From positions 1,514,957-1,578,956 of the forward strand of contig NZ_CM001436.1 of the NCBI RefSeq assembly GCF_000243255.1: a DNA stretch of 64,000 bases, read 5' to 3'. The translations under genes were made by a program, and so were the position numbers. This document shows positions 1 through 64,000 of this stretch, in pieces; the first letter of the stretch is position 1; the number at the start of each line of letters is the position of its first letter. The notes beneath the pieces were generated by a model. It was not told where the DNA came from and did no database searches. It saw only the letters and a program-made list of their open reading frames with translations. This DNA comes from Methanoplanus limicola DSM 2279. Lineage in GTDB: Archaea > Halobacteriota > Methanomicrobia > Methanomicrobiales > Methanomicrobiaceae.

Positions 1-81
1 ATCCAGACGAAATCGTTGTGTGAATGCCAATATGCCGGATAATTGCAGATTACATCTGGGTTCGTGACTCAGTGTCCGGTC

Positions 82-209
82 TGCGATTGCGGCCATAGCG
101 GCGGGGCAACACCCGGACTCATCTCGAACCCGGCAGTTAAGCCCGCCCACGTTTTGGTGCTGTACTGAGATACGAGAGTTCCCGGGAACCACCAAACGCT
201 GCAATTGCT
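82..209 (+). rRNA. rrf: 5S ribosomal RNA
   Basis: The terminal helix closes cleanly: GCGATTGC at 83-90 pairs with GCAATTGC at 201-208. The interior holds the usual 5S landmarks, including the GGCGGGGCAACACCCG stretch, the CATCTCGAACCCGG loop B/C region, GTTAAGCCC, and the TACTGAGATACGAGAG loop E region. Length is about 127 nt, normal for an archaeal 5S. The first 80 bases of the window are probably the 23S-5S spacer or the last part of the rRNA operon; I could not identify the 23S end itself. A T-rich stretch at 300-330 follows and may terminate the operon. Confidence 0.93.
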
Positions 210-403
210 CAGTGAGTAATTGTGTCTATTCTCAAAAGTTATTATCATAGCAGTGACTGCTGTATTCACCTCTTCTGCTTAAAAGTGGGTCTTAATTCGA
301 CTGTTTTTGGTTTTTATTTTAATATTTAAGCTATAAATTTCTTTAACAGTTAAGTTTTGGCAACTGTGGTAATTGTTAAATATTTCAAAATCGCGTTTTA
401 ATT

Positions 404-1045
404 GTGATACCTGCATCTGATTATGATTCTGCTGAAAAAAAATGTCTGCCCTACTGGAATGTTTTTTTTGATACCCTTCTTGAATTTATTCCGGATAATT
501 GCGGGAATATTCTGGAGCTGGCATCAGGAACCGGTTTTTTAACCGAAATTTTAGTTGAAAAACTTCCTTGCACTGATATAACATGCCTTGATATTAACAG
601 GGAGTATATTGAATTTGCCCGGCGTAAAAAAAATCTGGCAGGTGTTAAATTCATAACCGGAGATATGCGTAAGTTTCTCTCCCGCCGCAGATATGATACA
701 ATATTAATTTCACAGGCTCTGGCCTTTTTAACAGATTATGACAGGCAGAAACTGGGAGAAAATATTCATCATATGCTCACTGATGGCGGGGTATTTATTG
801 CAGGCGACATCTTCTGCCCGGAAAGTTTGTTTGAGAGGGATCTTTATAAGAAATTGTGGGCGAAATTCATGATTAAAAAAGGCTTTTCACCGGAAGAGGC
901 AAAAGGAATGATTGATCCCCTTGATGATTATTGTCAGGGAAATACGATTTCATCTTTTGAAGAAATGCTGGACTCAGCTGGTTTTAGCCGTGTGATTGTT
1001 CCGTACCGGAGAGAATATTATGGAATTATTGTTGCATATAAATGA
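404..1045 (+). CDS. class I SAM-dependent methyltransferase
   Basis: This 213-aa protein has a Rossmann-type methyltransferase fold. Motif I (LELASGTGFLTEIL, about residues 38-51) binds S-adenosylmethionine, CLDINREY supplies the acidic residue after strand 2, and GDMRKF marks motif III. The C-terminal part (FSRVIVPYRREYYGIIVAYK) is the usual last beta hairpin. The substrate cannot be read from sequence; small molecules or lipids are typical of the family. The start is GTG and I see no strong Shine-Dalgarno sequence, so the first residues are uncertain. It stands alone between the 5S gene and the coenzyme M operon, 241 bp upstream of the latter. Confidence 0.85.
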   Translation: MIPASDYDSAEKKCLPYWNVFFDTLLEFIPDNCGNILELASGTGFLTEILVEKLPCTDITCLDINREYIEFARRKKNLAGVKFITGDMRKFLSRRRYDTILISQALAFLTDYDRQKLGENIHHMLTDGGVFIAGDIFCPESLFERDLYKKLWAKFMIKKGFSPEEAKGMIDPLDDYCQGNTISSFEEMLDSAGFSRVIVPYRREYYGIIVAYK

Positions 1046-1286
1046 CCTGCCTGATGAAATATAATTCTGATGCTGCGTTATTTTAAATTTCTGCGTTAAA
1101 TGGGTATCTATTGAGATATTATATCATTAACTGACTTTTTAAACTTTGTTTCTTTGGTCTGTAGTTCTTCGTAACGCTTCTCCTATATTTTTTGGTACAT
1201 TTAATTATTATTTTTTGTACTTTTGTCCTAATAGATTCTACCAAATTACAAACATTAATCTTTAAAACCAGCAAAAATAAGGAGTA

Positions 1287-2240
1287 ATGAAGATCATCTC
1301 CACAGGCAGTGCTGAAGAAAAGCAGAAAATACCTTCTGATTTCTTTAAAGGTAAGGATGAAGAAGTGACAAAAAATTTTATCCAGATTCCGGAAACAACT
1401 ATTAATTCCGGTAAGAAGAGCAGATCTACGGATACATGCGGTTCTGTAACCTTAAAAAGCTCTGATTATCCGGAAATATCGGAGATCACCATTCTTCCCG
1501 GGATTAACCGGAATGGCTGCCGGGAAAATTTTAGCAGTATAACCATACGTCCGGGTGATACAATATCAGTTGTCGGGCCGACCGGTTCAGGTAAAAGTGC
1601 ACTTATTAACGATATTGAGATCTTTGCCAGAAAAGATACAGTCACCGGAAGAACCATTCTCATAAATGGTGAAGATCCTCCGGATGAATACATCAGGGAT
1701 CCTGCAAAGAAACCCGTTGCACTGATTACTCAGAATACAAAGTGCCTTGCAGATCTAATTGTCAGGGATTTTCTTCAGATGCACCTTATTTCAAGGAAAA
1801 TATCCGGAGAAAGTATTATTGAGGATACAATCTCACTTGCAAATGAGTTCACCGGAGAAAAAATAATTCCGGATGTGAAGATGACCTCACTTTCCGGCGG
1901 GCAGACGAGGTCACTTATGGTGGCCGATGCGATAACAATCTCCAATGCCCCGATAGTTCTTCTGGATGAAGTTGAAAATGCAGGAATTTTCAAGGAAAAA
2001 GTTATTGAAGCCTTAAAACAGCATCAGAAAGCCCTGATTTTTGTAACTCATGATCCTCTTGTATCCCTTCTTTCGGACAGAAGAATTGTAATGAAAAACG
2101 GAGCTGTAGATAAAATACTCACACCCGGAACTGAAGAGAGCGATGCTCTTCGTGAGATTATCAGAATGGACGGGCTGCTCTGCCGTATGAGGGAGAAGAT
2201 AAGGGCCGGTGAGTTGATTACATCGGTCGTGGCAATATGA
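1287..2240 (+). CDS. ABC-type ATPase, first gene of the coenzyme M operon
   Basis: This 317-aa soluble protein has one ABC domain: Walker A GPTGSGKS at about residues 95-102, Q-loop LITQNTK near 150, signature LSGGQTRS near 203, Walker B IVLLDEVEN near 226 and switch histidine VTHDP near 255. The first 60 residues are polar and match no family I know. No membrane partner is encoded nearby, so transport is unlikely; a soluble assembly or repair ATPase role is an inference. AAGGAG lies just before the ATG. The 3' end overlaps the next gene by 4 bp, showing translational coupling. It opens a six-gene run ending in comDE, which ties it to coenzyme M synthesis. Confidence 0.85.
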   Translation: MKIISTGSAEEKQKIPSDFFKGKDEEVTKNFIQIPETTINSGKKSRSTDTCGSVTLKSSDYPEISEITILPGINRNGCRENFSSITIRPGDTISVVGPTGSGKSALINDIEIFARKDTVTGRTILINGEDPPDEYIRDPAKKPVALITQNTKCLADLIVRDFLQMHLISRKISGESIIEDTISLANEFTGEKIIPDVKMTSLSGGQTRSLMVADAITISNAPIVLLDEVENAGIFKEKVIEALKQHQKALIFVTHDPLVSLLSDRRIVMKNGAVDKILTPGTEESDALREIIRMDGLLCRMREKIRAGELITSVVAI

Positions 2241-2944
2241 AATTACTTGTCATCGCCGGGCCGCCTTCTGCCGGAAAAACTGCGGTTGTAAGACAGGTTA
2301 TAAAACATTTCAACCCGGAAGTCCGGTGCGCATACCTTAAAATTGATGTTGTGACGGCATTTGAGGACCGGGAACTTTCAGAGGAGTTTGGTATTCCGGC
2401 AAGAAAGATCTGCTCCGGTGATCTGTGCCCGGATCATGCCGGAATTATGGTCATGAAGGACGCAATTTTATGGGCAGAAGAAGAGGATGCAGATATGCTG
2501 ATTGTAGAGAGTGCAGGTCTCTGCCTCAGATGCTCTCCATATACTACCCAGTCACTTGGAATTGTAGTCCTGAGTGCTGTATCCGGAATAAATTCTCCCT
2601 TAAAGATGGCGCCAATGCTGGCACTTGCCGATCTTGCGGTTGTGACAAGAACTGACCTTGTTTCCCAGGCGGAAAAAGAGGTATTCAGGGAGAGAATAAA
2701 AGGTGTAAACGGGAATCTTGACATTGTTGAAACGAATGCAGTTCAGGGTACAGGCATGAGATACCTTTTCAGGGCAATAGATGAACAGACGGGTATTTCT
2801 GATCCCTGTGAAATTGTTCTCAAAGGAACACCGCCCCTTGGAGTCTGTACAGTATGTGTCGGAAAAAAAGAGATTGGCTGGCAGAATCATTTTGGGGTTA
2901 TAAGGCCGCTTGACAGTGCAGAATTCATGTTTCGGGGTGAATGA
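2237..2944 (+). CDS. HypB/CobW-like P-loop NTPase
   Basis: This 235-aa protein resembles the SIMIBI-class metallochaperone GTPases (HypB, UreG, CobW). It begins with Walker A GPPSAGKTA (residues 8-16), has a Walker B-like stretch MLIVESAGLC near 92, and TRTD where GTPases carry NKxD. Cysteine-rich points are unusual: GDLCPDH, ESAGLCLRCS and GVCTVCVG near the C terminus, and could bind metal or a cluster. It overlaps the ABC ATPase by 4 bp and is followed after 1 bp by the Fe-S protein. I infer that it loads or matures a metal or Fe-S centre for the DUF39 protein downstream. The weak NKxD motif leaves GTP versus ATP open. Confidence 0.8.
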   Translation: MKLLVIAGPPSAGKTAVVRQVIKHFNPEVRCAYLKIDVVTAFEDRELSEEFGIPARKICSGDLCPDHAGIMVMKDAILWAEEEDADMLIVESAGLCLRCSPYTTQSLGIVVLSAVSGINSPLKMAPMLALADLAVVTRTDLVSQAEKEVFRERIKGVNGNLDIVETNAVQGTGMRYLFRAIDEQTGISDPCEIVLKGTPPLGVCTVCVGKKEIGWQNHFGVIRPLDSAEFMFRGE

Positions 2945-2945
2945 A

Positions 2946-3578
2946 ATGGCCGCATGGCAGCCGCCCGGAAAAAACTGCGGCAGATGTGGTTGTCCTGAAT
3001 GCAGTGGATTTACAGAACTCTTAAATTCCGGAAAAAAAGTGCTTACAGACTGCCCTTTTTACAGACCGGAAACTGAGCCTCATCTGAGAAATATTGCCGG
3101 AGATGCAGAGTATAAAGATACTGATATCATTGGCAATTCTCTAGATTTTATACTGCATGCACTTCCCGGAGAACCGTCTGCAAGAAAAGTTGTACAGCCT
3201 TTTCGACCTGATCTTGTCGAAAAATGGAATATAATTCCGGGTGACATCGTTCTTGGGCGGCCTGAAGGTGCAGGCTGTCCGGTTCAGCATGTCCTCTCTG
3301 TAATAGATGCCGATCCGGTAACAGGAGTTTTAACTACCCATGTGGTAAGCCCTCTTATTGCAAGAGATCCAAAGACAGATGTTAAAGACGTTAAGGCCTA
3401 TAATATGATAGCTTTTGAAGGAATTGCAGAGACTAAAAGGAATCCTCCGGTATTTGGGATGAGGCAGAGGTTTTTACCGGGCTACTGCATGATGCATCTT
3501 GGCCATACCGGGGTGGTTAATATGGTGCTGAAAAAACCTTCAGGCATTCACATAAGGGTGGAGGATATTATTATATGA
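2946..3578 (+). CDS. [4Fe-4S] domain protein of the coenzyme M operon
   Basis: The N terminus carries CGRCGCPEC followed 16 residues later by a further Cys, matching the C-x2-C-x4-C-x16-C pattern of the PF04060 four-iron cluster domain. The rest (about 170 residues) is a compact domain I do not recognise; it includes VGRPEG-like LGRPEGAGCPV and a histidine-rich MMHLGHTGVV segment. An ATG at 2910 is in frame, but 2946 is preferred because GGGGTGA sits 6 nt before it and it begins just after the upstream stop. It overlaps the marker-16 gene by 4 bp, so the two are coupled and probably partners, much as NIL-ferredoxins partner DUF39 proteins in homocysteine synthesis. Confidence 0.82.
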   Translation: MAAWQPPGKNCGRCGCPECSGFTELLNSGKKVLTDCPFYRPETEPHLRNIAGDAEYKDTDIIGNSLDFILHALPGEPSARKVVQPFRPDLVEKWNIIPGDIVLGRPEGAGCPVQHVLSVIDADPVTGVLTTHVVSPLIARDPKTDVKDVKAYNMIAFEGIAETKRNPPVFGMRQRFLPGYCMMHLGHTGVVNMVLKKPSGIHIRVEDIII

Positions 3579-4801
3579 AGACAACTGCTGAAATAAAAGC
3601 AAAACTGGATAAAGGAGAGGCAAAAGTCTATACGGCAGCTGAATTTAAAAAATTAATCCGTGAGGGAAAAAAACCCACACTGGATGATGTTGATATTGTT
3701 ACATGCGGAACATGCGGGATAATGTCGGGTGCAATGGCGGTAATAAGCCTTCAGGTGGCAAAACCGGGAACTTTCAGGCGTGCAGATACGATCTCTCTTA
3801 ACGGAGTTCCTGCATATCCGGGCCCAAGTCCAAATGAAGGTCTTGGCATAGTGGATCTTGTGGTCTATGGGACCACCCATGCGTCGGATGAATATGGTGG
3901 CGGCCATTTATTCCGTGATATCATTGAGGAAAAGGAGATTGAAGTTATTGCACAGGCCGATGGGAAAAGCTATTCAAATATACTGTACGGTGATGAATTT
4001 CTCTCTTCAAGGATGATAGCCACAAGATGTGCCTACAAAAACTACTCCTGTTTCGTGAATAAATCTCCTGAAGATGTCAATACAATATTTTCAGCCCTGC
4101 CTCTTCGCGGCAATCTTACTGAAGCCACAGTCAGCGGATGTGGTGAAATAAATCCGCTTCAGAATGATCCTGATATGAGATTCCTTAAATCCGGTGCAAA
4201 TATTCTTTTAAACGGCGCTGAAGGCATTATCATGGGTCCTGGCACCAGGAGTACACCGGAAAAACCTAACCTCTCGGCATTTGCTGATATGATGGAGATG
4301 TCCGCTGAATATACCGGTGGATTTGTTACCTCTGCCGGTCCTGAATGTATAATGTCTGTGGCGGGTGCAATTCCGGTAACAGATGAAAAGATCCTTTCAG
4401 ATGTAAGCATACTTGATGAGAATATCCCTCTTCCTATTGTAGATATAAAGGACAGGTCTCCGGTTGCATATGGCACAAATGCGGACATCTGGCAGGGGAC
4501 TGATCACAGAATTAATGTAAATCCAATGAACTGCATATTTTGTGGAGAGTGTCCTGCACTTGCAAAATGCCCTACCAGGGCCATTATGCCTGGTGGCGGA
4601 GTGATTTTATCAAGGTGCGTCTCATGTGGGAACTGTATCAGGACATGTCCCGGTGAGGTTTATTCAATGAAGACAAAGCCGGTTAATGTTGGTGGTAGAG
4701 AAGTTCCTGTAACCCTCAGACAGTCTGACAGGACAAGAGGAGATAAAATATCAGTAGAATTAAAGGAGAAAATTATTGATGGAACCTTCTTCTTCCTTTG
4801 A
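3575..4801 (+). CDS. methanogenesis marker 16 metalloprotein (DUF39 family)
   Basis: This 408-aa protein is a COG1900/DUF39 member, recognised from its N terminus (ITxKLxxGxAxVxTAxE type) and the CGTCGIMSGAMA segment near residue 46. A C-terminal ferredoxin domain holds two clusters: CIFCGECPALAKCP and CVSCGNCIRTCPG. DUF39 paralogues act in sulfide-dependent homocysteine synthesis from aspartate semialdehyde, and a methanogen enzyme of this kind has been linked to making coenzyme M from sulfoacetaldehyde; I recall the latter from literature and cannot check it here. Position directly before cysteate synthase and comDE supports a role in that last, thiol-forming step. It overlaps the preceding gene by 4 bp. 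Confidence 0.9.
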   Translation: MKTTAEIKAKLDKGEAKVYTAAEFKKLIREGKKPTLDDVDIVTCGTCGIMSGAMAVISLQVAKPGTFRRADTISLNGVPAYPGPSPNEGLGIVDLVVYGTTHASDEYGGGHLFRDIIEEKEIEVIAQADGKSYSNILYGDEFLSSRMIATRCAYKNYSCFVNKSPEDVNTIFSALPLRGNLTEATVSGCGEINPLQNDPDMRFLKSGANILLNGAEGIIMGPGTRSTPEKPNLSAFADMMEMSAEYTGGFVTSAGPECIMSVAGAIPVTDEKILSDVSILDENIPLPIVDIKDRSPVAYGTNADIWQGTDHRINVNPMNCIFCGECPALAKCPTRAIMPGGGVILSRCVSCGNCIRTCPGEVYSMKTKPVNVGGREVPVTLRQSDRTRGDKISVELKEKIIDGTFFFL

Positions 4802-4827
4802 AGGAAATCTTCCGGATGGTGAGTGAG

Positions 4828-6102
4828 ATGGGAGAATATCAGTTAAAATGTCCTTATTGTAGCAAAACATTTCCGGATGACTATACAAACGAATGCCCGT
4901 CAAAATGCGGACTGATTCGCGCAGCTTACAGTCAGAAACAGCTTACAGTCAGAAAACTTCCCGGAATGTTCAGATTTCATGACTGGCTGCCTGTGATGGG
5001 GTATATCGAGTCGGATGCCGGATCTGTCACATATAAGAGCCTTGAGCTTGCAGAAGAACTCGGCCTTTCAGAACTGTATATCTGTTTTAACGGCTACTGG
5101 CCTGAAAAATCTGCTTTTATCAAAACATGCTCTTTTAAGGAACTTGAAGCTCTGCCGACATCGCTACGGCTAAAAGAGCATGGCGGAGGGGTTTTACAGG
5201 TATCATCCGCAGGAAATACCGGGCGTGCATTTGCAGAAGTATCTGCAAAATCGAAGATTCCGGTTATTCTGTCAGTGCCGGAGAAAGGAGTGAAAAATAT
5301 CTGGACTACTGAAGAGACTGAAGATGTCCTTATGTATTCCGTTTCAGGTGATTATACTGATGCAATAGAATTTGGGAACAGTTTATGTGATATTCCGGGT
5401 GTAATTCCTGAAGGCGGAGCAAAAAATCCGGCGAGAAGGGATGGTATGGGTACAACACTTCTTGATGGTGCGGTCACGATGAAACGGCTCCCTGACTGGT
5501 ATTTTCAGGCTGTCGGAAGCGGTACCGGGGGAATTGCCGCATGGGAGATGTCACTGAGGCTCATAGCCGATGGTCGGTTTGGGAATAAGCTTCCAAGGCT
5601 TCATCTCTGCCAGAATGAACCGTTTACACCGATGGCAGATGCATGGAATAAGAGGCTGAGGGACATTGTTTCTGATTCCGGTGAGGAAGTTTCAAGAGAA
5701 CTTGCTCTTGATGTGTATGCCGGTGTTTTGACAAACCGGCATCCGCCGTATTCTGTGCCGGGCGGCCTCTTTGATGCTCTTACCGATACAGAAGGGATTA
5801 TGACCTCAGTTAAAACTCCGGATGCGAAATCTGCCGGTAAGCTTTTTGAGGATACCGAAGGCATTGATCTTGATCCCGCAGCAGAAGTCTGTGTTGCGTC
5901 CCTGATTGATGCAGTTGATGCCGGAACCGTAAATAATGATGATTATATTCTGTTAAATATCACCGGAGGCGGTTACAGGCGGCTTATCGAAGATTACGAT
6001 ATGATTCCTTTATTCCCGTCTGCCAGTCTTCCGGCAGGGAGCACTAATGAAACCGTCAGAACTGAAATTGTGGAGTGGCTGAAAAATTATGAACGAGGAT
6101 AA
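4828..6102 (+). CDS. cysteate synthase
   Basis: This PLP enzyme makes L-cysteate from O-phosphoserine and sulfite, the entry reaction of coenzyme M synthesis in Methanosarcinales and Methanomicrobiales; it evolved from threonine synthase. Visible marks are an N-terminal zinc-ribbon-like pair (LKCPYCSK and NECPSKCG), the FNGYWPEKSAF segment, a KTCSFKELEA motif that probably holds the PLP lysine, the phosphate-binding SSAGNTGRAFAE, and GSGTGGIAAWE. The reading frame opens at a TTG at 4798, but ATG 4828 (MGEYQLKC) matches the family N terminus and has GGTGAGTGAG before it. The predicted protein is 424 aa. Its 3' end overlaps comDE by 14 bp. Confidence 0.9.
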   Translation: MGEYQLKCPYCSKTFPDDYTNECPSKCGLIRAAYSQKQLTVRKLPGMFRFHDWLPVMGYIESDAGSVTYKSLELAEELGLSELYICFNGYWPEKSAFIKTCSFKELEALPTSLRLKEHGGGVLQVSSAGNTGRAFAEVSAKSKIPVILSVPEKGVKNIWTTEETEDVLMYSVSGDYTDAIEFGNSLCDIPGVIPEGGAKNPARRDGMGTTLLDGAVTMKRLPDWYFQAVGSGTGGIAAWEMSLRLIADGRFGNKLPRLHLCQNEPFTPMADAWNKRLRDIVSDSGEEVSRELALDVYAGVLTNRHPPYSVPGGLFDALTDTEGIMTSVKTPDAKSAGKLFEDTEGIDLDPAAEVCVASLIDAVDAGTVNNDDYILLNITGGGYRRLIEDYDMIPLFPSASLPAGSTNETVRTEIVEWLKNYERG

Positions 6103-7228
6103 GGTACTTGATATTCTAAAAGATCTGAACATTGAATTTGTTGTTTCCCTGCCATGCGACAGGACAAAGGATCTCTGTGCAGGAATGGAGAGTAAGTTTC
6201 ATTATGTTAATATAAACCGTGAGGAGGACGGGATTGGTGTCTGTGCCGGACTTGCTCTTGCGGGCAGGAGGCCTCTTCTTCAGATGCAGAGCTCCGGTCT
6301 TGGAAATTCAATGAATGCTGTTATGACACTTACAGACCTTTACGGCCTGCCGCTTCCGGTTATTGCAAGCTGGCGTGGAGTCTATAATGAGAAAATTTCT
6401 GCCCAGATTCCGTTTAATTCTAAAATACCTGAGATGCTTGAGGCATTTAATATAGGATATACAATTGTAAGCAATCCTTCTGAATCCGAACTCATCAGAG
6501 AAGGGATAATGAAGGCTTTTGATAATTCGGAAGTTCATGTGATTCTGATTACACCTAAATTCTGGGAGGGCAGTACTCCTGAATGCTGTATTCCTGATAA
6601 ATTCCCTGAAAGGTGCAGGCATATCTCTCTCTCATACGAGCGTGAGATTAAATCTCCGGTGATGAAAAGAGCTGATGCAATTGAAGCTCTCGTTCCGTTT
6701 CTATCTGATATGCCTGTTGTCTGCAATATCGGCGTTCCATGCAAGGAACTTTACAGGGCAGATGACCGGCCTGAAAACTTCTATATGCTTGGCAGCTATA
6801 CCCAGGCAACCCCTATAGGGTTTGGGGTTGCACTTGGACAGGAGAAGGATGTTATGGTGGTTGACGGTGACGGAAGCCTTCTTGGCACTGCTGTTTTACC
6901 GGCTGTTGCAGCAGAATCTCCTGAAAATCTTATAATTCTTGCCCTTGATAATGGAGCATTCGGAAGTACCGGTATGCAGATAACCCACGCCTGGAATATA
7001 TGCGATCTGGAATTTATGGCAATCGGGGCAGGGATAAAGAACACAGTTAAGGTACATACTAAAGAAGAGTTGTGGGCTGTTCTTGACAGAAGGAAAAATG
7101 GAGAACTCCGGGGAACTTTATTTATTCATGCTATTATTCTTCCGGGAAATTCGGATGCTCCTAATGTACCGTTAAGTGCATCTGAAATTAAAGACAGGTT
7201 TTTGGGTGTTGTAACGTCTAAAAGATAG
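6089..7228 (+). CDS. comDE: sulfopyruvate decarboxylase, fused alpha and beta subunits
   Basis: This thiamine-diphosphate enzyme converts sulfopyruvate to sulfoacetaldehyde. Residues 1-165 correspond to ComD (LPCDRTKDLC, NREEDGIGVCAGLALAG with the cofactor-activating Glu, LQMQSSGLGNSMNA) and residues 190-379 to ComE, with the ThDP motif VVDGDGSLLGTAV and the closing LDNGAFGSTG. Methanocaldococcus has two separate genes; here they are one 379-aa chain. It ends the operon. The transaminase needed between cysteate and sulfopyruvate is not in the cluster, so a general aspartate aminotransferase presumably supplies it. Confidence 0.93.
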   Translation: MNEDKVLDILKDLNIEFVVSLPCDRTKDLCAGMESKFHYVNINREEDGIGVCAGLALAGRRPLLQMQSSGLGNSMNAVMTLTDLYGLPLPVIASWRGVYNEKISAQIPFNSKIPEMLEAFNIGYTIVSNPSESELIREGIMKAFDNSEVHVILITPKFWEGSTPECCIPDKFPERCRHISLSYEREIKSPVMKRADAIEALVPFLSDMPVVCNIGVPCKELYRADDRPENFYMLGSYTQATPIGFGVALGQEKDVMVVDGDGSLLGTAVLPAVAAESPENLIILALDNGAFGSTGMQITHAWNICDLEFMAIGAGIKNTVKVHTKEELWAVLDRRKNGELRGTLFIHAIILPGNSDAPNVPLSASEIKDRFLGVVTSKR

Positions 7229-7288
7229 CTGAATTTAATTCAAATTTTATATGCAATATTTTCAGTTTCACAATTAGTATTATATTTT

Positions 7289-7427
7289 GAGGCTGTTGCA
7301 CGGTTCTTTTCTTGTAGATAATAAGACAATTTCATTTGACAAACGGGTATTTTTTTGACAATTTATAATCAATAAATACTAACAATTTATTCATTTGTCC
7401 ACTATATTTTATTCACGCAACAGCCTC
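7289..7427. mobile_element. 139-bp MITE, copy 1
   Basis: The element is bounded by perfect 11-bp inverted repeats (GAGGCTGTTGC and GCAACAGCCTC) and flanked on both sides by TTTT, a possible 4-bp target duplication, although in T-rich DNA that is weak alone. It has no coding capacity. A second copy of exactly the same length lies inverted at 52173-52311; by eye the two match at about 122 of 139 positions. The ends resemble those of DDE transposases that duplicate 4 bp, such as some IS5-type elements. No transposase is in the window. Confidence 0.85.
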
Positions 7428-7757
7428 TTTTATCATGTGTTTATTTTGGTCATTGTATGTTATTTCTGCGGTTTATTATGTTGTTTGCCATAAGTCTAAT
7501 TTATCCTCTCAGAAAATTGGAGATGAGTCCTATAATTTAAGCTCTGGTTCAATAAATGCAGATATGTCATATATTATCAGTTAGTTAAGTTGAGCGCGCT
7601 TCTTTTAAGATATGTGGCGTTATATTAATTTTTTGTTATGTTTTTAATATTGGAATTAATTATTACTTTATATCTACAATATGAATTTTTATTTCTAATT
7701 TCCTCCTTATTTGTTATTTTATTTTTTTGTATTATGTGGCAGCTTTATCTATGGTAA
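7428..7757. other. non-coding AT-rich gap
   Basis: About 330 bp between the MITE and the next kinase gene. I see no reading frame of substance, no RNA fold I can name and no repeat. The T- and A-rich stretch at 7630-7740 probably contains the promoter of the kinase gene. Confidence 0.5.
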
Positions 7758-10625
7758 GTGCCTATCATAAAACAGATGACTCCGTATGAGTATGAATACC
7801 CTGAAGTACGGATATTATTAATTGATGATGATTTATTATTCCTAAATGAAATAAATGAATTTCTTGAAAACTCAGAAGGAATAAACGCCATAGCAGTTTC
7901 AGATGCAGCCGAAACAGCTGAATTACTGTCAGGTAAGGATTATAATGTAATTATCCCGGATTACAGAATGACGGGAACGGAAAACACAGAATTTATAGAA
8001 TATTTACGGTTAAATAAGGAAAATATACCCTTTATTCTTTTTAAAAGTAAAGGGGACGATGCTGCGGGTATAGAGACAATTAACAGCCGTGCTGATTATT
8101 ATATTTTAATAAACCATGATGCTGAGGCACAGTTTAAAGTACCTGAATCAATAATCCGCAATATTTTTTCTGAATTACTTGCCGGAAAAATACTTCAGAG
8201 AAGACTTCTGTTAGAAAAAACAATATCAGATATTTCATCCCGTTTTGTCAACTTTAAGTCATTCAACTATGCCGTTGATAATTCTCTCTATGACTTAGGT
8301 GTTGTTACCTGTGCAGAATCTGTAAATCTTTTATTTTTTGATAATATCAATAATTCATATACTGTCACAAATTCATGGTTTAAAGATAATGCAGGCGGGA
8401 GAAAAGATATTTTTGTCACAATTCCGGAGAGTAAAATACCCCGGCTCTTAACAGAACTTAAAGCTGGTAAGTTTATTTATCTGCCTTCATTTGATACAGT
8501 TGCTGAAGAAGGTAAAAATGATTGTAAATATCTGTCTGGTTTTGGAATAAAATCGCTAATTTTTCTCCCGATATTAATTAATGATCGCCTTGAAGGATTT
8601 ATCTCTATTGAGAATTTTAAAGTATCAGCCGGATGCACAACCGGTAATATTGATATTCTGACAGTTGTAGCAGACATTTTTGGTGATGCAGTTGAAAGGC
8701 TGAGGAAGGATTCTTCACTTATTAAATCAAATAAGGAGCTAATCGCCTCAAATGAAACTCTTTCCGCAGCTGAGGAGGAGTTAAGGCAGCAGCTTGAAAT
8801 TCTTATGGAAGCACAGAAATTATTAATTGATAGTGAGGAAAAATACTGTCTTTTATTCAGGAATCTGAATTTCGGGTTTGCCCTCCATGAACTAATTACT
8901 GATATTGAAGGAAAGCCCTCTGATTATCGTTTTATAGAGGTAAATCCCGCTTTTGAGAAGATGACCGGGCTGAAAAATCATGATATTGCCGGAAAGAGAG
9001 TTCTTGAAGTGCTTCCCGGCACTGAGGATTACTGGATTGAAAGTTACGGTAAAGTTGCACTTACCGGAGAGCCGTTACTGATTGAGAAGTACAGCAATGA
9101 AATGTGCAAATATTTTTCAGTATCGGCATACTCACCCAAACCCGGATATTTTGCAACAATATTTCATGATGTGACTGATAAAAAGGAGGCTGAGATTAAG
9201 GCAGAGCAGCTTGGCAATATACTTGAAAATTCCCTGAATGAAATATATATATTTGATACAGGTACACTGAAATTTCAGCATGCCAATCGTGGTGCAAGGA
9301 TGAATATTGGCTATTCTGAAGAAGAACTGTCAAATATGACTCCTCTTGATTTGAAACCGGAATTTACTGCTGAATTATTTGAAGAACTTATTGCACCGCT
9401 TAAATCAGGTAAAGCGGAGTATGTGGACTTTATTACCATTCACAGAAGGAAAGACGGTTCATGTTATCCTGTTAAGGTGCACCTTCAGATAACAAAGTCC
9501 GGTGATAAAGAAGTTTTTGCTGCAATAATTATTGATATTACTGACAGGGTTGAATCTGAGCGTGAACTGGACAGGAGCAGATTCATTCTTAATGAAGCTC
9601 TGAGTGGCAGCCGGGCGGGACTGTGGGAGTATAATACTCAGAATGATATAATTAATGTTCAGTTTACTGATACATGGGAGGAAATATTGGGATATTCTGT
9701 GCAGGATTTTCCTGATATAACAAAATCCGGTATTAATTCAGAGACCTGGCTGAATCTGGTTCATCCGGATGATCTCAGTTATGTTAAAGAGGGATTAAAT
9801 GAATGTATCAGCGGAATTTCTGATTATTACGACACTGAGTACAGGATGAAGCATAAATCCGGCAGATGGGTCTGGGTGCATGCAAGGGGCCGGGTGAAAA
9901 AAACTGATGGTGGCGGAATTCCTCAGGTTATATATGGCACTCATGTAGATATTAGCGGTCGTAAAAGTGCTGAAGAAGCATTAAAGGTGAGTAATGATAA
10001 ATTAAAGATGCTCTCTGAGATCTCCCGCCATGATATTCTCAATCAGGTTACAGCGCTTAAAGTTTATGCGATGTTTTCAAGAGAGATCGTTCAGGATGAA
10101 TGCAGCAATCCAAAACTCGATGAGTTTTTGAGTAAGATTGAGAATGGTCTGAACATTGTGTTAAATCAGATCGATTTCTCACGGAATTACCAGAAACTTG
10201 GAATTGAGAATCCAAAGTGGTATGGGGTGTCAAAACTTATTGAAAACAGCATAACTGATGGCCTTCTTATCAGGGAACATTGTAAAGGACTTTTTATTTA
10301 TGCTGATCCTATGATTGAGATGGTGTTTAACAATCTCTTTGAAAATACTGTTCGTCATGGAATAAATCCGAATAATGTTAATATTTATTTTGAAGACAGA
10401 GATAACTGCTGCAAAATAATTTATGAAGATGACGGGGGCGGAATTCCGGATAAGAAGAAGGGGATGATCTTCAATCGCGGTTTTGGAGATAATACCGGCA
10501 TGGGACTATTTCTTGCAAGAGAGATACTCTCTATAACCGGAATTAAAATTGAAGAGAATGGTGTGTATGGATCTGGTGCAAGATTTGAAATGACTGTTCC
10601 TGATGGTGTGTGGAAAAGAGAGTGA
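7758..10625 (+). CDS. hybrid sensor histidine kinase (REC-GAF-PAS-PAS-PAS-HK)
   Basis: This 955-aa soluble kinase starts with a receiver domain (residues 15-130: acidic pair IDDD, phospho-acceptor Asp in IIPDYRM, Lys in FKSKG). A GAF domain (about 155-315), a coiled coil (325-360) and three PAS domains (365-480, 485-605, 610-740) follow. The phospho-acceptor is His in SRHDILNQ near 757, and the ATPase domain (850-955) has N box NNLFENTVRHG, EDDGGGIP and NTGMGLFLAREIL. The N-terminal receiver suggests it is driven by another kinase. No cognate regulator is adjacent. The start is GTG 7758; ATG 7776 is a possible alternative. Two paralogous cores lie at 17697 and 53695. Confidence 0.88.
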   Translation: MPIIKQMTPYEYEYPEVRILLIDDDLLFLNEINEFLENSEGINAIAVSDAAETAELLSGKDYNVIIPDYRMTGTENTEFIEYLRLNKENIPFILFKSKGDDAAGIETINSRADYYILINHDAEAQFKVPESIIRNIFSELLAGKILQRRLLLEKTISDISSRFVNFKSFNYAVDNSLYDLGVVTCAESVNLLFFDNINNSYTVTNSWFKDNAGGRKDIFVTIPESKIPRLLTELKAGKFIYLPSFDTVAEEGKNDCKYLSGFGIKSLIFLPILINDRLEGFISIENFKVSAGCTTGNIDILTVVADIFGDAVERLRKDSSLIKSNKELIASNETLSAAEEELRQQLEILMEAQKLLIDSEEKYCLLFRNLNFGFALHELITDIEGKPSDYRFIEVNPAFEKMTGLKNHDIAGKRVLEVLPGTEDYWIESYGKVALTGEPLLIEKYSNEMCKYFSVSAYSPKPGYFATIFHDVTDKKEAEIKAEQLGNILENSLNEIYIFDTGTLKFQHANRGARMNIGYSEEELSNMTPLDLKPEFTAELFEELIAPLKSGKAEYVDFITIHRRKDGSCYPVKVHLQITKSGDKEVFAAIIIDITDRVESERELDRSRFILNEALSGSRAGLWEYNTQNDIINVQFTDTWEEILGYSVQDFPDITKSGINSETWLNLVHPDDLSYVKEGLNECISGISDYYDTEYRMKHKSGRWVWVHARGRVKKTDGGGIPQVIYGTHVDISGRKSAEEALKVSNDKLKMLSEISRHDILNQVTALKVYAMFSREIVQDECSNPKLDEFLSKIENGLNIVLNQIDFSRNYQKLGIENPKWYGVSKLIENSITDGLLIREHCKGLFIYADPMIEMVFNNLFENTVRHGINPNNVNIYFEDRDNCCKIIYEDDGGGIPDKKKGMIFNRGFGDNTGMGLFLAREILSITGIKIEENGVYGSGARFEMTVPDGVWKRE

Positions 10626-10744
10626 AAGGTTTTTTGTATAGCAACAATATTTTTAATAACTGATATTTCGGGAAAATATAATTATTATATGTGTATTTAT
10701 TATTGTCAGTTATATTTTTCTGGTATTAGGTATAATTCAGAGTT

Positions 10745-11896
10745 ATGAAATCTGGGAGAAAGATTGCAGTTTCGCAGTCTTCAAAAGCAGGACTTCCTCC
10801 GGGAACATTACAGCATGTGGGTGAAAGGGATCCTGAACCAACAAATGTCCGTGTATTTGTATATGGGCCGGATTTTGCAGAAGAAAAAAACCCGGAATGC
10901 CTGGAGGAACTGTTCCGGATAAGAGATAGTAATATCTGGATAAATGTCTCCGGTCTTTTTAACCTTGAAGAAATAAAAAGAATTGGCGTTCTGCTCAGAC
11001 TTCATCCTTTAACCCTTGAAGATATTCTCAATACTAATCAGCGTCCTAAATATGAAGAGTTTGATGATTATATATTTCTGGTGCTGAAAAATATCCGGAA
11101 TAATGGTGTTTACAATAATTTTAATGATTCTGTCAAAAATGAAAATAATAATGGTGCTGCAATAAATTATTTTTCCGGAGATCTGTTACGGCAGGATAAC
11201 AGTATCTCCTCCGGTCAGGTTAGCATTATTCTTGGCGAAGGGGTTGTCTGTTCTTTTGAAGAAGCCGGTAGTGATCTCTTTGATAGTATTGTAAAAAGAC
11301 TTTTTGACAGTAAAAGCCGTATCAGAAAGTACGGTTCTGATTATCTTATGTATGCACTTACAGACTGTATTGTTGACAGATATTTTGCTGTGTTTGAAAA
11401 TATAGGGGAGTATATCGAGGATCTTGAAGGAAGGATTATTGAAGAGGGTGATGACGGGGTGATGGAGGAGATATATGCACTTAAAAGAAATTTATTATTT
11501 ATACGGAAACAGATATGGCCTGTCAGGGAGGCAGTGTCAGGAATTATCAGGAATCAACCGGAATTAATATCTGAGAAGATTATCGTTTATCTCAATGATG
11601 TCTCAGATCATCTCCATCAGCTGAATGACATTCTTGAATCATACAGGGAGATGTCAACCGGATTTTATGAGATTTATCTCTCCACCCTGAGCAACCGGAT
11701 GAATGAGGTCATGAAGGTTCTGACCATTATTGCAACAATATTTATTCCTCTGACTTTCATTGCCGGAATTTATGGTATGAATTTTGTTTACATGCCTGAA
11801 CTTGCGTGGGAGCATGGTTATCCATCTGCAATTATTGTGATGCTTGGAACTGCTCTTCTTATGCTTGTTTATTTCAGGAAAAAGAAGTGGATCTGA
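10745..11896 (+). CDS. corA: CorA-family divalent cation (Mg2+/Co2+) transporter
   Basis: This 383-aa protein has the CorA plan: a long cytoplasmic N-terminal domain (with HPLTLEDILNTNQRPKYEEF, a strongly conserved element) and two C-terminal membrane helices. The first helix ends in the signature GMN (AGIYGMNFVYMPEL, about residues 342-355), which forms the selectivity filter. The second helix is followed by the basic tail FRKKKWI. An insertion near residues 125-150 (NGVYNNFNDSVKNENNNGAA) is Asn-rich and probably a loop. It acts as a pentamer in the plasma membrane. It is single, with no operon partner. Confidence 0.93.
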   Translation: MKSGRKIAVSQSSKAGLPPGTLQHVGERDPEPTNVRVFVYGPDFAEEKNPECLEELFRIRDSNIWINVSGLFNLEEIKRIGVLLRLHPLTLEDILNTNQRPKYEEFDDYIFLVLKNIRNNGVYNNFNDSVKNENNNGAAINYFSGDLLRQDNSISSGQVSIILGEGVVCSFEEAGSDLFDSIVKRLFDSKSRIRKYGSDYLMYALTDCIVDRYFAVFENIGEYIEDLEGRIIEEGDDGVMEEIYALKRNLLFIRKQIWPVREAVSGIIRNQPELISEKIIVYLNDVSDHLHQLNDILESYREMSTGFYEIYLSTLSNRMNEVMKVLTIIATIFIPLTFIAGIYGMNFVYMPELAWEHGYPSAIIVMLGTALLMLVYFRKKKWI

Positions 11897-12009
11897 CGGG
11901 TTTAACTTTTATTGGCATGAATTAGTTTTTATGGGATATTTTTTTATATCGGGCGGATTTTTGCGGCTTAAATCTGTTTTGGGGGCATATGGATTTATTT
12001 TGTTATCCC

Positions 12010-12933
12010 TCAGCTTTCTGCTGTTTTTTTGGTGAGATTTTTTATTTTGTCCTCCAGATTTTTGCACTTACTGATATCTCTGATGTTATCCATATTATCA
12101 GCCAGTACTCTTCCTGAATATCTTATTTTGGCGTTTGCAAAGAATGCCTCTATTACCGGCAGGAGATGATCGAAATTTGACTTTCCTTTTCTTCCGGCAA
12201 CTGAAAAGAGAAGTCCTTTGATCTCTTTCTTCTGTTTGTTTACATTTCTGTTATTTCCTGAAGGTTCTGTGATTTGCAGACCTCTAATTCCTGCAATTTT
12301 GTTCATGGCGTGATATGACTGAAAGCGGTCAATGCAGATTTTAATTCCGGCCGGTACTGTATCTGTGTAAACAGGTGTGCAGACTATTAGCAGGGATGAA
12401 TTTTTTACGGAGCCGATAATTTCATCCATTTCATCTTTAAATGTGCAGCACCCATAATTGTAGCACTGATAGCAGCCTATGCAGGGATGAATGATCATGT
12501 CATCCGGGAATATGATTTTACATGATAATCCGGACGACTCCAGTGTTTCTTTTACCCATCCTGAAATAATGGCGCAGTTCCCGTCAGGACGTGGACTTCC
12601 CTGGATGATAACTGCATCTTTTGAGTCTGTTTCTGGTCTTTCTCTTCTCTTTCTCTTATTATATTCGTTTTTCTCCAGATATTCTATATATTCCTCCGGT
12701 TCATTTTCTATTCCTTCCATCCACACCGAATAAAGTTTACATGCAGTTTGATCTGCACTGTAAGGTACAGTTGGTGAATATTCGTATGTGTTGGTCCGGA
12801 ATTCTGCCAGAACATTTCCTGATGAACTGAGGGTGAGTACATACAGGTACATCTCAGGGTACATAGCAGTCAGGTTATATCTTTTAAGAATGAGGGAATA
12901 CCGGATATTGTTCTTTACAAAGTCATTTTTCAT
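12010..12933 (-). CDS. flavodoxin-like NAD(P)H-dependent FMN reductase / iron-sulfur flavoprotein relative
   Basis: The C-terminal 200 residues form a flavodoxin-like fold of the NADPH-dependent FMN reductase type: IIQGSPRPDGNC binds FMN phosphate, CIGCYQCYNYGCC is the cysteine cluster typical of iron-sulfur flavoproteins, and CTPVYTDTVPAGIKICIDR binds the flavin ring. Such proteins shuttle electrons or reduce quinone-like compounds. The first 90 residues are an extra domain, beta-rich by appearance, that I do not recognise. The longest frame begins at a GTG (12957); ATG 12933 (MKNDF) has GGAATCC upstream and is preferred. Transcribed in the same direction as recQ but 400 bp away from it. Confidence 0.82.
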   Translation of the reverse strand: MKNDFVKNNIRYSLILKRYNLTAMYPEMYLYVLTLSSSGNVLAEFRTNTYEYSPTVPYSADQTACKLYSVWMEGIENEPEEYIEYLEKNEYNKRKRRERPETDSKDAVIIQGSPRPDGNCAIISGWVKETLESSGLSCKIIFPDDMIIHPCIGCYQCYNYGCCTFKDEMDEIIGSVKNSSLLIVCTPVYTDTVPAGIKICIDRFQSYHAMNKIAGIRGLQITEPSGNNRNVNKQKKEIKGLLFSVAGRKGKSNFDHLLPVIEAFFANAKIRYSGRVLADNMDNIRDISKCKNLEDKIKNLTKKTAES

Positions 12934-13338
12934 CAGGATTCCGGATGTAAGCAGCACATGAGTTACTGGGGACTGCTGATAATATATAGTTTCAGGATAT
13001 TTCGCGATGTTTTATTTTTTGGCCGGAGTTTTATTTATTATTGGAGTATAGATTTTATCTGACTGTTACAGTTTAGTATATTTAAATTTACTGCCTGCTT
13101 TTTCAGCTGATTATTTATCTGAACTTATTTTGTTCTCCGGATGTGCGGTTTATGAATTTATCTGGTGTGTATTGGACCTGTTCAGGTTCTGAAAAAACTG
13201 TAAATGATCTTCTCTAAGAGATCATCCTGAACTGAAGATTAATGCTCAATATCTCCTATGAAATATCTGTTCCGGTCATCTTGAATGTTTCATTATTATC
13301 TGTGTGAAAGCAGAATTGCCGGCACATTAGTGACTTTT
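12934..13338. other. intergenic region with a weak hairpin
   Basis: This 405-bp stretch separates recQ from the flavodoxin-like gene on the same strand. It has no convincing gene. An imperfect palindrome (TGATCT ... AGATCA, about 13204-13223) could be a transcription stop for recQ or an operator; the evidence is slight. Confidence 0.35.
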
Positions 13339-16300
13339 TTAGCAGTATCTGTAATAATATTCCACGTAGGCACTGTGTGCCTTTCTTTTTACAGAAATGG
13401 ATTCATCCTTCATCAGGTCACAGATTGCATCTGCCATTAATATATAACAGGTTTTTCCAATCCATTCTGCTGCAAGGGCACGGATTTCAGGTGAGGGATC
13501 ATATGCGTACCGGGAAAATAACGGGCACAATTCCGGGGATGAAATTCCGTATGCTGCATATGCAACTGCTTTTCTGATTGTTTCAGATTCGTTCCCGCTG
13601 AAAATTTCAATGTATTCGTGAATTTTCGTCCTGTCAATACTTATTAGTGCTTCAATTGCTCTTCCTTTGAGGCTTTCATCCTGACAGTCAAGATATTTTT
13701 CAATGAATTCGGTTGATTCATCGCTGCCGATATTTCCCAGTGCAGATATAATTTCACCATCCGTTTTCTCACTCCTGCCTGATATTTTTACAAGATGTCT
13801 TATTGCAGAATTATTTTTCCTTCTTCCAAGTGCCTTTATGGCAGAACTGACCTCCGTTTCGTCTGATGAGGTTAATTTTTCTATGAGGTACCTGAAGGTG
13901 TTTGTGTCAGTGCAGCCTCCCATAAAACAGATGATCTCATTTCTGATCTCAGGAATTGCAGCAAATTCCATAATATTACTTCTGATTCTCTCAGGATCAT
14001 TGTTTGCCAGTGCTGAAAATGAATAACTGATAACTCTTGAATCTTCCTCTTCAGATATGCACTTCTCAAGAAATTCTGTGTTATCCGGAGAGTACATATT
14101 TTTAAGGCTCCTTAATATCATCAGTTTTATCTGTCTGCTGTCCTCAGCACTGAAAATTTCTCTGAGAACGATAATTGTTTTTTCTGAACCGGATGTTATA
14201 AGCTGCTTTATAAATGCCCTTTTAGCGTTATATTTGAGGGACTGATATGAACTGATATCAAAGTCTCCGGTAACTCCCGGGTAAAGAGCGGAGCATAGAT
14301 CTGACATATTATAGTCATAAGGTATTTTTTGGCCGGGCCTGTTTTTGTCATTATTTTTAACCCGGAAACTTTCACCATTGATTCTGCCTGCAATGGTGAT
14401 TATTGTGCTATAATAATCTGCAAGTGTGTACAATGACAGTTCATAATTCAGTTCTTCAGGTTCAGTACCTAAATAAAGGGCATCAATCATTATCTCTGAA
14501 ATTTCCGGGGAGAAAGTTGAATCCAATCCGTTTATTAACTCTTCCGGAATTTTATGGTCGCCTGATATCATGAGCGGGATTATATGCCCAAGTATAGTTT
14601 CTTTTTCAAACCCTGTTAATAATATAATTTGCGGGATGTCGTAATCCATTTTCAGAAGTTCAAGTGTATCTGATACATTTTTGTGCATTCTGAGAAGTTT
14701 TGGTTCATACTTCCCAAGGTAATCATTGATCCAGTGTTCTTTCGTTTCTGAAAATTCATATGATATTTCATCTGAATCATTTTTATGTGGTGAATCGGTA
14801 TTGTCTTCAAAAGAATAATTCCGGTTCTTTTCTTCCGGCGCTTTTGCATCTGCCGTGGAAATAGAGGTTATTCCTTCTGAATGAATATCTATGTTGGAAA
14901 TTTCGTGTTCACGGGTTATTTCAGAACCTGAATAATTATTGATATTAAAGATGCGGTTGCCGTTACCGCAGTTATCTTCATTTGAACATGCAGAACTATC
15001 TTTTTTTCTACAATATGCTGCTATTTCTTCCAGGTACAGCTCTCCAAACTCATCCACCCTGTTTTTACTAAAACCACCTATTCTGTATAATTCATCTCTG
15101 GTTTCTGGCAGAGTTGCGGCCATATTTTTAAGTGCTACTGTCGGGCAGATATTAAATGATATTACCCTCATTTCAGTGGATATCTTTTCTGTCAGCCTCT
15201 TCAGGTTGTCAAGAAGTTCCGGATCATAACTGATTTCACTTCTCTTTTCAGACATTGTCTGAAATGCAGGCATATATCTGTTGTTTCTTTTTCTGAGGAA
15301 TATTTTTGTGTCTTCGTCCTCAATTTCACGGCTCTTCCCGCATATGCTTAATAGCAGGAATTTCTCATCAGTCCATTCAAAGTATCCCTGCGAGACCAGT
15401 TCATAGATATAGCTCTTAAGCTCATCTTTACCATAAGCTGAACCTTTGTTATAGGAATTAAGTCGGTCACGATTGAATTTCAGAATGTCCTTATTTTTTG
15501 ACCCCTTAAGAATATCTGCAATCTGTCCGGCTGATGATTTACCTCTTAACTCCCTGAGGCAGTTATATACCAGATTTGCAACATCTTTGCCGTTTATTTT
15601 TTCAGGCCTGTTTATGCAGTTGTCGCATCCGGGGCAGGGTTCTTCATTATAATCTTCTCCAAAATAACTGAGTAGATATTTTCTCCTGCACTGTGAGGTT
15701 TCACAGAAGTTAATCAGGTCGTTAATTCTCTTCATTGCAATTGATCTGCGCCCTGAATTTCCGGAATTTTCTTCATAGACCATATTTCTGATCTTTGAGA
15801 AGTCACCAAGTGAATAAAAGAAGATGCAGTCGCTGTTTTCCCGGTCACGTCCTGCACGTCCGGTTTCCTGATAATAGGATTCAAGATCTTTGGGAGGATC
15901 GTAATGAATTACAAATCTTATGTCCGGCTTATCAACTCCCATTCCGAATGCGACAGTTGAACAGATGATTGGAGTTTTTCCATAGAGGAACTCTTCCTGC
16001 GTCTCTCTTTTTACATCCTCCTGAAGATTTGCATGGAATGGCTTTGCATTAAATCCGTTATTCCGGAGAAATCCGGCAATTTCTTCTGTTGTTTTTCTTG
16101 AAAGGCAGTATATAATTCCGCAGGAACCGTGATTTTCATTTAAGTATTGCAATATCTGTTCTTTCGCTTTTTTCTTCTCTTTTACGTAATAATACAGATT
16201 TTCCCGGTTAAAACTTCCCACATAGACGTTTGGATCTCTCAATTCAAGTTGTTTTATGATGTCATTTCGCACTTCAGGAATTGCTGTAGCAGTCAGCGCT

Positions 16301-16803
16301 ATTATAGGAACATCCGGAAAAGTATCTCTTAATACCCGGATTTCGCGGTATTCCGGCCTGAAATTATGCCCCCACATTGAGATGCAGTGTGCTTCGTCAA
16401 CCGCAATCAGTGAGATCTTCAGTTTCTTTAAAAAACTGATAAAATCATTGTTTGTCACTCGTTCGGGTGAAACAAAAAGTATCTTTATCTCCTGATTTTC
16501 TGCTCTTTTTTTGATTTCCCAATGTTTTCCATAGTTTGAGCTGTTTATTGTCGCAACCGGAATCCCGTTTATCTTCAGGTTATCAACCTGATCTTTCATT
16601 AATGCCTTTAATGGTGATATTACAAGTGTTATGCCATCCAGAAGCAGTGCCGGTAATTGATAGCATATAGATTTGCCACTCCCGGTGGCTAAAATACCAA
16701 GTGTGTCCCTGCCATTTAATATATCATCAATTATTTTCTTTTGAAAAGGCAGAAATTCACTGTGGCCAAATTTTTCTTTTAAAATGTCTTCAGGGGATGG
16801 CAT
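13339..16803 (-). CDS. recQ: RecQ-family DNA helicase with C-terminal HEAT repeats
   Basis: This 1154-aa protein is a 3'-5' DNA helicase of the RecQ family. The helicase core has Walker A ATGSGKS (about 36-50), DEAHCISMWGHNFRPEY (about 135), and QETGRAGRDR. The zinc site follows in CETSQCRRKYLL...CPGCDNC, then an RQC winged helix, an HRDC domain (about 510-590), an acidic low-complexity linker, and an HTH_40-like segment (DIPQIILLTGFEKETI). The last 300 residues are HEAT repeats (for example SAIKALGRRKNNSAIRHLVKI), a scaffold not normally found in RecQ. ATG 16803 (MPSPEDIL) is chosen over ATG 16836 because it aligns with RecQ N termini. Confidence 0.88.
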   Translation of the reverse strand: MPSPEDILKEKFGHSEFLPFQKKIIDDILNGRDTLGILATGSGKSICYQLPALLLDGITLVISPLKALMKDQVDNLKINGIPVATINSSNYGKHWEIKKRAENQEIKILFVSPERVTNNDFISFLKKLKISLIAVDEAHCISMWGHNFRPEYREIRVLRDTFPDVPIIALTATAIPEVRNDIIKQLELRDPNVYVGSFNRENLYYYVKEKKKAKEQILQYLNENHGSCGIIYCLSRKTTEEIAGFLRNNGFNAKPFHANLQEDVKRETQEEFLYGKTPIICSTVAFGMGVDKPDIRFVIHYDPPKDLESYYQETGRAGRDRENSDCIFFYSLGDFSKIRNMVYEENSGNSGRRSIAMKRINDLINFCETSQCRRKYLLSYFGEDYNEEPCPGCDNCINRPEKINGKDVANLVYNCLRELRGKSSAGQIADILKGSKNKDILKFNRDRLNSYNKGSAYGKDELKSYIYELVSQGYFEWTDEKFLLLSICGKSREIEDEDTKIFLRKRNNRYMPAFQTMSEKRSEISYDPELLDNLKRLTEKISTEMRVISFNICPTVALKNMAATLPETRDELYRIGGFSKNRVDEFGELYLEEIAAYCRKKDSSACSNEDNCGNGNRIFNINNYSGSEITREHEISNIDIHSEGITSISTADAKAPEEKNRNYSFEDNTDSPHKNDSDEISYEFSETKEHWINDYLGKYEPKLLRMHKNVSDTLELLKMDYDIPQIILLTGFEKETILGHIIPLMISGDHKIPEELINGLDSTFSPEISEIMIDALYLGTEPEELNYELSLYTLADYYSTIITIAGRINGESFRVKNNDKNRPGQKIPYDYNMSDLCSALYPGVTGDFDISSYQSLKYNAKRAFIKQLITSGSEKTIIVLREIFSAEDSRQIKLMILRSLKNMYSPDNTEFLEKCISEEEDSRVISYSFSALANNDPERIRSNIMEFAAIPEIRNEIICFMGGCTDTNTFRYLIEKLTSSDETEVSSAIKALGRRKNNSAIRHLVKISGRSEKTDGEIISALGNIGSDESTEFIEKYLDCQDESLKGRAIEALISIDRTKIHEYIEIFSGNESETIRKAVAYAAYGISSPELCPLFSRYAYDPSPEIRALAAEWIGKTCYILMADAICDLMKDESISVKRKAHSAYVEYYYRYC

Positions 16804-17232
16804 AATTATACTTTTTAGTTTGGTAAAATAAGGCATATATTCATAGCGAAATGTCCCCGATAAATATTGAAAATTTAATTATACCGGATGATTGATAATC
16901 AGGACTGCTAATTATAGTGCACTGGATAATATTTTGGGATAATTAAACTGTAACAGAGATTATTCCAAAATATGCACTTATACCGCATTTCATAGTAATA
17001 AGCAAACTTTACGGACCATTCCGGAAAGTTCTGCATTGTGCTATATCAGGGTGCAGCTATCAGATAGTTTCCTGATTAAAGATTTGGATGCTTCGATTTA
17101 CTGAACGAATAAGATCTGCATTTGAGCTTTTAAAAAGTGACTACTGAGCAAAGGCCCAAATATGATGGATAAAAAATAGAAGTTTTCATGAAGTGCTATC
17201 CGGATATATGCTATTATATGGATTTCTTTTCT
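16804..17232. other. non-coding gap
   Basis: About 430 bp upstream of recQ and downstream of the small gene at 17233. I see no gene or RNA fold. The recQ promoter should lie within the first 60 bp; the A/T stretch near 16860-16880 is a candidate but is not distinctive. Confidence 0.4.
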
Positions 17233-17430
17233 TTATTTTTTCCGGTAAACATTAACCCCTATTTTAATATCCTCATTATCGGGAAGGGAAATATTTCCTT
17301 CCGTTGATGCAATTGTGATCGATTTTCCGGATTTTGACTCCCCATAGTCTTTTGAAATATCTATCTTCATAGTCAGAATATTTCCATCAACAGTCATTTC
17401 AATATTTTTCATTGATTTCATATTGCTCAT
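17233..17430 (-). CDS. small conserved-looking protein, unknown function
   Basis: This 65-aa protein has an ordered pattern with no low complexity: MKNIEMTVDGNILTMKIDIS, then KDYGESKSGKSITIASTEGN, ending KIGVNVYRKK. It looks like a beta-strand-rich domain similar to short proteins I have seen in other methanogens and some bacteria, with the SKSGKSITIASTEGN element as the hallmark. No function is known to me. Three ATG codons lie close together (residues 1, 4, 7), so the exact start is open. A tandem repeat lies just upstream. Confidence 0.65.
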   Translation of the reverse strand: MSNMKSMKNIEMTVDGNILTMKIDISKDYGESKSGKSITIASTEGNISLPDNEDIKIGVNVYRKK

Positions 17431-17473
17431 TGACTTTAAAAGATTTATGATATTTATGTGACTGCTATTATAT

Positions 17474-17611
17474 GATCTGAGAACCGGTATAATTATGATC
17501 TGAGAACCGGTATAATTATGATCTGAGAACCGGTATAATTATGATCTGAGAACCGGTATAATTATGATCTGAGAACCGGTATAATTATGATCTGAGAACC
17601 GGTATAATTAT
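17474..17611. repeat. 23-bp tandem repeat, six copies
   Basis: Six head-to-tail units of exactly 23 bp begin at 17474, 17497, 17520, 17543, 17566 and 17589. Each unit starts GATCTGAGAACC, contains the palindrome ACCGGT and ends in an AT-rich TATAATTAT stretch. The copies look identical, and a decayed seventh begins at 17612 (GTTCTGTGAG). There are no spacers, so it is not a CRISPR. It sits between the divergent genes at 17430 and 17697, where it could be an iterated binding site or a recent slippage expansion. Confidence 0.95.
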
Positions 17612-17696
17612 GTTCTGTGAGATATATCTTGTCTGGTTTAATTAAATTCACAAGAACTAAATATTCTTGCGATATAATTGCCTATTATAATTAATT

Positions 17697-19937
17697 ATGG
17701 CGGGGGAGCTTAATATCAGTCTGAAATTTATGCACAATAAATACGACACCACATTTTTTGTTACCCTTATACTGATTCTGACATTTTTCTCTCTCTCATC
17801 ACTGTACAGTTATCTTCTTTTTCATACTATTACTGAATTATTCAGTATTGTAATTGCAGCAATTATTTTTGTAATTGCATGGAACAGCCGGGATTATATC
17901 ACAAATTATTACCTGCTTTTTTTAGGAATTGCATTTATCTTCATCGGTGGCATTGATTTTCTGCATACGCTTGCTTATAATGGCATGAATATTTTTGCCG
18001 GATATGGTGCCAACCTGCCGACAGAACTCTGGATAGCCTCAAGATATATGCAGGCAGGAACACTGATTGCTGCCCCTCTTCTGATGCATAAAAAAACGAA
18101 TATAACGCATGAATTAATAATTTATTCTCTAATTACAGTAGTTTTGATTTTATCAATATTTGCAGGCTTTTTTCCGGACTGCTACATTGAGGGGGAGGGC
18201 CTTACCAGCTTTAAAATTTACAGCGAATACCTGATCTCAGTTCTGCTTTTTCTCTCAATATATCTTTTATTCAGAAAAAGAGAGTATTTTGAACGGAAAA
18301 TATACCGTCTGATTGTACTGTCGATAATATTTACAATCCTCTCTGAGATTGCATTTACATTTTATGTAAGTGTTTATGGCTTTTCGAACCTTATCGGACA
18401 TCTGTTTAAAATTACTGAGTTCGCCCTTATATATTATGCAATTGTGGATTCAGGTATAAGGCGCCCGTATGAGACAATATTTAGGTCACTCAGTCAGAAA
18501 GAGTCTGAAGTCAGGAAAGAGAGAGATATGCTTGACCTGTACATAAATGTAGCCGGTGTAATTTTTCTGATTCTGGATGTAAAGGGTTTTGTAAAACTTG
18601 TTAATCCAAAAGGTTGTGAGATTCTTGGATATGACAGAGAGGAGATTGTCGGCAAAAAGTGGGTGGACAGTTTCATACCGGAAGGAGAAAAAGTGGGAGT
18701 AAATTCAGTTCGAATCAGTAATATTTCAGGAACGGATAAATTCATTGAGTCTTATGAGAATGCGGTTGTCACAAAGACCGGGGAAAGGAGAATCATTCTA
18801 TGGCATAACCGCATTTTAAAAGATGGTAACGGAAAAATTATCGGTACACTCAGTTCAGGTGAAGATATTACTGAACGGATAAAGTATGAGAATCAATTAT
18901 CTATTGAAAAAGAGAGATTAAATAAGGCGCAGGAGATTAGCCATACCGGCAGCTGGGAATATAATATTGCATCCGGGGAAATCTGGGGTTCTGATGAGGG
19001 ATTCAGAATTTATGGATATAATCCTCCTGAAGGGAATATATTTCCAATTGGGGACATTGAAGCATGTATTCCTGAAAGAGAAAAAGTTCATCAGGCGTTG
19101 ATGGACCTCATAGGGAGCGGCAAAGAATACAACCTTGAATTTGCAGTTAATCCGGCAGATGGCGGTCCTCAGAAAATCATCAAATCTGTGGCTGAACGTA
19201 TTCCGGATGAAAATGGCAGAATCATAAAAGTTTCCGGTGCATTGCAGGATGTAACTGAGCAGAAAGCAGCAGAAAAAGCTTTGCAGCAGATAAATAAAAA
19301 ATTAAATCTCCTGAGCAGTATAACAAGACATGATATACTGAATCAGCTTACAGCAATTGAAGGGTATCTTGAATTAATTGTTGAGCTTAATGAGATTTCT
19401 GCCGGTACAAAATCTTTAGAATATCTGAATAATGTAATATCCTATGTGGACATTGTCGAAAAACAGATACTATTCACAGGAGATTACAGCAATCTTGGTG
19501 CCTCATCTCCCCGCTGGCAGAATGTTGGTTTTATCATCCGGGAAATATCTCAGATTAATTCGTTTGAAAAGCTAAACACAGTAAATGATGTTGAGAACCT
19601 TGAAATATTTGCAGATCCGCTTTTTGAGAAAGTTATCTATAACCTCTTTGATAATGCAGTAAAATATGGTGAAAAGATAACCACAATTTCATTCTCATAT
19701 GAAGTTAAACCTGATCATACTATCCTTATTTGTCAGGATGACGGTGCAGGTGTTCATCCGGATGTAAAAGAAAAAATCTTTAAAAGACAATATTATCAGA
19801 ATACCGGTTTTGGTCTCTTTCTATCCGGAGAGATATTGTCGATAACTGATATTTCTATAAAGGAGACGGGTATTTATGGTGAAGGGGCAAGATTTGAGAT
19901 TTATATTCCTAATGGTTATTTCCGTATTTCACAATGA
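17697..19937 (+). CDS. membrane sensor histidine kinase (MASE3-PAS-PAS-HK)
   Basis: The first 255 residues form a seven-helix-type MASE3 sensor domain (GIAFIFIGGIDFLHTLAYNG, then ASRYMQAGTLIAAPLLM are characteristic). Two PAS domains (about 275-400 and 410-525) follow, then the phospho-acceptor TRHDILNQ near 543 and a HATPase domain with NLFDNAVKYG, QDDGAGVHP and NTGFGLFLSGEIL. It is a plasma-membrane kinase with an unknown ligand. The 23-bp tandem repeat lies 85 bp upstream. Its catalytic core is closely related to that of the kinase at 53695. ATG 17697 is taken as start; ATG at residue 12 is an alternative. Confidence 0.88.
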   Translation: MAGELNISLKFMHNKYDTTFFVTLILILTFFSLSSLYSYLLFHTITELFSIVIAAIIFVIAWNSRDYITNYYLLFLGIAFIFIGGIDFLHTLAYNGMNIFAGYGANLPTELWIASRYMQAGTLIAAPLLMHKKTNITHELIIYSLITVVLILSIFAGFFPDCYIEGEGLTSFKIYSEYLISVLLFLSIYLLFRKREYFERKIYRLIVLSIIFTILSEIAFTFYVSVYGFSNLIGHLFKITEFALIYYAIVDSGIRRPYETIFRSLSQKESEVRKERDMLDLYINVAGVIFLILDVKGFVKLVNPKGCEILGYDREEIVGKKWVDSFIPEGEKVGVNSVRISNISGTDKFIESYENAVVTKTGERRIILWHNRILKDGNGKIIGTLSSGEDITERIKYENQLSIEKERLNKAQEISHTGSWEYNIASGEIWGSDEGFRIYGYNPPEGNIFPIGDIEACIPEREKVHQALMDLIGSGKEYNLEFAVNPADGGPQKIIKSVAERIPDENGRIIKVSGALQDVTEQKAAEKALQQINKKLNLLSSITRHDILNQLTAIEGYLELIVELNEISAGTKSLEYLNNVISYVDIVEKQILFTGDYSNLGASSPRWQNVGFIIREISQINSFEKLNTVNDVENLEIFADPLFEKVIYNLFDNAVKYGEKITTISFSYEVKPDHTILICQDDGAGVHPDVKEKIFKRQYYQNTGFGLFLSGEILSITDISIKETGIYGEGARFEIYIPNGYFRISQ

Positions 19938-20066
19938 TATATTCTCAGATTCTCGTTGAATCATTATGTATTATTTCAATCTTGTATCAATGTAAGCAGG
20001 ATTTATCTGTCAACAAGTTCTGAATTGAGCATAATTAGTGTGTAGTTTAGCTCAATTATACTGTAG

Positions 20067-20645
20067 TTAATCCGGAAGTTCAGGACTTGTGGGTATACTT
20101 CCGGATTTGAATATTGAATCTGAAAACAGGGTCAGCTGAGAGATAATAACAGGGTCCAGTCCTTCCTCAATAGCCAGGTATATTCCGGATATATTTAATA
20201 CCTTCATCTTCGATGTCATAAAGTGTATAAATTTTGATACGCTCTTGGATGGCATGTGGATGAGCATTGCATTCACAGAATCCAGGCATATAATCACTCT
20301 CCCTTCACTGCGGTTTTTTATGCTTTCAGATATTGCAACGCTCATTCCGGTTAGGTCTGACGGTGTATTTAAGAATATACATTGATTAAAATCATCGGGT
20401 GGTTTCCCTACGGCATATTTTGTAATTGCATCAATATAATATATTTTAGAAATATCAATCCCGGATTTTTGAAACTGCTTATTCAGGTAAGGCGCAGGCT
20501 GATTAACAGAGATATATATTATCTGTTCTGCTCTTTCTGAGGCTATTTTAACCAGATTAATCGTTGTTTCTCTTAGATTATCCGGAGCTATAAATGCAAG
20601 CAGTATTGCCGGATTCTCATCCGGGAAAATATTTATTTTTTCCAT
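20067..20645 (-). CDS. P-loop-less RecA/KaiC-like protein, copy 1
   Basis: This 192-aa protein has the strand-helix order of a RecA/KaiC core: an opening hydrophobic strand (AILLAFIAP), a second strand (IIYISVN), then KIYYIDAITKYA, and a Walker B-like VIICLDSVNAML near 118. The phosphate-binding loop expected after the first strand is absent, so ATP hydrolysis is unlikely. It shares the pattern IDxITxYA, LDSVxxMLI, FIHFxxxK and GIYLA with the protein at 59196-59759. It begins 7 bp after a PAS protein, the same arrangement as the second copy, so the two work together. It resembles archaeal RecA-like families of unknown function; the exact family name is uncertain. Confidence 0.75.
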   Translation of the reverse strand: MEKINIFPDENPAILLAFIAPDNLRETTINLVKIASERAEQIIYISVNQPAPYLNKQFQKSGIDISKIYYIDAITKYAVGKPPDDFNQCIFLNTPSDLTGMSVAISESIKNRSEGRVIICLDSVNAMLIHMPSKSVSKFIHFMTSKMKVLNISGIYLAIEEGLDPVIISQLTLFSDSIFKSGSIPTSPELPD

Positions 20646-20652
20646 GAACTGT

Positions 20653-21942
20653 TTATTTTATCAGGTATTCTTTGAATGCATCCGGAATTTCCTTTCTTTT
20701 CTCTGTAATTGCTCTGTCCATTTCAGAAAGGTTGTTTTTAATCGTTTTAAGGTTAAAAATCTGTACTGAAAGCTGAATAATTAGATCTTCTCTGTCAATC
20801 TCCTCCTCTTTTTTAAGCTCACAGACAAGATCATTCAGATATTGTTTTACAATATCAACGGGGTTTTTAATTCTCAGTGCAGTCTCCCGTATATATGATA
20901 ATAGATCAAGTTCTGCCTCTTTCTGCTTTCTTATGTCTATTATATTTTCAATGATAACCTTTTTGCCATCAATTTCAGCAATGGCAGCAGATTTTAGTAC
21001 CGGAATTTTGTCTCTGTTTTTTGTAATAAGTACCGTTTCCGTATGATTTACATCCTGACTGAGATCTGATATGGGGCATCTTCCCAATTTATTTGGGCAG
21101 ACGATATTGTGGCAGATATTTCCTTCAATTTCTTCTTCATTATATCCGCCGAGTTTTTTTATTTCCGGATTTGCAGATATGATTTCATGCGTTTTTTCAT
21201 CAAGGATCATCATTCCTGCGGATGTATTCTCCCATAGTGTCCGGAATTTTATTTCTGAAGCTTTAATTTTCTCTTCTGCTTCAACCCTTTTTGTAATATC
21301 AGTTACTGACATTAATATCAGGTTTTTCTCATTTAATTCTGTAAAATTGAGAATAACTGTTTTATCTTCTCCCATTCCTGATTTTAAAATTACTTCTCTG
21401 TAGCAGAATTCTTTTCTGCCTTCTATGCAGCTGTCTATTTCATTATAATTTTTTTTACTGAAGAGATCTTTAATGTCAAGCTTTCCTTCATTATAATTTG
21501 TATATCCTGAGATATTTTTCAGTTCCGGATTCATAACTAAAATCTTCAGATCCGGAGATATAAGTGCAAGCCCGGATTTTGCGCATTCAAATGTTTTATG
21601 GAAGATCTTACGCTCGTCTTCTATTCTTTCGGCAAGTATGATTATTATGCCGCCAATCAGAATATATGAGAGCGATCTTATTATTGCAGGCACAATTACT
21701 GAATAATCCATGGAATAGAAAAATCCAACAGTAGTCAGGTAATAAATACAAAGACCTGATATCAGTATCATGCCATATCTACGGTAGATATAGGCGGATA
21801 ATATTATCGGGATATAGTATATGTGCGGGAAAACGTCAAATATCTGGTTCTGAATACTGTACCAGGTAATTATTATTGTTATAAGGACTGTAAAAATTAT
21901 TATTGTATCTATGAACAGTTTATTATTCACCATTATTTTCAT
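20653..21942 (-). CDS. membrane PAS-PAS sensor with histidine-less H-box-like end, copy 1
   Basis: The 429-aa protein has four N-terminal membrane helices (residues 10-110), two PAS domains (115-225 and 230-345) and a C-terminal helical domain of about 85 residues. The second PAS carries CPNKLGRCP, a pattern often seen in methanogen PAS domains. The last domain looks like a dimerisation/phospho-acceptor helical pair, but where a kinase has His it reads ALRIKNPVDIV, and no ATPase domain follows. It cannot be a normal histidine kinase. I infer that it passes its signal by contact to the RecA-like protein encoded 7 bp downstream. A closely similar end occurs at 59768-60796. Confidence 0.8.
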   Translation of the reverse strand: MKIMVNNKLFIDTIIIFTVLITIIITWYSIQNQIFDVFPHIYYIPIILSAYIYRRYGMILISGLCIYYLTTVGFFYSMDYSVIVPAIIRSLSYILIGGIIIILAERIEDERKIFHKTFECAKSGLALISPDLKILVMNPELKNISGYTNYNEGKLDIKDLFSKKNYNEIDSCIEGRKEFCYREVILKSGMGEDKTVILNFTELNEKNLILMSVTDITKRVEAEEKIKASEIKFRTLWENTSAGMMILDEKTHEIISANPEIKKLGGYNEEEIEGNICHNIVCPNKLGRCPISDLSQDVNHTETVLITKNRDKIPVLKSAAIAEIDGKKVIIENIIDIRKQKEAELDLLSYIRETALRIKNPVDIVKQYLNDLVCELKKEEEIDREDLIIQLSVQIFNLKTIKNNLSEMDRAITEKRKEIPDAFKEYLIK

Positions 21943-22168
21943 ATTCTCTGATTTTTCTTAAAAGTATAAATATATTTTTAAAGTTAAGATTAATCCTGTA
22001 GAATTTAATATTGAAGGATCTCAATATTGATATTTAAAATATTAAATTTATGAATATTATACAAAATACTTATTTGTACAGAAAGTAAAAATATTATTGT
22101 TTGTTTAGAGTCATATATTTCTCTCTGAATCTGCCGGCAGAACAATATATATCCTAAAGGAATCAGTT

Positions 22169-22822
22169 ATGAAGACGATACTTATTATCGACGATATGGA
22201 ACTGTTAAATAATATATTCGTTGAGGTTCTTCAGAATGAGGGCTACAGTGTATATTCTTCAATTTCCGGATTAAATGGTATAGAGAAACTTAAATCAATA
22301 AAAACAGATTTAATTCTTCTGGATATTATGATGCCGGTAATGGATGGATGGGAAACTCTTGATTATATCAGGTCTGACCCTGAAATTTCAGATATACCTG
22401 TAATTATGATGACTGCAAAAAAACTTTTTCCGGATGATATTTTTCAGTATGGAGACCTGATCAGCGGTTATATTAAAAAGCCCCTGAAGATTGAAAGTCT
22501 TATTAACTGTATAAATTCTTTTTTTAAGAATAAAGAAGAGATTGAGATCTTTATTAAAAATACAGCTCTAAAAACGTCAGATTATGAAAAAGCTCTGGCT
22601 GTTGGAAAGACTGCTGAAGATATGCTTTTTTTCAGAATGGTTATTGACAAACTTATTGATATTAATTCCGAAGATGATTCGGCAGATATTGATGATGGCC
22701 CGATTGTTGATATTGAAAGGCTGAACAGTCATTTTGATAATTTGCAACGGAAATTTACAGAACAGATAACGGGGCTTGGTGTTAGAGAATATATACCGGT
22801 TTCACTTTTAGGTTATATCTGA
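22169..22822 (+). CDS. response regulator with receiver domain and short helical tail
   Basis: Residues 1-125 are a complete receiver: acidic pair IDDM, phospho-acceptor Asp in LILLDIMMPVMDG, Thr in IMMTAKK and Lys in YIKKPLK. The remaining 90 residues are helical, with an acidic stretch (NSEDDSADIDDGP), and match no DNA-binding domain I know, so output may be by protein contact. AAAGGA precedes the ATG. It is divergent from the PAS/RecA-like pair at 20067-21942 and converges on the large sensor at 22850-27856; a link to either is plausible but unproven. Confidence 0.85.
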   Translation: MKTILIIDDMELLNNIFVEVLQNEGYSVYSSISGLNGIEKLKSIKTDLILLDIMMPVMDGWETLDYIRSDPEISDIPVIMMTAKKLFPDDIFQYGDLISGYIKKPLKIESLINCINSFFKNKEEIEIFIKNTALKTSDYEKALAVGKTAEDMLFFRMVIDKLIDINSEDDSADIDDGPIVDIERLNSHFDNLQRKFTEQITGLGVREYIPVSLLGYI

Positions 22823-22849
22823 GATTATCTCATATGTTTTCGTCTTTTT

Positions 22850-25800
22850 TTAATCATCTGATTTTTTATTCTTACCGTTTTCTGATATTATGCCGTGGTG
22901 TTTCGTCAGATAATCTCTTATTTTTGCAGATTCAAGCCATCCGCGATCAAGACGGGTAATTATATCATTGATCTGCATAGACTGGTCAAGAATTTTATCC
23001 TTAAATTTCTCCTCACCCAGATCTGCAAGACCAACTATTATTGTGAGCGGATTTCTGATCTCATCATTTAGTATTGCAAGTTGTGCTATATTTTTTTCAA
23101 TCTGTTTAAGAGCGTTATTTTCACGTATTCTTGCCTCTTTCTCTTCAGTAATATCCCGTGCAAGTGAAATAATGTAATATTGGCCGCCCAGTTCAATCAT
23201 TCTTGCTTTGACATGTACAGGGAAGGCAGAGCCGTCTTTTCTTTTATGTTCGGCTTCAAATGAGATCTGTTCGTTCTTTTTAAGAGCATTTATAATCACC
23301 GGTTCATTTTTATTTATACTTTTAGTGTTAATAGCTTTGATTGAAAGTTTTAACAGTTCATCCCTTGAGTAACCCAGGCGGCGGCAGGCAACATCATTGA
23401 CTTCAACAAAATTACCAAGTGTATTGTCCTGTTCTATCTTATGGAGAAATACGGCCTCATTTATATTGTTAAATAGTTCATGGTATTTCTGCTCCCTTTC
23501 TTTTAGTGCATCTTCGGCCTTCTTTTTTTCAGTAAGATCATTATATACTGATACCACTTCTCCGGAAGGGAGCCTGTATATGAAATTCTCTCTCCAACCG
23601 TGAATTCTCTCATCCCTATATTCGCCTAACTGATAATGCTCAGGTTTTCCTGTTGACCATACCTTTTTTAGTCTGTCAATTAATCCAAACTCCTCAACAC
23701 CGGGAAATACATCGTAAATGCTTCTGTTTATTATTTTATCTCTTTCAATGGCGTCTATCTCTTCAGAGGCTTTATTAATATCTTTAAATATAAAGTCTTC
23801 ACCTTTATCAGTCACTCCATATATGGCAACACCGCTGCTCATATTATTGAACAATTCCCTGAATCTCTCTTCACTGTTCTTCAGATTGATCTCTGCATTT
23901 TTTCTGTCGATATAATTTCCTATTCTCTCACAGATAATTTCAAGAAGGTTTTTTTCTTCATTGAGAAATTCCCCTGAGTACCCGTCCGGAGAATGGTTGA
24001 GGTAACATACGGTTATTTCACCTTCTTTAATATTATCTGAATAAAAATCGTTCTCTATTGCAATATCACTCTTATAATATCCTTCTGTCTGATATCTCTT
24101 CCCTCCTTTTTCAATTGAAACACCGGTGGACTCTGGATACTGCATGGCATTTTTTATGATATTGGCTACAGCATAAAAAAATTCATCTTCATCCGGTTTC
24201 CTAATCATAAGGTCAGAGATCTCTTTTAATGCAGTCAGCTCCTTAACTCTCTCTGATAACTGAAAGGAAGTCTGAACAATTTTTTCTTCCGCTGATTTAA
24301 CTTCGCTTATATCCCTTATGGATTCTATAGCACCTACAACATTTTTATCAGAATCATAAAGCGGTGATGCGGTAAACCAGAGATATGCTCCCTTTCCCTC
24401 TGCAAGATAGGGTACATAATTTTCTGCTACCAGTTTATCTCCTTCTTTATATAATAGGGGGTATCTGGATTTGTCTCTGAGTTTTTCATTAAGTATGAGA
24501 TCTATTAATAACGGTCTTCTCCTGCCATATACCTTTATTGAGTATTCAGAATTGTTCTTTCCAATTATTTCTGATGCAGGTGTGCCTGTCATCCTTTCCA
24601 TTGCTTTATTCCATGTAATTACCCTGCCTTTTTTATCAACGGCAAAAGTTGCATCCGGAAGGAAATTTATTATATTTAATAGCCTGTTTTCACTTTCAAG
24701 CAGTTTATTCTTGCTCTCAAGAATTTCGTTGTAACTCTGCCTTAATTCTTCCTCATTTTCTTCAAGTTCCCCATATGCAACTGTCAGTCTCCGGTTAATC
24801 TCTAATATTTCTGTTTTCTGAATGAGGCGTTCTTCTTCAAGTTCAATACTATAAAGAGCAAATCCGAGATCGCCTGACACTTCTGAAAATAGATTATACT
24901 CCTCATCATCCGGTGTTTTATCATCCGGAATTGATATTGAAATTACTCCAAATAATTTATTCCTGTATTTCAGACTTTTTGTAAGTCTTTTAATTTGTTT
25001 TGGGTTGTCAGATAGGGGGCACTCACCGCAGTTTTCATGAGTTTCGGATTTGACAGTTATTTCATCAGATTCAATGGCTTTTTCTGCACACTTGGGAATA
25101 TTCCCGCCTTCAATGTATTCTTTAAAGGGATAATTACTCTTATCCGGATTTGAATGTGCCCAATTTATGACATTTTTATTTTCGTCAAATAAAATAATCC
25201 AGGCATTGTTATATCCTCCGTTATCAGTAAGTATCCTGCATGTTTTTTCAATCAGATTTTCTTTGTTCTTAACACTTACAATTAATCTGTTTATATTTCT
25301 GATTGCGTCAAGCAGGCGGTTTAACTGGTATATTTTATATTCTGACTCTTTTCTGTCCGTTATATCGGTTGAAAATGCAAGATATTTTCTGTCCGGCAGT
25401 GCAGTTGTACTTAGTATTACCGGGCATGCGGAACCGTCTTTCCTTTTAAGGTTAATCTCATGAATATATTGATTTCTATTTTTTAGTTTCTCAAAATATT
25501 CGGGTGATTTGCCTGATTTCTCTTCAATTACAAGTTCCTGGACCGACATTGTGAGAAGTTCATCTTCGGTGTATCCAAGTGTCTCACAGGCTGCTTTATT
25601 AACCTCAATGAAACTACCCTGCTCATCTGCAACAAAAATTCCTTCCGGAGATCTGTCAATATAGCTGCGGTATTTCTCTTCAGATAATTGAAGCCTCTTT
25701 TCTGTCTCTTTATGCTCAATAAGAATTCTTGCAAGTTTAATATTGCTGTAGCTCAGCCTTGAGACCATCAGTGCAAATTTTTTATAAAAAGACATTATAT

Positions 25801-27856
25801 TGCGGATTTTTTCCCTTTTAAGACGGGGTACTTTCTCCAGTGCTGCAAGATATTTTGTCCTGTCAAAACCGTAAGTTTCTGCCTGTTTTTCAAAGACTGA
25901 GTAATCCGGAATTTCATCTTCGTAGAAGAACTGCCCCAGGTACATATTTCCCATATGCCTGCCGGCGATATAGATCGGTGTTGAAATATCCCAGAGATTG
26001 TTTTTGCATTTGTACTGCCTGATCTCTCCCGGTTTTATATCTGTTGTCAGTTCCAAATCGCTTTCATTACAGTTTTTCTGCGTTTCAGGATGTATACGAT
26101 GGAATTTTGTGCATATATCCTGCCATCCGGCTGCAATAAGAATATTTCCCTTTGTATCAAGAATTGCAATTCCTATATCTGTAATTCTGTGAAAGTCATC
26201 CATCAGTGACTGAATTTCTTCGGTGTTTATGATATTCCTTAATTCTTCGTCTTTTATGTCATAATCGGGAGAGAGAATACTTTCAAGCTTTAGCCTGATT
26301 TTTTCTTCATTATCCCGGATAATTTTCTCTTTTTCTTTCTCTTCTGTGATGTCGGAGAGTGTTGTTGAGAGATATAACGGGTTGTTATTTTTATCAGAAA
26401 TGACATTTGCATTCATCCTTGTCGGAAATATTCTGCCGCTTTTATGCCTGTGCCAGACTTCCTTATCCTCAAAATGTCCTTTTTCCTTTAGTTGATCAAG
26501 CAGAGCATTTACATAACCGATATGTTCTTCTGAGTGCAGGAATTTTATTGGTTTTCCTGTTAGCTCATCCGGGCTGTATCCGTGCAGATCTGCAAACCAT
26601 CTGTTTGTGTAGGTAAGTCTGCCGTTTAAATCTGCTATTGCAATGCCATAATTTGCATTGTCTGATACTTTCTTAAATTTTCTAATGGTATCTTCTGAAA
26701 TTTTATTCTCTGTTATGTCAATAATAATTCCCTGAAGGTGTGTCAGTTTCCCGTTATTGTCATATTTTGTGAATACATGATCTTCTATAAATCTGATATT
26801 ATTATTTGCGTCATAAATCCTGTAATTAAGAATGAAATCGTCATTTCCGGAAGTTATGTTCTTCTTTATTTTATTACTGATTACCGGCAGGTCATCCGGA
26901 TGAATCAGAGATTTATAGTTTAGATTACCTGATCTGAAGTCATCCGGAGAATATCCGAACTGAGATATATTATCACTGATTAGTTCTATATTTCGCGGGT
27001 CTTCTACATCCTGAAGGTAGATTATAACCGGACTTTTATTGATTATATTTATCTGCTCTTTTAATTTCTCTGAGACTGCTTTGATTTTTTCCTCGGCATT
27101 AACTCTTTTGGTAATGTCAATCCCAGACTCAATAACCATCTCCTCGTCTGCCGGCCCTTTTATTATTGTGTCATGTACAGAATAAATTCTCCCGTCATCA
27201 CTAAGCCATCTCGAAGACTGCTCTTTTTTTGTCTTTAAAACCTCATGTACCGGACAGTTGTCATAATCTCCATTAAGGCATTCTGTCAGTTCAAAATATG
27301 TATAGTTCTCCGGTTCCCCAAAAATCCGGATAAATTCATCATTTGCCAGATAGATGGACATATCCTGTTTTATGATGCATGAAAATCCGGGCATGAGGTT
27401 TAGTATATGGGAGACATTTATCTTGTATTCTTTTTCTCTCTTATTACTGACTGCTCTTAAAAAATTAATGATTCTCCTGGCCGGAAAATCTGTCTCTTTT
27501 TCATTGCCGGATTTGTATTCGATATAAAGATCAATATTCCTTAACAGTTCCTTTTCCCTGTAATTTTCTCCATTCTCTTCCGTGAGAAGTATAAGAGGGA
27601 TATTTGGGTAAAGTTCCTTTATATTATTAATGAGCTGATCAGTCTCTTTGTTTTTTACAGATTCACAGAAAATTATGGCATCATAGATTAATTCCGGAGA
27701 GCTTTTGCCGGCCGATAATTCATTCAGTTCTGAATCAGTGACTGATATTATTTTAATATCCGTGATTCTTCTGATTGTTGAAAGAACTTCGTTAAATATC
27801 TCCTTATCTTCAGCAACAGCCAGAATGTTATTTATATTGACACCCCCATTTACCAT
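22850..27856 (-). CDS. 1668-aa multi-sensor protein without kinase domain (PAS, PocR, GAF)
   Basis: Domains in order: a receiver-like fold (10-140) in which the acceptor Asp is missing (IIFCESVK), three PAS domains (150-515), a PocR sensor (540-690, with WQDICTKFHRIHPETQKNC), PAS (715-840), GAF (845-1000), coiled coil, PAS (1035-1160), GAF (1170-1290) and two more PAS domains (to 1560). It ends in an H-box-like helix pair reading ILNDEIRNPLTIIVG, where Asn stands in place of the phospho-acceptor His. No ATPase domain exists. It therefore gathers many signals but cannot phosphorylate itself in the usual way. It converges on the response regulator gene, with 27 bp between them. Confidence 0.85.
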   Translation of the reverse strand: MVNGGVNINNILAVAEDKEIFNEVLSTIRRITDIKIISVTDSELNELSAGKSSPELIYDAIIFCESVKNKETDQLINNIKELYPNIPLILLTEENGENYREKELLRNIDLYIEYKSGNEKETDFPARRIINFLRAVSNKREKEYKINVSHILNLMPGFSCIIKQDMSIYLANDEFIRIFGEPENYTYFELTECLNGDYDNCPVHEVLKTKKEQSSRWLSDDGRIYSVHDTIIKGPADEEMVIESGIDITKRVNAEEKIKAVSEKLKEQINIINKSPVIIYLQDVEDPRNIELISDNISQFGYSPDDFRSGNLNYKSLIHPDDLPVISNKIKKNITSGNDDFILNYRIYDANNNIRFIEDHVFTKYDNNGKLTHLQGIIIDITENKISEDTIRKFKKVSDNANYGIAIADLNGRLTYTNRWFADLHGYSPDELTGKPIKFLHSEEHIGYVNALLDQLKEKGHFEDKEVWHRHKSGRIFPTRMNANVISDKNNNPLYLSTTLSDITEEKEKEKIIRDNEEKIRLKLESILSPDYDIKDEELRNIINTEEIQSLMDDFHRITDIGIAILDTKGNILIAAGWQDICTKFHRIHPETQKNCNESDLELTTDIKPGEIRQYKCKNNLWDISTPIYIAGRHMGNMYLGQFFYEDEIPDYSVFEKQAETYGFDRTKYLAALEKVPRLKREKIRNIMSFYKKFALMVSRLSYSNIKLARILIEHKETEKRLQLSEEKYRSYIDRSPEGIFVADEQGSFIEVNKAACETLGYTEDELLTMSVQELVIEEKSGKSPEYFEKLKNRNQYIHEINLKRKDGSACPVILSTTALPDRKYLAFSTDITDRKESEYKIYQLNRLLDAIRNINRLIVSVKNKENLIEKTCRILTDNGGYNNAWIILFDENKNVINWAHSNPDKSNYPFKEYIEGGNIPKCAEKAIESDEITVKSETHENCGECPLSDNPKQIKRLTKSLKYRNKLFGVISISIPDDKTPDDEEYNLFSEVSGDLGFALYSIELEEERLIQKTEILEINRRLTVAYGELEENEEELRQSYNEILESKNKLLESENRLLNIINFLPDATFAVDKKGRVITWNKAMERMTGTPASEIIGKNNSEYSIKVYGRRRPLLIDLILNEKLRDKSRYPLLYKEGDKLVAENYVPYLAEGKGAYLWFTASPLYDSDKNVVGAIESIRDISEVKSAEEKIVQTSFQLSERVKELTALKEISDLMIRKPDEDEFFYAVANIIKNAMQYPESTGVSIEKGGKRYQTEGYYKSDIAIENDFYSDNIKEGEITVCYLNHSPDGYSGEFLNEEKNLLEIICERIGNYIDRKNAEINLKNSEERFRELFNNMSSGVAIYGVTDKGEDFIFKDINKASEEIDAIERDKIINRSIYDVFPGVEEFGLIDRLKKVWSTGKPEHYQLGEYRDERIHGWRENFIYRLPSGEVVSVYNDLTEKKKAEDALKEREQKYHELFNNINEAVFLHKIEQDNTLGNFVEVNDVACRRLGYSRDELLKLSIKAINTKSINKNEPVIINALKKNEQISFEAEHKRKDGSAFPVHVKARMIELGGQYYIISLARDITEEKEARIRENNALKQIEKNIAQLAILNDEIRNPLTIIVGLADLGEEKFKDKILDQSMQINDIITRLDRGWLESAKIRDYLTKHHGIISENGKNKKSDD

Positions 27857-28120
27857 TCTCTCATGATATTATTGTCTCCGAAACCAGGCCCGTATAATTC
27901 CGGTTACTAATTAAAAGTAACTTTCAAGATATAAATAAGATTCTCCGGTTGTGTCGGAAAAAGAAAGTATCATTATATTTTTTAATTTATCTCATTTAGT
28001 GTGTTTTTAAATATTGTATCTTCATTAATTTTTTAATCTGGTGAAGTTTTTAAAATTCTGCGTGGGATTTCAGGCATGCTATGGTTTTAAATATTTTCGT
28101 ATTTACCCTATACATACATT

Positions 28121-30811
28121 ATGAAATATTCTCAGTATCTCGCATTAATACCTGTAATAATAATTATAGTATTTGCGGCATTAATCTCATTTCTGGGTGA
28201 TTATTACTGGTTTGATTCTGTCGGTTATGCCGGTATTTTCTTAAATATAATTGCAGTATCAGTAATTCTTGGAATAATTGCAGCAGTTGTATTTTTCGGT
28301 TTCAGTTATATCTGTGCCAGAATTTCGCTTAAGTCAGCGGCAAACGGAGGTGATGTTTCGGTTTTAAACAAAAGGATAGTTCTGTTATTCTGCGGACTTG
28401 GGGCGCTTTTTGGCGGATTATCTGTATCATCACAGTGGGAAACAGTGCTGATGTTCTTAAACCAGAGTCCTTTTGGTGTCTTAGATCCGATTTTTGGCCT
28501 TGACGCAGGATTTTATGTGTTTTCACTGCCTTTTTTTAACCTGATTGCGAATTTCGTTATTGGGGTTGTTATATTCTCGATAATCGTTTCTTTCCTGGGT
28601 TATCTTCTGGAATCAGAAATTCTGACTCTCAATTTCAATGAATATCCAATAACTGAATTTAAAGGTCAGTTAAAGATAGATTCTTTCATTCCACAGCTCA
28701 GTGTTCTGCTCTTCTTCCTGTTCTCTGCAATATCGGCCCGTATCTGGCTTGCACGCTATGATCTGCTCTTCACTCCGGGTGAAACGGTATTTGGTGTAGG
28801 ATATACCGATGCGACAGTTACGCTTCCGGTTATGGCAGTTCTTACATTTGTTTCATTTCTGATTGGAATCGGATTTTTGATCAATGAAAGGCTGCGCAGA
28901 CCGGAGGTTATTAAATACGGCGTCATTATCTTCATTGCAGTTGCTGTTATTGGAGTAATTGCAGGCGGGGTTGTCCAGGTTCTCATTGTATCACCAAATG
29001 AGTTTAACCTTGAAAAACCGTATCTGTCACATAATATAAACAGCACTCTTGTTGCTTATGGTCTTGATGATGTGGATGAGAAGCAGTTTACTGTTGATTA
29101 TAATCTGACTAATACTGATATTATTGAGAACAGTGCCACTGTTGAAAATATCCGTCTCTGGGACTGGCGCCCGCTGAAGACGACATATGAACAGCTTCAG
29201 CTTTTCAGGACATATTATGAATTCAATGATATTGATGTTGACCGTTATACCTTTGGTGACAGTTATAAGCAGGTCCTGATCTCAGCAAGGGAGATGAATA
29301 TTAAGGATCTCCCTTCACAGGCGCAGACATGGGTCAATACTCATCTTGTCTATACTCATGGATATGGTGCTGTTATGAGTCCGGTTGATGTCGTCTCAAA
29401 AGAGGGTCTGCCTGATTTTTATTTAAAGGACATTCCCCCAACTTCTGAATACATTGAGCTTAACCAGCCCGGAATTTATTACGGTGAGGGTCTGGATGAT
29501 TACTCTGTTGTCATGACAAAAACTGAGGAGTTTGATTATCCTTCAAGTGATGAAAATATCTATACTACATATCAGGGTTCCGGAGGTGTTGAATTATCCG
29601 GAATTCTTCAGAGGCTGATCTACGCCATTAAATTTAAGTCTGTTGAGCTTCTGGTTTCAGGTTCACTTGATTCTGACAGCAGGATCCTGATGAACAGGAA
29701 CATTCTTGAACGTGCAGATGCTGTTGCACCGTTTTTGTCATATGATTCTGATCCATATGTCGTTGTTTCGGAGGGCAGGCTCTTCTGGATAATTGATGCT
29801 TATACTTCAACGGGTAAATTCCCGTATTCGGCGACTGTTCAGACATCTGATTATGAAGAATTCAATTATCTGAGAAACAGTGCCAAAGTTGTAATTGATG
29901 CCTATAATGGCGACATTACATATTATATTGTCAATGGAAACGATCCCCTGATTCAGGCCTATAATGGGATCTTTCCGGGCGCATTTAAAGACTTTTCAGA
30001 GATGCCTGAAGATCTCCGCAGTCATGTCAGATATCCGGCAGGAATTTTTGAAATTCAGTCTGAGGTCTATTCACTGTATCATATGAAAGATCCAAGGGTG
30101 TTTTATAACCGGGAAGATGCCTGGAATGTTCCGGATGAGGTGTACAGAGGATCAAGACAGAGGATGGAGCCGTATTACATCATCATGAAGCTTCCGGGTG
30201 AAGAATCTGAGGAGTTCATTCAGATGCTCCCGTTCACTCCACGCAGTAAGGAGAATCTGATTGCCTGGATGGCTGTAAGGTCTGATACGCCGAATTACGG
30301 TGGTATTGTGGTCTATCAGTTCTCAAAACAGGAGCTTACGTATGGTCCTATGCAGATTGAGGCCAGAATTGACCAGGACACTGAGATATCACAGGACATT
30401 ACATTATGGTCACAGTCAGGCTCTTCAGTTTTAAGAGGCAATACACTCATAATCCCGATTGAGAACTCAATACTTTATGTTGAACCGCTTTATCTTGAGG
30501 CGACGGAAAAAGGAACTCTTCCACAGTTAAAGCGTGTAATTGTTGCCTATGGCGACCGCCTTACTATGAAGGATACCCTTGCTGAGGCACTGGATGAAAT
30601 ATTTGGTGATATTGCTATAGAAAGGCCTGTCGGAGGTGCAGGGGAAGGCATTGGCGAAGGTGAAGAGGTCGAGGTTCTAAGCAGTGAGGTTCTGGATAAG
30701 CTGAACCGTATTGCCGAACTGTACGACAGTGCACAGGATGCGCTTAATAAAGGGGATCTTGGAGCATACCAGCGAAATATTGACCAGATTGGGGATATAA
30801 TTAACTCCTGA
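28121..30811 (+). CDS. UPF0182 family membrane protein
   Basis: This 896-aa protein belongs to the UPF0182 (COG1615) family of unknown function, seen in actinobacteria, cyanobacteria and many archaea. About seven membrane helices fill residues 5-305; conserved marks include DYYWFDSVGYAGIF and FGLDAGFYVFSLPF. A large external domain follows, with TVDYNLTNTDIIENS, IRLWDWRPL, and YPSSDENIYTTYQG, and an acidic tail (GEGIGEGEEVEVLSS). The length is typical. It stands alone, with a promoter-like TTTAAATATTTT about 30 bp before the ATG. Confidence 0.9.
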   Translation: MKYSQYLALIPVIIIIVFAALISFLGDYYWFDSVGYAGIFLNIIAVSVILGIIAAVVFFGFSYICARISLKSAANGGDVSVLNKRIVLLFCGLGALFGGLSVSSQWETVLMFLNQSPFGVLDPIFGLDAGFYVFSLPFFNLIANFVIGVVIFSIIVSFLGYLLESEILTLNFNEYPITEFKGQLKIDSFIPQLSVLLFFLFSAISARIWLARYDLLFTPGETVFGVGYTDATVTLPVMAVLTFVSFLIGIGFLINERLRRPEVIKYGVIIFIAVAVIGVIAGGVVQVLIVSPNEFNLEKPYLSHNINSTLVAYGLDDVDEKQFTVDYNLTNTDIIENSATVENIRLWDWRPLKTTYEQLQLFRTYYEFNDIDVDRYTFGDSYKQVLISAREMNIKDLPSQAQTWVNTHLVYTHGYGAVMSPVDVVSKEGLPDFYLKDIPPTSEYIELNQPGIYYGEGLDDYSVVMTKTEEFDYPSSDENIYTTYQGSGGVELSGILQRLIYAIKFKSVELLVSGSLDSDSRILMNRNILERADAVAPFLSYDSDPYVVVSEGRLFWIIDAYTSTGKFPYSATVQTSDYEEFNYLRNSAKVVIDAYNGDITYYIVNGNDPLIQAYNGIFPGAFKDFSEMPEDLRSHVRYPAGIFEIQSEVYSLYHMKDPRVFYNREDAWNVPDEVYRGSRQRMEPYYIIMKLPGEESEEFIQMLPFTPRSKENLIAWMAVRSDTPNYGGIVVYQFSKQELTYGPMQIEARIDQDTEISQDITLWSQSGSSVLRGNTLIIPIENSILYVEPLYLEATEKGTLPQLKRVIVAYGDRLTMKDTLAEALDEIFGDIAIERPVGGAGEGIGEGEEVEVLSSEVLDKLNRIAELYDSAQDALNKGDLGAYQRNIDQIGDIINS

Positions 30812-31034
30812 TCTTTTGATTGAACCTTTTTAAGGTAATTATTCAGTCAAATCTTTTTTTAGTGCGGTAAAATTATGATATCTTCAATTTTTACGTGATT
30901 TTTATCTGTATTACGCCTCAGTTTTCGGCATTGCATTTCAGTTTTCTGTATTATCCATTTTTATCTCTTTTTTTCTCTTTTTTATTATTTCTGCTTTCGA
31001 TATCTGTATATATCAGCCTGAATAAATATTATCT

Positions 31035-32228
31035 ATGCATAAGAAAGTGCCGGCACCAGAGCTTAAGAGGCGTATGACACGCTTCAGGGATGAGATGTTA
31101 CGTATAGATCCTGACTGGGAAATGGCGGCAGTTTTCAGTAAAATTAATCAGTATTATTTTGCAGGGACGATGCAGGACGGGGTTTTGCTTATACCTTCCG
31201 ATGGTGAGGCTGAATTTTTTGTACGAAGGAGTTTTGAGAGGGCTAAAGAAGAATCAAATTTTCCGGTTATAAAACAGATGAGAAGTTACAGGGATGCTGC
31301 ATCTGATATGGGTTTGGCTCCAAAGAAGATCTACACTGAAAAAGAGATTGTCCCCCTCTCACTTATGGAAAGATTTACAAAGCACTTCCCTGCACAGGAG
31401 ATTTTAGGTGTTGACAATATAATACTAAAACTCCGGTCAGTAAAAAGCAGGTATGAACTGGATTATATTCGAGAAGCCGGAAAGATTCACAGGTTTGTCC
31501 TTGAAGATGTGGTTCCCGGCCTTTTAAGGGCGAGAATGACTGAAGCTGATCTTGGTACTGAATTATACCGTGCATTGCTTGATGAGGGCCATCAGGGCAT
31601 AATCAGATTCAGGGCATTTGATACCGATTTTATGCTTGGGCAGATTGCGTTTGGTGAAAACTCCTTAAACCCCACCAATTTTGACAGTCCGAGCGGATTT
31701 CTGGGCATGGGAATTTCAGTGCCTGTTCTTGGAAGCAGAAGGCGAAAGCTAAAGAACGGAGATCTTGTATTTATTGATATTGGATGTGGTGTGTGTGGGT
31801 ACCATACAGATAAGACGATGACTTATATGATGAACAGCCATCCTAAAAATGATATTTCCGATATTAATGACCGGCTGTATGATATTCAGATGGAGACTGC
31901 AAAGCTCTTAAAGCCGGGTGCAATACCTTCTGAAATATATGATACTGTTATGGATTCTATTGAACCGGAATTTCTGGATAATTTCATGGGATTTAAAAAC
32001 CGTCGGGCAAGTTTTCTCGGTCACAGTATAGGTCTTCAGATTGACGAACTTCCGGTAATAGCAAAAGGATTTGATGAACCCATTGAGAAGAATATGGTCT
32101 TTGCGATTGAGCCTAAGAAGGGAATAGAAGGATTTGGTATGGTTGGGACTGAAAATACATTTATTGTAACTGCCAAAGGTGGCGAGAGTGTGACAGGTCT
32201 TCATCCCGGACTTATGGTGATTGACTGA
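31035..32228 (+). CDS. M24 family metallopeptidase (Xaa-Pro dipeptidase-like)
   Basis: A creatinase-type N-terminal domain (residues 10-135) precedes the pita-bread catalytic domain. All five metal ligands of the M24 family can be seen: Asp in FIDIGCG (about 248), Asp in YHTDKTM (about 259), His in GHSIGLQ (about 330), Glu in FAIEPKK (about 358) and Glu in GTENTFI (about 372). Two metal ions, often Mn or Co, activate water for cleavage before proline. The 397-aa length fits cytosolic PepQ-like enzymes. Its dipeptide preference cannot be told from sequence. Confidence 0.88.
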   Translation: MHKKVPAPELKRRMTRFRDEMLRIDPDWEMAAVFSKINQYYFAGTMQDGVLLIPSDGEAEFFVRRSFERAKEESNFPVIKQMRSYRDAASDMGLAPKKIYTEKEIVPLSLMERFTKHFPAQEILGVDNIILKLRSVKSRYELDYIREAGKIHRFVLEDVVPGLLRARMTEADLGTELYRALLDEGHQGIIRFRAFDTDFMLGQIAFGENSLNPTNFDSPSGFLGMGISVPVLGSRRRKLKNGDLVFIDIGCGVCGYHTDKTMTYMMNSHPKNDISDINDRLYDIQMETAKLLKPGAIPSEIYDTVMDSIEPEFLDNFMGFKNRRASFLGHSIGLQIDELPVIAKGFDEPIEKNMVFAIEPKKGIEGFGMVGTENTFIVTAKGGESVTGLHPGLMVID

Positions 32229-32286
32229 ACCACGGTAAATGCCGTTTCAGCCTGGAAAAGTAAATATTTATTTTTGGCTGAACTTT

Positions 32287-34551
32287 CTAAAGTTCAGCTG
32301 TTTTTCCGACAAAATACCAGGCAATTTTTGATGCGTCTCCAATATCGACTCTGCCGTCACCATTAAAGTCTGCTGTCATATCCTCCGGGATTTTTCCGGC
32401 AACCATATAGGCAACCTTCGAGACGTCACCGATATCAACAACTCCGTTGTTATTGAAGTCACCTTTGACTATTATTGAGATTATGCCATCAGCTGAAGTT
32501 ATATTGTGGGTGCTGAATGAGTTATCGGTATATGTCGCATTCAGGCATTGAAGTGTTGTATTGCTCCCGTATTCCCCTGCTGCACTGATATTGAAACAGA
32601 ATAATTCGGTCTCATTTCCGGATGTGAAAGGCGTAGCCGATTTAAACCATGCAACAGCCTTTCCTTCAGTAATATTTACTGTAAGGTCTGCATCCGAAAC
32701 TGTGGTATTTAAGGTGATATTATTTACAGAAATAACAGATGAATCATAGACAATCTCAAAGGACAGACTGACTGCATCTGTAATATTGCCGGCAGGGACA
32801 GTAAATATGCCGCTTCCGGCCGGCTCAATCTCTCCGGCCGGCATTTTCAGGTACGGAATTTCAGCATTCTTCCCGGTTACATTAATATAATCAGTCTTTG
32901 TAATATTGTCAGTACCTGCTGAATTCATTACTGTCAGACTGACTGAATAAACTCCGGTTTTATTGAATACCTTTACAGGATCTCTTTCATCTGATGTTGT
33001 ATTGTCACCAAAGTCCCAGAGCCACCCGTCCGGATCTCCGGTCGATAAATCTGTAAAACTGACTGACAGCGGATTTTCACCTAAAGTCACATCTGCGGTA
33101 AATCCGGCTTTGGGCAGTTTTTCCGGGACAGGGACAGCAGAGAGGGTTTTAAATGCATTAATCCTTCCGCCTGATACTGTTGTCGATGAGAGGGATGCAA
33201 GCGGGTCAACATTGTCTATTATAAGTTTCTTAACTTCAGTTGCTGAAAGGGTTGAGTTTAACGAGAGAATAAGTCCTGCAAGTCCGGACACATAGGGGCC
33301 TGACATTGAAGTTCCTCTCTTATATGTATATGAATTGCCTGTAACAGTACTGTAGATATTCACACCCGGAGCACCGACATCTACAGATTTAGCTCCGTAG
33401 TTTGAAAATGAGGCTCTGAGGTCACTGCTGTCAGTTGCAGCAACTGTAATGATATTGTCAAGACTGTAAGATCCCGGATATGATGGTATTACATCGGTGT
33501 TATATCCTTTATTTCCGGCAGAACAGATCGCAGGGCCGGCAAAATCCCTGATGGCATCTTCAAGGGCAACTGAATATCCGCCACCACCCCAGGAGTTACT
33601 GATTATATCTGCCCCGTTATTCCGGGCATAAATTATAGCATCTATTGCATCCGCAGTTGAGCCTGATCCGTCTGCACCGAGAAAACGAAGCGGCATTATC
33701 TTTGCATCCCACATAACACCTGTAATGCCGATTGAATTATTCCCCACACCTGCGATAATTCCGGCACAATGTGAGCCGTGACCGTTCAGATCAGTCGGAT
33801 CATTGTCATCCGAATAAAAGTCCCATCCGTGAATATCGTCAATATATCCGTTATTGTCATTGTCAATGCCGTCTATAACCTCACCCGGATTCTCCCAGAT
33901 ATTATCCTTAAGATCCGGATGGGTGAGCAAAACCCCGGTGTCAATTACGGCGATAACAACTTCATCCGATCCTGTGGTGATATTCCAGGCATTTAAGGCA
34001 TCAATATCTGCACCGGGAGTACCTGATGCACCATATACATACTGCCCGTCATTTTGAAGTCCCCAGAGTTGCCCGAAATCCGGATCGTCCGGTATGTCAT
34101 GGGCATAATAAATATAATTTGGTTCTGCGTACAGCACTTCCGGGTTATTGCTGTAAACTTCAAGGGTTTCATCCAGAGATGAATTGTCCGGAATTTTAAC
34201 TACTTTAAGCCCTGGAATCCCGGCATCTGAATAGTCTCTGATTATATTCTCTTCCCGAATCAGGTTTTCTGAATTCTGACCAGCCTTAACTGATTCATTT
34301 ATTTTATTCCCATCTTTTACAGCATAACTTCCGGACATTAATTTTACAGGTGTATCCGGATTCATCATAACTATTATTGAATCCGGTTTAATATCGGTAA
34401 AATTATCTCCTGATCTATCCGGAAGTCCCGTGATTTCGTCATCTGCACTGCCCAATCCAGGAATGAATAAAAGGCACATTAATATACAGCACACTATTAC
34501 TGATGAAGATGCCTCATGAATTATTTGTCCGGATAATGATATTTTATTCAT
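32287..34551 (-). CDS. secreted subtilisin-like protease with PKD, cohesin-like and dockerin modules
   Basis: A signal peptide (residues 1-35, ending near GLGSADD) leads a propeptide (to about 150). The S8 catalytic domain has Asp in AVIDTGVLL (about 203), His in NGHGSHCAG (about 257) and Ser in GTSMSGPY (about 416). A PKD domain (about 478-560, WLWDFGDNTTSD), a cohesin-like beta domain (570-690, FEIVYDSSVISVNNI) and a type I dockerin (695-754) follow. The dockerin has two calcium loops, DFNNNGVVDIGD and DFNGDGRVDIGD. The protein at 50426 has the same last three modules. The protease probably matures or degrades surface proteins while held in an extracellular assembly. Confidence 0.92.
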   Translation of the reverse strand: MNKISLSGQIIHEASSSVIVCCILMCLLFIPGLGSADDEITGLPDRSGDNFTDIKPDSIIVMMNPDTPVKLMSGSYAVKDGNKINESVKAGQNSENLIREENIIRDYSDAGIPGLKVVKIPDNSSLDETLEVYSNNPEVLYAEPNYIYYAHDIPDDPDFGQLWGLQNDGQYVYGASGTPGADIDALNAWNITTGSDEVVIAVIDTGVLLTHPDLKDNIWENPGEVIDGIDNDNNGYIDDIHGWDFYSDDNDPTDLNGHGSHCAGIIAGVGNNSIGITGVMWDAKIMPLRFLGADGSGSTADAIDAIIYARNNGADIISNSWGGGGYSVALEDAIRDFAGPAICSAGNKGYNTDVIPSYPGSYSLDNIITVAATDSSDLRASFSNYGAKSVDVGAPGVNIYSTVTGNSYTYKRGTSMSGPYVSGLAGLILSLNSTLSATEVKKLIIDNVDPLASLSSTTVSGGRINAFKTLSAVPVPEKLPKAGFTADVTLGENPLSVSFTDLSTGDPDGWLWDFGDNTTSDERDPVKVFNKTGVYSVSLTVMNSAGTDNITKTDYINVTGKNAEIPYLKMPAGEIEPAGSGIFTVPAGNITDAVSLSFEIVYDSSVISVNNITLNTTVSDADLTVNITEGKAVAWFKSATPFTSGNETELFCFNISAAGEYGSNTTLQCLNATYTDNSFSTHNITSADGIISIIVKGDFNNNGVVDIGDVSKVAYMVAGKIPEDMTADFNGDGRVDIGDASKIAWYFVGKTAEL

Positions 34552-34745
34552 CCTTATCTCTTGAGATGCAGTTTTTCCGTTAGTGATAAAACGCTATGAT
34601 TTGATCAGTTTTTATGGATTTTTAAGATATATATTACCTCCTTTTAATGCATTTTGATTTTCTGGTCTTACATATTTGATTTAATTTAATCTTCTCTTCA
34701 TAAACGCCGGTTTAATCATCTTTGAGACATAATCTATCCTCACAG

Positions 34746-35663
34746 ATGAATTTCCTGACAATAATTGACAGCATTGTAATTCTTTTCATACTGATGGGCG
34801 TTGGTTATGCATCGTATAAATCCGGAATTATTACCCGTGATGGTGCACACGGACTTTCATCATTTCTTGTAAATATCACACTTCCGTCACTCATTATTGT
34901 TTCAATGCAGATCCCACTGAGCAGTGAAACTTTTGGAAGAACAATGGAGATGTTTGCAATTGCAATTATCTATTATATTCTTTCATTTGCATTTGCATTC
35001 ACTGTCCCAAAATACCTGACAGAAAGCGACCTTGAAAAAGGTGTGTACAGCTTCATGCTTGTATTTTCAAACCTTGGTTTTATGGGCATCCCTGTAACAG
35101 CAGCAATATTTGGCAATGGGGCCGTATTTTATACATCACTGGTCATGCTTCCGTTTGGGATACTTGCCTTCTCAGTCGGAATTCTGATGTTAAGACCGGA
35201 TATGGGCAGATATTTTGATCCAAAACTCTTCTTAAATTCCGGCATTATTGCATCCATAACAGGACTGATCTTCTTCTTCACCGGATTTCATATCCCTGCA
35301 CCATTCATTGATGTCCTTGAGATACTCGGATCACTGACAACCCCCCTTGCAATGGTTGTAACAGGATCACTTCTTGCCACAATGCCGGCATCTTCCATGT
35401 TTAAGGATTTCAGAATTTATGCGATGACATTATTCCGTCTGGTAATAATCCCCGCTGTCCTCTATCTGATACTAAATCCGTTTGTATCTGACAGACTGCT
35501 TCTTGGAATTATTGTAATTCTTGCAGGTATGCCCGTTGCGGCAAATGCAGTGCTGCTGGCAGAGGAGTACAATGTAGATTCAACTGCGGCCTCAAAAGGA
35601 GTTTTTATCTCAACACTGTTATGTATTTTTACAATTCCCCTTACGGCATATTTCCTGCTTTAG
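34746..35663 (+). CDS. AEC family (auxin efflux carrier-type) permease
   Basis: This protein of about 305 aa has ten hydrophobic helices in two halves, the layout of the AEC family (PF03547). Recognisable pieces are GVGYASYKSGIITRDG in the first loop, NITLPSLIIVSMQ in helix 2, FSNLGFMGIPV in helix 4 and AGMPVAANAVLLAEEY near the C terminus. Members move organic anions; the substrate is unknown. The longest frame opens at TTG 34722, but ATG 34746 gives the usual short N terminus before helix 1. It converges on amt with 26 bp between. Confidence 0.87.
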   Translation: MNFLTIIDSIVILFILMGVGYASYKSGIITRDGAHGLSSFLVNITLPSLIIVSMQIPLSSETFGRTMEMFAIAIIYYILSFAFAFTVPKYLTESDLEKGVYSFMLVFSNLGFMGIPVTAAIFGNGAVFYTSLVMLPFGILAFSVGILMLRPDMGRYFDPKLFLNSGIIASITGLIFFFTGFHIPAPFIDVLEILGSLTTPLAMVVTGSLLATMPASSMFKDFRIYAMTLFRLVIIPAVLYLILNPFVSDRLLLGIIVILAGMPVAANAVLLAEEYNVDSTAASKGVFISTLLCIFTIPLTAYFLL

Positions 35664-35689
35664 GGTAAAAAAATATTTTTGATTTATGG

Positions 35690-36895
35690 TCAGGAGTTTA
35701 TGGTTGCTTCACCATGCTGTGATATATCAAGTCCGACATACTCCTCTTCTTCACTAACCCTTAAACCATGTATCCTGTCGATAATTTTTGCCAGAATATA
35801 GGTTGCCGTAAAGGCAAATATCGCAGCTGAAACTGCACCCAAAATCTGGATCTCCAGTTGTCCGTATCCACCTGATATCAGGCCAACGATTCCGCCAATC
35901 GCCGGCACTGCAAAGATTCCAAGAGCGATGGTTCCCCACAGACCACCGACACCGTGAATTGCCCAGGCATCAAGTGATTCGTCCCATCCTTTGTTCATCC
36001 TGAAAAGGAGTGCTCCATAGCATAGCATGCCTGATATAACACCTATTAATATGGCCGATACCGGCCCTACATAACCCGCAGCAGGAGTTATTGCTCCAAG
36101 TCCGGCAATTGCACCTGAAATCATACCCATTGAACCTGGTTTTCCGTTAACCCAGGACGCACCAAGCCATGCAAGAGCACCGGCAGACGCAGAAATATTT
36201 GTAACTATAAAGGCATTGATGGCAATTTCATTGACCGCAAGTGCACTTCCTGCATTAAACCCAAACCATCCGAACCACAGGAGTGCACCGCCAATCAGCG
36301 TTAATGTGATGTTGTGTGGCTCCATACTGTGGTCACCGAATCCAAGTCTCTTACCGATTGCAAAAGCAAGGGCAAGTGCCCCGAATCCGGCACCAATATG
36401 TACTGCAATTCCGCCTGCGAAATCTAAAACGCCCATCTGTGATAGCCATCCGCCGCCCCATACCCAGTGAACAAGGGGGTCATAGATCAGTGTCGTCCAC
36501 AGCAGACCAAATATAATAAAAGAGCTTAATTTTATTCTTTCAGCGACCGCCGAGGTGATGATTGCAAGTGTTATTGCAGCAAAAACAAGCTGAAAAACCA
36601 TAAACAGAAGATCAGGGACTGGTTCACCGTTAAATCCGACACCATTAAGCATGAAATGATCCGGTCCGCCAATAATTCCGCCTATATCCGGACCAAATGC
36701 AAGACTGTAACCAATTACAACCCACTGAATGGTTACGAGAGCAAAAGAGATAAATGAAAGCGTCAGCATTGAAATTAAATTCTTTTTTCTGACAAGTCCG
36801 GCATAAAACAGGCCGACCCCGGGTGTCATCAGCATTACCATAGCTGTACATATCAATACAAATCCCGAATTGATCATTATTTCATTGAATTCCAT
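35690..36895 (-). CDS. amt: ammonium transporter
   Basis: This 401-aa protein has eleven membrane helices and clear Amt marks: [16 protein letters not shown] in the first helices, [33 protein letters not shown] (with the first pore His) and [17 protein letters not shown] (second pore His). The C-terminal tail ([21 protein letters not shown]) is the usual cytoplasmic control segment that GlnK binds. No glnK gene lies next to it, unlike most archaeal amt loci. The frame opens at GTG 36904; GTGATT acts better as a Shine-Dalgarno for ATG 36895 (or 36898). Confidence 0.94.
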
Positions 36896-37102
36896 CATAA
36901 TCACTATCGATAATTGTCTCCGGATGCGAGATGGAAGTTAATTTCCATGCGTATTTATAGTTATCTATTTTGAGTATATATTTTATTTACCTGTTCTATA
37001 ATCTAAAGAGGAAGCATAATTTTTCTCAGGTAATATGTCCGAAACAAATATTGCCTGAGAGATCATTGAAAGGTATTAATCCTCAACAGTGGGGGGGTAA
37101 TA

Positions 37103-37321
37103 ATGTCAGCAGATAAAAGTTCAGGTATCAAAAAACATCTTGAAAAGGAAAAAGCAGAAGCCGAAGATATCCGTCTGAACCAGGAGGCAGAACTGCTTAT
37201 GGAAAAAGAGAATGAAAGAATTGAAGCGGAGGAAGCATCAATGAAGGCCAGAATGGCAAAAGTGCGTCACGGTCTTCCAAATGAACAGAAAATACAGGGA
37301 GCAATAGATCAGCGGGACTGA
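37103..37321 (+). CDS. small charged helical protein, unknown function
   Basis: This 72-aa protein is almost entirely charged and polar (Glu, Lys, Arg, Ala) with heptad-like spacing, predicting one long helix or coiled coil, for example KHLEKEKAEAEDIRLNQEA. A run of Gs (GGGGGGG) sits 4 nt before the ATG and is a strong Shine-Dalgarno sequence, which argues that it is real. No homologous function is known to me. It lies in the gap between amt and the RND exporter, transcribed away from amt. Confidence 0.7.
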   Translation: MSADKSSGIKKHLEKEKAEAEDIRLNQEAELLMEKENERIEAEEASMKARMAKVRHGLPNEQKIQGAIDQRD

Positions 37322-37401
37322 TGACTGAAAAAAGAATATTTATTTTAATTTAAATTTTAAAACCACAGAGGGAAATATTCCTGGTTTCAGTCTTATTTTA
37401 T

Positions 37402-39741
37402 TCATTCCGGAAGTTTAGACTTTTCCTCTCTCCGGACCTTATTTTTATCCTCATGGCATATTTTCCCGGAAAATTTCTCAAATAGTGAAATTACAGCGGG
37501 CATAACCACAATCCCGCCAATGAGGGAGAACCCTACTGTCAAAACTGTGACTGTTCCGAAATTCTGAATTATCGGTGATGTAGACAGCAGAAGGGCTGAA
37601 AAACCAAAAGCTGTTGTTAGTCCGGAGACTGAAACTGCTGTGCCAATCTTTTGTATTGATGTCTGAATTGCAGTAAGCATATCTTCGCCCTTCTCCTTCT
37701 CCTCCTGGTAGCGCTCCATTATAAGGATGGTATATTCGGATGCAATTCCGATCGTCATCGCACCAAGTGTTGCTGTCAGGAGCGAGTAGGTAAGACCAAA
37801 TGAATACATAATCAGACCGTTCCACCCGACAATCATGACAATAGGAACAAGAGGGGATATTGCTGAAAAATTCCGGTACACAAGCAGCAGGAATATCAGA
37901 ATCAGTATAAACCCAAGATAGGTCATAGGATTTTTGGTATCTTTTATTCCATTGATGAGGTCTGTAAACATAACCATCTGTCCGGTGTATGCAGCAGACA
38001 TTCCGGGGTGCATTGTGTACCATTCAAGGTCTTTCTGCATATCCTCAACCAGTGACTGTGTTGCCGGAATTGAGATGTCCTCCAGACTAAACTGAATCAC
38101 TGCTTCAGTATTGCCGTTTACATAACTCTCAATATTGCTCTTTGGGATTTTTTCCCAGACTTCATTTAATGTCTGTGCATCTGCCGGCAGGACACCATTA
38201 TTGTATAGTTTCAGGTATGTGGCAATGCTTGTTGCACCTGTCAGATCGCTCTGCTTCTTAAGGGCATAATCACTAAATCCATCAATCCATTTTATGGTGT
38301 CAATATCCTTTACAGAATCTGCCTTTATGAATGTGGTAACCGAGCTTGTTGATCCAATGACACTTCCAAGTTTATCCATAGATACTTTGGCAGGCATACC
38401 CTGAGGAACCATTGAATCTTCATCAGTATCAATTATGACATTTCCGTCAAGCTGAAAGCCGATTACTGCCAGCATAAGCAGGATTATCACGATTGGTACA
38501 GGATTTTTTGCAATTTTAACAGCAATTTTGCCAAGCAGCTTATCATATCTCTCCATCATAGAGCCTTTGGAGATTTTATGAGTATTTACAGGATCGTGGT
38601 CACAGCCCCTCCAGTCAAACTGGCAGCTTTCGGCTTCGTCAAGTATGTTTCCGCTTTCTTTTGGAGTATAATTCATTATGAGGGCGAAGAGCGGCACAAT
38701 TATCATTGCACATAGATAACAGCAGACAATTCCTATGATGCAGATTGTTCCGAAATCAGCAACCATCGGTGCAGGAGCGAGTGCTGAGAGTGCAATAAAT
38801 CCAAGGGCAGTTGCAACCATTGCAAGGAGAATTGCCGGGCCGGAACTGGTGATTGTCGTGAATATGGCTTCTTTCATTGGTACACGGCGTATCTCCTCGT
38901 CAAATCTCGAATGGAACTGAATTGCATAATCAATTCCTATTCCTATCAGCACCGGAAATGCAGCCACAACTATTGAGCTAAGACCAATTCCTGCAAGACC
39001 CATGAATCCGAATGTAAGAATAATCCCACAGAATACAACAAATACTGGCAGCATTCTGTAGCGGACATGGCCAAATAAAAGTGCCATTGCAACGATCATC
39101 AGCAGCATTGCAAGCCCGATTAAAGTACCCATATTCTTCTGCATATCCTCTTTCATCTCAACAGTAAAAGAAGGACTGCCAGAGACAGTTACAGTTATTC
39201 CTGGTGGTGGCTCGGAAAACCTGATGACATTTTCAACATTTTTAACGAGACTTTCTGCGGCATCTTCCGGCATTCCTGTTTCAAGCGGGATGCTTGCAAG
39301 TGTCATTGTCTTTGATGGCAGTACCTTGCTCACATAATCCTCAGGAAGAAGCGCCAGCGCATCTTCTGTCTCACTTATTGAATCTGGAAGTTCTCCTCCG
39401 GTTGCAAGGCGAAGAAGGTCGGGAAGTCCGGTGACACCTGCGACATATCTCTCACCTTCCAGATCATTTTCCAGATTGTCAATATATTTTATTACCTGAG
39501 GGTCTGTTACATCATCTCCTTCAATAATAAGAATAATTGTATCTGAACTGAACTCATTTTCATAATGCAGAAGCAGTGACCCGACAGGTTTATCTGTGTC
39601 CAGGTAAGTCTTAGTCCCTGTTTCCATCTTTGTAAGGGTGGCACCGTACATTGCAAAGAGGAGAACTCCTATTACAATTCCGGCAACGATATATGGATGT
39701 CTGTTTATCGAATTTGCTATGTATTCAAATGGTGATCTCAA
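37402..39741 (-). CDS. RND superfamily exporter (HAE3/MMPL type), copy 1
   Basis: This 779-aa protein has the twelve-helix plan in two halves: one helix, a large external loop, then five helices, repeated. Clear marks are GIGIDYAIQFHSRFDEE after helix 4 and GIASEYTILIMERYQEE at the matching point of the second half, as in archaeal HAE3/MMPL exporters of lipids or hydrophobic molecules. The start is TTG, supported by GGGAGG 8 nt before it; no ATG fits as well. A paralogue lies at 44929-47175. A TrmB regulator 0.5 kb upstream on the other strand may control it. Confidence 0.9.
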   Translation of the reverse strand: MRSPFEYIANSINRHPYIVAGIVIGVLLFAMYGATLTKMETGTKTYLDTDKPVGSLLLHYENEFSSDTIILIIEGDDVTDPQVIKYIDNLENDLEGERYVAGVTGLPDLLRLATGGELPDSISETEDALALLPEDYVSKVLPSKTMTLASIPLETGMPEDAAESLVKNVENVIRFSEPPPGITVTVSGSPSFTVEMKEDMQKNMGTLIGLAMLLMIVAMALLFGHVRYRMLPVFVVFCGIILTFGFMGLAGIGLSSIVVAAFPVLIGIGIDYAIQFHSRFDEEIRRVPMKEAIFTTITSSGPAILLAMVATALGFIALSALAPAPMVADFGTICIIGIVCCYLCAMIIVPLFALIMNYTPKESGNILDEAESCQFDWRGCDHDPVNTHKISKGSMMERYDKLLGKIAVKIAKNPVPIVIILLMLAVIGFQLDGNVIIDTDEDSMVPQGMPAKVSMDKLGSVIGSTSSVTTFIKADSVKDIDTIKWIDGFSDYALKKQSDLTGATSIATYLKLYNNGVLPADAQTLNEVWEKIPKSNIESYVNGNTEAVIQFSLEDISIPATQSLVEDMQKDLEWYTMHPGMSAAYTGQMVMFTDLINGIKDTKNPMTYLGFILILIFLLLVYRNFSAISPLVPIVMIVGWNGLIMYSFGLTYSLLTATLGAMTIGIASEYTILIMERYQEEKEKGEDMLTAIQTSIQKIGTAVSVSGLTTAFGFSALLLSTSPIIQNFGTVTVLTVGFSLIGGIVVMPAVISLFEKFSGKICHEDKNKVRREEKSKLPE

Positions 39742-39800
39742 AAAAAATCCTCCCTTTTCTTAAAATTTTCCGGTTATAATTCAGAATGACAGAATATCTA

Positions 39801-40220
39801 TTATTTTCCCGGAATAATCTGTTTAAGATCGCTGGACCTGTGTTTTTTAAATTGGTATTTTGGGCTTAGATAGTCTCTTATCAGTGACTCTGTAATTTTT
39901 GTCATCAGGTAATTGTCATCGTATTTGCCCGGCATTTCATTGGTTATCCTACATATCCCGGCAAAATTTATCATCTTTTCCCGTGAGTACAAAATATATG
40001 ATGTGCGGCCTGAAGCAGTTTCACTCTCAAGATTTTTAATCGTATGAAGAATCAGGTCATCCGGAATAATATATTCTTCTGAATCTGCCTGGTGGAGCAA
40101 TTCTATTAATGATATATAATATTTAGATGGAATAAATCCGGTTTCATTCCATATATGATAAGTTTCCGGACTGGATAACTCTTCATTTATTTCCTGGGGT
40201 TGGGCTTTATTCCTGATCAT
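39801..40220 (-). CDS. hypothetical protein
   Basis: I do not recognise this 139-aa protein. It is polar, without signal peptide or membrane segment, and contains alternating short hydrophobic runs (ETGFIPSKYYISLIELLHQ, TSYILYSREKMINFAGICR) and a basic C terminus (KKHRSSDLKQIIPGK). It shares a 77-bp divergent promoter region with the trmB gene and is followed by the RND exporter after 59 bp in the same direction, so it may be cotranscribed with the exporter and regulated by TrmB. Confidence 0.6.
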   Translation of the reverse strand: MIRNKAQPQEINEELSSPETYHIWNETGFIPSKYYISLIELLHQADSEEYIIPDDLILHTIKNLESETASGRTSYILYSREKMINFAGICRITNEMPGKYDDNYLMTKITESLIRDYLSPKYQFKKHRSSDLKQIIPGK

Positions 40221-40277
40221 TTATACTGCCTCATGGCCTGCATAATAGTATCTGGAAAGAATCTAATATCAATGAGG

Positions 40278-40296
40278 TACAACTCATAGAGTTGTA
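40278..40296. promoter_or_regulatory. palindromic operator candidate at the trmB start
   Basis: Two perfect 8-bp arms, TACAACTC and GAGTTGTA, are separated by ATA and end 1 bp before the trmB ATG. A dimeric regulator bound here would block initiation of trmB and could affect the divergent gene at 40220, so autoregulation by TrmB is likely. That is inference from position and symmetry. Confidence 0.55.
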
Positions 40297-40297
40297 A

Positions 40298-41053
40298 ATG
40301 AAAAATAAGGTGATTGAAGCTCTGAAATTACTTGGACTGACCGAATATGAATCAAAAGCCTATGTTTCTATTGTGGGGCTGGGCATGTCCTCAGCGAGGG
40401 AGATACATGAAAACAGCGGTGTTCCTCTTGGAAGAATATACTCTGTATTGAAAGAACTGGCGGATAAGGGGTTTATTGATGTTCAGGAGGGAAACCCTTC
40501 TTATTATTCTTCACCTGATCCTTCAATAATCCTGAATTCATTCCGGATGGAAATTAACAAAAATATTGATGAATCTATAAAATATCTTGGAGATCTTCAT
40601 TTAGGTACAAAACCTGTACCTCCTTTCTGGACCATACGGAGTGAATGGTCAATAAAGAACAGGGTTAAATCTCTTATTGTAAATGCTGAAAAAGAGATAA
40701 TTTTTGTTGTTGATGATTTTAGTACTTTTAAGTGGGCATTAAGTGATGTTGTAAAAGCAAAAAAAAGACTGAATATTGAAATTTATGCCTCAAAAAAATC
40801 TGATTTTGAAGGAACCGGTTTAAGGATTACAGAGTTTTCTGAAAGATGGCAGAAGTTCATGAAAAATGTTGAGGAGAAGTCAATGAGATTTGATGGAAAA
40901 ATAACAGAAAATAAGTTACTTATGATTATTGATGAATCAACGGCTTTTGTGATTAATTCTTCTGAGGAGGAGAACTACGGTACAATAATTATGATGCCGG
41001 CATTTGTTTTTATGCTTAAAAATAATATCAAAATTCTGGAAGGCAGCATATAA
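40298..41053 (+). CDS. TrmB family transcriptional regulator
   Basis: Residues 1-80 form a winged helix-turn-helix of the TrmB family (LGLTEYESKAYVSIVGLG, then SAREIHENSGVPLGRIYSVLKELADKGFI). A short coiled segment (90-110) and a C-terminal domain (115-251) follow, as in regulators with a sensor similar to phospholipase-D-like or sugar-binding domains; the ligand is unknown. Its own start overlaps a palindrome. Neighbours on the other strand, a hypothetical protein and an RND exporter, are the obvious targets. Confidence 0.9.
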   Translation: MKNKVIEALKLLGLTEYESKAYVSIVGLGMSSAREIHENSGVPLGRIYSVLKELADKGFIDVQEGNPSYYSSPDPSIILNSFRMEINKNIDESIKYLGDLHLGTKPVPPFWTIRSEWSIKNRVKSLIVNAEKEIIFVVDDFSTFKWALSDVVKAKKRLNIEIYASKKSDFEGTGLRITEFSERWQKFMKNVEEKSMRFDGKITENKLLMIIDESTAFVINSSEEENYGTIIMMPAFVFMLKNNIKILEGSI

Positions 41054-41127
41054 TGAAGTATGTCAGTACATATGAAACTAAACGCTTAATTATTTAGATA
41101 ATTGATACATTGTCAGGAAAATAAAAA

Positions 41128-42459
41128 ATGATCAATAATAATCAGATATATGATACAATAATAATCGGTGGCGGGCCGGCCGGTCTTTTCTGTGCTGCAA
41201 ATATCTCCATAGAACACGCAGAAAAAGGAAAATATAATGGAAATTCTGACAATAAAATTCTTATCCTGGAGAAGAAAAAACTCTGCGGGAGAAAACTCCT
41301 GATAACCGGGACAGGGCAGTGCAATATTACCAATAAGGAAGAGATAAAAAAATTTCCTGCACATTACGGTGGCAACGGGAATTTTCTTAAACCTTCTTTA
41401 TCGTCTTTTTCAAACAGGGATCTCATCAGTTTCTTTGAGAGCAGGGGTCTGCCACTTGTTACAGATAAAAACGGCAAGGTTTTTCCGGAATCGAAAAAAG
41501 CTTCAGATGTTCTTGATATTTTAATTTCTGAATGTGAAAAGAAGGGAGTTCTGATAAAAACCGGTGATGCTGTAATTAAAACTGAATATCAGGACAATAA
41601 ACGTCCCGGAGATTTGGGTCTGTCAGATATTAATCTCTCAGATGAGCATCCTGGAGGGAGATTTATAGTTCATACGGAGAATGACAGATACGAATGCAGA
41701 AATCTGGTTGTCGCAACCGGAGGAATGACCTATCCTGCAACAGGTTCAACAGGTGACGGTTATAAATTTGCCAGTGGTTTTGGGCATACTGTTATCAGTC
41801 CTTCACCTGCACTTGCTGCTGTTTATATCCGGGATTTTGAGCTATCTGATCTTTCAGGAATATCTTTTGAAGGCGTTAAAATATCTCTTTTCAGAGATAA
41901 TTGTAAGATGTCGGAGCAGTCCGGTGATCTGCTGATAACCCATAAGGGGTTTTCAGGCCCCTGTATCCTTCATTTATCAAGGCATATTCTCCCGGGAGAT
42001 ATTCTTAAGATTTCTTTTATATCCGGAAAAAATCCTGAAATTTTCAGGCAGGATATAACTGAAAAAATTGAAGAAAGCAGTACAAAAACTGTCAGAAAGG
42101 TCCTGACTGAATCCGGACTCCCGGAGAGATTTGTGAAAAAATATCTTGAGATTTCCGGGATTTCTGCTGATCTTACCTGTGCTCACTTTAATAAGAAGAT
42201 GAGAAACAGGATTATATCAGGACTTTTAGGTTATGAAGTCCTGGTGGATTCTCTCTCCGGGTTAAATGAAGCGATGGTAACAAAGGGCGGCGTTGATCTA
42301 AAGGAGATAAACCGGAAGACGCTGGAGTCTAAAATAATTCCCGGTCTTTATTTTATCGGTGAAGTATCTGATATTGACGGGGATACCGGTGGTTATAATC
42401 TTCAGGCGGCATTTTCAATGGCTTTTGCTGCCGCTCGTTCAATTTCCGGAAAAAAGTAA
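41128..42459 (+). CDS. NAD(P)/FAD-dependent oxidoreductase, HI0933 family
   Basis: A Rossmann dinucleotide fold opens the 443-aa protein (IIIGGGPAGLFCAANIS), followed by the HI0933 signature KLLITGTGQCNITN near residue 60. GGMTYPATGSTGDGYKFA (about 200), THKGFSGPCILHLSR and the C-terminal GGVDLKEINRKTLESK and DIDGDTGGYNLQAAFSMA complete the family pattern (TIGR00275, also called BaiN-like). FAD is expected to bind tightly; the physiological substrate is not established. Insertions near residues 30-45 and 155-180 are polar loops. AGGAAAA precedes the ATG. It follows trmB by 74 bp in the same direction. Confidence 0.9.
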   Translation: MINNNQIYDTIIIGGGPAGLFCAANISIEHAEKGKYNGNSDNKILILEKKKLCGRKLLITGTGQCNITNKEEIKKFPAHYGGNGNFLKPSLSSFSNRDLISFFESRGLPLVTDKNGKVFPESKKASDVLDILISECEKKGVLIKTGDAVIKTEYQDNKRPGDLGLSDINLSDEHPGGRFIVHTENDRYECRNLVVATGGMTYPATGSTGDGYKFASGFGHTVISPSPALAAVYIRDFELSDLSGISFEGVKISLFRDNCKMSEQSGDLLITHKGFSGPCILHLSRHILPGDILKISFISGKNPEIFRQDITEKIEESSTKTVRKVLTESGLPERFVKKYLEISGISADLTCAHFNKKMRNRIISGLLGYEVLVDSLSGLNEAMVTKGGVDLKEINRKTLESKIIPGLYFIGEVSDIDGDTGGYNLQAAFSMAFAAARSISGKK

Positions 42460-42598
42460 TTCTGATTTTGATGTAATGGATTATCGACAATACCTGAGTT
42501 ATAATTTACTCCTCCTGATTTGACTTAGATCAATATATTCTGGATGTCTGATACATAAAATTATATGTTTGAGCGATTATCTACTGTTGGTGTAGACT

Positions 42599-42784
42599 AT
42601 GACCGGATATGCAAATCTTGAGGAGAAAGATCTCTCAGAACTAAAAGAGTGTGAAGAGAAGATGAATGTTGTTCTCCTGGCTGTCAAGAAGGAGCCAAAA
42701 GTAGCGGATCTTTCTGCTGAAGCATTAAAGACAATTCAGGATGTTGAGTCAAAGATTGGTTTTAAACTCGTAGCATACGAGTAA
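42599..42784 (+). CDS. small acidic protein, unknown function
   Basis: This 61-aa protein has two predicted helices (LEEKDLSELKECEEKMNVVL and SAEALKTIQDVESKIG) and ends in a beta-like KLVAYE. GGTG lies 6 nt before the ATG. The composition is acidic with one Cys. I know of no function, but such short proteins recur in methanogen genomes. It stands alone between the HI0933-type gene and the pRiA4b-like gene. Confidence 0.65.
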   Translation: MTGYANLEEKDLSELKECEEKMNVVLLAVKKEPKVADLSAEALKTIQDVESKIGFKLVAYE

Positions 42785-42966
42785 ACCTGTTTCTCTGGCT
42801 ATTTTACTTTTTTTATTTTTGTTATCCGGATTTTATTCTGCTCTTTTTAATCAGGTTTAATCTGTGATTTGTGCAGCATTATCTGTCTATATGTCCCTCT
42901 CTCATAATTTGCTCTGATAATGTGACCTGGGGCAAATATAATTCCTGAATCTGTCCAATATATTTT

Positions 42967-43656
42967 ATGGTGCAGAGAACTTATCCCGGCAGATGCCTCA
43001 TCTCCGGGTCAGATACAACAAAGCGGAAGGCAGAGAGTGAGATTATTCTTTCGCTGAATAAATATCGCAGAGAAGAGTCTGAACCTGTTTCATGGCTTAT
43101 TCTTTTCACTGGATTCAGAAATCCTAAATTCTGGCTCTATCTTCTCGTAGATCGAAATTCAACCCTTAAAGATATAGATCAGAAGTTAAGGGATGTCTGG
43201 CTTGAATGCTGCGGTCATCTTTCATCGTTTTATATAGCCGGAAAGGAATATGAATCTGATCCGTCTGAAGATTTAGAATATGGCAAAGGACTTGATATGG
43301 CTGATGTTACTGTAGATAAGCTCTTAACAGTAAACCTTACAGGAAAGCACGTATATGACAATGGAAGCCCGACTACTCTGTATTTTAAGGTTATATGTGA
43401 ACTTCCTTACCGGACAAAAGAAGGCAGAAAAACAGAGATCGTTGCCAGAAATAAAAGACCGGAAATATTCTGTTCAAAATGCGGAAGGCCGGCAACCTAT
43501 ATATTCCGCCTTTATGAAGATCAGGATGACATATTTTACTGCGATAAATGCCACATAAAACATAAATCCGGTGATGATGCCTGGCTTTTGGCTGCAAATT
43601 CCCCCCGTTCAGGAGTCTGTGGATACGAAGGCGGACTGGCTGATGATGAATGCTGA
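42967..43656 (+). CDS. pRiA4b ORF-3-like protein with C-terminal zinc ribbon
   Basis: The central part (residues 55-150) follows the pRiA4b ORF-3 fold (PF07929): LVDRNSTLKDIDQKLRDVW, HLSSFYIAGKEY, then MADVTVDKLLT and YFKVICELP. A C-terminal zinc ribbon is formed by CSKCG and CDKCH (about 169-198). The N-terminal segment also holds CLISGSDTTKRKAESEI. The family name comes from a plasmid and the role is unknown; the zinc ribbon suggests nucleic acid or protein binding. No mobile element flanks it. Start ATG 42967 has no clear Shine-Dalgarno. Confidence 0.75.
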   Translation: MVQRTYPGRCLISGSDTTKRKAESEIILSLNKYRREESEPVSWLILFTGFRNPKFWLYLLVDRNSTLKDIDQKLRDVWLECCGHLSSFYIAGKEYESDPSEDLEYGKGLDMADVTVDKLLTVNLTGKHVYDNGSPTTLYFKVICELPYRTKEGRKTEIVARNKRPEIFCSKCGRPATYIFRLYEDQDDIFYCDKCHIKHKSGDDAWLLAANSPRSGVCGYEGGLADDEC

Positions 43657-43741
43657 GATATGTTTCCGGTCAAAATTCCCGGAGGTATTCTTACCACATC
43701 ACTTATTAATTCTGATGTAGAATACTGATTAGAAAAATATC

Positions 43742-44026
43742 ATGTTTGTAGTATTACTGAAATACATTACAGAAACGGAAATGATTGACAATTATCTTCC
43801 GGCGCACAGGGATTACCTTACCGAACAATATCAAAACGGGAATTTTATTATCTCCGGAAGACAGATACCACGTACAGGCGGTATTATTTTTGCAAATGTG
43901 TGCAGCAGGGATGAACTGGAAGGAATAATCGAAAAAGATCCTTTTAAAATTAATAACATTGCCGATTATGAATTCATTGAATTTGAACCCACTATGTCAT
44001 GTGAAGAACTTGAGTGGATTCTCTGA
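43742..44026 (+). CDS. YciI-like protein
   Basis: This 94-aa protein has the YciI/dimeric ferredoxin-like fold: strand VVLLKYI, helix with HRDYLTEQYQNGNFIISGRQ (conserved His and Asp), GGIIFANV and the KDPFKINNIADYEFIEFEP end. Small enzymes of this group act in degradation or detoxification, but no substrate can be named. It is a single gene; no strong Shine-Dalgarno is visible. Confidence 0.85.
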   Translation: MFVVLLKYITETEMIDNYLPAHRDYLTEQYQNGNFIISGRQIPRTGGIIFANVCSRDELEGIIEKDPFKINNIADYEFIEFEPTMSCEELEWIL

Positions 44027-44136
44027 ATAATTAAAAAATGTATTTTTCCGGTAGGAAAAAATAATTTACCAGGTTTCTTTTAAAAAATCCGGGAATCAGT
44101 CAGGCTCTCGTTTAAATTTGGCATCTGAGAATTTTC

Positions 44137-44856
44137 TTATTTATTTATCTGTATATACTTACAGAATTTATCAATGTCCCTGAATAATCCTGCGTTCTCT
44201 TTAATCCATTCAATACTCTTATTCCACCATTTGAATTCTTTCAGAAGTGAGATCTGATCTTCATTAAAACGGTATTTAATAATTTTTGCCGGAGACCCTG
44301 CAGCTATTGCATAGTCCGGAACATCTTTTGTCACAACCGAACCTGCACCTATTATTGCCCCGTCACCTATTGTTTTTCCGTCAAGTATGGTGCATCCGGT
44401 ACCGATCCAGACATCATTCCCTATTTTTATTGGCAGACTCTCCTGAAAGACAGTTTCATCTGTAAAAGAAGCCAGTACCCCCGGATTCCACTTTGAATAA
44501 AATGCCGGATGAGTTGCAACAAAAGTTCCGGAAGGATGAAAACCATATCCGATTCTGTTATGCAGGGCAATTGAACAGAACTTCCCGACTGTGGTATTAT
44601 GCATGCCCGACCAGGTATATGTGTAATCTCCTATAACAGATGATGAAATCCCTACTCCCGGATGTATGACCACGTTATCGCCGAGTTTGCAGTCCGGAAA
44701 TACTACTGCACCTTCAAAGATAACTGCACCCGGAAATTTCTTCATCAGTTCATAATTGAGTTTTTTTCCATCGTGGTACGCCGCATACTGACCGATACAT
44801 CCGTCTTCCATCGGATTTCCGGTAAAATTAAATCTCTCATCTTTGGGATCAAACAT
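44137..44856 (-). CDS. hexapeptide-repeat acyltransferase (CatB/LbH family)
   Basis: The 239-aa protein is a left-handed beta helix acyltransferase. Hexapeptide turns run from about residue 45 ([16 protein letters not shown]) to 195 ([50 protein letters not shown]). The catalytic His of this family probably lies in GMHNTTVG. The C-terminal helix contains [12 protein letters not shown], typical of xenobiotic acetyltransferases. It uses acetyl-CoA or another acyl-CoA on a hydroxyl or amino group; the target is unknown. Polysaccharide modification is one option. Confidence 0.87.
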
Positions 44857-44928
44857 ACAGGAATAATTGAATGGAAATGATAAATATATTCTTCATTTGT
44901 ACGGATGAAAGGAAAAAGTTAGAGATTA

Positions 44929-47175
44929 TTATAAAGAAGATTTACTCTCTTTTTTGATTATGTTCTCAGTACCTGCATAAAATGTCAGAATTGCCGGCAT
45001 TATAAAAATTGCACCTATAAGCGAGAACCCTACCGCAATGACAGTTGAAAGACCGAAGGTGCCGATGATTGGAAATGCCGAGAGCATGAGGGCCGAAAAA
45101 CCGCTTGCAGTGACAAGTCCCGATACTGTTATTGCAGAGCCGATTTTTTTAACCGCAGTTATAATAGCTTCCGTCTTATCTCCGGATTTCTCATACTCTT
45201 CGATATATCTCTCCATGACAAGAATTGTATATTCGGATGCAACTCCTATCGTCATTGAACCCAGGCAGGCACTGATTGGATTATATTCCATCCCAAGAAT
45301 CAGCATTGCGACTGTATTCCAGCCGACAATACATATTATGGGTACTACGGGTGTTGCTGCAACCAGTTTTCTGTATGCAAAAAGCAGGAAGAGGAATATC
45401 AGGATAAATCCTGTAATTGTCATCTGGTCTTTGCTCTCTGCAATCTGGGATATCAGGGCAGTATACAGGTCAAAATCGCCTGTGGGGAAGAGTTCTATAC
45501 CCGCCGGAGGATTAAGCCAGGTAATATCTGCTGAAACCGCTGCCTTAAGTTCACTCTCTTCATCCATTGAGAGACTTACTGTTGAAAATGAAACCACTGC
45601 TTCATCCGGTCCCTGAAGATAGGGATTTTTTTTATCATCCGGAATTTCTTCAAGGATATAGTTCAGAGTCCCCTGGTCATCTGGAATCTCATTGTTATTG
45701 TATTTCCGGATAATAGTTGCAATACTGTCAACTCCGGTGATTTCTTCATGATTGTCCTCAGCAAAACTGCCAAATCTGTCAATCCATTGTATTACTTCGA
45801 TATTTGTAAGCTCATCCCCTTTTATGTAATAGGGAAAGGCAGTCACAGATCCTGCGACATCCTGCACTTTATCAAGGGATAACTGTGCAGGAAGGTCAGG
45901 CGGTGCCATGTCTTTGGTACTTGTATCTATTGCAATAGTTGAATCGGTTACCACACCGATGTACGCAACTGAGACTGCAATTATTAATATCGGAACTGAT
46001 ACCCTGACGATCTTTTTGGATAACCTGCCAAGGACATGATCGTATGCTGACATTATTCTGTGTGCAGGGCCGCTGTTGTCATATTTCGGCTCGTATGACA
46101 TGACTGATGCAATTGCCGGGAATCCGAATAGTGCAGTTAAATAACTGCATGCAACTCCGATTATTGCCACAATTCCAAAACTCTGAATCATTGGAATCGG
46201 GGTTAAAATCATTGCAATAAAACCCATTGTAGTTGCAAGCATTGCAAGGAGGACTGCCGGACCTGTGTTTGATACTGTTTCAAGCACTGAATCATGTATT
46301 GACTGGTCTTTTCTTCTCTCCTCGTCAAATCTTGCATGAAACTGAACTGCATAATCTATACCGAGGCCAAGAAGAATCGGCAGTGCTGCTACAGCACCGT
46401 TGTTAAACGGAATATTAAATGCACCCATAAAGCCGAAGGTGTAAATTAAACTTACAAGCAGAAGCACAATCGGCAGATACCAGTGTCTCATATTTGAGAA
46501 GAGAATGCCAAGAACGACAAACATCAGGGCAAATGCACCAAGGACAAGTACAATACCATTCTCAACCATTGCTGTCTGCATCTCAACATTATACGGTGTG
46601 CCGCCTGTGACCTCAATATAAACTCCCGGCGGAAGAACGGCAGTATCAACAATTGACTGCACACCGGGGAGAATTGTGGCTGAAATGTCAGTTGATATCC
46701 CCTGTTCAACTTCTATATATGCAATGGCGGTTTCACTGTCAGGTATAAACATCCCGGAATCTTTTTCCGGCAGAAGTGAAATCAGTTCATTTATATCTTT
46801 GTTATTATCCGGCAGAACTCCGCCGTTCATTTCTGAAACAATATCTGCAATTGACGTTGATGATTTGATATAATCAAGTCTGTTTATCTGCTCCTCCAGT
46901 ATCAGCAGATCTTTTAGCAGTTCGTAATCGGCAGGATTTGCAGTCTGAATTAAAAGTATATAGGTGTCAGATACAAAATTGTCATTGTACTGGTCATAGA
47001 TTATCCCCTTAGGAGTTGATTTGTCAAGATACTGATCTGACATATTCTGCGATTTTATATACGTTGTGAAATATCCGGCGCAGATGAAAAGAACAACCAG
47101 TAACAGAAGGATTGTCTTCGGATGCCTGTTTATTATCTCTCCGGTTTTCCGGTATGCTTCATTTAACCCTGACAT
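44929..47175 (-). CDS. RND superfamily exporter (HAE3/MMPL type), copy 2
   Basis: This 748-aa protein is a paralogue of the exporter at 37402-39741: the same two-half plan, with GLGIDYAVQFHARFDEE in the first half and GVASEYTILVMERYIEE in the second. External loops carry IRKYNNNEIPDDQGTL and LQGPDEAVVSFSTVSL. AGGAGT precedes the ATG. It is divergent from two COG1361 surface proteins (47527 and 48830), with a 351-bp shared upstream region. Proteins of that kind are often found near such exporters and may act as external partners; this is inference. Confidence 0.9.
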   Translation of the reverse strand: MSGLNEAYRKTGEIINRHPKTILLLLVVLFICAGYFTTYIKSQNMSDQYLDKSTPKGIIYDQYNDNFVSDTYILLIQTANPADYELLKDLLILEEQINRLDYIKSSTSIADIVSEMNGGVLPDNNKDINELISLLPEKDSGMFIPDSETAIAYIEVEQGISTDISATILPGVQSIVDTAVLPPGVYIEVTGGTPYNVEMQTAMVENGIVLVLGAFALMFVVLGILFSNMRHWYLPIVLLLVSLIYTFGFMGAFNIPFNNGAVAALPILLGLGIDYAVQFHARFDEERRKDQSIHDSVLETVSNTGPAVLLAMLATTMGFIAMILTPIPMIQSFGIVAIIGVACSYLTALFGFPAIASVMSYEPKYDNSGPAHRIMSAYDHVLGRLSKKIVRVSVPILIIAVSVAYIGVVTDSTIAIDTSTKDMAPPDLPAQLSLDKVQDVAGSVTAFPYYIKGDELTNIEVIQWIDRFGSFAEDNHEEITGVDSIATIIRKYNNNEIPDDQGTLNYILEEIPDDKKNPYLQGPDEAVVSFSTVSLSMDEESELKAAVSADITWLNPPAGIELFPTGDFDLYTALISQIAESKDQMTITGFILIFLFLLFAYRKLVAATPVVPIICIVGWNTVAMLILGMEYNPISACLGSMTIGVASEYTILVMERYIEEYEKSGDKTEAIITAVKKIGSAITVSGLVTASGFSALMLSAFPIIGTFGLSTVIAVGFSLIGAIFIMPAILTFYAGTENIIKKESKSSL

Positions 47176-47526
47176 TAATTAGACTCCTGTCTTCAATCCG
47201 GATTTTAGACATTATTTTATTCCTGTATTTTTTTGCGGACATATTTTTCAGAAATCCCGGAAGGTCAATCTTACTCCGGCCAATTATATTTTAAAGACCT
47301 GAAGGTAAAAAAACCGGATACTCCACCTTTTTCTTTCATATTTTTCTGTACCGGAGAATTTTATCACAATGGCAGATATAATTTCTTATTTTAACTGAAT
47401 AAAATGGATATTTTTTCTTTACCTGTGATAGCTGTTCTTTGTGGTGAAATTGTCAATATGATAATAAGAACAATTCAATATCACTTATATTATTTGAGAG
47501 CATATCCTGAATAACCAGTGATAACA
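47176..47526. other. divergent promoter region
   Basis: This 351-bp gap separates the RND exporter (leftward) from the COG1361 pair (rightward). It contains no gene. GTTCTT at 47432 and AAGAAC at about 47467 could form an interrupted inverted repeat, but the arms are short. Both promoters should lie here. Confidence 0.4.
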
Positions 47527-48813
47527 ATGAAAAGAATATCTTTCTTCTTCCTTGCCGTATTTATCATATTTACGGCAGTCATAATCCCGGCATCAGCCGG
47601 AGATAAATTTTATTCAAACGGACCTGAACTTTCTGCGGCGGTTCAGGGGACAAATGAGCTGCCTCCCGGACTTGATACGACGATTGTGATTCTTGTTGAA
47701 AACCGTGGGCTTATAGATATGAAATTTGTCAAGGCAACGGATATAACTCCGGATTACAGCCCGACTACCGCAAAGTCTGTAAAGGCATCACTTATGCCAG
47801 GAGATTCTCCCCTGACTGTAAAATCCGCCCATCAGATATTGGGTGACATTCCTTCAGGGTATTACAAACCGGCAGAATTTGAGATTAATATCCCGAAGGA
47901 TGCAAAGGAGGGAAGTTACGAAATTCTTCTGAAGGTCGAATATGAATATATGTATAATGCTGATCAGTCGGGCACTGATGAAATCTCATATACCTTCAAA
48001 AAAGTATCTGAGGAAATTCCGGTTAAGATAATCATTAAACCGTCACTTCACCTCAAAGTTGAGAGCGTAAGTTCTGAAGAGCTTTATGCCGGAGGTGAGG
48101 GCTATGTCACAATCAAGATTAAAAATGACGGTTCTGACGATGGTAAAGAGACAGCAATATTCATTCAGCCGGTTGGAAAAAGCCCCATAACTCCGGTTGA
48201 GGACAGTGTATATATTGGTGATATGAATTCCGGAGATGTGGTCAGTGTCAGATTTAAAGTTTCGGTCTCAAAGGATGCCGATCCAACACAGGTCTATCCG
48301 GTGCAGGTCTATGCGGCATATAAGAATTATGAAGATCAGGTTCAGAAGACCGCTCCTGTATCTGTCGGAGTCGGATTTAAAGGGAAGATCCAGTTTAAGT
48401 CTACCGGAGATCCGACTGTCGTCAGTTCCGGTGAAGACGCATTGATATATGTCACTTACAAAAACACCGGAGATTCGACTGCATATCAGGCAGAGGGGAG
48501 AATTAGTGTTGTTGATCCCTTCTCAAGTGATGACTCCAATGTTTATCTTGGTAATTTAAAACCCGGAGATTCAGTGCAGAGCATCTATAAAGTAAAAGTA
48601 TCTGCTGATGCAACTGCAAAGGAATATGCACTTGACTCTGAGATCCGGTATAATGATGCTGAGAATAATAATTATGTCTCAGATACTGTCAAAGTTCTGG
48701 TGTCTGTTGAGAAGAGGTCAGACAGTACGATGTTTATTGCCGGATTTTTGGTGCTTGTTATCCTTCTTGCAATGGGAGCATGGTTTTATTCCAGAAAGAA
48801 GAACGGTAAATAA
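47527..48813 (+). CDS. COG1361-type cell-surface protein with C-terminal membrane anchor
   Basis: A signal peptide (MKRISFFFLAVFIIFTAVII to ASAGD) leads about 370 residues of repeated beta-sandwich domains of the COG1361/CARDB kind (for example GGEGYVTIKIKNDGSDDGK and SSGEDALIYVTYKNTGDST). One membrane helix (MFIAGFLVLVILLAMGAWFY) and a basic tail close the 428-aa protein. It is therefore anchored to the cell membrane and faces out. The frame opens at GTG 47518; GTGAT serves as the Shine-Dalgarno for ATG 47527, 4 nt further. Its paralogue begins 16 bp downstream. Confidence 0.85.
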   Translation: MKRISFFFLAVFIIFTAVIIPASAGDKFYSNGPELSAAVQGTNELPPGLDTTIVILVENRGLIDMKFVKATDITPDYSPTTAKSVKASLMPGDSPLTVKSAHQILGDIPSGYYKPAEFEINIPKDAKEGSYEILLKVEYEYMYNADQSGTDEISYTFKKVSEEIPVKIIIKPSLHLKVESVSSEELYAGGEGYVTIKIKNDGSDDGKETAIFIQPVGKSPITPVEDSVYIGDMNSGDVVSVRFKVSVSKDADPTQVYPVQVYAAYKNYEDQVQKTAPVSVGVGFKGKIQFKSTGDPTVVSSGEDALIYVTYKNTGDSTAYQAEGRISVVDPFSSDDSNVYLGNLKPGDSVQSIYKVKVSADATAKEYALDSEIRYNDAENNNYVSDTVKVLVSVEKRSDSTMFIAGFLVLVILLAMGAWFYSRKKNGK

Positions 48814-48829
48814 CTGACTGGAAAAGATT

Positions 48830-50215
48830 ATGATAATATTTGATATTATAATATTTTTATTCCGGTGGATTAAAGAGAATGTCACATCTGTTGTGCCTGA
48901 CCCTCATATTTCAGGCAAAATGAGTTCTTCTCTGACCGGTTGTGTTCTTGCTGCTGCACTGTTGATCTGCATGCTTGTTATGCCGGTATCTGGTGCGGGT
49001 GAGAAATTTATCTGGAGTGAACCAAAGCTTACTGCAACAATTGAAGGTTCAAATGAGTTCTTCCCCGGAAATACATATCCTGTGACTATTTTGATTGAGA
49101 ATAAAGCTGTTGATACTGAAGAGCTTTTAGGGCTGGAGTATCCAATGGTGGAGACTGATCCGGCAACTGCACTCGGCACTGATGCTGCTTTAACATCCGG
49201 TGATGCACCTGTAAACGTAAAGAGTGACAGCTATATGGTGGGTGATATCGAACAGGGTGAAAGCCTTACAGTTACATATTTTATTTATATTGACGATGAG
49301 GCAGAGGCAGGCAATTATAATCTGTTCTTAATGACTGAATCCAGATATGTTTTCTCCGGTTATTTTGACGAGTCGGGGGAGTTGAGGTACGATTTCAGAA
49401 ATTCTCTCCAGGAAATTGAAATTCCGGTAAAGGTTAAGGGGAAATTTATTCCATCGGATCTGAATGTCACAACAGAAAACCTGAATTCCGGAAAGGAAGG
49501 CTATATCAATGTTGGTTTTGTCAATTCCGGTTATGCTTCCGGAAAAGATGCCGAAGCAGAGATTATTATGTCGCCCTATTCTCCGGTAAAGATTGAGGAA
49601 GGCTGTGTATATCTCGGTGATATAGCTTTTGGAGATTCCGGCAATGCCAGGTTTAAGGCAGTCGTTTCCGGAGATGTTGAGAGCGGAGTATATCCGGCAG
49701 AGTTTATTGTAATGTATACTGATGAATCTGGTAATTCAGCGAAGTCCGAGGCTGAAATTGTCGGAATTCCGGTTGGCAAAGGTCCGAAATTTGATATTTT
49801 GTCTGAAGAATTTGTATTTTCTCCGGGAGAAACCAGAAGCTTTAGTGTCAGTTACAGAAATACCGGAGATGCAACTGCATATGGTGCAAATTCAAAAATT
49901 ACTGCAAAAAATCCGTTTAAGGCAGTGACTGATTCAGTAATTCTGGGTGATATTGCGCCGGGAGAGACAGTCACTGCTGAATATAAACTATCACTTGGGG
50001 GAACGGCAATTTTAAAGCCCTATGCGTTAAATTCTGAGATAAAATACAGAGATGAATCTGATAATCTCTGCCTTTCCGATGAACTGAAGGTGGAATTTGT
50101 TGCAGTAAATAAGTCCGGCATTGGTGAACTGGTTACAAATCCTGTAGTAGATGCTGTCATTCTGGCAGTTATTCTCTTTGGATTGTACTATTCACTGAGA
50201 AGAAAGAAGAATTAG
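48830..50215 (+). CDS. COG1361-type cell-surface protein, paralogue
   Basis: This 461-aa protein repeats the plan of its neighbour: opening block GAGEKFIWSEPKLTATIEGS compares with GDKFYSNGPELSAAVQGT, and beta-sandwich repeats (GKEGYINVGFVNSGYASGKD, GETRSFSVSYRNTGDATAY) and a C-terminal helix with a basic tail (SLRRKKN) follow. The pair evidently arose by tandem duplication and are probably cotranscribed. The start is uncertain: ATG 48920 (MSSSLTGCVLAA) gives a better signal peptide, while ATG 48830 adds 30 residues and lies closer to the upstream stop. Confidence 0.83.
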   Translation: MIIFDIIIFLFRWIKENVTSVVPDPHISGKMSSSLTGCVLAAALLICMLVMPVSGAGEKFIWSEPKLTATIEGSNEFFPGNTYPVTILIENKAVDTEELLGLEYPMVETDPATALGTDAALTSGDAPVNVKSDSYMVGDIEQGESLTVTYFIYIDDEAEAGNYNLFLMTESRYVFSGYFDESGELRYDFRNSLQEIEIPVKVKGKFIPSDLNVTTENLNSGKEGYINVGFVNSGYASGKDAEAEIIMSPYSPVKIEEGCVYLGDIAFGDSGNARFKAVVSGDVESGVYPAEFIVMYTDESGNSAKSEAEIVGIPVGKGPKFDILSEEFVFSPGETRSFSVSYRNTGDATAYGANSKITAKNPFKAVTDSVILGDIAPGETVTAEYKLSLGGTAILKPYALNSEIKYRDESDNLCLSDELKVEFVAVNKSGIGELVTNPVVDAVILAVILFGLYYSLRRKKN

Positions 50216-50425
50216 ATCAAATTCAGAACAATATTGATCTAATTTATTCAGAATGCGTTTCATGTGAATTTTTGGGGGTTATTTCTTTTTTTAAATATTC
50301 TGTAAATTTCCGGTTAAGATTCCCGCTTTATATTTTTCCGGTCTGTTTTTCCCTGAGGTATTTCAGTACACATTTAACTTCTGAACACAAAAATTAAGGG
50401 ATAAATCTTTTTAGTGAGATAATTT

Positions 50426-51871
50426 ATGAACTATCATTACAGTAATTACATCATTACCGGATGCATATTTTTCCTGGCATTTATCTGTGCCGGGGCATCT
50501 GCTGTTACAGTTACAGTCAGTCCCGGATATATTCAGGAAGGAGATACTATCACAATAGGCATTCAGGATCTGGCTGACGAAAGCATATTCGGACTCAGGA
50601 TGCAGTCTGATATGAATGTTGAAGGTTCTGAAAGTTTTGCCTTTGAGGCAACCAGTGTTTTCCTTCCATTTTCGCTTGAAAAACCTGATGTATATGTTAG
50701 GGCAGAACCCGTAATCAGCGCCGGTTTAAGGGCACAGAATGACGGTTCAGTTAAGTCAGCTGAATATATCGCAGGTGAAGATAAAATTGTGGATTTCTCT
50801 CAGGGACTTGACAGTTTAGGTTCCGGAACTGTTGATTCTCTGAAACTTTTTGGTGAAATGGATACAGGGACTTCAACTGTTAATCTTACACTCCAGCTTG
50901 AAGGCAAAAAGAACGGTGCTGACGATTCATCAATAACTTTCGGTCTTAAGGGTATGGATGAGGGTAATGCTGTTATAACCGTTCTTGTTGACGGTGAAGT
51001 GATTTCTTCAGAAGATATTAAAGTGGGAGGAACACCTCCGGTTCCTGTGGCGAATTTCACTGCCGGGAATCTGACCGGTGTGGATACACTTACAGTTCAG
51101 TTCAGCGATCTCTCATCGGGCAGTCCTTCAGAATGGTTATGGGATTTTGGGGATGGTAATACATCAGATGAAAAGAACCCCGAATATACATATGCAGCAC
51201 CGGGAGTTTATGACGTAACTCTTACTGTGACAAATGCAGGCGGTTCTGATACAGTGACAAAATATGAATTTATCAGTATAAGGTCATCTGCCACCGGTGC
51301 AGTTCTGACTCTTCCTGATGTTACTGTACCAAAAGATGGATATACGATAATTCCGGTTTATCTGAGCAATTGTTCCGGAATTAAAAGCCTTTCAGGTACT
51401 GCTTCATATGATCCTGCGATAGTGAATGTCACCGGCCTTAGTATTCTGAATTCTGCATTTGAGGGTGCTGAAATGAGTGTATGGTATGAGGAATATGGAG
51501 CACGGCTTGAATTTAATAATGATTATGGGTTCACATCCGAAAATCCGGTAGTTCTCTTTGAAATTGTTGTAAGAGGTACCGGAATTCCGGGTGAAACAAC
51601 TCATCTCCCGATTACAGATCCGGAATGTAAGAGTGCTGAAGGAATAATTTACGGGGGTGTTTACAATTCGGGAAACATTACAGTCGGGGTAAAGGGTGAT
51701 TTCAATGGGAATGGTGTTGTTGATATCGGAGATGTCTCAAAAGTTGCATATATGGTTGCAGATAAGGAAACCCTTGATCCAGCAGCAGATTTCAATGAAA
51801 ATTATGTTGTTGAGGTAGGTGATGCGGCAAAGATTGCTTATTTTATCATTGGAAGGATTTCAGCATTATAG
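50426..51871 (+). CDS. secreted PKD / cohesin-like / dockerin protein
   Basis: A signal peptide (residues 1-27) leads an uncharacterised beta-rich domain (28-210). A PKD domain (215-290, WLWDFGDGNTSDEKNPEYTY), a cohesin-like domain (295-415, SGTASYDPAIVNVTGLSI) and a dockerin (420-481) follow. The first calcium loop, DFNGNGVVDIGD, is intact; the second, DFNENYVVEVGD, lost its glycine and has Glu for Asp. The C terminus closely matches that of the protease at 32287-34551 (GDVSKVAYMVA). Having both cohesin-like and dockerin modules, it could join an extracellular assembly. It follows the COG1361 pair in the same direction. Confidence 0.85.
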   Translation: MNYHYSNYIITGCIFFLAFICAGASAVTVTVSPGYIQEGDTITIGIQDLADESIFGLRMQSDMNVEGSESFAFEATSVFLPFSLEKPDVYVRAEPVISAGLRAQNDGSVKSAEYIAGEDKIVDFSQGLDSLGSGTVDSLKLFGEMDTGTSTVNLTLQLEGKKNGADDSSITFGLKGMDEGNAVITVLVDGEVISSEDIKVGGTPPVPVANFTAGNLTGVDTLTVQFSDLSSGSPSEWLWDFGDGNTSDEKNPEYTYAAPGVYDVTLTVTNAGGSDTVTKYEFISIRSSATGAVLTLPDVTVPKDGYTIIPVYLSNCSGIKSLSGTASYDPAIVNVTGLSILNSAFEGAEMSVWYEEYGARLEFNNDYGFTSENPVVLFEIVVRGTGIPGETTHLPITDPECKSAEGIIYGGVYNSGNITVGVKGDFNGNGVVDIGDVSKVAYMVADKETLDPAADFNENYVVEVGDAAKIAYFIIGRISAL

Positions 51872-52172
51872 TTATGCCTGATCTCCGGATATGGGCGATC
51901 TCATTGCCTTCTAATTTTATCTGTGGCTGATATGATCTGTCACAAATGTTTTTTTTACAGCTCCTATGAAACAATACACCGTTTCATTCATTATCTGTGA
52001 ACCAGCTTGTTCATGAGTGACTATTTTGTAATATTAATCTTTTATTATTCTGAAAATTCTTAATTTTTCTAGGCATTCCTGCGAACTCTGAATTTTGAGC
52101 ATTATTTTAAATTTAAAATATTATTGTTATATTGTGGTATGATTCTCTAAAAAGATTTGCCGGGTATTATCA
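51872..52172. other. intergenic region before MITE copy 2
   Basis: About 300 bp with no gene. It separates the PKD protein from the MITE and the convergent sulfite-reductase-like gene. I see nothing else in it. Confidence 0.4.
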
Positions 52173-52311
52173 GAGGCTGTTGCGTGAATAAAATTTGGTG
52201 GACTGATGGATAAATTATTTATATTTATTGGTTGAAAATTGTCAAAAAAATATCCGTTTGCCAAATAAAATTATCTTATTATCTACAAAAAAATAACCGT
52301 GCAACAGCCTC
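52173..52311. mobile_element. 139-bp MITE, copy 2 (inverted relative to copy 1)
   Basis: The element has the same 11-bp inverted ends (GAGGCTGTTGC and GCAACAGCCTC) and the same 139-bp length as the copy at 7289-7427, in the opposite orientation. It is flanked by ATCA on both sides (52169-52172 and 52312-52315), a 4-bp target duplication. The two copies differ at about 17 positions, so they have been diverging for some time. It ends 12 bp from the stop of the sulfite-reductase-like gene and may serve as its terminator. Confidence 0.88.
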
Positions 52312-52323
52312 ATCAGCTTTCTA

Positions 52324-53010
52324 TTATTTCAGCTCAATGTATGGAATTGTAGTCAGAAGTTCACTCTGAAGGGTATCAAAGCCGATTCTCTCCATGAAAC
52401 GTGCTGTCCTCTCTCCTGGTTTACCACTAATTTTATAATATTCAAGCAGGCGTTTTGTCAGGTCAAGAGCCTCATCCTTTGTAATGTTCTTAGCTATTAC
52501 ATCGGCTATTCTTGGTCTTCCGCCGGAGTTACCTCCAAATGTTACGGTCCATCCTTTACCTGAGCCAAATATTCCAATGTCACGGACATAACTCTCACCG
52601 CAGCATCTTGGACAGCCGGATATGCCGAATTTCAGTTTTGCATGAAGATTTAGATCTTTGTATAATTCCTCTATCTCAAGACCAAGTGAAAGTGAGTCCT
52701 GATTTCCGTACTTGCATACTGCTGTGCCGGGACAGGTCTGCACATAATGAAGGCAGGGTGCAGTAGCCTCTCCAATAGGCATTCCAAGTTCTGTTTTAAT
52801 ATTTTCAATATCTTCTTTTTTAATACCTACCAGGACCATTCTTTGTCCTGATGTCATTTTAATGATTGGAATATCATATTTTTTGACAGTTTTTACAATA
52901 TCTTCAAGATTTTTTGTTGTGACTATCCCTGCCGGACTTCTGGGGACAATGGCATAAGTCTCTCTGTCTCTCTGGATTATTGCTCCTCGTATTTTCTCAG
53001 TCATGATCAT
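52324..53010 (-). CDS. small sulfite/nitrite reductase-like protein with siroheme-[4Fe-4S] motif
   Basis: This 228-aa protein has one copy of the nitrite/sulfite reductase half-fold. The siroheme-coupled cluster motif is complete: TCPGTAVC (C-x5-C) and GCPRCC (C-x3-C). The N-terminal ferrodoxin-like part reads AIVPRSPAGIVTTKNLE. It is much shorter than real dissimilatory or assimilatory enzymes and resembles the small DsrAB-like proteins common in methanogens, whose role is not settled. Sulfite reduction or a relation to sulfur assimilation is possible. GGGAGGAG precedes the ATG; ATG 53004 is also possible. Confidence 0.85.
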   Translation of the reverse strand: MIMTEKIRGAIIQRDRETYAIVPRSPAGIVTTKNLEDIVKTVKKYDIPIIKMTSGQRMVLVGIKKEDIENIKTELGMPIGEATAPCLHYVQTCPGTAVCKYGNQDSLSLGLEIEELYKDLNLHAKLKFGISGCPRCCGESYVRDIGIFGSGKGWTVTFGGNSGGRPRIADVIAKNITKDEALDLTKRLLEYYKISGKPGERTARFMERIGFDTLQSELLTTIPYIELK

Positions 53011-53503
53011 TTCTCCTCCCTTACTAAAGGAATTGATTCACCATCTGTTATTATAATATATATTACTGACGTGGTCCGGAAATTTCATCTTTCGGTTTCA
53101 TGGGTAAGGATGAATTGTATTGGTTTATATTGCCGGATTTTTGCTGCAAATTGTTATGCTCTCCGGAAATAGGGTCGGGATAAATAATTGTCTTTCTTAA
53201 CATTCATTTCAGCTGCTTCTCCCTCACGATGGTTATTTATAATAATATGGCATATTTTTAAAAATTGGTATTATGTCATCCGAAATTGTCAACCGGAATA
53301 ATTATTGGCAGGTATTTATTTCATGTATTTAGTAGTAATTAATAAAACAATCTGTAAAACATTCTGTTGCAGATTATGGTGTGGTGCTGATTATGGGGCA
53401 GATGTTTAATCCGGATGATTAAATTTTAATCAGATGTGTGGTTGTGATCTAATAAAGAATGCTCGTGAATTGCAGGTGGTATAATAATTTCATAAGAATT
53501 ACT
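53011..53503. other. non-coding gap
   Basis: Nearly 500 bp between two divergent genes with no reading frame of substance and no RNA fold I can name. The right end leads into a duplicated sequence (53504-53612). Confidence 0.4.
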
Positions 53504-53612
53504 TATGATTAAGCAATTTATCCATTTGCAGGTGATTGATAATTGCTGTAAAACTGTATCATAAGAATTCATCAGATATGATTAAGCAATTTATCCATTT
53601 GCAGGTGATTGA
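53504..53612. repeat. 36-bp direct repeat, two copies 73 bp apart
   Basis: Two identical 36-bp copies lie at 53504-53539 and 53577-53612; both begin TATGATTAAGCAATTT and end GCAGGTGATTGA. A second shared piece (CATAAGAATT at 53491 and 53560) precedes each, so a segment of about 70 bp was duplicated and has partly diverged in its middle. It lies about 80 bp before the membrane kinase gene and could carry two sites for one regulator. Confidence 0.9.
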
Positions 53613-53694
53613 GAGTATAAATATTATGTTCGGTATATTATTTTGGTCTATAACAAATTCTGAAAAATCCGGAATTGGGGAGTAATACAGAATT

Positions 53695-55788
53695 ATGATT
53701 TTTGTATCGGCTATATTTCTGTTCACTGGAATTTTTGGTTTAATACTGATCTCCTTTGTTCTTGCAAAGAAACCATCCAGTACTTCCAATGTATTTATAC
53801 TGCTTCTGCTGGCAGTATCATATTACTCAATTACATATGGTATAGAACTGGCACTTACTGATCCGGAGCAGATATTGCTGATGATTCGGATCGAATACTT
53901 TGGGATTGTATTTATACCCCCGCTATGGCTGATATTTGTTTTAACTTATACCCGGCATGGTGATGAGCTGAAATTTCCGGTTTACGCATTGTTCTTTTCA
54001 ATTCCGGTTCTTACTCTTATTGTTATAAATTCCGGGTATCTTATACCTCTTCTGTATCAGTCTGTGGATTTTGTTAAATATGGTGACCTGCTGCTGCTGT
54101 CCATTAATCCCGGACTTGTATATCTCCTGAATGCATCATATTTTATACTTGCTTTTGCTGCCGGAATTATTGTTCTTTTTGATTTTTTACCCGGAACTTA
54201 CGGGATAATTAAAAAACAGGTTACAATTATAATTTATGGAGCTGTAATCCCTCTTGCTGCATATATTGCTTATATTTTCATTTTAGGGCCATATTATCAT
54301 ATTGATATATCACCTCTGGCCTTCCTCTCTGTCTCTGTTATAACTTTCTGGGCATTATTCCGGTACAGGCTATTCTCGCTTACACCTCTTGCATATGATC
54401 TGATATTCCATGCTATACCTTCAGGAGTGCTGATAGTTGATAATTCCGGTTATGTTATTGGAGCGAATGATTCTGTGGATAAGCTTTTGGAATGCAATAT
54501 CAGGGAAGATTCCGGGAAACTTATCTCTGAATACTATTTTGACTGGCCTGAATTTGATGCATATATTAGTGATATTCTTAAAAATAATCCTGTCACCCGG
54601 GAGGTGGAACTCTCTTATCAGCATGGTGACTTAAGTAAAACGATCAATATACGGACAACTCCGTTAAAGGACAGGTACGGACATAATGAAGGACTGATCA
54701 TTATTCTCCTTGATGTGACTGAGCGCAGAAATGCTGAGGAAACATTGCGTAAAAGTGAGGGGAGATTCAGAAACCTCTTTTTACAGTCGCCTGTAGCTTA
54801 TCAGTCGTTAAACTGTGATGGTGAAATTATTGAAATTAATCCTGAATGGAGTAATATTTTAGGGTATGAAAGAGAAGAGGTATTAGGCAAACCATTTTCT
54901 TCTTTCTTTTCTGAGAGGACCTCCCATTTATTTATAGATTATTTCAGGAATTTTTTAACTGAGGGTTCAATATACAGGGAACTGGAACTGGTCAATAAAA
55001 GCGGTCAGATAATTACAGCAATAATTTCCGGGCGAATTCAGCGCGATTCCGAATATAATTTTGTGCGGACACATTGTATTCTGCATGATATAACGGCCCG
55101 GAAGAAAAATGAAGAATCTTTGAATCAGGCTAACAAAAAGCTTAACCTTCTCTCCGGAATAACCCGGCATGACATCTTAAATCAGCTCACAATACTGAAA
55201 GGTTATCAGGACTTATCCATGGAATATCTCAGTGAAACAGTTAATTCAGATTCACTGTTAATGAAATATCTTGAGAAGGAATCTTCTGCGGCAGATATTA
55301 TTCATCAGCAGATCAAATTTACGGAAGATTATCAGGATATCGGAATTCAGTCCCCTAAATGGCAGAATGTTAAAAATATATTTGTCCGGTCTGTTCAGTA
55401 TATTGATTCAAACGGAGTAGATATCCTTGTAGATGTGGGGAATATTGAAATTTATGCCGATCCTCTTTTGGAGAAGGTTTTTTACAATCTTGTTGAAAAT
55501 GCGCTTCATTATGGAGATAAGCTGACTAAAATTTCGCTTTCCTTAATTAAGGAGGATGAATTCGTAATTCTGGTCTTTGAGGATGACGGAATCGGGATTC
55601 CTGAGAGTGAAAAGGAGAATATTTTTAATCGGAAATATTTCAGAAATACAGGGCTTGGGATGTTTTTATCACGGGAGATTCTTTCAATCACGGGTATTAA
55701 TATAAAAGAGACCGGTATTCCGGGTGAAGGGGCAAGGTTTGAGATTATAGTTCCAAAAGGGTCCTATCGCTTAGATGTTGTTCTCTGA
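53695..55788 (+). CDS. membrane sensor histidine kinase (7TM-PAS-PAS-HK)
   Basis: Seven membrane helices (residues 3-215) match the histidine kinase N-terminal 7TM sensor (SYYSITYGIELALTDPEQ, MIRIEYFGIVFIPPLWLIF). Two PAS domains (235-355 and 360-480) precede the phospho-acceptor TRHDILNQ near 491 and a HATPase domain (590-697) with NLVENALHYG, EDDGIGIPESEKENIF and NTGLGMFLSREIL. The core is nearly that of the MASE3 kinase at 17697, so they are paralogues with different sensors. The upstream region contains a duplicated 36-bp sequence. No regulator is adjacent; GGGGAG lies 9 nt before the ATG. Confidence 0.88.
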   Translation: MIFVSAIFLFTGIFGLILISFVLAKKPSSTSNVFILLLLAVSYYSITYGIELALTDPEQILLMIRIEYFGIVFIPPLWLIFVLTYTRHGDELKFPVYALFFSIPVLTLIVINSGYLIPLLYQSVDFVKYGDLLLLSINPGLVYLLNASYFILAFAAGIIVLFDFLPGTYGIIKKQVTIIIYGAVIPLAAYIAYIFILGPYYHIDISPLAFLSVSVITFWALFRYRLFSLTPLAYDLIFHAIPSGVLIVDNSGYVIGANDSVDKLLECNIREDSGKLISEYYFDWPEFDAYISDILKNNPVTREVELSYQHGDLSKTINIRTTPLKDRYGHNEGLIIILLDVTERRNAEETLRKSEGRFRNLFLQSPVAYQSLNCDGEIIEINPEWSNILGYEREEVLGKPFSSFFSERTSHLFIDYFRNFLTEGSIYRELELVNKSGQIITAIISGRIQRDSEYNFVRTHCILHDITARKKNEESLNQANKKLNLLSGITRHDILNQLTILKGYQDLSMEYLSETVNSDSLLMKYLEKESSAADIIHQQIKFTEDYQDIGIQSPKWQNVKNIFVRSVQYIDSNGVDILVDVGNIEIYADPLLEKVFYNLVENALHYGDKLTKISLSLIKEDEFVILVFEDDGIGIPESEKENIFNRKYFRNTGLGMFLSREILSITGINIKETGIPGEGARFEIIVPKGSYRLDVVL

Positions 55789-55810
55789 AGATATTTTTGA
55801 ATATGGGAGT

Positions 55811-56547
55811 TTAATATTCGTTTATCAGCCTGTCATCACTTTCAGGAATTTTTCTTGTTCCTTCGGGGTAGAGGAATTTTCGGAATATTTTTGTCATGAA
55901 AGGCATTACAATATATGTCACCAGAAATACAAGGATCGCAACATCGAGCATATTCTGAAGAAGATATGGCAGGTCCCCGAAAATTACGGCTTCAACAGGC
56001 CCCAGTACTTATATGATCGGCCAGATTGCAAGCCAGGTTATGAAATACTGCCTCTCTTTTCCCGGTGGTTTCATAACTATGTTTCCCGGGAGTGTAAACC
56101 ATGTTTCAGGATCGTCTATTTTATAGGTTCTGGGAGGAGCCATAGTCATTTTCTGGCACAGTAGGATTTTTCAGTGATGCATAAGTAGGAAACTGATTTT
56201 GCCTGCTCAAATCAACCGGAAAAGGAACTGGTCAGTATAAATGATCAGTCATCACTGGATTTTCAGACAGTTCCCATTTTCTTCTCAATTACCTCCCAAC
56301 TTTTATAATCATCTGATTCTCTCCAGCTCTTATGCTCGTTTTCAGTCCGGAATTTTATGACGACCCTTTAGTCTCCGTCGGCAGGGTCAGGCGGCCTGAA
56401 GAAGTTTACACCCGGATATCCGGGATATTGTGATAATATCTTTGAAAGGCGAATTATTTCCTCTTCAGATTTGTCTTTAAATCCCGGTTTTACAAAATGG
56501 GTTCTGACAATTGTGACCGGATTTGAACCGGGAGATTCATCACTCAT
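55811..56547 (-). pseudogene. decayed antibiotic-biosynthesis-monooxygenase (ABM) domain membrane protein
   Basis: On the minus strand two coding halves of one gene remain. The first, from ATG 56547, is an ABM domain (VTIVRTHFVKPGFKDKSEEE, then YPGYPGVNFFRPP), interrupted by TAA at 56368-56370 where the frame continues RVVIKFRTENEHKSWRESDD. The second, in another frame, starts at 56143 (MAPPRTYKIDDPETWFTLPG) and holds membrane helices (TWLAIWPII, then VAILVFLVTYIVMPFMTK), with a TAA at 56009-56011 and its own stop at 55811. This is the layout of ABM proteins with a C-terminal membrane part (COG3224-like). Two nonsense codons and at least one frame change show that it is inactive. Confidence 0.7.
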
Positions 56548-56582
56548 TTATTATTGATTGTATGTTCAATAAAAAAAATAGT

Positions 56583-57428
56583 TTAGCCTTTAATAGGGAT
56601 CTGAACTTCTGTCAGCAGTTCTTCAGGTGCTGTTTCGTTAGGATTACTGATATATATCTGCCTTTCAGGGCCGGTTGTTTCAAGATTTTTATCAGCCGCA
56701 AATTTAAATGCAGTGTTGAAGGTTGCTGAAAATCCTTCATGTTCATACGGCCCTTTGTAAATGACGGATATTACTCTGCATGGTTCAAGATTTCTGATGC
56801 TGTATCTGTCACCATCGGTTTCAATCTGTCCCTGTATAGGAACGGCCATCTCAATATCTGCATCTTTTTCCCTGTATTCTTTGTCATAGCATATGGACAT
56901 GCACGGTCCGGTAATTCTGACTCCGTTTTTCTGGTTTACGGGACTGAATATAATTTTGAAGAGTTCTTCTGAGACTTCTGAGCAGACTTCTTCATATGAT
57001 CCGGTTCTTCTGCCTGAGATCACTCTCATTGCAGGTATATCTTTTATAACTGGTTCTGATACATTCATCTTAAACAACTCTGTAAAATCCTTATTCTCCT
57101 TAAGAAGGGATTCTATCTTTTCCAGCCGCTTAATTTCCTTCATTGTCCTGCTGTGGTACTTTGTTATGATCTTTTGGACCTTTTTGTCCTCTTTCTCATC
57201 CACTGCCTGAAGAAGGTCTGAAATATCACTAAGGCTGAAATCAAGATTGCACAATGTCTTGATTTTAAGCGCTTCTTCAATCTGGCTGGTTGTGTAATAG
57301 CGATATCCGGTAAAACGGTCTTTTACTTCAGGTACAAGTATTCCCTTTTTGTCATAGAGGCGCAGGGCCTTCTGTGACAGGTATGTATAAAGTGAAAATC
57401 TGCTGATGGTTATTCTGTCGGACTGCAT
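56583..57428 (-). CDS. MerR-type regulator with GyrI-like effector domain
   Basis: Residues 1-80 form a MerR helix-turn-helix (QKALRLYDKKGILVPEVKDR, then FTGYRYYTTSQIEEALKIK). A coiled coil (85-120) and a GyrI-like ligand-binding domain (125-281, RVISGRRTGSYEEVCSE and VISVIYKGPYEHEGFSATF) follow. Regulators of this plan (BmrR-like) sense amphipathic drugs and switch exporter genes. The N terminus is a little longer than usual. It is upstream of the ABM pseudogene on the same strand, which it may once have controlled. Confidence 0.88.
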   Translation of the reverse strand: MQSDRITISRFSLYTYLSQKALRLYDKKGILVPEVKDRFTGYRYYTTSQIEEALKIKTLCNLDFSLSDISDLLQAVDEKEDKKVQKIITKYHSRTMKEIKRLEKIESLLKENKDFTELFKMNVSEPVIKDIPAMRVISGRRTGSYEEVCSEVSEELFKIIFSPVNQKNGVRITGPCMSICYDKEYREKDADIEMAVPIQGQIETDGDRYSIRNLEPCRVISVIYKGPYEHEGFSATFNTAFKFAADKNLETTGPERQIYISNPNETAPEELLTEVQIPIKG

Positions 57429-57697
57429 ATTACATCTAATTATTATTCCGGATCTGTTATATTCTGTATTTCTCTTACCCGGGTTATGGTTTATATCCCG
57501 TTTTCTGGTTCTTTTATCTCTGAAAACTCTGTCGGGGATTTTTTTATCTGCTGCCCTGGAACAGGTATGATAATTTTTTTGGTGTGACAGAAAATAAGGC
57601 TATTTAATAGAAAATGTAACTACTGATTCATTTAAATACGATTTGCTTGTTTTGTGAAGAAACAACAGCAAAAAAAAGATATTCCGGCAAATATGAG

Positions 57698-57769
57698 TGC
57701 CCCGGCCGGGACTCGAACCCGGGTCGAAAGCTCCGGAAGCTTCCAGGATGTCCACTACCCTATCGAGGC
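57698..57769 (-). tRNA. tRNA-Arg (anticodon CCG)
   Basis: On the minus strand the 72-nt sequence folds into a cloverleaf: acceptor GCCTCGA with CCGGGGC, anticodon stem GAAGC/GCTTT around the loop TTCCGGA (anticodon CCG, reading codon CGG), and T arm CCGGG-TTCGAGT-CCCGG. One A-C mismatch lies at the base of the acceptor stem. The CCA end is not encoded. Confidence 0.88.
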
Positions 57770-57915
57770 ATAACACTGGCTAAAATGTCTAACAACTATT
57801 GGTTCTGAACATTGATAAAAATATCAGGTCTGAACCGGGAAATTTCGGTCAGGGATATTTTTATAATCTCTAAAAATCCGGAGGGAATGGTTGTGTATCT
57901 CTCAAAACGGCCCTT

Positions 57916-58941
57916 TCATCTTTTCTGATTATACAGTGCCCAGATTTTACATGCGCCTTCGTGGCTGACCATACAAGGGCCGACAGGTTTTTGCGGTGTA
58001 CAGGCTTTGCCAAAGAGTCTGCAGTCGGTTGGATCAGCAACTCCTCTCAAGACCTTATCGCAGATGCAGGCTGAATGTTTCTCAACATGCCTGATTTCAA
58101 CATTAAATTTTTTCAGTGCGTCATATTTCTCAAATTCCGGTTTTAGTTTAAGGCCGGAGTCCGGAATGACAGGAAAACCTCTCCAGTCCACATCATGTGA
58201 TTCAAATACCCGGTACATCATTTCCATAGCCTTTTTATTTCCTTCTCTTGAAACAGCACGCGGATAGGCATTTTCAACCTCAGCCCTTCCTTCCTTCACC
58301 TGTTTTACAAGCATATACAGGCCAAGTAAAATATCGTCTGCTTCAAAGCCTGCAACAACCTGAGGCACTCTGAATTTTTCGTAATCTTCGTACCCGGCTA
58401 CGACACATACGTGCCCCGGAAGCATGAATCCGTCAATCTGTGCCTCGCCCTGTTCAAGAAGATACTTCATTGCCGGAGGAACGAACCTGTGGCAGCATAC
58501 AATGCTGAAATTTTCCGGGGGGTTTGTAAGCAGTGCTGCGGCAACTGTAGGTGCAGTTGTCTCAAATCCGACAGATATGAAGACAACTTCTTTATCTGTC
58601 TTCTCCGCAATTTCAACTGCCTTGTGAACGCCCTGCACAACACGTACATCGCCATCTATAGAGTCCAGTGATCCTTTTGTTCCGGGAACTCTCATCAGGT
58701 CACCGTAGGTTGCCACAATACAGCCTTTTTCAGCCATTTCTATTGCAGCGTCAATTTCACCCTGCGGGGTGATACATACCGGGCAGCCCGGCCCCATTAC
58801 AATCTTCAAATCGTCCGGAAGAATACTTCTAAGGCCTGATTTTGCTATTGCAGCTTCATGTGTGCCGCAGATATGCATGAATGTATATTTCCGGTCGACA
58901 ATATCGTCAAGTGCTTTTTTAATGTCCTTTCCCTCAGCCAT
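57916..58941 (-). CDS. hypD: hydrogenase maturation factor HypD
   Basis: This 341-aa iron-sulfur protein, with HypC, carries and builds the Fe(CN)2CO unit of [NiFe]-hydrogenases. It shows FMHICGTHE (about residues 20-28), GPGCPVCITP, VGFETTAPT, LPGHVCVVAGYE and the C-terminal cluster region HSACICDKVLRG...CRLFGKAC, all in expected order and length. No other hyp gene is next to it, so the set is scattered. It is preceded downstream by the tRNA-Arg gene. Confidence 0.95.
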   Translation of the reverse strand: MAEGKDIKKALDDIVDRKYTFMHICGTHEAAIAKSGLRSILPDDLKIVMGPGCPVCITPQGEIDAAIEMAEKGCIVATYGDLMRVPGTKGSLDSIDGDVRVVQGVHKAVEIAEKTDKEVVFISVGFETTAPTVAAALLTNPPENFSIVCCHRFVPPAMKYLLEQGEAQIDGFMLPGHVCVVAGYEDYEKFRVPQVVAGFEADDILLGLYMLVKQVKEGRAEVENAYPRAVSREGNKKAMEMMYRVFESHDVDWRGFPVIPDSGLKLKPEFEKYDALKKFNVEIRHVEKHSACICDKVLRGVADPTDCRLFGKACTPQKPVGPCMVSHEGACKIWALYNQKR

Positions 58942-59195
58942 AATTAAAAAATATTTAATTTTAATATGATTTATTCATATTCAAAAGTTCTTAGAGATTC
59001 AGAAATATCATATGGAGAATATCTTCCGGTATTTACTGATGAATGGAATTCTGATTTCTGGTCAATAATTTTATTCCATATGTGCAATATATGTGTGTGT
59101 TTTAAGAGTATAATAGTAGCAGGCTCGGATTTTGTTTTTGCTGCGCTAAAATGCTGTTTAAGTTATTTGACAGATGCAATAGTTATAATGATGAT

Positions 59196-59759
59196 TTAAC
59201 TGGAAAAAAAATCATCTATCTCTTCTTTATCCTCAATTACGGCGTCAACAAAGGTTCTCAGCTGCATGAGGAGTGCTGGATTTATACCACCTCCGGTGGC
59301 CATAAAAATACCCTTTGAATTTTTAAGCCTTATTTTGTTGACTATAAAATGGAGAAATCTGGTTATCTTATCTGAAGATGTATATATCAGCATTGAAGTG
59401 ACAGAATCAAAGAGAAAGACAATTCTGTCATTTTCGATATTATTCAGTAATTTAGTTATTGCAATGCCGATCTCAGTGAGGTTTTCAGGTGTACTGACAT
59501 ACTGGACTGAATCTGAATTTCCCGGGTTTGATCCGAGGGCATATCTTGTTATTAGATCTATAAAATAGACATTCTTCATCTCAATGCCTTTTGATTCATA
59601 TTCTTTAGTGAGAATTGATGCCGGAAGATTGGATGTAATTATCACAACATTATAATTATTTCTGGACAGAACTGAAGTTAATGCTACATTCTCCTCTTTT
59701 AGGTCCATGGCATTGGATAATATCAGGACAAGACTATTATCACTAAAACTCCGGCTCAT
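59196..59759 (-). CDS. P-loop-less RecA/KaiC-like protein, copy 2
   Basis: This 187-aa protein parallels the one at 20067-20645: LVLILSNAMD in the first strand without a P-loop after it, VVIITSNLPASI, then NVYFIDLITRYALGS, Walker B-like RIVFLFDSVTSMLIYTSS near 115, FLHFIVNKIR and GIFMATGGGINPALLMQL. ATP binding through a normal Walker A is not possible. It begins 8 bp after the PAS protein at 59768-60796, as in the first copy. The pair is therefore a conserved unit; the role is unknown. Confidence 0.78.
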   Translation of the reverse strand: MSRSFSDNSLVLILSNAMDLKEENVALTSVLSRNNYNVVIITSNLPASILTKEYESKGIEMKNVYFIDLITRYALGSNPGNSDSVQYVSTPENLTEIGIAITKLLNNIENDRIVFLFDSVTSMLIYTSSDKITRFLHFIVNKIRLKNSKGIFMATGGGINPALLMQLRTFVDAVIEDKEEIDDFFSS

Positions 59760-59767
59760 ATTTACGG

Positions 59768-60796
59768 CTAATTATCAAAATATTCTCTGTATTCTGCCGG
59801 AATTTCATTATAACTGCCTATTATAGTCTGTGTCAGCTCCCGGAGGTTGTGGGTAATCTGCTCTGTATTTTTTATCTGGACCTGAAGGTGTATCAGAAGA
59901 TCTTCCTTGCTGAGGGCATCTTTTTTGAGAAGTTCTACAAGGTTTATCAGGTTTATTCTTACAAGTTCTGATGGATTTCTAAGTCGCATAACTGCTTCTG
60001 AGATGTATTTTATCATTGTGTCAAACATCTTTTTCTCAAGAGTTATGTCGGTTGCAATGACAGATGCTCCTTTTATATTGCCGTATTCATCGTATATCGG
60101 TGAATTGCTTATAAGAACATTGAGTTTCTGGCCGGATTTTGTAACTCTGATAACCTCAATAACATCCATTGTTTCCCCTGAGAATACTTTATTGAGTTCT
60201 TTTTCAAAAAATTTCATTCTTTCAGGAGGTACTATCACAGAGACATTTTTGCCGATCATCTCCTGCTCTTTAAAACCGTACATTCTTTCAGCACCTTTGT
60301 TCCAGGATACAACGGAATAGTCCTTTGCTATGCCAATTATTGCGTCATTGGAGTGATTTACAATCTGTGAAAGATATTCGTGCTCGGCCTTGTACTTTTT
60401 TCTTTCGGTAAAATCCTTTACAGCTAAAATTATATGTGGTTTACCTGAAATCTGGATACAGGATGCAGTTACATTTAAAAATAACAATTTTTTATCTTTA
60501 TTTATACCTTTTAAATTAAGCTTGACTATTTTTCCGGGGTTTAATGCAGCCTTTTTGATTGATTTATATTCTTCTGATAATTCACTGTTGTAATCATCAT
60601 TTATCAGATATTCTGCTTTTAGCTCTGAAAATTCTTCAGAATTATAACCAAATATTTTTTCAGCATTTTCATTGTGGTATATGATCCTTCCGGACGTACT
60701 GGTTATTATCAGTCCGTCCGGAAAAACTGAAATAATATCTTTAAGAGTATCAGAATCAAATCCGGCCAGACTGCTTGATCTTTTATTGTCAGACAT
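59768..60796 (-). CDS. soluble PAS-PAS sensor with histidine-less H-box-like end, copy 2
   Basis: This 342-aa protein has two PAS domains (about 20-135, with IIYHNENAEKIFGYNSEE, and 140-258, with SVVSWNKGAERMYGFKEQEM) and a C-terminal helical domain (262-342) reading YISEAVMRLRNPSELVRINL. No ATPase domain follows, and the phospho-acceptor His is absent. It lacks the membrane helices of copy 1, so it senses a cytoplasmic signal. GGAG 8 nt before ATG 60796 (MSDNKRSS) decides that start over ATG 60817. The RecA-like gene follows after 8 bp. Confidence 0.82.
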   Translation of the reverse strand: MSDNKRSSSLAGFDSDTLKDIISVFPDGLIITSTSGRIIYHNENAEKIFGYNSEEFSELKAEYLINDDYNSELSEEYKSIKKAALNPGKIVKLNLKGINKDKKLLFLNVTASCIQISGKPHIILAVKDFTERKKYKAEHEYLSQIVNHSNDAIIGIAKDYSVVSWNKGAERMYGFKEQEMIGKNVSVIVPPERMKFFEKELNKVFSGETMDVIEVIRVTKSGQKLNVLISNSPIYDEYGNIKGASVIATDITLEKKMFDTMIKYISEAVMRLRNPSELVRINLINLVELLKKDALSKEDLLIHLQVQIKNTEQITHNLRELTQTIIGSYNEIPAEYREYFDN

Positions 60797-60962
60797 ATTT
60801 TTGCTCCATTTAAACAATTTTTCCAGATAACGTAACGATATTTTAGCTAAAACATCACATTTATCTCTTTTGTTTTTATATGATTAAATAATATTTCTGT
60901 TTGGTTCTGCTGCGGTAACAGTTATTGTGAATAAGTTTAATAATACTCATAATCAGATTTTC

Positions 60963-61178
60963 ATGTCGAAAAAAGATATACGTACTGAGAAATATGCAAT
61001 TATAGATGTAAATAGGTGTGTATTGTGTGGTTCATGTCAGGAGAAATGTCCGGAGCATGCTATTGTATATGACCCTGAAAAAGATTGCTTTGTTGTGTTA
61101 AGGGGGCATTGTATTGGTTGTGGAATATGTCTTAAATGCTGTCCGTACAGTATTCCTGAACTAAAAGTTATATTATAA
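60963..61178 (+). CDS. 2[4Fe-4S] ferredoxin
   Basis: This 71-aa protein holds two four-iron cluster motifs, CVLCGSCQEKCPEHAI and CIGCGICLKCCPYSI, the pattern of a bacterial-type ferredoxin electron carrier. The frame opens at GTG 60927; ATG 60963 (MSKKDIRTEK) is preferred because homologous ferredoxins start about here, though no strong Shine-Dalgarno is seen. The next gene begins 15 bp later, suggesting an operon with the TIM-barrel protein. Confidence 0.88.
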   Translation: MSKKDIRTEKYAIIDVNRCVLCGSCQEKCPEHAIVYDPEKDCFVVLRGHCIGCGICLKCCPYSIPELKVIL

Positions 61179-61193
61179 TGATTTGTGATTAGT

Positions 61194-61919
61194 ATGATGC
61201 TCGGAATTTCAACCCACTGTCTGATGGAAATGCCGCTGGAAAATGCCCTGTCTGCACTGGATAAAGTATGTGACGTTGTTGAAATTATGAATGATGGCAT
61301 GCATCATATTGAAAATCCTGATATTCCTCTGCTTTTTGATTATAAATATTTCATGCACGCGCCTTCGAGAAGTGTAAATATTGCCTCTCATCTTGAACCG
61401 ATAAGAAGAGGTAGCGTTGAGGTTATATCTGAAACAATTGAAATCGCGGCACATATTGATGCTGGCGGTGTTGTTTTTCATCCGGGATATTTTGCATGGG
61501 AGAAGGATCGCGATGTTGCTGTCTTTCAGCTTCAGAAGTCGCTTCTTGAATTAAAGGAGCTGTCAGAAAATTATTCAGTCCCTCTTTTTGTTGAGAACAT
61601 GACTAAATGGCCGTATTTTTTCCTCAAAACGCCCAAAGATCTCCCTCTGATTACAGATTTTGGTTTTGTTCTTGATGTCGGGCATGCAAATCTGAATTCA
61701 TGTCTGGATGAATTTCTGCAGGTTAGGATCTCACATTTTCATCTTCACGACAACTATGGGGCCGAGGATGATCATTTCACGATTGGAAAGGGAAATATTT
61801 ATTTTGAGCCTGTTTATGATGCTATCCGGAAGAATGACTGTTCGGCAATAATTGAAGTAGGATCGTTTGAAGGGGCAAAGAGAAGTTATAGTCTCGTTAA
61901 GGATAAACTTGGGATCTGA
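61194..61919 (+). CDS. xylose isomerase-like TIM-barrel protein
   Basis: This protein of about 241 aa belongs to the sugar phosphate isomerase/epimerase (AP endonuclease 2-like) barrel. Metal-binding points are visible: VVFHPGYFAWEKDRD, FVENMTKWP, FVLDVGHANLN, HFHLHDNYGAEDDHF and IIEVGSFEGAK, giving His, Glu, Asp and His ligands. Function could be sugar isomerisation or DNA repair; the sequence alone does not decide. The frame opens at GTG 61185; GTGAT makes ATG 61194 (or 61197) the better start. Ferredoxin lies just upstream. Confidence 0.82.
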   Translation: MMLGISTHCLMEMPLENALSALDKVCDVVEIMNDGMHHIENPDIPLLFDYKYFMHAPSRSVNIASHLEPIRRGSVEVISETIEIAAHIDAGGVVFHPGYFAWEKDRDVAVFQLQKSLLELKELSENYSVPLFVENMTKWPYFFLKTPKDLPLITDFGFVLDVGHANLNSCLDEFLQVRISHFHLHDNYGAEDDHFTIGKGNIYFEPVYDAIRKNDCSAIIEVGSFEGAKRSYSLVKDKLGI

Positions 61920-62047
61920 TAGCAGAGCCGCACACCGGAAGAATGATGGCCTGAATTATTGTCATATGATCACATGCGATATATGCCATTAATGAGTTAT
62001 TTTCTCTGTTATTTTCATTTATTTGAGATATTTCCCGGAAGAAATAT

Positions 62048-62524
62048 ATGTTGTCAGGATCAACGCCTCTCTCCATGACAGAAGAGTCTGCCTATGCAAA
62101 AATGGGTGATACCGTAAGGATTCATTATACGGGAAAACTTGAAGACGGTACAGTTTTTGATTCATCTCAGGGAAAAGAGCCAATTGAGTTTGTTATTGGG
62201 GGAGGAATGGTTATTTCCGGCTTTGAGAATGCAGTTTTAGGCATGAAGCCCGGAGAAGAGAAGACCAATGAGATTCCGGTTGAGGAAGGCTACGGTCAGA
62301 GGAATGAGCAGCTGGTTCTGGAGATTGAAAGGAGCTCACTTCCTGAAGAATGTGTACCTGAACTTGGCATGCAGCTGCACATCCAACAGTCGGAAGGTGC
62401 TGTTCTTCCTGTTGTGATTACAGATGTCACTGAGGAAAATGTAACTATTGATGCCAATCACCCTCTTGCAGGTCTTTCTCTTACATTTGATATAGAGCTT
62501 GTTGAGATCGTATCTGAAGAATAA
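62048..62524 (+). CDS. FKBP-type peptidyl-prolyl isomerase (SlyD-like)
   Basis: The 158-aa protein has an FKBP domain interrupted by an insert-in-flap domain: GDTVRIHYTGKLEDGTVFDS, then FVIGGGMVISGFENAVLGMK, then GEEKTNEIPVEEGYG, then the inserted domain (85-130), and NHPLAGLSLTFDIELVEI at the end. It helps folding by cis-trans isomerisation of proline bonds. GGAAG lies 7 nt before ATG 62048; ATG 62075 is possible. It is a single cytosolic gene. Confidence 0.92.
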   Translation: MLSGSTPLSMTEESAYAKMGDTVRIHYTGKLEDGTVFDSSQGKEPIEFVIGGGMVISGFENAVLGMKPGEEKTNEIPVEEGYGQRNEQLVLEIERSSLPEECVPELGMQLHIQQSEGAVLPVVITDVTEENVTIDANHPLAGLSLTFDIELVEIVSEE

Positions 62525-62852
62525 ATTTTCTTAATCTAAAACATTTTTTTAAGCCTTTTATGGCCAAAATATTATCTGAATATGCAGAATTAAGGTTCTT
62601 TGGTCTCTTTCCTTTAATTTCGGAAAATTCTGTATTTACTGATAACCAGCATTTCTGAAGTAATGATTCTCTGAAGGTCTTTTTTCCTGAAGCATTGTGA
62701 TATTTTACTGCGTGTTTACTTATTTTCAGGGACGAATTTGTCAATTGCTGCTTTAATGTTGATGTAATATTTATAGGGTTCCGGTTTTCTCCGGAGGTAT
62801 ATCGACAGGATTTTATAGTGTGTGTGACGACATTATGATGCAGTTTTGACTG
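62525..62852. other. non-coding gap upstream of tRNA-like sequence
   Basis: About 330 bp after the FKBP gene. A minus-strand frame overlaps it but looks non-coding (Lys-, Asn- and Ser-rich, no family). A short hairpin, CCGG...CCGG, lies near 62782-62797. Confidence 0.4.
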
Positions 62853-62918
62853 CGCCAGTGACTTAGCCGGCATAGAGCGTCCTTGGTAAGGATTTATGCT
62901 TTCTGACTACTTCCTGGG
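62853..62918 (+). pseudogene. degenerate tRNA-Thr-like sequence
   Basis: Two tRNA arms are intact: a D-arm-like TTAGCCGGCATAGAGCG (62863-62879) and an anticodon arm TCCTTGGTAAGGA (62880-62892) with Thr anticodon GGT. The acceptor closure and the T arm (GGTTCGATTC) are missing, so it cannot be a normal tRNA. It lies about 25 bp before the intact tRNA-Thr with the same anticodon, and so may be a decayed copy or partial duplicate. Confidence 0.5.
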
Positions 62919-62940
62919 AGTTAAGACATTTATTCAGAGC

Positions 62941-63012
62941 GCCTCTGTGGCATAGCGGTATTGCGCCACCTTGGTAAGGTGGAGGCCGCGGGTTCGATTC
63001 CCGCCAGAGGCT
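62941..63012 (+). tRNA. tRNA-Thr (anticodon GGT)
   Basis: A 72-nt cloverleaf: acceptor GCCTCTG with CAGAGGC, discriminator T, anticodon stem CCACC/GGTGG around TTGGTAA (anticodon GGT), and T arm GCGGG-TTCGATT-CCCGC. No intron and no encoded CCA. It reads codon ACC. Confidence 0.95.
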
Positions 63013-63330
63013 TAATTTTTATTTATTATATGTTGCATTAATTATCTTTATTATCTGCTCTGCTGCAGGCGGAACTAAGTTTTATTGATTAATCAGATAT
63101 TCTCAATCTGTCATAAAAAAACAGCTGAATATCTTTATATCTGGTTTATCTCAATTCATACCCGAAATATTTAACGGGCGCATCCTTAAATCAAATATTA
63201 ATTTTCTGTGCATCAGAAAGTTGCCGGATAATTATTTTGCTTTGTTCTGCCCGTGCTATAATTATAATTAATTATCTGAATATTTAGTGATTTTTTGGGA
63301 AAATAAATATTTGATATATGGTCGTGTGTT
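63013..63330. other. non-coding gap between tRNA-Thr and rnhC
   Basis: About 320 bp with no gene, repeat or RNA fold that I can recognise. The AT-rich stretch at 63255-63315 probably holds the rnhC promoter. Confidence 0.4.
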
Positions 63331-64000
63331 ATGGATACAAGGGATGATCTCACGGTATTATTCGATGAAATATGCCGTAGTATGAAAAAAAACAGCATTG
63401 TGGTTGATAAACTGAAGAAGATTAGCTATGGCATCCAGTTTAAGGTGAATATAAAAGGTAATCCGGAGATTATGAGAATTTATCAGAATGGGAAGGGGAT
63501 TATAAAATATGACTATTCACAGATAAAAAGAAGGGAATCCCTGGGAATGATAAAAAAAATCATTGAGGATGGTTATGAACCCTGTTCTGTTATAGAGAAA
63601 AGGAGGGGGAATGTCCAGTCAAATTTTGATAAATTCGCAGGTGCCAGCGAAAAATCCGGATATACTGATTCATCAGGAGAAATCAGGATTGCAGGATTTG
63701 GTCAGTATCAGCAGAGATATAAAAAAGGCAGTGCCGGATATGATCTTGGTTATCCGGTTATAGGTACAGATGAATCCGGCAAAGGTGATTATTTTGGTCC
63801 TCTTGTCACTGCCGGAGTTCTTGTGGATGAAGTATCAGCTCTTCAGCTGAAATATCTTGGCGTTAGAGACAGCAAGGAGATGAATGATTCCGATATAATG
63901 TTCATAGCCGGAAAGATACGTGAAGTCTGTAAAGGGCGGTATGCTGTTGCTGAAATAATGCCTGAGAGGTATAATGAACTGTATGTTCAGTTCAGAGCAA
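63331..64000 (+). CDS. rnhC: ribonuclease HIII, 3' end cut by window edge
   Basis: The first 223 residues are present. An N-terminal TBP-like domain (about 20-95, IQFKVNIKGNPEIMRIYQNG) leads into the type 2 RNase H catalytic domain: VIGTDESGKGDYFGPLV with the first acidic residues (about 150-166), LKYLGVRDSKEMNDSDI, and AEIMPERYNELY at the cut end. It removes RNA from RNA-DNA hybrids. This form with the DESGKGDYFGPL motif is mainly found in Bacteria, so an archaeal copy may have been acquired by transfer. The stop codon is outside the window. ATG 63331 is the only good start. Confidence 0.88.
   Translation, partial: MDTRDDLTVLFDEICRSMKKNSIVVDKLKKISYGIQFKVNIKGNPEIMRIYQNGKGIIKYDYSQIKRRESLGMIKKIIEDGYEPCSVIEKRRGNVQSNFDKFAGASEKSGYTDSSGEIRIAGFGQYQQRYKKGSAGYDLGYPVIGTDESGKGDYFGPLVTAGVLVDEVSALQLKYLGVRDSKEMNDSDIMFIAGKIREVCKGRYAVAEIMPERYNELYVQFRA

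Follow-up and report, generated by a model that had tools for sequence, protein, structure and literature searches.

Two gene pairs in the window

Which protein takes up the signal of a sensor that has neither a kinase ATPase domain nor an acceptor His? This question is raised by positions 59196-60796 of the window, which here means the whole stretch of 64,000 nucleotides of Methanoplanus limicola DSM 2279 that was analysed, where a PAS protein is followed by a small KaiC-like protein. The genome is 3.2 Mb in one contig, and the loci most closely related to the window all belonged to Methanomicrobiales. Our preferred reading, with a probability of about 0.7, is that the two genes form a sensor-adaptor module specific to this order, which works without phosphotransfer and in which the C-terminal domain of the sensor (CTD) docks its own inactivated KaiC (iKaiC). 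The two pairs in the window consist of the following features.

59768-60796, minus strand: sensor gene of pair 1, a PAS-PAS protein without kinase ATPase, ATG start at 60796
60392-60748 (approximate limits), minus strand: first PAS domain of the pair 1 sensor, from PAS_8/PAS_9 matches and sequence
60029-60388, minus strand: second PAS domain (S-box) of the pair 1 sensor, PAS_9 E=4.9e-29 and TIGR00229
59771-60028, minus strand: CTD of the pair 1 sensor, helical, with E-x3-R-x3-P, no acceptor His and an IPxxYRxFL-like tail
59760-59767: intergenic gap of pair 1, 8 bp
59196-59759, minus strand: iKaiC (DUF7504) of pair 1, 187 aa, predicted KaiC fold without P-loop
20653-21942, minus strand: sensor gene of pair 2, with N-terminal membrane segments, PAS domains and CTD
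20656-20916, minus strand: CTD of the pair 2 sensor, the C-terminal domain shared with pair 1
20067-20645, minus strand: iKaiC of pair 2, 192 aa, 32% identical to the pair 1 iKaiC

The open frame of the pair 1 sensor extends to a TTG at 60817, from which the product (59768-60817, minus strand) would have 349 aa. In pair 2 the gap between sensor and iKaiC is 7 bp. The match between the two RecA-like proteins has E=2e-38, the two sensors are 31% identical with the last 85 residues included, and HATPase_c was absent from both sensors in a domain profile search. The sequence-only reading had described a PAS sensor without kinase ATPase and without His, a RecA/KaiC-like gene without P-loop 8 bp behind it, and the same order with a 7 bp gap at 20067-21942. 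All of this was borne out by the open reading frames, the identities and the profile search, and by the CTD alignment, the DUF7504 match and the fold model given below. That reading had counted two copies; the genome holds six pairs, and the module is far more widespread than it supposed.

The KaiC-like partner

The pair 1 iKaiC matched the Pfam family DUF7504 (PF24336) with 43.3 bits against a cut-off of 27, and its match to KaiC was weak. At E<=0.01, DUF7504 was matched by all 81 iKaiC proteins scanned, DUF7090 by 50 and DUF835 by 41. An AlphaFold2 model built on an alignment of 81 sequences reached pLDDT 91.6 and pTM 0.89, and the nearest folds in Foldseek were FlaH, PH0321, KaiC and PH0284 (prob 1.00), together with Elp456. 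Elp4, Elp5 and Elp6 are RecA-fold subunits of one ring. On this model we are confident that the downstream protein adopts a KaiC/RecA fold; the iKaiC profile detected no sequence match among PDB chains.

A P-loop motif (Walker A) was found in none of the 111 distinct iKaiC proteins. In the model, a single residue separates the strand at residues 10-15 from the helix at 17-33, which leaves no space for a phosphate loop; judged from the model, the P-loop is missing altogether instead of being mutated. By family and predicted fold, the downstream protein is an inactivated KaiC of the DUF7504 class, and its genomic context suggests a role in signal transduction. A hidden P-loop or kinase ATPase domain was sought in the 111 iKaiC proteins and among the commonest families of 74 paired sensors, and none was found; this candidate was rejected by motif scan, Pfam matches and the AlphaFold model.

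Several residues of iKaiC are highly conserved. P91, T95 and H137 are invariant across the 111 proteins, and a Walker-B-like strand (113-117) ends in D118-S119, each residue kept in 107 of 111. After strand 2 lies the motif ITxNxP (N44 in 103/111, P46 in 108/111), which we take to occupy the place where the catalytic Glu pair of KaiC would be expected. The invariant polar residues H137 and T95 and the kept D118-S119 would also suit catalysis at an unusual site, with iKaiC still binding nucleotide or being modified and the pair acting as a divergent kinase or switch. We consider this clearly improbable, as the P-loop is missing in all 111 pairs, strand 1 meets helix 1 without a loop, and ITxNxP presumably stands in the position of the Glu pair.

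A separate, usually single-copy KaiC-like protein without clear P-loop also occurs (L053:1940-2653, L054:2287-2994). Its conserved neighbours are a diphthine synthase-looking methyltransferase, an FeoB-like GTPase and a KaiC-GTPase-like protein.

The shared C-terminal domain of the sensors

The CTD has about 85 residues, and E11, R15 and P19 are nearly invariant among the 111 pairs. In the AlphaFold model it consists of two long helices forming a hairpin and a short third helix. In 107 of 111 cases the sensor continues for only 0-5 residues beyond it. The inputs in front of it are diverse: among 74 paired sensors, PAS occurs in 58, receiver in 9 and GAF in 8, Cache domains are also present, and membrane types occur. 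HATPase and HisKA were not among the 25 commonest Pfam families of these 74 sensors.

Resemblance of the CTD to a kinase dimerisation unit, as the sequence-only reading had proposed, is plausible by the shape of the hairpin model and weakly supported by homology. Among Pfam families, HisKA was matched by the largest number of CTDs, 13 of 59, with a best E of 0.0028. An hhalign comparison with HisKA gave a probability of 13%, a weak alignment but in the right register, against 96.6% for a control of HisKA and a HisKA-like set. The CTD profile against PDB gave helical coincidences and one weak histidine kinase match. Because the homology with HisKA is weak, "DHp-like" refers here to the shape and place of the CTD and makes no claim on its descent.

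These HisKA matches, the in-register alignment and the many histidine kinases in the order could be taken to mean that the CTD is a decayed HisKA phosphorylated in trans by the ordinary histidine kinases of the cell, with iKaiC as the readout. This is very improbable, because the acceptor position holds Leu or Met, which are not phosphorylatable, in most of the 111 CTDs, His is not among its common residues, and the common families of the paired sensors include no kinase domain.

Another protein in the window (22850-27856, minus strand), of 1668 aa and with multiple PAS domains, ends in a different HisKA-type domain, in which the usual His is missing (LNDEIRNPL...LDRGWLESAKIRDYL). Twelve proteins like it were aligned as a second class of kinase-less sensors.

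Linkage and distribution

All six iKaiC genes of this type in the genome lie directly downstream of a CTD gene (6/6). Across 100 Methanomicrobiales genomes, 98 of 103 iKaiC genes were directly downstream of a CTD gene on the same strand, the median distance from CTD match to iKaiC match was 32 bp, and up to seven pairs occurred per genome; 111 distinct pairs were collected. Both partners were present in 46 of the 100 genomes, no genome had iKaiC without any CTD, and four had only CTDs without tail. The co-occurrence, checked in this way across genomes, is near perfect. Neither of the refuting conditions that the sequence-only reading had named, absence of co-occurrence elsewhere or a hidden P-loop or ATPase domain, came true. 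Chance adjacency was rejected by the 98/103 linkage in the order.

The exceptions are of several kinds. One iKaiC (L041) has a degenerate receiver-CTD-like gene upstream. In two related genomes (L039, L040) a diverged iKaiC stands at the syntenic locus of pair 1 with no sensor adjoining; as in the window at 57916-61919, hypD is on one flank and a sugar-isomerase-like gene on the other. Within the strong group, these lone proteins have diverged most (163-164 bits). About 25 CTD proteins without adjoining iKaiC were found in genomes that have pairs, and some tail-less CTDs (receiver-CTD) occur in genomes possessing iKaiC.

In the four genomes with only tail-less CTDs (G015, G032, G041, G092), where the IPxxYRxFL tail is missing, this type of iKaiC is missing too. 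The sensors of G015 and G032 (L217, L218) share 56-57% identity with a sensor from their genus that is paired; they stop just before the tail, and the neighbouring iKaiC is gone. This joint loss is a hint that the tail may dock iKaiC, but it is not strong evidence, because one deletion spanning the boundary between the two genes would account for the loss of both.

With the CTD profile, 16 of 118 genomes sampled from the phylum were positive and all 16 were Methanomicrobiales; outside this order the CTD was not found among the 118. Relatives of DUF7504 outside the order stand in other contexts without a CTD gene, some in clusters of KaiC-like genes. At L077, L078, L080 and L082 the relative is itself part of a cluster of KaiC-like genes, which hints at KaiC-like ATPases as partners of iKaiC proteins. 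In DPANN archaea (L125, L127, L130) the gene after a DUF7504 relative (132-137 bits) encodes a small membrane protein, and a neighbour of a similar kind occurs at L070 and L074.

Small membrane-CTD proteins, with or without iKaiC, are encoded divergently from an adjoining transporter-like gene (L014, L016, L032, L042, L051, L225). The transporter looks like the SLC13/DASS type and is a possible regulatory target.

Inheritance and possible docking of the partners

For 19 genomes with multiple pairs, the closest counterparts of a pair's iKaiC and CTD in another genome belonged to one and the same pair in 58% of cases. When partners were shuffled within genomes the agreement was 39.5% (sd 4.3), and none of 300 shuffles reached 58%. 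This test, used in place of a simple distance correlation among paralogs (p=0.06), shows at the sequence level that the pairs are stably inherited as matched units. Cognate binding would require such co-inheritance, but co-divergence is also expected from stable linkage alone and is not proof of binding. Direct coupling analysis of 107 non-redundant pairs (effective 72 sequences) mixed inter- and intra-protein scores and was too shallow to use, and no fusion of CTD and iKaiC in a single ORF, which would be Rosetta-stone evidence, was found.

For a docking model, CTD and iKaiC were joined into one chain by translating across the stop codon in pairs whose two genes are naturally in frame, with 34 paired rows and single rows in the alignment. 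The tethered AlphaFold model had pLDDT 85.7 and pTM 0.79, with a disordered linker. The support for docking from this structure prediction is moderate, because we roughly estimate a pTM of about 0.7 for iKaiC with a freely placed CTD and the tether itself imposes nearness. A contact-based output, which the sequence-only reading had favoured, fits all data and is still inference, its direct support being the tethered model and the co-divergence.

The two genes may instead be co-transcribed without forming a complex, the CTD contacting other proteins, iKaiC separately binding KaiC-like ATPases, and the operon only matching their amounts. Orphan CTD sensors would agree with this, as would the DUF7504 relatives among KaiC-like genes outside the order, which have no CTD gene. 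We hold it to be rather unlikely, given the 98/103 linkage in one fixed order, the lack of any genome with iKaiC but without CTD, the cognate co-divergence and the moderate docking signal.

The stressosome variant

In four genomes (G000, G001, G006, G018) the CTD is carried by a short coiled-coil protein with iKaiC next to it (L177-L180). The genes upstream of it encode STAS, STAS, HATPase and HATPase-SpoIIE proteins, which is the RsbR-S-T-X order of a stressosome.

L177:3529-7240 (likewise L178, L179 and L180): stressosome cassette with CTD-iKaiC pair, from gene order and Pfam

In the cassettes of G000 and G006, the two searched with Pfam, the SpoIIE matches were just under the cut-off of 25 bits (22.7 and 24.7). 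The RsbX-like phosphatase of the archaeal cassette also carries a fused HATPase domain. The genes downstream of rsbRSTX in bacteria encode signalling proteins of various kinds, some with HisKA and HATPase domains, and V. vulnificus has a two-component protein in this place; the cassette is also said to occur in some archaea (PMC9237108). The archaeal cassettes share the upstream order of STAS, STAS, HATPase and HATPase-SpoIIE with the bacterial ones but differ downstream, where the coiled coil-CTD and iKaiC genes stand in place of a kinase or other known output. A plasmid search gave no bacterial homologue of the coiled coil-CTD protein. By analogy, the variant suggests that the pair can take the place of a histidine kinase.

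Proposed mechanism

Sensors with changeable inputs share a CTD without His or ATPase, the next gene encodes a P-loop-less protein of KaiC fold, and the two are nearly always co-encoded, co-occur across genomes and co-diverge. In the sensor-adaptor module that we propose, the CTD would dimerise like the DHp domain of a histidine kinase and would dock its own iKaiC, probably through the conserved IPxxYRxFL tail. A signal in the input domains would alter the hairpin and thereby change the exposure or the oligomeric state of iKaiC allosterically. The iKaiC would then relay the signal by binding a further partner, which may be a KaiC-like ATPase or another target, and no phosphate would be passed within the pair. 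The arrangement would resemble a histidine kinase transmitter in which a separately encoded, inactive RecA-fold subunit replaces the ATPase domain. A phosphate-free relay by contact would account for the loss of catalytic residues alongside the conservation of the folds, of several surface residues and of the pairing.

As a wider and more tentative idea, to which we give somewhat less than even odds, the pair could be a pseudo two-component system, in which a His-less transmitter and an ATPase-dead RecA-fold subunit replace the kinase core, and many inputs, even a whole stressosome, signal by cognate contact alone in Methanomicrobiales.

Comparison with known systems

Many archaeal signalling proteins combine sensor and dimerisation parts without an evident output, and the 2018 census (PMC5847659) called their partners unknown. 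For the kinase-less sensors described here, the gene neighbourhood points to the partner very consistently, with as many as seven pairs in a single genome. This pairing makes it directly testable whether a kinase-less sensor has an inactivated KaiC as its output subunit, and what that KaiC binds next.

The sequence-only reading had regarded the module as undescribed, which holds in part. Inactivated KaiC-like proteins in archaeal signalling were already proposed by Makarova, Galperin and Koonin (mBio 2017, as quoted and listed by Galperin et al. 2018, PMC5847659), and the RecA-like protein belongs to DUF7504. Among the papers searched, none was found to describe the specific CTD-iKaiC pair, the CTD itself or the stressosome variant, although the mBio 2017 paper on iKaiC could do so. 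The Pfam entry DUF7504 and its neighbours DUF7090 and DUF835, which are matched here, carry no function, and the DUF7504 relatives outside the order differ from the iKaiC proteins described here in having no CTD partner.

The iKaiC proteins of the 2018 census table (PMC5847659) are similar to those described here in KaiC fold, loss of ATPase motifs and proposed signalling role. The table lists iKaiC-REC, REC-DUF835 and REC-PAS-PAS-DUF835, which are fusions in a single chain, whereas iKaiC here is always a separate protein paired with a dedicated CTD. ArlH/FlaH and Elongator Elp456 (PDB 4yds, 4a8j) share the fold of iKaiC without a sequence match. HisKA proteins without ATPase, such as the REC-PAS/GAF-HisKA protein AF_1472 (PMC5847659), are also sensor-type proteins with a dimerisation-type domain; they have a recognisable HisKA, while HisKA can barely be detected in the CTD, whose sensor gene has a fixed partner gene beside it. 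The pseudo-histidine kinase DivL of Caulobacter (PMC4211667) is similar in that an architecture derived from kinases is reused for contact signalling. DivL keeps and repurposes its catalytic-type domain, whereas the module described here lacks this domain and encodes a RecA-fold subunit instead.
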